From the IMG/VR virus record IMGVR_UViG_3300047586_000129, positions 1-21,037 of that record: a DNA stretch of 21,037 nucleotides. The stretch is one strand, 5' to 3'. This DNA is from a virus. Below, piece by piece: positions 1-21,037 of this stretch. The position numbers were made by a program, and so were the translations under genes. How positions within the stretch are numbered: position 1 is the stretch's first letter; the number at the start of each line of letters is the position of its first letter. The notes under the pieces are model-generated. The model was not told the origin of the DNA and ran no database searches. It saw only the letters and a program-made list of their open reading frames with translations.

Positions 1-2
1 CC

Positions 3-95
3 ATAGGTTGGGCATTGGGTGAATCCGAGATTCAACAATACATACTGGATAGGTACTCAGAGTCGTTAAAAAAGAGACATTTGGTTGATAATTAA
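3..95 (+). CDS. C-terminal end of an unidentified gene (partial)
   Basis: An open frame enters from the left edge and ends at TAA 93-95. It encodes about 30 residues, with IGWALGES near the start and KKRHLVDN at the end. The charged, helical look and its place just before the replication initiator would suit a small phage regulator, but no family can be recognised from this much. The 45 bases after it hold two copies of CCTGGACAA (98-106 and 133-141), the second running into the ATG of the next gene. No terminator is visible, so the next gene may be co-transcribed. Confidence 0.4.
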   Translation: MGWALGESEIQQYILDRYSESLKKRHLVDN

Positions 96-140
96 CCCCT
101 GGACAAGTCTACTCAATAGATTCAAAAGAAGGCCTGGACA

Positions 141-956
141 ATGCCAAACCGAATAATAAAAGAGTCGATATGTACATCTGAGACGATTAATCTTTTAACT
201 CCCGATTTGGAAACGTTTTTCTATCGCCTGATGGTTCAATGTGATGATTTCGGACGTATGGATGCCCGGCCAAGTGTGATCCGATCACGTTGTTATCCTC
301 TTCGTTTAAATAAAGTCACGGATAAGCAAATAACTCTTTGGGTTAACAAATTGGCACAGGTTGATCTGATTAAAATTTACTCAACTGACAGTAAATATTT
401 TCTCCAAATAACTACCTGGGAAAAACATCAACAGATAAGGGCTAAGAGAAGTAAATATCCAGAACCTGAAATCTATTGCAATCAATTGATAGCAGATGAT
501 ATCAAAAACACTCAGGCTCAAAATGAGGCTAAACTCGAAGAATCTGATAGCAATGGAAATCAATTGATAGCAGATGATAGCATATGTCCCCGTAATCCAA
601 TCCAATCCAATCCGAATCCTATTCGTAATCCGAATACAGTGAAATCACCTTACGGTGAATTTCAAAATGTGTTACTAAGTGAAACCGAATTAGAAAAGTT
701 AAAAATTAAATTCGGAGAACAGGAAGCCCTTGAAAGAATAAAAGCTTTTTCGGAATCACTTCAAAGCCATAAAGATTATCAAAAAAAATACACTGATCAT
801 TATGCCACGATTTTAACCTGGGCGCGCTTGGAAGAAAAACGAAACGGAGTTAAAAACAATGGTCAACAAGGACAAAACAGAAACGAGAGCGGGGGAAAGG
901 TTACAGGCAGGACACAAGGATTTACCGACGAGGAATACACTCGCTCGCTTAGATAG
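141..956 (+). CDS. Phage replication initiator / replisome organiser-like protein
   Basis: This 271-residue protein resembles phage replisome organisers of the DnaD/λ O functional class, which bind the phage origin and recruit the helicase and its loader. Residues 1 to about 115 form a winged-helix-like N-terminal domain with LLTPDLETFFYRLM, DDFGRMDA and an ITTWEKHQQIRAKRSKYPEP-type end, as is common in these initiators. Residues about 115-175 are a polar Gln/Asn/Ser/Pro linker encoded by repeated DNA (NQLIADD twice, then an NPIQSNPNPI-like run). A charged helical C-terminal domain follows. ATG 141 has a modest AAGG upstream. The gene overlaps the DnaC-type loader by 98 bases, the usual initiator-loader pairing. 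The family call rests on domain look and gene order. Confidence 0.75.
   Translation: MPNRIIKESICTSETINLLTPDLETFFYRLMVQCDDFGRMDARPSVIRSRCYPLRLNKVTDKQITLWVNKLAQVDLIKIYSTDSKYFLQITTWEKHQQIRAKRSKYPEPEIYCNQLIADDIKNTQAQNEAKLEESDSNGNQLIADDSICPRNPIQSNPNPIRNPNTVKSPYGEFQNVLLSETELEKLKIKFGEQEALERIKAFSESLQSHKDYQKKYTDHYATILTWARLEEKRNGVKNNGQQGQNRNESGGKVTGRTQGFTDEEYTRSLR
480..715 (+). repeat. Origin-like repeat cluster inside the initiator gene
   Basis: Several repeats are stacked here. A 22-base direct repeat occurs at 480-501 and 558-579, each copy holding the perfect palindrome ATCAATTGAT. AATCC occurs four times in tandem at 594-613 and again at 615-619 and 627-631, with CGTAATCC at 591-598 and 624-631. 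A near-perfect hairpin follows (GAAATCACC 641-649 against GGTGAATTTC 654-663), then a clearly AT-rich stretch at about 661-715. Repeats, palindrome and AT-rich DNA inside an initiator gene recall the λ origin inside gene O. That this is the replication origin is inference. Confidence 0.5.
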
Positions 957-1740
957 CGCCTTTGCCGGAATGTTGAAAGGTTATTCCCCTGAGGAATTGG
1001 CTGCAATCCCTCATACACCGGAAGAGATAAAACAGGCTAAAATCAAGCTCCAAAATGCTATTAAAAATATAAAGCATAATTGTGCCATTTGTCAGGATTT
1101 CGGATTCGTCCATCCCTGGTTAGATGGGAAAGTTGATTTCACTCAATTCGTGCCGTGTCAGTGTGCCCGCGCTGAAGTCGAAAAAAAGAAGAAAGCCAAT
1201 CTGATCGCTTATTGCGAAATACCCGAAAAAGGAACCTTAATGACCTTTGAGAATTTTAAAAAATCCCCTCTAACCAAAGAGGCTTTTGATATCTGTCTTG
1301 CCCTGGCTAAAGGGGAGAGTGAATATAATTTTATAACTCTCATGGGGCATTCCAACCACGGTAAAACTCATCTCGCAATAGCTATCTGCAACTATCGGCT
1401 CTCACATGGTCAACCAGCTAAATATGCCTACGTCCCAATGCTTCTGGATGAACTGAGAATTGGTTTCAAAAAGGACGGCGACGAATCATATATGAGCCGG
1501 TACAACACCTTCCTCACCGTGCCTATTCTCTTGCTGGATGATCTTGGAACGGAGAATGACACAAAGTGGGCGCAAGAACGTTTGGACATGATTATTGACT
1601 ACCGCCTGATGCACAAATTGTCTACCGTGGTAACGACCAATTTACCGACTGATAAACTGCCTTTCCGAATAGCAAACCGCCTGAAAAGAGACGGGAAAAT
1701 AGTCATCATCACCGGACCTGAATTCGAGGTAAAAAAATGA
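859..1740 (+). CDS. DnaC-like AAA+ helicase loader with N-terminal zinc finger
   Basis: This 293-residue ATPase is of the DnaC/DnaI/IstB type and would load the replicative helicase at the phage origin in the cytoplasm. It has a zinc finger C75-x2-C78 ... C100-x-C102 (CAIC ... CQC) and a Walker A GHSNHGKT at residues 163-170. The Walker B is LLLDDLG with D227 and D228, followed by a sensor-like VTTNLP and a C-terminal NRLKRDG that holds a likely arginine finger. The start ATG 859 follows GGAG in ggagttaaaaaca and lies inside the initiator gene, so translation is probably coupled. The stop overlaps the next ATG as ATGA. Confidence 0.9.
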   Translation: MVNKDKTETRAGERLQAGHKDLPTRNTLARLDSAFAGMLKGYSPEELAAIPHTPEEIKQAKIKLQNAIKNIKHNCAICQDFGFVHPWLDGKVDFTQFVPCQCARAEVEKKKKANLIAYCEIPEKGTLMTFENFKKSPLTKEAFDICLALAKGESEYNFITLMGHSNHGKTHLAIAICNYRLSHGQPAKYAYVPMLLDELRIGFKKDGDESYMSRYNTFLTVPILLLDDLGTENDTKWAQERLDMIIDYRLMHKLSTVVTTNLPTDKLPFRIANRLKRDGKIVIITGPEFEVKK

Positions 1741-1943
1741 CCATCCATTTTACCGAAGATGGAGTAAGGCTTGTTAACTGTTTGATCTGTCTGGATGCGG
1801 GCTGGGTTCACCCTCGTAAAGAGGACGGAACTCCGGATTACAGCCAGACCGTACGATGCTCATGTAAAACTCAAAAAGTCGAAAATAATCAATTACCGTT
1901 GGGAGAAGAATCAAATGGAAATAATCTATCATCCGAAAGGTAA
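1737..1943 (+). CDS. Small zinc-finger protein, paralogue of the loader's zinc finger
   Basis: This 68-residue protein starts at ATG 1737 in an ATGA overlap with the helicase loader. Residues about 14-44 carry CLIC, VHP and VRCSC, giving C-x2-C ... C-x-C. Spacing and intervening residues closely follow the loader's own finger (C-x2-C-x-D-x-G-x-V-H-P ... D-aromatic-S/T-Q-x-V-x-C-x-C). It looks like a free copy of that finger. The C-terminal end is polar and overlaps the start of the radical SAM gene. It may modulate loader or helicase contacts, but no function is known. Confidence 0.7.
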   Translation: MTIHFTEDGVRLVNCLICLDAGWVHPRKEDGTPDYSQTVRCSCKTQKVENNQLPLGEESNGNNLSSER

Positions 1944-2646
1944 GGCCGGGGAATATGCTGACTGGGCGGCCAATTTGTTCACAGGATGTTCTCACGGCTG
2001 CTTATACTGCTATGTCCCCGCAATCATTCACAAAACCCGTGAAGATTTCGCAAAGGTTGAGCCTCGGAAAAACATTCTTTCAAAGTTGGAAGATGATGCC
2101 TGTTATCTATGTCTGCATCCTGAAATGGGGAAATCAGTCTTTCTTTGTTTTGCCTGTGATCCTTATCCTCCTGAAGATCAAATGGTAACTCGCTGGGCTA
2201 TAGAGATTCTTCACCAAAACGGTATCAGTGTGATGATTCTTACCAAAGGTGGATTCAGGGCGATAAGAGACTTCGATTTGCTTACCCCGGAAGATCAATT
2301 CGGAGTGACGTTGACCTGTCTTACGGTCGCGGAATCCGATAAATGGGAACCCGGAGCTGCCAGCCCCGGCCAGCGCATGCTTTCTCTTAAAAAGGCTCAC
2401 GATTACGGGATCAAGACCTGGGTAAGCCTGGAACCGGTTTTAAACCCTGAGACTACTTTAAAGATCATTCGGGAGACTCACTCATTCGTCGATATGTACA
2501 AGGTGGGAATCCTGAATTATCATCCCCACACACAGTCCATTAATTGGCGTAAATTTGGTCAGGATGTGGTCGAGCTCCTGGATGATCTGAAAGCCAAATA
2601 CTACATCAAAAAGGATTTGGAAAGCTATTTAAAGGTGGGAGTGTAA
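1915..2646 (+). CDS. Radical SAM protein, spore photoproduct lyase-like (COG1533 type)
   Basis: This 243-residue protein has the radical SAM cluster motif C25-x3-C29-x2-C32 in FTGCSHGCLYCY. Such a motif binds a 4Fe-4S cluster and S-adenosylmethionine to generate a 5'-deoxyadenosyl radical. The order of motifs (NLFTGCSHGC, a DPYPPED stretch, TRWAIEIL, ILTKGG, FGVTLT, WVSLEPV) matches the SPL/Rv2578c-like group of small phage and bacterial radical SAM proteins. ATG 1915 is preferred to upstream in-frame starts because GGGAGAAGA stands just before it and the conserved part begins there. Its place in the replication block suggests DNA repair or nucleotide modification. The substrate is unknown. 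Confidence 0.8.
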   Translation: MEIIYHPKGKAGEYADWAANLFTGCSHGCLYCYVPAIIHKTREDFAKVEPRKNILSKLEDDACYLCLHPEMGKSVFLCFACDPYPPEDQMVTRWAIEILHQNGISVMILTKGGFRAIRDFDLLTPEDQFGVTLTCLTVAESDKWEPGAASPGQRMLSLKKAHDYGIKTWVSLEPVLNPETTLKIIRETHSFVDMYKVGILNYHPHTQSINWRKFGQDVVELLDDLKAKYYIKKDLESYLKVGV

Positions 2647-2890
2647 TGTTAAAACCCTTCTTAATAGCTGACTTGTTTTGTGGAACTGGCTGTTCATCCG
2701 ACTTTAGGATGTTAACGCATATTAGCCTATTTTCAGGAATTGGATGTAGTGATATTGCCTCTGGGTGGGCCGGATTTAAAACGGTCTTGATGTGTGAAAT
2801 TGATAAGGATTGCCAAAAAGTCTTGAATAAACACTTCCCAGGGGTACCGATCATTGAGGATATAAAAGATGTCACGAGAGAATCAGTTAT
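2646..2890 (+). pseudogene. DNA methyltransferase N-terminal fragments (two motif-I remnants in one frame)
   Basis: The open frame starts at ATG 2646, which overlaps the radical SAM stop. It opens with IADLFCGTGCSS, which resembles motif I of one DNA methyltransferase. After an internal ATG at 2709 it gives ISLFSGIGCSDIASGWAGF, motif I of a second, Dcm-like cytosine methyltransferase, followed by CEIDKDCQKVLNKHFP and IEDIKDVTRES. The sequence then loses resemblance at about 2885. The PCQ catalytic motif and everything beyond are missing. The frame stays open to 3296, but the rest reads as a shadow of other frames. This looks like a Dcm gene broken by deletion, with a second methyltransferase start fused to it. 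Confidence 0.7.
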
Positions 2891-3096
2891 TGCCAACACC
2901 GAGAGCCACAAAGACAACCAACGAGAACGCGGAAGCATGGCAGAAGAGGCAAGCGGACGGGAAGGTACCAACCTCTCCTTTAGCGTTAGCAATAAACCTT
3001 TTACCAACACCTCAAGTATTCGATGCAACGGGCGGGAATCTGAAAGGGTTTATGCAAGCGTCATTATCAACAACAATGGGCTACCGGATCACCTGA
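2869..3096 (+). pseudogene. Out-of-frame middle fragment of a phage DNA methyltransferase-like gene
   Basis: In the next frame, from ATG 2869 (with GAGGA upstream), the translation gives NQLLPTPRATK, a charged stretch AWQKRQADGKV, then LLPTPQVFDATGGNLKG. Repeated LLPTP segments are typical of the variable or C-terminal part of phage cytosine methyltransferases. The likeness ends near 3040, and the last residues before TGA 3094-3096 are noise read from the HNH gene frame. It may be translated as a 75-residue peptide, but I read it as a deletion remnant joined out of frame to the Dcm N-terminus. Confidence 0.5.
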
Positions 3097-3553
3097 TATC
3101 AAAAGACCTAATCCACACGGAACTCCTGAAGAGCGATTCTGGAGTCATGTTGATAAACGAGGAGTGGATGAATGTTGGAATTGGACAGGTTTTTGTGATA
3201 AAGACGGTTATGGTCACTTTCGCGTTGGGAAAACCCAGACGCCGGCTCACCGCTTTTCTTATGAGTTACAAAATGGGCCTTTACCTTCGAATATAATGGC
3301 GTGCCATAAATGCAATAATCCACAGTGTGTTAATCCTTCTCATATTGAACCAGGTGATCAACTTGAAAATATGGCTGATAGAGTGGCTGCTGGCCACTAC
3401 ACTTCAGGCGAAAATCATCCCATGGCAAAGCTATCTAATAAGCAAGTAGCTGAAGTGAGGGGAGCATCGGGAACCTATAAAGAAATTGCAGATCATTTTG
3501 GTATCTCATTATCTCAAGTTGGAAATATCAAACGAGGTGATCAACGTGTCTAA
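3044..3553 (+). pseudogene. HNH homing endonuclease lacking its 5' end
   Basis: The frame is open from just after TGA 3041-3043 and reads GLCKRHYQQQWATGSPD, then HGTPEERFWSHVDK, DECWNWTG, YGHFRVGK, AHRFSYELQNGPLP, ACHKCNNPQCVNPSHIEPG and NMADRVAAG. This is the standard layout of phage HNH homing endonucleases, followed by a helix-turn-helix DNA-binding end (KLSNKQVAEVRG ... YKEIADHFGISLSQVGNIKRG). The Zn-finger part upstream of GLCKRH is cut off, and no normal start precedes it. The first usable start is GTG 3164, which could still give an intact 129-residue HNH core. It could be a live truncated nuclease or a relic. Its 5' end joins methyltransferase debris. Confidence 0.7.
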
Positions 3554-3716
3554 CGCACTATTAATCTATCTTTCCGAGGATAGAACCTGCGCTCAGACTT
3601 CCTGCCAGAAGACCATAAAGGCAGGCGAAAAGGCTATCAGGAAATCAGTTAAGGAAACGAAAAGTGAATCTGCTCATAATGAATATTTTCACGAAAAGTG
3701 TTACGGAGGGAAATAG
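3546..3716 (+). CDS. Small zinc-binding protein (C-x4-C ... H-x3-C)
   Basis: This 56-residue protein is read from GTG 3546, chosen because GAGGTGA precedes it by five bases; longer in-frame starts lie inside the HNH gene and lack an SD. Cys residues in CAQTSC and the terminal FHEKC form a C-x4-C ... H-x3-C set with a basic middle (IRKSVKETK), like a single treble-clef or LIM/PARP-type finger. It overlaps the stop of the HNH relic by eight bases, and its TAG shares a base with the next GTG. The role is unknown. Confidence 0.65.
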   Translation: MSNALLIYLSEDRTCAQTSCQKTIKAGEKAIRKSVKETKSESAHNEYFHEKCYGGK

Positions 3717-4228
3717 TGAATAAACCTGTTTACGCTCTATCAATCAGGCCACCTTGGGCATATTTCGTAATTTACGGAGTTCCTTACGGAATCGCGGTAG
3801 ACAATGGTGATGGATCTCAATCAGTAAAAGATTCAGGCAAGGTTATTCTAAAAAACTTTGAAAACAGAAGTCGCCCTGTACCGAGGAATTTGGGCGGTAA
3901 GCCTTTCATTCTACCTCAGCGGATTTATATTCATGTTTCAAAAGGGGAAGACAAGATTGACGATGTGTTGGAATTTTGTGTTTATAAAGTCGGATTACCT
4001 TTCGCCTCAATCCTGATGTCGTATTCAAAGCGGTTGCCGCGCGGGGCAATAATAGGGGAAATTGATCTAGTTGACTGCATTAAAGTCGAGGGGTGGCAAC
4101 CTGATATATCTCCATGGCTGGTAGGCGATTATGGATATGAATTAAAAAACCCTGCCCTTTATGACAAACCGATCCCCTGCCGCGGTGCCCTGGGATTCTT
4201 CAAACCGGAGGTGTCTCATGATAGCTAA
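3716..4228 (+). CDS. ASCH-domain (PUA-like) protein
   Basis: This 170-residue protein begins at GTG 3716, five bases after GGAGGG, and shares one base with the stop of the previous gene. The N-terminal LSIRPPWAYFVIYG, the ENRSRPVPRN segment, IYIHVSK, RGAIIGEIDLVDC and SPWLVGDYGYEL are the ordered hallmarks of ASCH domains, a PUA-like fold thought to bind RNA or modified nucleotides. About 20 extra residues (near DNGDGSQSVKDSG) are inserted between the first two motifs. Phage ASCH proteins often lie with nuclease and replication genes, as here. The specific ligand is unknown. Confidence 0.8.
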   Translation: MNKPVYALSIRPPWAYFVIYGVPYGIAVDNGDGSQSVKDSGKVILKNFENRSRPVPRNLGGKPFILPQRIYIHVSKGEDKIDDVLEFCVYKVGLPFASILMSYSKRLPRGAIIGEIDLVDCIKVEGWQPDISPWLVGDYGYELKNPALYDKPIPCRGALGFFKPEVSHDS

Positions 4229-4787
4229 ACCTAAGAGCAAACCGAAGAAGAAAGTCCAACTGAAGCGAAAAGTGCAACCTGCGCAAAAAAGCAAACTGAA
4301 CACGAAGTTAACAAAAATAGGCTTGAAAAAGCCAGAACGCTCAAGCATAAATAACCAGGTTAAAGCGAGTAGTATGCAAAAAATGCATACTGGCTTTCAT
4401 CCGGTACCGAAGCCCGGTACTCGAAACGGCATCCGACAGGTTAGCAACCGTCAGCGCGAACGGGAACGGAATTTATTAAAACTCAATCATTATCTCAGGG
4501 CGAAGAGAGCAGATCACCATTGTGAGATACCGGGATGTTTTTCAAGCTGGCATATGCAAGGGGCCCACATTATAGGCCGTGGAATAGGCGGGAAAGATAA
4601 TGCAGGAAATTTAATCGAAGTCTGTGGCGATCATCACGATCACGTGGAGTATGGGAACGGTCTGCCGATGGATACGCAAAAACTTCTGGCATTAATAGAC
4701 GAGAAAAATAGGGAACGAGGTATTAGTAAATTTATGACTGGTGACCAAGTTCCAAACGGAGAGGAATATGAAGATTTTAGATTGTAA
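4218..4787 (+). CDS. HNH nuclease-like protein with basic N-terminal tail
   Basis: This 189-residue protein starts at ATG 4218 behind GGAGGTG, inside the end of the ASCH gene. Residues 1 to about 75 are extremely Lys-rich (KPKSKPKKK and similar) and probably bind nucleic acid. The C-terminal half carries CEIPGC, AHIIGRGIGGKDNAGNL and VCGDHHDHVEYG, giving the two Cys and the H ... N ... H order of a ββα-metal nuclease. Phage HNH proteins of this size help packaging or process recombination intermediates. The next gene but two is RusA, so a recombination role is possible. Confidence 0.7.
   Translation: MIAKPKSKPKKKVQLKRKVQPAQKSKLNTKLTKIGLKKPERSSINNQVKASSMQKMHTGFHPVPKPGTRNGIRQVSNRQRERERNLLKLNHYLRAKRADHHCEIPGCFSSWHMQGAHIIGRGIGGKDNAGNLIEVCGDHHDHVEYGNGLPMDTQKLLALIDEKNRERGISKFMTGDQVPNGEEYEDFRL
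4371..4391. repeat. Perfect 8-bp inverted repeat inside the HNH gene
   Basis: AGTATGCA at 4371-4378 and TGCATACT at 4384-4391 are exact reverse complements separated by AAAAA. It lies in the region coding for the basic tail. It could be an intragenic operator or an mRNA hairpin; there is no T-run, so it is not an intrinsic terminator. Confidence 0.5.
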
Positions 4788-5238
4788 GCATGAAATACCA
4801 AACCCTGTAACATTCCCAGTGGACGTTCAGGATATTAAAAAGTGTCCTGAATATCCGAACGCTATTATTTCGGGTTTTATCATAGACTTTGAGGTCTTAG
4901 AGGTTGATAGATCAAAATTAGAATCAGTCACACTCAAAGATAAAGAAGGTGTGGAATGCAATTTACTCCTAGCGAAATTAGCCTGTAAATACCTTTTGAG
5001 TGAGCCTAAATACATTCAGCAAGCTGACAAATGTATTATTTTCGTGTGGCTGCATCCGGTTACGGACAAATGGATGGGTATTCAGTGTAAATATTATAAC
5101 TATCTCCGGAATCGTTATCCGGGATGCAGTTTCTACGCAGGCCGGTGCGAACACGATAATGTGGCAGTAAAGATCGGAGATGAGATTAAAGGGACGGTTG
5201 CGCCTTTTATAGTAAGGCACCCTGAGAAAATAGAATAA
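4768..5238 (+). CDS. Hypothetical phage protein, 156 residues
   Basis: The start ATG 4768 is chosen because GGAGAGG stands four bases upstream and it overlaps the HNH gene in the usual way for this cluster. The protein is mixed α/β by eye. It has a hydrophobic β-like stretch IISGFIIDFEVLEV, a KCIIFVWLHP segment, six Cys spread along the length, and GDEIKGTVAPFIVRHP near the end that may be a small β-barrel. No membrane segment or signal peptide is seen, and I do not recognise the family. Confidence 0.6.
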   Translation: MKILDCKHEIPNPVTFPVDVQDIKKCPEYPNAIISGFIIDFEVLEVDRSKLESVTLKDKEGVECNLLLAKLACKYLLSEPKYIQQADKCIIFVWLHPVTDKWMGIQCKYYNYLRNRYPGCSFYAGRCEHDNVAVKIGDEIKGTVAPFIVRHPEKIE

Positions 5239-5250
5239 AAAAGGAGAGAA

Positions 5251-5529
5251 ATGAGACCAACTTATAGTAAAGGAATAAAAGACTCCACGTTTATAAGGAC
5301 GGAATCAAACGCTAGGCCGGACGATCCGAATCCGGGAAAATGTTCCCGCTACGGGCAGACCTTGATCATCCTGCACAGTTTTTCGGACAAGGGGCATCTG
5401 GCAGTTTGCGGCAATCGGATATGTCCTGATTACGCTCAACCTCAAAGATATCTTAAATATCCGAGGTTCGCACAAAATGAAATCGCACCCAAACTCCAGG
5501 GAGTCTGTAATTGGAGAATAAGGCATTGA
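5251..5529 (+). CDS. Small Cys-containing hypothetical protein
   Basis: This 92-residue protein starts at ATG 5251 with AAGGAGAG directly upstream. Cys residues at GKCSRYG, AVCGNRICP and the terminal GVCNW suggest one small zinc ribbon in the middle of the chain, though the first Cys lacks the usual CxxC partner. It lies between two unrelated genes and its TGA overlaps the TTG start of RusA, which suggests coupled translation. The function is unknown. Confidence 0.6.
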   Translation: MRPTYSKGIKDSTFIRTESNARPDDPNPGKCSRYGQTLIILHSFSDKGHLAVCGNRICPDYAQPQRYLKYPRFAQNEIAPKLQGVCNWRIRH

Positions 5530-5945
5530 AAACCATTGAAACTGTCATTTACATGGAACCCGTTGCGAAAGGTCGCCCGCGAGTCTCTAATTTTGGAGGC
5601 CATGCCAGAATATATACACCCAAAGCCACAGCAACCGCCGAAGCGGATGTGAAAGCGCTTATCCGGACGCAGGTAATGAGATTAGGACAATTTGACGCCG
5701 GTGTCCCTTTACATTTGACGGCGATATTCTACCGAAAACGCCCGGTGAGTCTGGCTAAAAAAGTGTTTTATCCAGTCCAGAAGCCCGACGTGGACAATTA
5801 CCTGAAGTTATTACTGGATGCGTTGAACAAGTTTGTATTCCCTGATGACTCAGCCGTGGTATCAATGATTGTAAAAAAGCGGTTTGCTACCCCGCCATCA
5901 ACACCTTGCATATATTTGATAATCAAGGAAGAAAGGGAGGTTTGA
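5526..5945 (+). CDS. rusA: RusA-type Holliday-junction resolvase
   Basis: This 139-residue protein has the RusA signature: EPVAKGRPR near the N-terminus, then KPDVDNYLKLLLDALN with D88, D90 and D98, and FPDDSAVV with D107 and D108. The paired acidic residues bind Mg2+ and cut symmetrically across four-way junctions, resolving recombination or replication intermediates before packaging. I prefer TTG 5526, which overlaps the previous stop and follows GGAG nine bases upstream; TTG 5511 would add five residues. Length fits RusA proteins (about 120-140). Confidence 0.88.
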   Translation: MKTIETVIYMEPVAKGRPRVSNFGGHARIYTPKATATAEADVKALIRTQVMRLGQFDAGVPLHLTAIFYRKRPVSLAKKVFYPVQKPDVDNYLKLLLDALNKFVFPDDSAVVSMIVKKRFATPPSTPCIYLIIKEEREV

Positions 5946-6266
5946 ATGCGATTGTTAGATGGTCCTTGCCAGGGGAATTATCTGGTTAAAAGAGCGCCGG
6001 TTTATCTGCGAGCCGTCAAAGATAAAAGCGGGGAAACTGACGTTTTAGACCAACTGGAAGACACACCAAAGGATACCGAGACGGTGTATGTTTACAAGCT
6101 GGTTGATGGCACTCCGGGAACCATCCATCTTTACGGCAAGAATATTTCCGGCTGGTTTGCAATAGCCGATTATCGTTATATGTCGGAAGTGGACGGGGAA
6201 ACGTTACGAGATACAGTGGTATGGCGGGAATGGGCAATAAAACAATTAACCGGAGTAGAATTTTGA
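5946..6266 (+). CDS. Conserved-looking phage protein, 106 residues
   Basis: ATG 5946 directly follows the RusA stop, with GGGAGG upstream. The protein begins LLDGPCQGNYLVKRAPVYLRAV and continues DVLDQLEDTPKDTETVYVYKLV, then GWFAIADYRYM. This β-rich pattern is seen in small siphovirus proteins that sit near resolvase genes, but I know of no assigned function. It has no membrane segment. Its stop is 18 bases before the next start, within which lies a strong GGGAGGTG site. Confidence 0.65.
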   Translation: MRLLDGPCQGNYLVKRAPVYLRAVKDKSGETDVLDQLEDTPKDTETVYVYKLVDGTPGTIHLYGKNISGWFAIADYRYMSEVDGETLRDTVVWREWAIKQLTGVEF

Positions 6267-6284
6267 ATTTGAGGGAGGTGTTGA

Positions 6285-6449
6285 ATGCCAAACTGCATTA
6301 AATGTGGACTGCCTGTCCACTACGAATACATGGGGAAAGACGAGGGAAATGTGACTAAGGCGATGTTGTTGCATGATGACTATAAGAAGGCTTGGAAGGT
6401 CAAGAACGGCATAGCGCTGAATCTACATTTCGTGGAGGTAAAACGATGA
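6285..6449 (+). CDS. Small CxxC protein, 54 residues
   Basis: ATG 6285 stands behind GGGAGGTG. The 54-residue product begins MPNCIKCGLPVHYEYMGKDE, with a single C-x2-C knuckle followed by a helical Lys-rich middle and NLHFVEVKR at the end. Its stop overlaps the next start as ATGA (6446-6449). It is one of a run of tiny Cys-bearing genes here and may bind zinc through the knuckle with a partner. The family is unknown. Confidence 0.6.
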   Translation: MPNCIKCGLPVHYEYMGKDEGNVTKAMLLHDDYKKAWKVKNGIALNLHFVEVKR

Positions 6450-6607
6450 AATCATCAAAACGAAGGACTCTGAAGATAAAAACAGAACAGTGTGCTCATT
6501 GTCTATATAACGATGTAAAAAGGAAAGACAAAGGACTCGACCCTTGTGTTTCCCCAACCGAAATAGAGATTCGGGACGGTAAATGCCTGGCATATGAATA
6601 TTATTAG
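6446..6607 (+). CDS. Small four-Cys protein, 53 residues
   Basis: ATG 6446 overlaps the previous stop and follows GGAGGT by six bases. The first ten residues are basic (KSSKRRTLKIK). Cys residues in CAHC, then DPCVSP and GKCLAYEYY, give C-x2-C ... C ... C, a plausible single Zn site. Such short proteins commonly lie in the accessory gene block before phage terminase genes. The function is unknown. Confidence 0.6.
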   Translation: MKSSKRRTLKIKTEQCAHCLYNDVKRKDKGLDPCVSPTEIEIRDGKCLAYEYY

Positions 6608-6619
6608 CGAGGCGTCAAG

Positions 6620-6826
6620 ATAGAACCTAATAAAGAATGTGAAGGTTGCTCAGGTTGCGAAACTACAGGCGGAAGGATTAATTGCTGGAAATTAAATCTA
6701 GATACAGTAAGTTTTTATTACTATCGGGAGCACAATCACAAAGGCGAACAGTGTATCTATATTCCACCCTTGACTTGCCAGGAAGGCTATTGCTCGAGGT
6801 GTGAGATAAAGAGAGAGAGGCGTTAA
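6620..6826 (+). CDS. Cys-rich 68-residue protein with no standard start codon
   Basis: The frame opens after TAG 6605-6607 and runs to TAA 6824-6826 without any ATG or GTG before its conserved-looking part. The product has eight Cys (ECEGCSGCE, NCWK, EQCIY, LTCQEGYCSRCE), so it is very probably a real metal-binding protein. GAGGCG at 6609-6614 would place an ATA start at 6620 with a five-base spacer, the same spacing style as its neighbours. The ATA start is inference. A mutated start codon is the alternative. Confidence 0.5.
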   Translation: MEPNKECEGCSGCETTGGRINCWKLNLDTVSFYYYREHNHKGEQCIYIPPLTCQEGYCSRCEIKRERR

Positions 6827-6827
6827 A

Positions 6828-7313
6828 ATGGAAAAAATACTTCAAACCTGCTCTAATTGTAAAAGCTGGAAAGAATGTCCGGGATTTGAAAGTTTCACTA
6901 TCCGCGATATCCATTATTGTCCCGATCAGATTAGATGGATACTCGCACATCTCATCAGCATGGAAAACGGAAAATGGCCAATGGAATATTCGACTCATCT
7001 CCCGGCTGAGCCTTCCAACAGGCAACCTCCAGGACCTGCCCCGTTCGAACGCATAAAGGATATCACAGGTGAGGTATCGCGTAGAGTCGAACGCTGCGGC
7101 AATGACGGTAAGCTGACCTTTCAGGTACTTTCAGCAGGCTGGGATATTCCGACACTATCAGAGATATCGGGAATAGAGGAGCGAAAATACGAACGCAGAG
7201 TAAGACGAGTAGTCAGTTACTGCTCAGGCGAAAAGGCGCGGAGAGTCAGTTATTTCGAATTCTGTAATAAGCGGAAAAGTGATATAGTTAACAGAGAGGG
7301 AAAACAATTATGA
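6828..7313 (+). CDS. Zn-knuckle/HTH protein, candidate late-gene regulator
   Basis: This 161-residue protein follows GAGAGG. The N-terminus has CSNCKSWKECPGF and then YCPDQIRWILAHL, a Cys-rich knuckle. After a Pro-rich linker (PAEPSNRQPPGPAPFERI) the C-terminal half is basic and helical, with DIPTLSEISGIEERKYERRVRRVVSY, which reads like a sigma-factor-like or ArpU/RinA-like helix-turn-helix. Proteins at this place, last but one before the terminase genes, often switch on late genes. A promoter and terminator lie 280 bases downstream, which fits that role. The assignment is inference. Confidence 0.5.
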   Translation: MEKILQTCSNCKSWKECPGFESFTIRDIHYCPDQIRWILAHLISMENGKWPMEYSTHLPAEPSNRQPPGPAPFERIKDITGEVSRRVERCGNDGKLTFQVLSAGWDIPTLSEISGIEERKYERRVRRVVSYCSGEKARRVSYFEFCNKRKSDIVNREGKQL

Positions 7314-7552
7314 ACTGGAGACCAAAAGGGTGGGTAAGGTTAACGTCAACAAACGAGTCAACTGAATTATTAGAGAGAATGAGCTATGAACAAGGGGCCG
7401 ATGCCATGCTGGAGGCGTTGAGAAAAACGGGCAAACGATCTGTCCAACAGAGTAGTTGGAATGATCTCTTAGAGGCTAAGATCGATGATGTAAATGCAAT
7501 ATCAGCTCCTGAATGTCCCCGAGGATTTATGGTCTTTATACCTGACGATTAA
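7310..7552 (+). CDS. Hypothetical protein, 80 residues
   Basis: ATG 7310 overlaps the previous stop as ATGA, and GAGAGGG lies upstream. The product is acidic to neutral with a helical middle (LERMSYEQGADAMLEALRKTG) and ends GFMVFIPDD. There is no metal-binding or membrane motif. It is the last gene before the non-coding region, and translational coupling suggests it works with the preceding putative regulator. I do not recognise it. Confidence 0.55.
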   Translation: MNWRPKGWVRLTSTNESTELLERMSYEQGADAMLEALRKTGKRSVQQSSWNDLLEAKIDDVNAISAPECPRGFMVFIPDD

Positions 7553-7593
7553 AACCCGCAAAATGCCCAAAATGCGGATTAGAAAATATGTTC

Positions 7594-7623
7594 TTGACAA
7601 ATATCTGAGATTGAGAGTATATT
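7594..7623 (+). promoter_or_regulatory. Strong sigma70-type promoter, candidate late promoter
   Basis: TTGACA at 7594-7599 is followed after 18 bases by TATATT at 7618-7623, so transcription would start near 7630. It lies in the only long gap of the rightward gene set before the terminase genes. A second TTGACA at 7622-7627 has only a poor TTAAAA partner. Confidence 0.7.
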
Positions 7624-7647
7624 GACAGTCAATAGAGAACTTTACTT

Positions 7648-7672
7648 AAAACCGCTGAAGAGGCGGTTTTTT
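7648..7672 (+). terminator. Intrinsic terminator just downstream of the candidate late promoter
   Basis: AAAACCGC at 7648-7655 pairs with GCGGTTTT at 7663-7670 around the loop TGAAGAG, and the T-run continues to 7672. Transcripts from the promoter at 7594 would be only about 40 bases long unless the terminator is read through. The gene end at 7552 could also be served by it. Confidence 0.8.
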
Positions 7673-7837
7673 AGTTCACAAAACGAGTTTTATAAACTGT
7701 CATATCGGTTCTTCCAAAATGGGAACTTGCGAACCGGAGTGAACTTTGATACCTTTTAACGTCGGGCTGGATGCCTCCGTGAAAGCGGTAAAATGGGATT
7801 CCAGCCCATTTTATTACCCCCTCCCGAAGAAAATATT
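7673..7837 (+). promoter_or_regulatory. Structured leader before the terminase genes (candidate attenuator or cos/pac region)
   Basis: No gene is seen here. CGGTTC 7706-7711 pairs with GAACCG 7731-7736. GGGCTGGA 7764-7771 pairs with TCCAGCCC 7800-7807, enclosing a small CCG/CGG hairpin. AAAATGGG 7790-7797 pairs with CCCATTTT 7805-7812. The last two stems share CCC 7805-7807, so they exclude each other. DNA just upstream of the small terminase gene is also the usual place for a packaging site. I cannot decide between RNA control and packaging. Confidence 0.45.
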
Positions 7838-8458
7838 ATGGTAAAAAAACTTACAATCAAACAAGAAAACTTCGTTCGTTATTTGATGGAAGGTATGAAC
7901 CAACGTGAAGCTTATGTAAAAGCAGGTTATGCTTTTAAATCCTCATTAGCGGTAATGGATTCGAATGCTTCACGCTTAGCAAGTTCTGAAAAGGTCGCAA
8001 TTCAATTAACTAAACTCCGAAAAAGGGCTGAGGATGCCAGTGTTTCCTCGGTTCTCGAACGCAAGCAAATTCTGACCGAAATCGAGCGGGCTGACCTCTC
8101 TGATTTCGTGGACTCCGATGGTGAGACAATCCGTTTCGGTAAAGACCTTCCAAACCATCGGGCGGTAGCCGAATTCAGTATCACAACCACGTACACTAAA
8201 AAAGGCGAACCCGTTGTTACTAAATCGATCAAACTTCGTAATTCTATAGGCGCCATCCAGGAACACAATAAAATGGAACGAGTCTACGATGACTCTCCCA
8301 AAATCAACGTCAACATAGATCAACGGCAATTAAACGTTTATGATCTTTCCACTCTATCAGACCAGGAGTTAGATATCCTTGAGCAAATTACTCGAAAAGC
8401 CACTCCCATTGGGACAAATACCACTGGAGGCGATATTAGCAGAACGGAAACGCCGTAA
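7838..8458 (+). CDS. terS: Terminase small subunit
   Basis: This 206-residue protein begins MVKKLTIKQENFVRYLMEG, followed by MNQREAYVKAGY and NASRLASSEKVAIQL. This is the helix-turn-helix N-terminal domain of XtmA/Terminase_2-type small subunits, which bind the phage packaging site and deliver it to the large subunit. The middle region (ILTEIERADLSDFVDSDG) also matches the family. ATG 7838 is chosen over ATG 7793, which lies inside a hairpin, because the conserved part starts here, although the upstream GAAGAAA is a weak SD. Its end overlaps the large-subunit gene by 80 bases, in the normal order. Confidence 0.88.
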   Translation: MVKKLTIKQENFVRYLMEGMNQREAYVKAGYAFKSSLAVMDSNASRLASSEKVAIQLTKLRKRAEDASVSSVLERKQILTEIERADLSDFVDSDGETIRFGKDLPNHRAVAEFSITTTYTKKGEPVVTKSIKLRNSIGAIQEHNKMERVYDDSPKINVNIDQRQLNVYDLSTLSDQELDILEQITRKATPIGTNTTGGDISRTETP

Positions 8459-9923
8459 TCAGACCGACATCGTAAAATGGGCTGAAGAGAATTTTTATAT
8501 TAAAGAAACCTCTCAACCTATTAAGTTCTACCCTCATCAAAAAGCCGTCTTACGATACATGTTTAAAAGGGATTCTCAAGGCAAATTTAGATTCCAGACT
8601 GTGATATATTCCACTCCAAAAAAATCGGGAAAAACCGTGACGGCTGGTGTTGCCGTCCGCTGGGCTGCTGAAACCTGGGGAAAATATAACGAAATATACT
8701 GCATCGGAAACGATCTTGAGCAGGCTAAAGAGAGGTCATTTAAAGCAGTAAAAACCAGTGTGGAACTTGACCCGCTGTATGATAGGCAACATAATTCACT
8801 CCCTGATAAATGGTCTCTGGCAATGGAGTCTATGATCTGCCAGTCCACAGGGTCAAAAATCAAGGCTATAGCGGCGGATTACCGGGGGGAAGCTGGTTCC
8901 AACCCTGCGCTATCTGTCTGGACGGAACTTTGGGGGTACATCCATGAGGAAGCTGTAAGATTCTGGGCTGAAATGGCACCGTCTCCAATCGTTAAAAACT
9001 CTATGAGAATGGTTGAGACTTACGCCGGATACGAAGGCGAAAGTGAACTTCTCTGGGGACTCTATCAATCCGGGGTACTCGAAGGCCGTCAATTAACTGC
9101 CTGTGAACTGGGAGACCTGGGAGCCTTTGCAGAAGCTCCCAATCCGGATGATAAAGTGCCTTGCTATGTTAACGAGGCGGCCGGCATATTTGCTTATTGG
9201 GATGATGGGGAACAATCCCACAGAATGCCCTGGCAGCAGGGTGAAGAAGGGAAACGCTATTATGCTTCTGAGGCGGCAACCCAAACTCCAAACCAATTCA
9301 CCCGGTTACATCACAATAAATGGGTAAGTGCCGAATCATCTTTTGTCCCGATAGAGTGGTGGGACTCCTGCCTGAATCCTCTTCCTCTCAAGGTTGGAGA
9401 AAAGACGCCGCTGGTTATCGGATTAGACGCTGCGGTCTCAGGTGATTGTTTTGGACTTGTGGTAGTATCCCGGGATCCTCTCAATCCTAAGCAGGGCATC
9501 GCGGTTAGGGCTTGCAGGGTCTGGACACCTCCGAAAGGCGGCAAGATAGACTTTATCGGGCCGGAAAACGCTGTCAGGGAATTTTGTAAAATCTACAACG
9601 TGATTGAGTGCTGTTATGACCCTTATCAGCTCTACGATATGGCGACGCGTCTGGCTAAAGAGGGTGTAACCTGGATGAATCCATTTGATCAGGGTGCCAA
9701 ACGAATGGAGGCCGACAAGGGACTTTATGATCTGATCTTGCAGAAGCGAATCAGACACGATGGGAATGCAGAACTTAGAGAGCATATAGCTAACGCCAAT
9801 GCCAAACAATCAACCGATACCGATTCAAAAATGCGGATAGTTAAGAAAGCCGAAAGTCGAAAAATTGATCTTGTAATTTCTCTTTCTATGAGCGCATTTG
9901 AATGTTTGAGGTTGAATATCTAG
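8379..9923 (+). CDS. terL: Terminase large subunit
   Basis: This 514-residue packaging motor has an N-terminal ATPase and a C-terminal RNase H-like nuclease. YSTPKKSGKT holds the Walker A (residues 79-86), and SVWTELWGY holds the catalytic Glu E183, with Thr where many relatives have Asp before it. Nuclease acidic residues are likely D350 in VIGLDAAVSGD, D414 in CCYDPYQL and D497 in RKIDLVIS. The start is TTG 8379, with CAGGAG about ten bases upstream, inside terS; no ATG is available near the family's N-terminus. The stop TAG 9921-9923 overlaps the stop of a leftward gene. Confidence 0.92.
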   Translation: MSKLLEKPLPLGQIPLEAILAERKRRNQTDIVKWAEENFYIKETSQPIKFYPHQKAVLRYMFKRDSQGKFRFQTVIYSTPKKSGKTVTAGVAVRWAAETWGKYNEIYCIGNDLEQAKERSFKAVKTSVELDPLYDRQHNSLPDKWSLAMESMICQSTGSKIKAIAADYRGEAGSNPALSVWTELWGYIHEEAVRFWAEMAPSPIVKNSMRMVETYAGYEGESELLWGLYQSGVLEGRQLTACELGDLGAFAEAPNPDDKVPCYVNEAAGIFAYWDDGEQSHRMPWQQGEEGKRYYASEAATQTPNQFTRLHHNKWVSAESSFVPIEWWDSCLNPLPLKVGEKTPLVIGLDAAVSGDCFGLVVVSRDPLNPKQGIAVRACRVWTPPKGGKIDFIGPENAVREFCKIYNVIECCYDPYQLYDMATRLAKEGVTWMNPFDQGAKRMEADKGLYDLILQKRIRHDGNAELREHIANANAKQSTDTDSKMRIVKKAESRKIDLVISLSMSAFECLRLNI

Positions 9924-10093
9924 CCCATTGATTCTTTGGTTTTGGATTTTATATATCCTGCTTTGGGATTGCCACGAGGTTTATTTTTCCAATAACCCAA
10001 ATAGGATAATTCATCTTTAAGAATGTGAAACAGTTTAGATCGAGGATTCATTTCGCGAATAGCTCTTCTTAACTGAATTTCATTTATGTGCAT
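9920..10093 (-). CDS. Small leftward cargo gene, 57 residues
   Basis: The gene starts at ATG 10093 (reading left) and stops with TAG 9922-9920, which overlaps the terL stop. The product is basic (LRRAIREMNPRSK, FHILKDELSYLGYW, KPRGNPKAGYIKSK). The RGNPKAGY part resembles ends of small phage proteins I have seen, without known function. There is no Shine-Dalgarno, but a promoter ends only seven bases before the ATG, so the mRNA may be leaderless. It faces against terL and the portal gene, like an inserted moron. Confidence 0.65.
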   Translation of the reverse strand: MHINEIQLRRAIREMNPRSKLFHILKDELSYLGYWKNKPRGNPKAGYIKSKTKESMG

Positions 10094-10100
10094 ACTGTCA

Positions 10101-10130
10101 ATTGTAGATTAAGCAGGGGTTAATAGTCAA
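10101..10130 (-). promoter_or_regulatory. Leftward promoter giving a probably leaderless mRNA
   Basis: Read on the minus strand, TTGACT (10130-10125), an 18-base spacer and TACAAT (10106-10101) form a good sigma70-like promoter. The expected start is at or beside ATG 10093, which explains the missing ribosome-binding site. Confidence 0.55.
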
Positions 10131-10145
10131 TTATTGAGGTAACCA

Positions 10146-12179
10146 ATGCCAAACGAAACCAAACCTGAAAATAAATCAGTCCAGATCAAACCTCAGTTCG
10201 AGGAAATGCCGCGTTCCAGTTATGTCCTCTCTCTGGCATCTATTGCCGATGACATTATTCCCTGGGGCGGTAACCCCCATGCGCGGGATATCCTGTTAAG
10301 ATCATTCTGGCCGACAGAGCCTTACCTGGCCAGTGCTATTTACACTATTATCTCCCGTAATGTGGCTTTCAACTGGACTCTGGACGGACCTCCCCGGACA
10401 GTCAAGGTTATCCAGGATATGCTTCATAACGCCGATCTGGGCCGGGGCTGGTTATCGTTTATCACTAAGCTGTCTATTGATTTATTCACCTGCGATAACG
10501 GCGCATTTATTGAGGTTATTAGGGGCGGACTATCAGAGACTTCCCCGGTTATCGGTATTGCTAACCTTGACTCAGGACGATGCAGGCGCACGGGGGTCCC
10601 GGACTGGCCTGTAGTCTATACTGATCGGAACGGTGCAGAACACAAAATGCTTCCCTGGCAGGTCATTACGGTTGAAGAATTCCCCAGTCCCATTGAGACT
10701 ATGAATAATGTCCAGATGTGCGCTGTCTCCAGAATCCTCAGAATGGCTCAACTCATGCGGGATATTTCAGTCTACAAGAGGGAAAAAGTATCCGGTCACG
10801 CTAGGGCCATTGACCTGGTATCTGGCATCCGGACTCAGGAAATAGAGGATGCTCTCAAGGCGCATGGTGAAGAGCAGGCTGCACAGGGATTTATCAGATT
10901 TATCAAGCCTATGATTTTTGGCACTCTTGACCCTAACGCTAAGGTCGCTCATGAGAGAATCGATCTATCTTCCTTACCCGATGGGTTTGACGAAGAAGTC
11001 ACGATGAAATGGTATATTTCTTTACTGGCCATGGGTTTCGGAGCGGACTATCAGGACTTCGCACCTTTTCCTGGTGGCGGGCTCGGATCTTCTCAACAGT
11101 CTCAAATCTTACATCAGAAGAGTCGCGGGAAAGGTCCAGCGCTCTTTATGAAAACCCTGGAGCATAAATTCAACTTCCACGGCGTTATCCCTCAGAATGT
11201 AACGTTTAGATATGATGAACAGGACACCGCTGGAGACATGGAGCAGGCCTCCCTTTCTAAAATGCGAGCGGATACCGCCAATGTTTATGTACTTAATGGG
11301 GTACTCACTCCAGAAGCGGTTAGGCAGCAGATGTTAGATCGTGGCGAACTTACTCAAGAAGAGTTCGACAAACTCCAGATAGAACCGGATGTCACGCCGG
11401 ATGTTGTAGCGAATGATACGGAACCGTTGGAGTCAAAATCCAGGGGTTCCAAGTTCAATGAAAATCACGATCCGGATAATGGACAATTTGCGGCGGGAGA
11501 GGGAGGTGGGGGAAGTTCTGGTGGGAATGATGATTATTCTGATACAAGTTCATTATTTGGTTATAATTATTCACCATCGAGTAAACCTATTAAAAGTGAT
11601 GAATATAAGCCCACGGAGCAAGAGGAAAAGTGGGCTAATAATCTACCAGACAAAGAAAGACAATCAATTCATAGTTGGCAAACAGGAGGGACTAATTATA
11701 TAAGAAATTATCAAATAACTGGGAAAGCCGATGAAACTGGGGAAGCTGATGAATATTACAAAAAAATAACCGCCAATTTTGAATCCTCTTTAGACAAAGG
11801 TATACCCTACAAAGGTGAGGTTTATAGGGGCTTACACGATTTGAATGACGATTCATACGAATCGGTGATTAACAGTAAAGAAATTACATTAAAAAGTGTA
11901 GCTTCAGCATCAATATCAGAAGAAAGAGCTAAGTTTTTTATTCAACCTATTGGAGATAAACCAACAAAAAGCGTATTGTTTAAAATAGATAACAAAACAG
12001 GGGTGAATATATCCGCTGTATCAAATGATAGTTTTAAACATGAAGTTGAAGTTGTGTTAAGAAAAAACACTAGATATGAGGTTGCATCCATTGAACCGAC
12101 TAAATTTAACTATCACGATGGTGTGCATAATGCTGATAAAACCATCGATGGTGCAATTATACATTTAAAAGAAAAATAG
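10146..12179 (+). CDS. Portal protein fused to a C-terminal ADP-ribosyltransferase domain
   Basis: This 677-residue protein starts at ATG 10146 behind GAGGT. Residues 1 to about 430 are a siphovirus portal (ILLRSFWPTEPYLASAIYTI, LSIDLFTCDNGAFIEVIR, PWQVITVEEFPSPIET, LAMGFGADYQDFAPFPGG), the dodecameric ring through which DNA enters and leaves the head. Residues 436-451 (KFNENHDPDNGQFAAG) are a linker found before effector domains of phage head proteins, followed by a Gly/Ser run. Residues about 500-677 look like an R-S-E ADP-ribosyltransferase: R561 in VYRGL, S587-A-S589 in VASASIS, E633-V-E635 in HEVEVVL. The last third is visibly more AT-rich, suggesting acquisition. It could be injected with the DNA or act on host targets. 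Confidence 0.82.
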   Translation: MPNETKPENKSVQIKPQFEEMPRSSYVLSLASIADDIIPWGGNPHARDILLRSFWPTEPYLASAIYTIISRNVAFNWTLDGPPRTVKVIQDMLHNADLGRGWLSFITKLSIDLFTCDNGAFIEVIRGGLSETSPVIGIANLDSGRCRRTGVPDWPVVYTDRNGAEHKMLPWQVITVEEFPSPIETMNNVQMCAVSRILRMAQLMRDISVYKREKVSGHARAIDLVSGIRTQEIEDALKAHGEEQAAQGFIRFIKPMIFGTLDPNAKVAHERIDLSSLPDGFDEEVTMKWYISLLAMGFGADYQDFAPFPGGGLGSSQQSQILHQKSRGKGPALFMKTLEHKFNFHGVIPQNVTFRYDEQDTAGDMEQASLSKMRADTANVYVLNGVLTPEAVRQQMLDRGELTQEEFDKLQIEPDVTPDVVANDTEPLESKSRGSKFNENHDPDNGQFAAGEGGGGSSGGNDDYSDTSSLFGYNYSPSSKPIKSDEYKPTEQEEKWANNLPDKERQSIHSWQTGGTNYIRNYQITGKADETGEADEYYKKITANFESSLDKGIPYKGEVYRGLHDLNDDSYESVINSKEITLKSVASASISEERAKFFIQPIGDKPTKSVLFKIDNKTGVNISAVSNDSFKHEVEVVLRKNTRYEVASIEPTKFNYHDGVHNADKTIDGAIIHLKEK

Positions 12180-12181
12180 AT

Positions 12182-12637
12182 TTATTTTTTCCTGGGTTTA
12201 TTCCAGTATGGCGATTTACATTCGGGATTGGGGCAGACCTTGGGGAATGCTTCAGAGCGCGGAGGCCATGTGTAACCACACCGTAGGCATTTTAAAATAG
12301 GTAATATAATAGTCGGTTCTAACCCTGTTCCTTTTAGTATGCTTGCAAGTATAATATCCAGATCATCCGGTATCATGTGAGGTCTTACTGTGTTGGTGTA
12401 GGCGGCAACAACATCAAATTCGCCCATATTATGTCGATATGCAATAATATCCATTCCCCAAAACCATATTTTGATTATCTTGCCATCATCTTGAGTTATT
12501 ATTGCTTCGGGTTTTATTTTCCGTCTCTCCATTTCGGCGACATATCTTTCTATTCCGGGGACTGTTTTCCGATATTCCGCTGCGGGAATATCATCAGTAT
12601 CCATCCCAAACGTGGGGTAATTTTGCTTAATTTTCAT
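12182..12637 (-). CDS. Leftward cargo protein with C-terminal zinc ribbon
   Basis: This 151-residue protein starts at ATG 12637 with GGAG eight bases upstream and ends two bases from the portal stop, tail to tail. Residues 1 to about 110 are unrecognised but well-formed α/β (PGIERYVAEMERRKIKPEAI, IKIWFWGMDIIAYRHN). The end carries CLRCGYTW ... VCPNPECKSPYWNKP, a two-knuckle zinc ribbon frequent at the C-terminus of small prophage and antitoxin-like proteins. It follows the next leftward gene in a two-gene operon. A moron or anti-phage role is possible but not shown. Confidence 0.7.
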   Translation of the reverse strand: MKIKQNYPTFGMDTDDIPAAEYRKTVPGIERYVAEMERRKIKPEAIITQDDGKIIKIWFWGMDIIAYRHNMGEFDVVAAYTNTVRPHMIPDDLDIILASILKGTGLEPTIILPILKCLRCGYTWPPRSEAFPKVCPNPECKSPYWNKPRKK

Positions 12638-12661
12638 TTTCTCAACTCCTTTTATTTAAAG

Positions 12662-12997
12662 CTATCCAATCCAATTTCTTAAATCATCAATTTTAGGAAA
12701 AAACTCTACGGTTGCCAGTTGAATATCTTTTGGCAGTTCTTTCGCATTAGCAACAAATATTGACCACCTAATGTTGTTGCGGTTTTCAATAACCCAGGAT
12801 GCTGTTTCTATATTCTTTAGTTTATCAGCGATTAGTTTTTCGATAGCTTGGCGTGTATTCAGTATTTTAAGTTCGGCAGTACAATCTTTCAAACGATCAT
12901 ATCTTTCCTGTGCTTCTCTTAGATTATTATTGCCTTTGGCGATAGCAGTGTTAATAATGGATTCCGCCCATTTGATTTGTTTCTGTGTCCCGATCAT
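12662..12997 (-). CDS. Leftward helical cargo protein, 111 residues
   Basis: ATG 12997 is chosen because AAGGAGC stands just before it and transcription should start near 13019; the longer frame to 13054 reaches into the promoter. The protein begins MIGTQKQIKWAESIINTAI and continues with predicted helices (NLREAQERYDRLKD, TRQAIEKLIADKLKN, ETASWVIENRN). The GTQKQIKWAE start is a pattern I associate with small plasmid and phage proteins of unknown role. It is first in the operon; the zinc-ribbon gene follows after 24 bases. Confidence 0.7.
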   Translation of the reverse strand: MIGTQKQIKWAESIINTAIAKGNNNLREAQERYDRLKDCTAELKILNTRQAIEKLIADKLKNIETASWVIENRNNIRWSIFVANAKELPKDIQLATVEFFPKIDDLRNWIG

Positions 12998-13025
12998 TAT
13001 GTGCTCCTTAATCTCTATACTTAAC

Positions 13026-13054
13026 AGTATATACCGATTAGTATAGTTTGTCAA
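13026..13054 (-). promoter_or_regulatory. Leftward promoter of the two-gene cargo operon
   Basis: On the minus strand, TTGACA (13054-13049), 17 bases and TATACT (13031-13026) make a near-consensus sigma70 promoter, about 30 bases upstream of ATG 12997. It overlaps the untranslated region of the rightward MuF gene, so the cargo can be expressed apart from the late genes, for instance from a prophage. Confidence 0.75.
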
Positions 13055-13071
13055 TAGGTAGGTTAAAAATA

Positions 13072-14808
13072 ATGCGTAAATATTCCGATGATACTTTAGA
13101 TTTTATAAAACTTACCCCAAAATCCAAATCCCTTAAGCGTCCTGATTTTATGGATAGAGAACGCCGGAAAGCCGAAGCCGCATTCCAAACGGATATCCAA
13201 AAAGCTCTTACAGACTCCCTTGCTGATTTTAAAAAAAAAATCCTGAGTAACAAATCCCAAAAAGAATACTTGCCATTTGCCGATGACATAATTAACGATG
13301 AGGAAATGTGGGAAACCTTCAGAGTCCGGGTAGTCGGCGCCGCTCAACCTTATTTTAGGAACGGTGCTCTTCAGGCGGCCGCTTATAATGCCAATCTGGG
13401 ACTGGGTGTTAATATGGACTGGGTCAATCAGGCTGTATTAGACTTCACACGCACGTATGCTAACGACTGGTGGATGGAGTTAGCCAAAGTCACACGCGAC
13501 GGCCTCAGGAAGGCGATTGTAGCGTGGCAGGAAACCGGACTTGGTGAACAGGGCCTCCAAGACCTTGTCAATTCCATAACTCCCTTATTTGGAGAGGATA
13601 GAGCGCGCCGGATTGCAATCACAGAGACGACTAAGATATTCGATGAAGGAAATAAACTCGCTCATATTTCGGCGGGCATTAAATACGAGCAGTGGCAGAC
13701 GGCAGAAGATGAATTTACCTGTCCTGTCTGCTCAGGTCTGAACGAACAGTATTTCCCAACGGAATCGGGGCCTAGACCGGTAGTCGACACCCATCCTAAT
13801 TGCCTATTACCAGACAATGAAATCCTAATCTCTAATTTGATTGCTGGAAGCAGGGCTCATTATTCCGGTAGGGCTATTGAAATATCCACTGCTAGTGGGA
13901 ATAGACTGTCCGTTACCCCTAATCACCCGATACTCACCAATAGTGGGTTTATTAAGGCTAAGATGTTGCAGGAAGGAGACTATGTAATCAGCGGCACCGA
14001 TAGTAAGCGGATAATTTCTGCAATCAACCCAGATAATAACCAGAGACCAACCCGAATTGAGGAGATATGGAACTCGCTTTGTCTGAGTTCTAAGATGGTG
14101 ACTAGCCATATGCCAACCACCCCCATTGATTTCCACGGCGACGCGGAGTTTTTCAACGGCAATATCGACATTGTATATTCCAATAGCTTTTTGCTGAATA
14201 ATATCAAAAATCCCTTTTTGTTTCAGCATATTAACAAAAATAAACTCGGTATTAGAGGCATGAACAAGAGTTCTTTCCAAGGTGATAGCCCTCTTTTCTT
14301 TTTCGACAATAGAGGCTTTGCGCCCCCGAACGGCAGTATGAGCAGCCGCGCTTCTCGATTGGCGTTGCTCGATAGACATATGAGACATCGACACGGTATT
14401 AGCCTGGCTTCCATTTCGAGGTTTAATTCCGGCATTTATAATGGCCCGATGGATCACGTTTCTAAAAATACCGTACTTCTTAGACAAGGCAAGTTCAGAT
14501 ATCCCAGAGATGTATTCGGAAATCAAAGTTTCAGGAATAGGGATGCACCGATCAACTCTAATAATATTGCGACTATCCAACAATCTGTAAAGGGTTTGGG
14601 GACTTATTTTAAACTCGCTAACCAAATCACGCACGCATTCGCCGGATTGATAACGCTTGATAAGATCGTCAGAATTAGGGATTATAATTTTAACGGCCAT
14701 GTTTACGACCTCCAATCTATAGAACAATTTTACATCAGCAATAACATAATTGTCAAGAATTGCCGATGTATGCGCGAACCTGCGGCAAATTATAATCCGG
14801 TGGAGTAA
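13072..14808 (+). CDS. MuF-like head morphogenesis protein interrupted by an intein
   Basis: The 578-codon precursor starts at ATG 13072 with AGGTAGG upstream. Residues 1-243 form the MuF/SPP1 gp7-type minor head protein, found beside the portal and possibly ejected with DNA: GLGEQGLQDLVNSI, FGEDRARRIAITETTKI, YEQWQTAEDEFTCPVCSGL. A 320-residue intein (244-563) follows inside the terminal HPN/CRC metal-binding motif. The C-extein is only 15 residues (CRCMREPAANYNPVE). Splicing would give a 258-residue protein and rebuild HPNCRC with CPVC as a likely Zn site. Without splicing this site is broken, so splicing is probably required for virion assembly. Confidence 0.88.
   Translation: MRKYSDDTLDFIKLTPKSKSLKRPDFMDRERRKAEAAFQTDIQKALTDSLADFKKKILSNKSQKEYLPFADDIINDEEMWETFRVRVVGAAQPYFRNGALQAAAYNANLGLGVNMDWVNQAVLDFTRTYANDWWMELAKVTRDGLRKAIVAWQETGLGEQGLQDLVNSITPLFGEDRARRIAITETTKIFDEGNKLAHISAGIKYEQWQTAEDEFTCPVCSGLNEQYFPTESGPRPVVDTHPNCLLPDNEILISNLIAGSRAHYSGRAIEISTASGNRLSVTPNHPILTNSGFIKAKMLQEGDYVISGTDSKRIISAINPDNNQRPTRIEEIWNSLCLSSKMVTSHMPTTPIDFHGDAEFFNGNIDIVYSNSFLLNNIKNPFLFQHINKNKLGIRGMNKSSFQGDSPLFFFDNRGFAPPNGSMSSRASRLALLDRHMRHRHGISLASISRFNSGIYNGPMDHVSKNTVLLRQGKFRYPRDVFGNQSFRNRDAPINSNNIATIQQSVKGLGTYFKLANQITHAFAGLITLDKIVRIRDYNFNGHVYDLQSIEQFYISNNIIVKNCRCMREPAANYNPVE
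13801..14760 (+). other. Intein in MuF (protein-splicing element)
   Basis: The element encodes 320 residues from Cys1 (TGC 13801) to the terminal Asn (AAT 14758-14760), followed by extein Cys. Block A is CLLPDNEIL and block B is LSVTPNHPILT with the T-x-x-H catalytic pair. A middle block contains TTPIDFHGD and NIDIVYSNSFLL. Block F is FNGHVYDLQS and block G is IIVKN/C. The residue before the terminal Asn is Lys instead of the common His. The end (FAGLITLDKIVRI through block G) matches phage MuF-type inteins well. No sense-strand LAGLIDADG or HNH nuclease domain is present; a nuclease lies antisense. Boundaries are set by the HPN/CRC motif. Confidence 0.9.
13825..14700 (-). CDS. Vsr-like (EDxHD-type) homing endonuclease encoded antisense to the intein
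   Basis: This 291-residue protein starts at ATG 14700, seven bases after a full GGAGGT, and ends at TAG 13827-13825, wholly inside the intein. Residues 12-48 (ECVRDLVSEFKISPQTLYRLL) and 57-92 (ISELALSKKYGIFRNVIHRAI) are two helix-turn-helix units. The nuclease core at about 150-262 has E152 (NTEFIF), D179 (IYNVDIA), E190 and H197 (VEINGGGWH), then NSGWSLVIIW and GEYRVIRGNG, as in the Vsr-related homing endonucleases of the I-Bth0305I kind. The last 30 residues are Ser/Pro/Asn-rich. It should cut intein-less MuF alleles and so spread the intein. No separate promoter is obvious. Confidence 0.85.
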   Translation of the reverse strand: MAVKIIIPNSDDLIKRYQSGECVRDLVSEFKISPQTLYRLLDSRNIIRVDRCIPIPETLISEYISGISELALSKKYGIFRNVIHRAIINAGIKPRNGSQANTVSMSHMSIEQRQSRSAAAHTAVRGRKASIVEKEKRAITLERTLVHASNTEFIFVNMLKQKGIFDIIQQKAIGIYNVDIAVEKLRVAVEINGGGWHMASHHLRTQTKRVPYLLNSGWSLVIIWVDCRNYPLTIGAADYIVSFLQHLSLNKPTIGEYRVIRGNGQSIPTSSGYFNSPTGIMSPASSNQIRD

Positions 14809-14810
14809 AG

Positions 14811-14945
14811 ATGAAAAACTTAATCCACATTATAAGAAAATACTTATACGGTGAATGTCCGACTTGTCATGGGACTCACTTTAAGCCTGTTTACGGCTGG
14901 AGAAAACAGACGTGTGAACACTGTGGAGAGACAGTCAATTATTAG
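14811..14945 (+). CDS. 44-residue zinc-ribbon protein
   Basis: ATG 14811 follows the MuF stop by two bases, with GGAG upstream. The product has an N-terminal hydrophobic/basic helix (MKNLIHIIRKYLYG) and two knuckles, CPTC and CEHC, spaced about 16 residues apart: a minimal zinc ribbon ending GETVNY. Position after MuF suggests a head-related accessory role, but none is known. Confidence 0.65.
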   Translation: MKNLIHIIRKYLYGECPTCHGTHFKPVYGWRKQTCEHCGETVNY

Positions 14946-14952
14946 GAGAAAC

Positions 14953-15063
14953 ATGGAAACAGAATCAGAATTAGACGAACGAGTCTTATTTTACGGTATG
15001 ACCTCAACTGGGGAAATCGTGCCGATTTCAGTCGATTCGAATGGGCAAATAGGAGGAATTTAG
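14953..15063 (+). CDS. 36-residue protein resembling the start of the next gene
   Basis: ATG 14953 follows AGGAGAAAC. The 36-residue product contains DERVLFYGMTSTGEIVPISVDSNGQIGG in two runs, DERVLFYGM and PISVDSNGQI. The next protein begins similarly (DKRALAFGR ... MPVLVDSQGRI), so the two share a short β-hairpin-like module. TAG is followed at once by the next ATG, with AGGAGG inside this gene's end as the SD. It may be a tiny virion protein or a duplicate of the neighbour's N-terminal domain. Confidence 0.55.
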   Translation: METESELDERVLFYGMTSTGEIVPISVDSNGQIGGI

Positions 15064-16338
15064 ATGGCAGTAACGCAACACGCTATAGATAAAAGAGCAT
15101 TAGCCTTTGGTAGAGTACAAAATACCGAACGGCAATTCATGCCCGTTTTGGTTGATTCTCAAGGCAGAATAATATTATCCGGTGTGCCTTCAGGCGGTGC
15201 CTTAGAGTCTACAAGTCAGACAATATTGAGTTACCTTGGTACTCCTGTATCCACTGATTTAACCATTATTAAAAATAAAACCAATCTCATTCCCGCCGAC
15301 ATATCAACTCAACTAGATACTAATATTCCCGCCATTTTGGCTAAAGTTGGACTTCTCAATGGTATCACCGGTACCTTTACAACCTCATCCGCCACAGTTC
15401 CTGCCGATACTTCAAGAACTGAAGGAGCGAACTATTGGAAGGATGCAACCATCGTACCCATTTCAGGAGCTGCCGCATGGCAGAAACGCCGGATAAAATC
15501 CTTTGCTTCGGGTGTTTTTACTCTTTATCAAGGTTTCGATTCAGCTCCCGGTCTGGTTGGTTATATTCTAATCCCAGATCGCAATAGGGCATATTATGAG
15601 ACCTATACCTATGCTCCCGGACTCCAAGATACGGGAGACTTGGAATCTTCCACTAAAACCATATCTGCCACAAGTGAACCAGGAACGGCGGATTACACTT
15701 CTTCTCTAACTCTTCCAATCCCAACCGACTCCAGACTTCAGATAGTTCGTATTGGGACTCGGTCAAGTATCGTATCTGATTCTTTAAATGCCGGATGTAC
15801 TTCGTTAAGATGTCGGATTTATGTTGATACTCAGGACGCAAATCATTTACTTCACGATATTACAATAGCTTCTGCTACTACCACTCTAACGACTCAGGAC
15901 TTACTTACCGGAACAAAGGATACCATCTATGCCCTTTTGAAAGACGGTAACGCTCATTCCTTTAAGTTCTTCTTCTGGGTGAACTCTGGAAACGCTGTTA
16001 TTAGTCTTGTAGAACTGTTTGAAGGAGTTGGCAACACAGGAGCATCTAACACCACTGCTATTTTAAAACTCGTCTTTATGGGGTTGGTAACTGCTGGCTT
16101 TGATCTTAGAAGAAATGGTTCCGCTGGAAGTGGCGGTTGCGGAATGTATGTCGATACGAATAGTTCATTCGGAGCCAGATTATACGGAAGTTATTCCTCC
16201 GGTTTGGCAGGAAGTGGATATCAAACAAACTGTGCTGGAATCGTTATGCAGGGAAACCTGTATCTCAATGGGTATGCAGCAACGGGTGATCTGGTTTACA
16301 TTAACAGCTTTATGTGCTCAATAAGGAGTGACACTTAA
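15064..16338 (+). CDS. Putative virion structural protein, 424 residues
   Basis: ATG 15064 stands after GGAGG. Residues 8-40 share the DKRALAFGR ... VDSQGRI module with the preceding small gene. Residues about 50-100 are a helical linker, and about 100-424 are rich in Ser, Thr, Gly and β-type sequence (TFTTSSATVPADTSRTEG, YTSSLTLPIPTDSRLQIV), ending in a Gly-rich section (NGSAGSGGCGMYV). This looks like a receptor-binding, fibre or head-decoration protein. Its place between MuF and the protease/scaffold gene favours a head-attached fibre or decoration. No enzyme motif is seen. Confidence 0.6.
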   Translation: MAVTQHAIDKRALAFGRVQNTERQFMPVLVDSQGRIILSGVPSGGALESTSQTILSYLGTPVSTDLTIIKNKTNLIPADISTQLDTNIPAILAKVGLLNGITGTFTTSSATVPADTSRTEGANYWKDATIVPISGAAAWQKRRIKSFASGVFTLYQGFDSAPGLVGYILIPDRNRAYYETYTYAPGLQDTGDLESSTKTISATSEPGTADYTSSLTLPIPTDSRLQIVRIGTRSSIVSDSLNAGCTSLRCRIYVDTQDANHLLHDITIASATTTLTTQDLLTGTKDTIYALLKDGNAHSFKFFFWVNSGNAVISLVELFEGVGNTGASNTTAILKLVFMGLVTAGFDLRRNGSAGSGGCGMYVDTNSSFGARLYGSYSSGLAGSGYQTNCAGIVMQGNLYLNGYAATGDLVYINSFMCSIRSDT

Positions 16339-16647
16339 ATGAATATCAAAACTTTTTGTCGAAGTATGCCGGAATATCTACATGGTCAGATAAGTATTGG
16401 AGGCGACTTCTTGTCCTTCATAGACGAGAAGGGAAATATCTACTCATGGCCAATCATAGATGGAGAACTCCAGGACTTTGATTTTGACAAGTTTCAGGAA
16501 GCAAGCGGAATTAAGTTCTTGGAAATAGAGGAAATCGGTCAGGAGTCTTCAGAAATCTCAAATGACGATATTGCCGCAGCCCTGACCGATATTAATTCAA
16601 GGCTTGAAAATATAGAATCTGGAAAATATAGAATCTGGAAACAATAA
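16339..16647 (+). CDS. Small protein whose C-terminus was frameshifted by a 16-bp duplication
   Basis: ATG 16339 directly follows the previous stop, with AAGGAG upstream. The 102-residue product has a β-rich first half (HGQISIGGDFLSFIDEKGNIYSWPI) and a helical end (DDIAAALTDINSRLENIES). A 16-base tandem duplication at 16606-16637 throws the frame off, so it now ends SGKYRIWKQ. With one copy removed, the frame would run on to TAG 16688-16690 and end NNKLGLWTRIKNVFTG, four bases before the next gene. That ending looks like a natural amphipathic tail. Function is unknown; it may assist the large structural protein upstream. Confidence 0.6.
   Translation: MNIKTFCRSMPEYLHGQISIGGDFLSFIDEKGNIYSWPIIDGELQDFDFDKFQEASGIKFLEIEEIGQESSEISNDDIAAALTDINSRLENIESGKYRIWKQ
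16606..16637 (+). repeat. Exact 16-bp tandem duplication
   Basis: GAAAATATAGAATCTG occurs at 16606-16621 and again at 16622-16637 without a gap. Sixteen is not a multiple of three, so the copy number decides which of two C-termini the surrounding gene encodes. Confidence 0.9.
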
Positions 16648-16694
16648 GTTGGGTTTGTGGACACGAATTAAAAACGTATTTACAGGATAGAATT

Positions 16695-17099
16695 ATGATC
16701 AAACTCGAAGCCATAGCGCCTAAGAATCTAATAGCCGATAAAAATAAAATTGTTGCCGCTCTCTATCTGGCTGTGCAGGATACGGTAAGCGAAGGGCAAA
16801 GATATATAGCAAAGTATCCCCCTCAAACGTTAACAAAAACTGGCTATCATCGGACCGGAACGCTTAAAAAGTCATGGTCAAGTGAAATCCATATGGGCGG
16901 TAATCGAATAGAGGGAATTGTCGGATCGAACTCCAATATCGCTCCATACAATCGGGACGTGCAGGGCAACTCCGGCGACCGCAATCCGATGTTTAATAAT
17001 GCAGGATGGCCCGGGATTCCCGAGCTTAAAGAAAAGATGAATACCGAACTCAAAAAACGGATAGATCAACAAATGGAAAGAGCAGTAGGAGGCAAATAA
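16695..17099 (+). CDS. HK97 gp10-like head-tail component
   Basis: This 134-residue protein follows AGGA upstream of ATG 16695. The layout is a helical start (KNKIVAALYLAVQDTVSEG), then RTGTLKKSWSSEI and IVGSNSNIAPYNRDVQG. The RTGxLxxS-plus-VGxxxxxAPY pattern is that of HK97 gp10-like proteins, which act at the head-tail junction or neck. The last 40 residues are helical and charged (ELKEKMNTELKKRIDQQ). In many phages this gene comes after the capsid gene; here it comes before. The match is by pattern, so it is moderately sure. Confidence 0.65.
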   Translation: MIKLEAIAPKNLIADKNKIVAALYLAVQDTVSEGQRYIAKYPPQTLTKTGYHRTGTLKKSWSSEIHMGGNRIEGIVGSNSNIAPYNRDVQGNSGDRNPMFNNAGWPGIPELKEKMNTELKKRIDQQMERAVGGK

Positions 17100-17100
17100 G

Positions 17101-18549
17101 ATGCCATACACCGGAATTACAGACGAATCTTTACCCGAAAATGTTAAGAAAATGGACGACAAGATGAAAAGCCAGTGGATAGGCGCGTTCAACGGATCCC
17201 ATAAATCCTGTATGGCTAAAGACGGCGCGGACGCTAAACAGTGCGAGACTTCGGCCTTCGCGATAGCCAATGCGGCCGTTAAAGGCAAAAAAGACTGGGG
17301 AGATGAAAACACCTCGATGTCTTGTAACATTGCGAACGCGCCGGTTATCGATATGACCGCTACCACTTTTGAGGAATTGGAGGCCGATGAAACAGTACAG
17401 GAACAGGCAGAAGAAATGCAGAAATTGAACAAGCAGACGATGACACTGGTAACCAACGTTATCAATGCAGATATCCCGGATAAACCTTCAGCGCTACAAA
17501 GGATAGTTGACGGATTGAAATTAAAACTGTCCAAACTCCTGGGAAAGAAATTGGAAACCCCCACGGATACCCCCACGATAGAAACCGGCATGGCGGAAAA
17601 GAAGCCTGAAAATTCCTACTTTACACTTACCAAAGACAAATCCGGTGATTACCGCTGGTTTGCCCTTGTCTCTAACCATTTCAGGGATGCTGACAATCCC
17701 CCGGAAATATTCGAAACCAAGGCGCACAGGGATTTTGTTGACTATCTGGACAAGGGCGGCAAATATCCAGAATTGTGGTTATGGCATACACCAGGAACCA
17801 AATGCGGCAAAGCGGACTGGATAGATTTTGATCACGGCTTCCTTATGGCATCCGGGACTTTTGATAAGGACAAAAAGGATGTTGCTGATAAGCTGGCTGC
17901 TGATCCTAACCTGGGAGTCTCCCACGGATACAATTTCCACAACTCAGAAAAGGACAATAGCATTATCGATTGGTATCGAACATTTGAAATTTCGCCGCTC
18001 CCGAAAGAGGCAGCGGCTAATCCATATACAGGAATCGAAATAATTAGGCAGGAGGCCAAAAATATGAATGCAAATAAACGAGTATTCCTGGTAGACAAAC
18101 TTGGTGAAGACAGGGTAAAGGAACTTGAGAGCCGCCCTGCTGAATTATCCAAAGCTCTCAAAGATCAAGGGATCGAATACAAAGAGATCGAGACTCCGGT
18201 AACTCCTCCTCCGGCGCCGGCAAGCACCAAAGAGATCGCGGATGCGGCTGTCAAGGCTATCACGGAATCCGAAGCGTTCAAGGCGATCAACACGGCTCTC
18301 ACGGAAGCCAAAGCGAAGTCCGACAAGTTTGAAACGACTATTCTGGAGATGGGTAAGACAATCAAGGAACTCCAGAAATCCGATGATGAGAAAATTGCCG
18401 CAACTATCGCTCCCAAATCAACGGCGGCCGGATTAAAACGGGCATCGGAATCTAAGGACAACCTGGTTGATCCTGAAAAGGATAAGGAATTATCAGGAAC
18501 TAAAGCGGCTCCCTGGCTGGGTGCTGCTCTAGGTGGCATGACAAAGTAG
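17101..18549 (+). CDS. ChaB-like / prohead protease / scaffold fusion protein
   Basis: This 482-residue protein starts at ATG 17101 behind AGGAGG. Residues about 1-65 resemble ChaB-type domains (LPENVKKM, WIGAFNGSHKSC, AFAIANAAVKG). Residues about 175-320 are protease-like: SYFTLTKDKSGDYRWFALVSN, LWLWHTPG with a candidate catalytic His, and LGVSHGYNF with a candidate catalytic Ser, as in XkdF/S78-type prohead maturation proteases. The C-terminal 150 residues are Ala/Lys/Glu-rich and helical (AVKAITESEAFKAINTALTEAK), as in scaffolds, and end APWLGAALGGMTK. Such fused protease-scaffolds shape the prohead and then digest themselves. It directly precedes the capsid gene. Confidence 0.7.
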   Translation: MPYTGITDESLPENVKKMDDKMKSQWIGAFNGSHKSCMAKDGADAKQCETSAFAIANAAVKGKKDWGDENTSMSCNIANAPVIDMTATTFEELEADETVQEQAEEMQKLNKQTMTLVTNVINADIPDKPSALQRIVDGLKLKLSKLLGKKLETPTDTPTIETGMAEKKPENSYFTLTKDKSGDYRWFALVSNHFRDADNPPEIFETKAHRDFVDYLDKGGKYPELWLWHTPGTKCGKADWIDFDHGFLMASGTFDKDKKDVADKLAADPNLGVSHGYNFHNSEKDNSIIDWYRTFEISPLPKEAAANPYTGIEIIRQEAKNMNANKRVFLVDKLGEDRVKELESRPAELSKALKDQGIEYKEIETPVTPPPAPASTKEIADAAVKAITESEAFKAINTALTEAKAKSDKFETTILEMGKTIKELQKSDDEKIAATIAPKSTAAGLKRASESKDNLVDPEKDKELSGTKAAPWLGAALGGMTK

Positions 18550-18574
18550 ATTATTTTTCAAGAAATAATCAAGT

Positions 18575-18599
18575 AGCTCTCAGAAATGAGGGCTTTTTT
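18575..18599 (+). terminator. Intrinsic terminator between scaffold and capsid genes
   Basis: AGCTCTC (18575-18581) pairs with GAGGGCT (18587-18593), with one G-T wobble, around AGAAA T, followed by six T. A second weaker AT hairpin (ATTATTT/AAATAAT, 18550-18569) lies just upstream. Partial termination here could set the scaffold-to-capsid expression ratio if the capsid gene has its own promoter, though none is clear. Confidence 0.65.
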
Positions 18600-18647
18600 A
18601 TTATCAAAAAACATTAAATCAAAAATAAAGATTACTGGAGGTAATTT

Positions 18648-20102
18648 ATGAAGAATTCAGTTTTGGATCAAATGCTCGACGAAATTGAGCAGAGACAAAA
18701 AGAACGGAACAAAGTCGGTTACAAAGTCACGGCATCCGGGACTCCCTCGACCAACTATATGCACGGCCCGGGTGGAATCTTCGGGGTTGATGGACTTGAG
18801 CAGGATTTGCTCAGCACACGCGTCCAGCCTCGTGGGCTCGCGGGTATGCTGCGCTCTATCCCCTCAGTCCGCACCAATCCCTTGTTTGCCTATCTTTCAG
18901 GCTTCACCGCTGAAAGTGAACCTGGAGATGCGGACGGTGTGTGCGATAACTGCCCGACCGCTGGCAATGCTAAATCTTGTATCCAGACCGCTCAATTCGG
19001 GCGCTATTGTTACAAGACTAAAGAATTGAATTTGACTACCGTTGGCTTGCAAATGGACAGAGGTGAATTCCTGGACCTGCGATTTGTCAATGATCCCATC
19101 CTGCAACAGATGGGCGGCATGTTGAATATGAACATCTCCGGCAGTCCTGATCTTGCCCGTGAAGTTCTTATGGCATGGGTAGCGGTCGGGGTGGCTATGC
19201 AGAACGTCTTGACCCGTCAAGTTTACGTCGGAAATCCGGCAAATAACAACACCGGCGGCGGGTACCGCGAATTCCCCGGCCTGGATATCCTGATTTCTAC
19301 GGGGAAAATTGATGCACTAAGCGGGACGACTTGCCCTTCCCTGGATTCCGATGTTAAAGATTTCAATTATTCCCTGGTTTGCAACGGCGTGAATGACATC
19401 GTGGAATATATCGCCTATATGTTCCGCTATCTCAGGCATAATGCAACACGGATGGGCTTTGACCCAGTGGAATGGGTAATCACTATGAGAACCGAACTGT
19501 TCTACGAAATCACTTCTTGCTGGCCGTGTTCCTATCTGTCCTACCGCTGCAACACCGGATCGAATGATGCCACTATGGCTATTGACTCCGGTGACGCTAT
19601 TGGGATGAGGGATGCCATGAGACAGGGTTCATACCTCTTGATCGACGGCATTAAGGTTCAGGTTGTTGAGGATGACGGTATTCTGGAAGAGGTCAACGGC
19701 GACAATGGCGCTATCGGCCCCGGACAGTATGCTTCAAACATCTATTTTGTTCCCTTGAGTGTCAAAGGCGGATTCGGAACTACATACCTGGAGTATAAAG
19801 ATTACTCTCAGACCCTTATGCAGGGCGCATCGGATGGCAAACTCTCTGAGATGTATTGGACCGACGGCGGACGTTTTGCCTGGACTAAAGCTCAGAAAAA
19901 CTGGTGTGCAATTTGGGAGGCACTCATTGAGCCTCGTCTTATTCTCAGAACTCCCCAGCTCGCGGGCGTGATCCAGAACGTTAGATATCAGCCGTTACAG
20001 CATACCCGGACGGCCTTCCCCGGTGATCCCTACTTCAAGGATGGCGGCGCAACTTCCCGACCTGGACCTTCCCTCTACTCCGATTGGAACAGAGGCCAGT
20101 AA
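18648..20102 (+). CDS. Probable major capsid protein
   Basis: This 484-residue protein has the best SD of the window (GGAGGT, seven bases before ATG 18648), as expected for the most abundant virion protein, and follows a protease/scaffold gene. It begins with a charged helix (LDQMLDEIEQRQKERNK), then has GLAGMLRSIPSVRTNPLFAYLSG and long mixed α/β segments (EFLDLRFVNDPILQQMGG, FDPVEWVITMRTELFYEI, IDGIKVQVVEDDG, NIYFVPLSVKGGFGTTYLEY). These are in keeping with an HK97 fold. It is unusually Cys-rich for a capsid (GVCDNCPT, KSCIQ, YCYK, SCWPCSYLSYRC). The assignment is mostly from context and expression signal. Confidence 0.65.
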   Translation: MKNSVLDQMLDEIEQRQKERNKVGYKVTASGTPSTNYMHGPGGIFGVDGLEQDLLSTRVQPRGLAGMLRSIPSVRTNPLFAYLSGFTAESEPGDADGVCDNCPTAGNAKSCIQTAQFGRYCYKTKELNLTTVGLQMDRGEFLDLRFVNDPILQQMGGMLNMNISGSPDLAREVLMAWVAVGVAMQNVLTRQVYVGNPANNNTGGGYREFPGLDILISTGKIDALSGTTCPSLDSDVKDFNYSLVCNGVNDIVEYIAYMFRYLRHNATRMGFDPVEWVITMRTELFYEITSCWPCSYLSYRCNTGSNDATMAIDSGDAIGMRDAMRQGSYLLIDGIKVQVVEDDGILEEVNGDNGAIGPGQYASNIYFVPLSVKGGFGTTYLEYKDYSQTLMQGASDGKLSEMYWTDGGRFAWTKAQKNWCAIWEALIEPRLILRTPQLAGVIQNVRYQPLQHTRTAFPGDPYFKDGGATSRPGPSLYSDWNRGQ

Positions 20103-20113
20103 AAGGAGTTTCC

Positions 20114-20773
20114 ATGATTCGTAACATAAAAAGGGGTAAACATAACTTCAGGGTGATAGACGATAAAATCACATCATCCTGGAGTTATTGGGATTTGTAT
20201 TGTGATGGAAGATGGGAGGCCTCGACCTTACAGGCGATCGATAATATATTGCCTGAAGGTGGCCTCCTGTTTGACATCGGGGCGTGGATAGGGCCAATGA
20301 CGCTCTGGGCGGCAAAAAATAAGGATGCTGAGATCATAGCGGTTGAACCTGATCCAGAAGCGTATAGACAATTAATGGCTAATGTGGGAATGAACGGATT
20401 AGAACATCAGGTAGTCTGTCTTAATCTGGCAGTATCCCCGGACGGACTCCCTGCTCAACTTGGTATGCAGGTATCCGGGGACAGTTGCTCAAGTCTCACT
20501 CAAAAAGGGCAATCGAGCATCTATGTTAACACAACGACCTTAACCCAAATGCTGGAATATGGCAAACCTGATTTGATCAAAATGGACATCGAGGGCGGGG
20601 AAAGCCTTATTCTAAATGAACCGGATGAGGCAATCTATAGCATACCAATGATTATCTCTCTTCATCCCCAGTGGTACGCGCCAAACTCTAAAATAGCTGA
20701 AACCTTGAAACACTGGGACGTAACCAATATCGAGAGCACCAATTATCTTTGTCTGCCAAAAAGGAGTCTATGA
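20114..20773 (+). CDS. FkbM-family SAM-dependent methyltransferase
   Basis: This 219-residue protein starts at ATG 20114 with AAGGAG upstream, eleven bases after the capsid stop. SAM-binding motif I is LLFDIGAWIGPMTLWAA, followed by IIAVEPDPEAYRQLMANV and, later, LIKMDIEGGE, the FkbM-type equivalent of KIDVEGAE. These enzymes put methyl groups on sugar hydroxyls or polyketides in the cytoplasm. The stop overlaps the next gene as ATGA, so the pair is translationally coupled with a sugar-nucleotide enzyme, which points to a sugar substrate. No transmembrane segment is seen. Confidence 0.85.
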   Translation: MIRNIKRGKHNFRVIDDKITSSWSYWDLYCDGRWEASTLQAIDNILPEGGLLFDIGAWIGPMTLWAAKNKDAEIIAVEPDPEAYRQLMANVGMNGLEHQVVCLNLAVSPDGLPAQLGMQVSGDSCSSLTQKGQSSIYVNTTTLTQMLEYGKPDLIKMDIEGGESLILNEPDEAIYSIPMIISLHPQWYAPNSKIAETLKHWDVTNIESTNYLCLPKRSL

Positions 20774-21037
20774 AAAATATCTTTATCACAGGCGGCGCCG
20801 GATTCCTCGGCAAGGCTTTAATTAAACACTTTTACGGCAATGCACGTCTGACAGTCTATAGCCGTGATGAAGCCAAGCAAACTATTATCAGACAACAGTA
20901 TCCGGATTGCCGGTTTATCCTCGGTGATATTAGAGGTTATGATCGGCTAGAACTTGCTATGAGCGGGCAGGATATCGTTATCCACGCTGCGGCTATGAAA
21001 TACGTTCCTCAAGCTGAAACCAACGTGTCTGAGGCGA
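20770..21037 (+). CDS. NAD-dependent sugar-nucleotide epimerase/dehydratase, PseB/CapD-like (5' part)
   Basis: ATG 20770 overlaps the FkbM stop, behind AAGGAG. The 89 residues present open with FITGGAGFLGKALIKHF, a GGxGxxG NAD(P)-binding Rossmann start, then VYSRDEAKQ, FILGDIRGYDRLELAM, DIVIHAAAMKYVPQAE and TNVSEA. The SRDE, GDIRD-like and HAAAxKxVPxxE pattern is that of UDP-GlcNAc 4,6-dehydratases of the PseB/FlaA1/CapD group, which start synthesis of modified sugars. The catalytic Tyr/Lys region lies beyond the right edge. Confidence 0.85.
   Translation, partial: MKNIFITGGAGFLGKALIKHFYGNARLTVYSRDEAKQTIIRQQYPDCRFILGDIRGYDRLELAMSGQDIVIHAAAMKYVPQAETNVSEA

Follow-up and report, generated by a model that had tools for sequence, protein, structure and literature searches.

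The question raised by this locus is whether one stretch of phage DNA can encode, on one strand, an intein and, on the other, the homing endonuclease that would make it mobile. The window, i.e., the whole stretch of DNA analysed here, comprises 21,037 bases (IMG/VR virus record IMGVR_UViG_3300047586_000129, positions 1 to 21,037). In it, an ORF of the MuF head-morphogenesis type (13048-14808, plus strand, with ATG 13072 as its likely start codon) is split at HPN^CRC by an intein of 320 codons. The N-extein (13048..13800, plus strand) ends with ...VVDTHPN, matches PHROG head and packaging families and gives a weak match to Phage_Mu_F (E 0.002), and the C-extein (14761..14808, plus strand) begins with CRC; exact empty alleles at the site matching this HPN/CRC junction occur in Salmonella phages. 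The intein (13801..14760, plus strand) runs from Cys1 (13801) to Asn320 (14760), is followed by Cys as the +1 residue, and joins both exteins in the same reading frame (HPN^C...VKN^CRC).

A full plus-strand intein with blocks A, B, F, and G at the HPN/CRC motif of MuF had been proposed in a preliminary description of this DNA, and our searches bear it out, given that the 320-residue product matches the Pfam profile Intein_splicing (PF14890; E 1.8e-11; score 44.5 bits, cutoff 35.8) and its model adopts a Hint fold. The same profile matched in 33 of 35 family members. Cys1, the TxxH of block B, the terminal Asn, and the +1 Cys are all found in the window intein, and C1, T39, H42, and N320 are invariant among 47 aligned inteins. 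The N-terminal Hint half (13801..14184, plus strand; residues 1-128), with blocks A and B and an extra folded segment bearing a conserved DFHGD, is confidently modelled (pLDDT ~78-98 per block of ten), and so is, its first residues excepted, the C-terminal half with blocks F (GHVYDL) and G (VKN) (14584..14760, plus strand; confident from about residue 265 to 320). Between the two lies a linker predicted to be disordered (14185..14583, plus strand; residues 129-261, pLDDT < 50). The intein model superposes on the Mtu RecA mini-intein with a Z of 13.1 over 106 residues. As a separate observation, the segment DFHGD...IDIV (window 14130-14180, plus strand; intein residues ~110-127) is confidently folded in the model, is additional to the mini-intein core, and is more conserved than the overlapping nuclease core would require.

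On the minus strand, a gene of 291 codons extends from ATG 14700 to TAG 13827-13825 (13825..14700), or 300 amino acids if read from an upstream TTG. The codon overlay is exact, with each sense codon facing one antisense codon and position 1 opposite position 3. The preliminary description of this product as a Vsr-like protein with two helix-turn-helix (HTH) units and the residues E152, D179, E190, and H197 is upheld by profile, fold, and alignment alike. The two HTH units (14428..14700, minus strand; residues ~10-43 and ~57-89) are matched by HTH_7 above cutoff and appear as helices in the model; the Vsr/EDxHD nuclease domain (13954..14262, minus strand; residues ~147-249) contains all four of these residues, D179 and E190 being invariant in relatives, E152 conserved in at least 90% of them, and H197 in at least 90% within alignment A6. 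Similarity of the antisense product to nuclease profiles, set beforehand as a test, was indeed found: the PHROG homing endonuclease family matched at 1.2e-4, Pfam MTES_1575 at 1.4e-6 (under its curated cutoff), and DUF559 matched as well, while family profiles reached the EDxHD homing endonuclease I-Bth0305I (3r3p) at 3.6e-7 (A1, 22 relatives) and 2.8e-5 (A6). The deposited 3r3p sequence has Ala where the nuclease has D179. An ATPase match, the sole PDB result of the single-sequence phmmer search, was spurious, as settled by the family profile hit to I-Bth0305I. The AlphaFold model of the nuclease (mean pLDDT 88.6, with disorder confined to residues 270-291) has as its best solved matches Vsr (1cw0, Z 11.4) and I-Bth0305I (3r3p, Z 10.0). 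The two AlphaFold models thus predict a Vsr/I-Bth0305I-type nuclease fold for the antisense protein and a Hint fold of the RecA mini-intein type for the sense protein.

Some neighbouring ORFs of the window deserve a mention in their own right. The ORF upstream of MuF (10146-12179, plus strand) would be the portal gene, to judge by its position and length, and its C-terminal stretch gives a weak match to an ADP-ribosyltransferase exoenzyme (E 4e-4, below cutoff); two minus-strand ORFs between it and MuF (12182-13000) are without clear family matches. Further away, a C-5 DNA methylase ORF (2646-3553, plus strand), matched over its N-terminal part only, overlaps with an ORF (3164-3553) that resembles an HNH_3 endonuclease and has an HTH, possibly a second homing endonuclease insertion.

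Is the arrangement a peculiarity of this phage? The answer is no. With the antisense protein as query, tblastn retrieved 139 phage records at E <= 1e-3, from phages of Salmonella, Gordonia, Pseudomonas, Klebsiella, Vibrio, and Aggregatibacter among others, and for most of the matches listed the gene on the other strand bears the annotation MuF, head morphogenesis, or minor head protein. In IMG/VR, single-protein scans with the window nuclease or MuF gave no matches, and family alignments were needed; alignment A1 held no stretch conserved enough to serve as a scan query. A pattern scan then yielded 232 confirmed relatives, of which 80 were kept, and a second scan added 18; one compared locus was taken from a bacterial genome. 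Across 121 loci, from phages of Gordonia, Salmonella, Pseudomonas, Vibrio, Aggregatibacter, and Helicobacter as well as environmental phages, the overlay frame spanning the nuclease contains no stop and MuF-intein is one continuous ORF as far as the contigs reach; these loci share ancestry, so that the counts are not of independent events. Host codon usage predicts 305 overlay-frame stops over the 65 non-redundant loci, where TTA, CTA, and TCA are used not once. When loci were gathered via the intein, the antisense nuclease was present in all 80 and interrupted by a premature stop in two, although retrieval relied on family-derived motifs and may under-sample intein relatives that are devoid of the nuclease. 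The antisense frame therefore stays open in relatives with intact inteins, as the preliminary description would have it. Scanning with the N-terminal part of the intein gave the same picture and the same two broken contigs, L149/L219 and L192/L250, each with a single premature stop in the nuclease and a full-length intein match; they are candidates for decaying homing endonucleases.

The host genes in the family encode capsid proteins of the MuF, Phage_min_cap2, or VG15 type, some fused to a portal. Two members have unusual surroundings. In locus L045 (2269-4653, minus strand), the ORF with MuF, intein, and antisense nuclease ends in Bacterial toxin 50 (Ntox50, E 2e-29), i.e., an intein-bearing MuF with a polymorphic-toxin tail; in locus L062 (2701-6594, minus strand), a portal-NUDIX-MuF-intein fusion of 1297 amino acids has the antisense nuclease in its intein. 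Bacterial chromosomes rarely carry the family, with one full-length match in 369 genomes of one class and HTH-only matches in another. The antisense gene is annotated in none of the 20 annotated regions inspected, and the record of Escherichia phage BEU35 bears no annotation at all. The intein with its antisense nuclease is a widespread, unannotated phage family of hundreds of loci. Gene callers suppress antisense ORFs, which is the probable reason why it was missed.

Alleles with and without the element provide a view of its mobility. In Salmonella phage LSPA1, the intein lies at HPN^CRS; the same gene of Salmonella phage SE124_1FR is free of it, and the two exteins, once joined, align to that gene at 86.7% identity without any indel. 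In BEU35, a divergent member is inserted at a second site (STT^CRARDG) of a homologous gene, and phage Bas71 has a homologous gene with neither insertion. Between phages, the nucleases share a mean identity of 0.47 vs 0.32 for the adjoining N-exteins (170 non-independent pairs). The empty site of the window phage is inferred from these other phages because it has no close relative. Empty alleles, second site, and the excess of nuclease over extein identity would suit homing, short of proof. They also bear on the possibility that the antisense protein is real and merely parked in the intein, where it would serve as a regulator or a defence nuclease: its HTH modules do resemble those of regulators and of Cbp1, and DUF559/MTES_1575 domains are found in other nucleases too. 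But the gene always lies inside an intein, its architecture of N-terminal HTHs and a C-terminal EDxHD domain is like that of I-Bth0305I, and the presence/absence alleles together with two insertion sites indicate mobility, so that we consider such a role improbable and keep to the homing endonuclease.

Which strand, then, does selection act upon? Profile scores of held-out loci were compared with those after synonymous shuffling that held the protein of the opposite strand. The nuclease profile gave a mean of 283 vs 100 when the sense protein was held, the intein profile 230 vs 130 when the nuclease protein was held, and the observed score exceeded every shuffle in all 32 test loci in each direction. 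Since the two-way shuffles fall short of the observed scores, the conservation of neither protein is explained by that of the other. As the region has no TTA, CTA, or TCA, shuffling could not make stops, and expected stops were therefore computed separately, from host codon usage. Region by region, nuclease residues ~54-169 (HTH and linker) have z scores of 17.9-50.6 for the nuclease and ~0-3 for the sense strand; residues ~175-201, the catalytic core opposite DFHGD, are constrained on both strands (49-53 for the nuclease, 28-32 for the sense strand); and residues ~238-282, opposite blocks B and A, show the strongest sense signal (37-65) with a nuclease z of 5-26, still above expectation. Substitutions in 17 independent close pairs agree: at nuclease codon positions 1/2/3 they number 453/269/839 within the HTH/linker, compared with 129/19/88 for the part facing blocks B/A, a reversal of pattern that was to be expected. 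Judged from these alignments, constraint switches strand along the element, acting on the nuclease only over the HTH/linker, mainly on the intein over blocks A-B, and on both over the nuclease core. Shuffles, regional z scores, and the codon-position reversal thereby confirm the strand-specific constraint that had been anticipated.

This map also changes one claim. The element had been said to cost no extra DNA, with nearly the whole intein read twice. Both strands are indeed constrained over the core, but the statement is exaggerated, for some 400 nt are of use to the nuclease only: intein residues 129-261, being predicted disordered and lacking independent sense-strand constraint, look like DNA kept for the nuclease HTH and linker. 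The disordered stretch of the model mirrors this part of the nuclease and so agrees with the constraint map, as though the linker of the mini-intein were whatever the antisense gene spells. One might go further and regard the nuclease as the sole real gene of the middle region, the intein being dead or a plain ORF and MuF split or inactive, and the disordered, unconstrained middle would fit this. It is, in our opinion, very improbable, as the residues required in blocks A, B, F, and G (C1, TxxH, terminal Asn, +1 Cys) are intact, no signal is stronger than the sense constraint over blocks A-B, the model fits active mini-inteins in superposition, and a dead intein conflicts with the need for a functional MuF. 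That the antisense frame is a mere chance ORF, in a phase which avoids stops if TTA, CTA, and TCA are rare (other antisense ORFs exist in the window, e.g., 237 aa at 16878-17591) and with a homology that is the shadow of a conserved intein, can be dismissed almost entirely: the shuffles refute it, placing nuclease conservation far above what the sense protein forces, and further evidence against it comes from the resemblance to genuine nucleases in profile and fold, the predominance of HTH/linker changes at nuclease third positions, and the stop-free run of 327 codons at the intein vs at most 139 in the overlay phase opposite 16 other genes or gene parts of the window. Profile, fold, strand-specific constraint, and its conservation over hundreds of phage loci thus all support an antisense Vsr-like homing endonuclease within a contiguous intein.

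The start signals of the nuclease are written within the splicing motifs. Its ATG is the reverse complement of CAT, the His codon of block F (GHVY[DN]L), and is preceded by 7 nt by a Shine-Dalgarno sequence, GGAGGT (14708..14713, minus strand), lying within block F codons; GAGGTT/GAGGTC is the reverse complement of the Asn/Asp-Leu codons AAC/GAC CTC. These signals are conserved: the block F Leu is CTC in 50 of 63 non-redundant loci (15.1 expected from the same gene) and the His is CAT in 57 of 65 (26.5 expected), a bias by which the choice of block F codons is, on codon statistics, set by antisense initiation. A candidate sigma70 promoter, TTGACA-N18-TAAAAT (14727..14756, minus strand), with 11 of 12 consensus matches, sits inside blocks F/G; given the sense protein and codon usage its P is 0.08, and in relatives sigma70-like sites exceed synonymous randomisation, 33% of the relatives having P<0.05. 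An internal promoter for the nuclease is accordingly probable, with moderate support.

Taken together, we regard it as very probable that the locus is a mobile intein unit whose two strands both code, with a mini-intein in sense and a separate EDxHD/Vsr homing endonuclease in antisense. The nuclease gene, beginning in block F and stopping just inside block A, would be expressed through its own Shine-Dalgarno and probably its own promoter, and these signals may let it act early, MuF being presumably a late protein. The nuclease would then attack, in trans, those MuF alleles of co-infecting phages that are free of the intein, the HTH modules locating the empty MuF gene for a cut near HPN|CRC, and repair after the cut would complete homing by copying the whole element. 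The insertion may do little harm because the mini-intein should splice itself out of the MuF head protein.

How does such a unit relate to what is known? In mobile inteins, the nuclease had been taken to lie either within the intein protein itself or next to the two halves of a split intein. With those carrying an in-frame LAGLIDADG nuclease, e.g., PI-SceI, it shares the Hint domain, the conserved insertion point, a nuclease, and presence/absence alleles; whereas their nuclease is part of the intein polypeptide, the one found here has a gene of its own on the other strand, and in place of an in-frame endonuclease between the splicing blocks the sense strand has a middle predicted to be disordered. 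In the 'fractured genes' of Dassa et al. 2009, the nuclease is reportedly a separate gene between two split-intein halves. In contrast to that arrangement of two ORFs with the nuclease between, the MuF-intein ORF is continuous and encodes the intein as a single chain, with the nuclease gene lying over it in antisense.

Nucleases of the EDxHD/I-Bth0305I type accompany split inteins and phage group I introns (Dassa et al. 2009, cited through PMC10448857 and PMC12350094), and, as in the window nuclease, a Vsr-like domain is joined to HTH DNA-binding modules in these systems. A likeness in orientation comes from nuclear group I introns of Didymium (I-DsqI, Dir.S956-2), with homing endonuclease genes in antisense (PMC9548176, PMC3679873) and, as here, opposite a splicing element, a promoter of their own having been proposed. 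There, however, the gene occupies a peripheral RNA loop and only one strand codes for protein, whereas here both strands must encode working proteins. The intein-containing capsid morphogenesis protein gp15 of the Salmonella Jersey-like phage UPWr_S (PMC8425127) also belongs to this context, for a locus of phage UPWr_S5 (L018) is a member of the present family; the passages of that account consulted mention the intein only, not the antisense nuclease.

A new system had been suspected. In a limited literature search, we found no published description of an antisense homing endonuclease in an intein; the design, far from unique to the window, belongs to a widespread phage family. In our judgement, the family is likely to form a class of mobile inteins that is new. 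A complete antisense nuclease gene would have its promoter, Shine-Dalgarno, and start written in the codons of blocks F and G, neither splicing nor the late timing of the host gene would govern its expression, and in many phage lineages hundreds of bp would be selected at once for two folded proteins unrelated to each other. The two selfish activities, splicing and cutting, would be packed on opposite strands, with translation signals hidden in splicing-motif codons, and the family would be a strong example from nature of one stretch of DNA whose two strands evolve as folded proteins with linked functions. Phage systems open to experiment can, moreover, be drawn from the family, as can many compact inteins and a large number of site-specific nucleases that have gone unannotated. 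In function and parts, it is a mobile intein with an EDxHD nuclease; in arrangement, it departs both from the classical inteins with an in-frame endonuclease and from the fractured genes.
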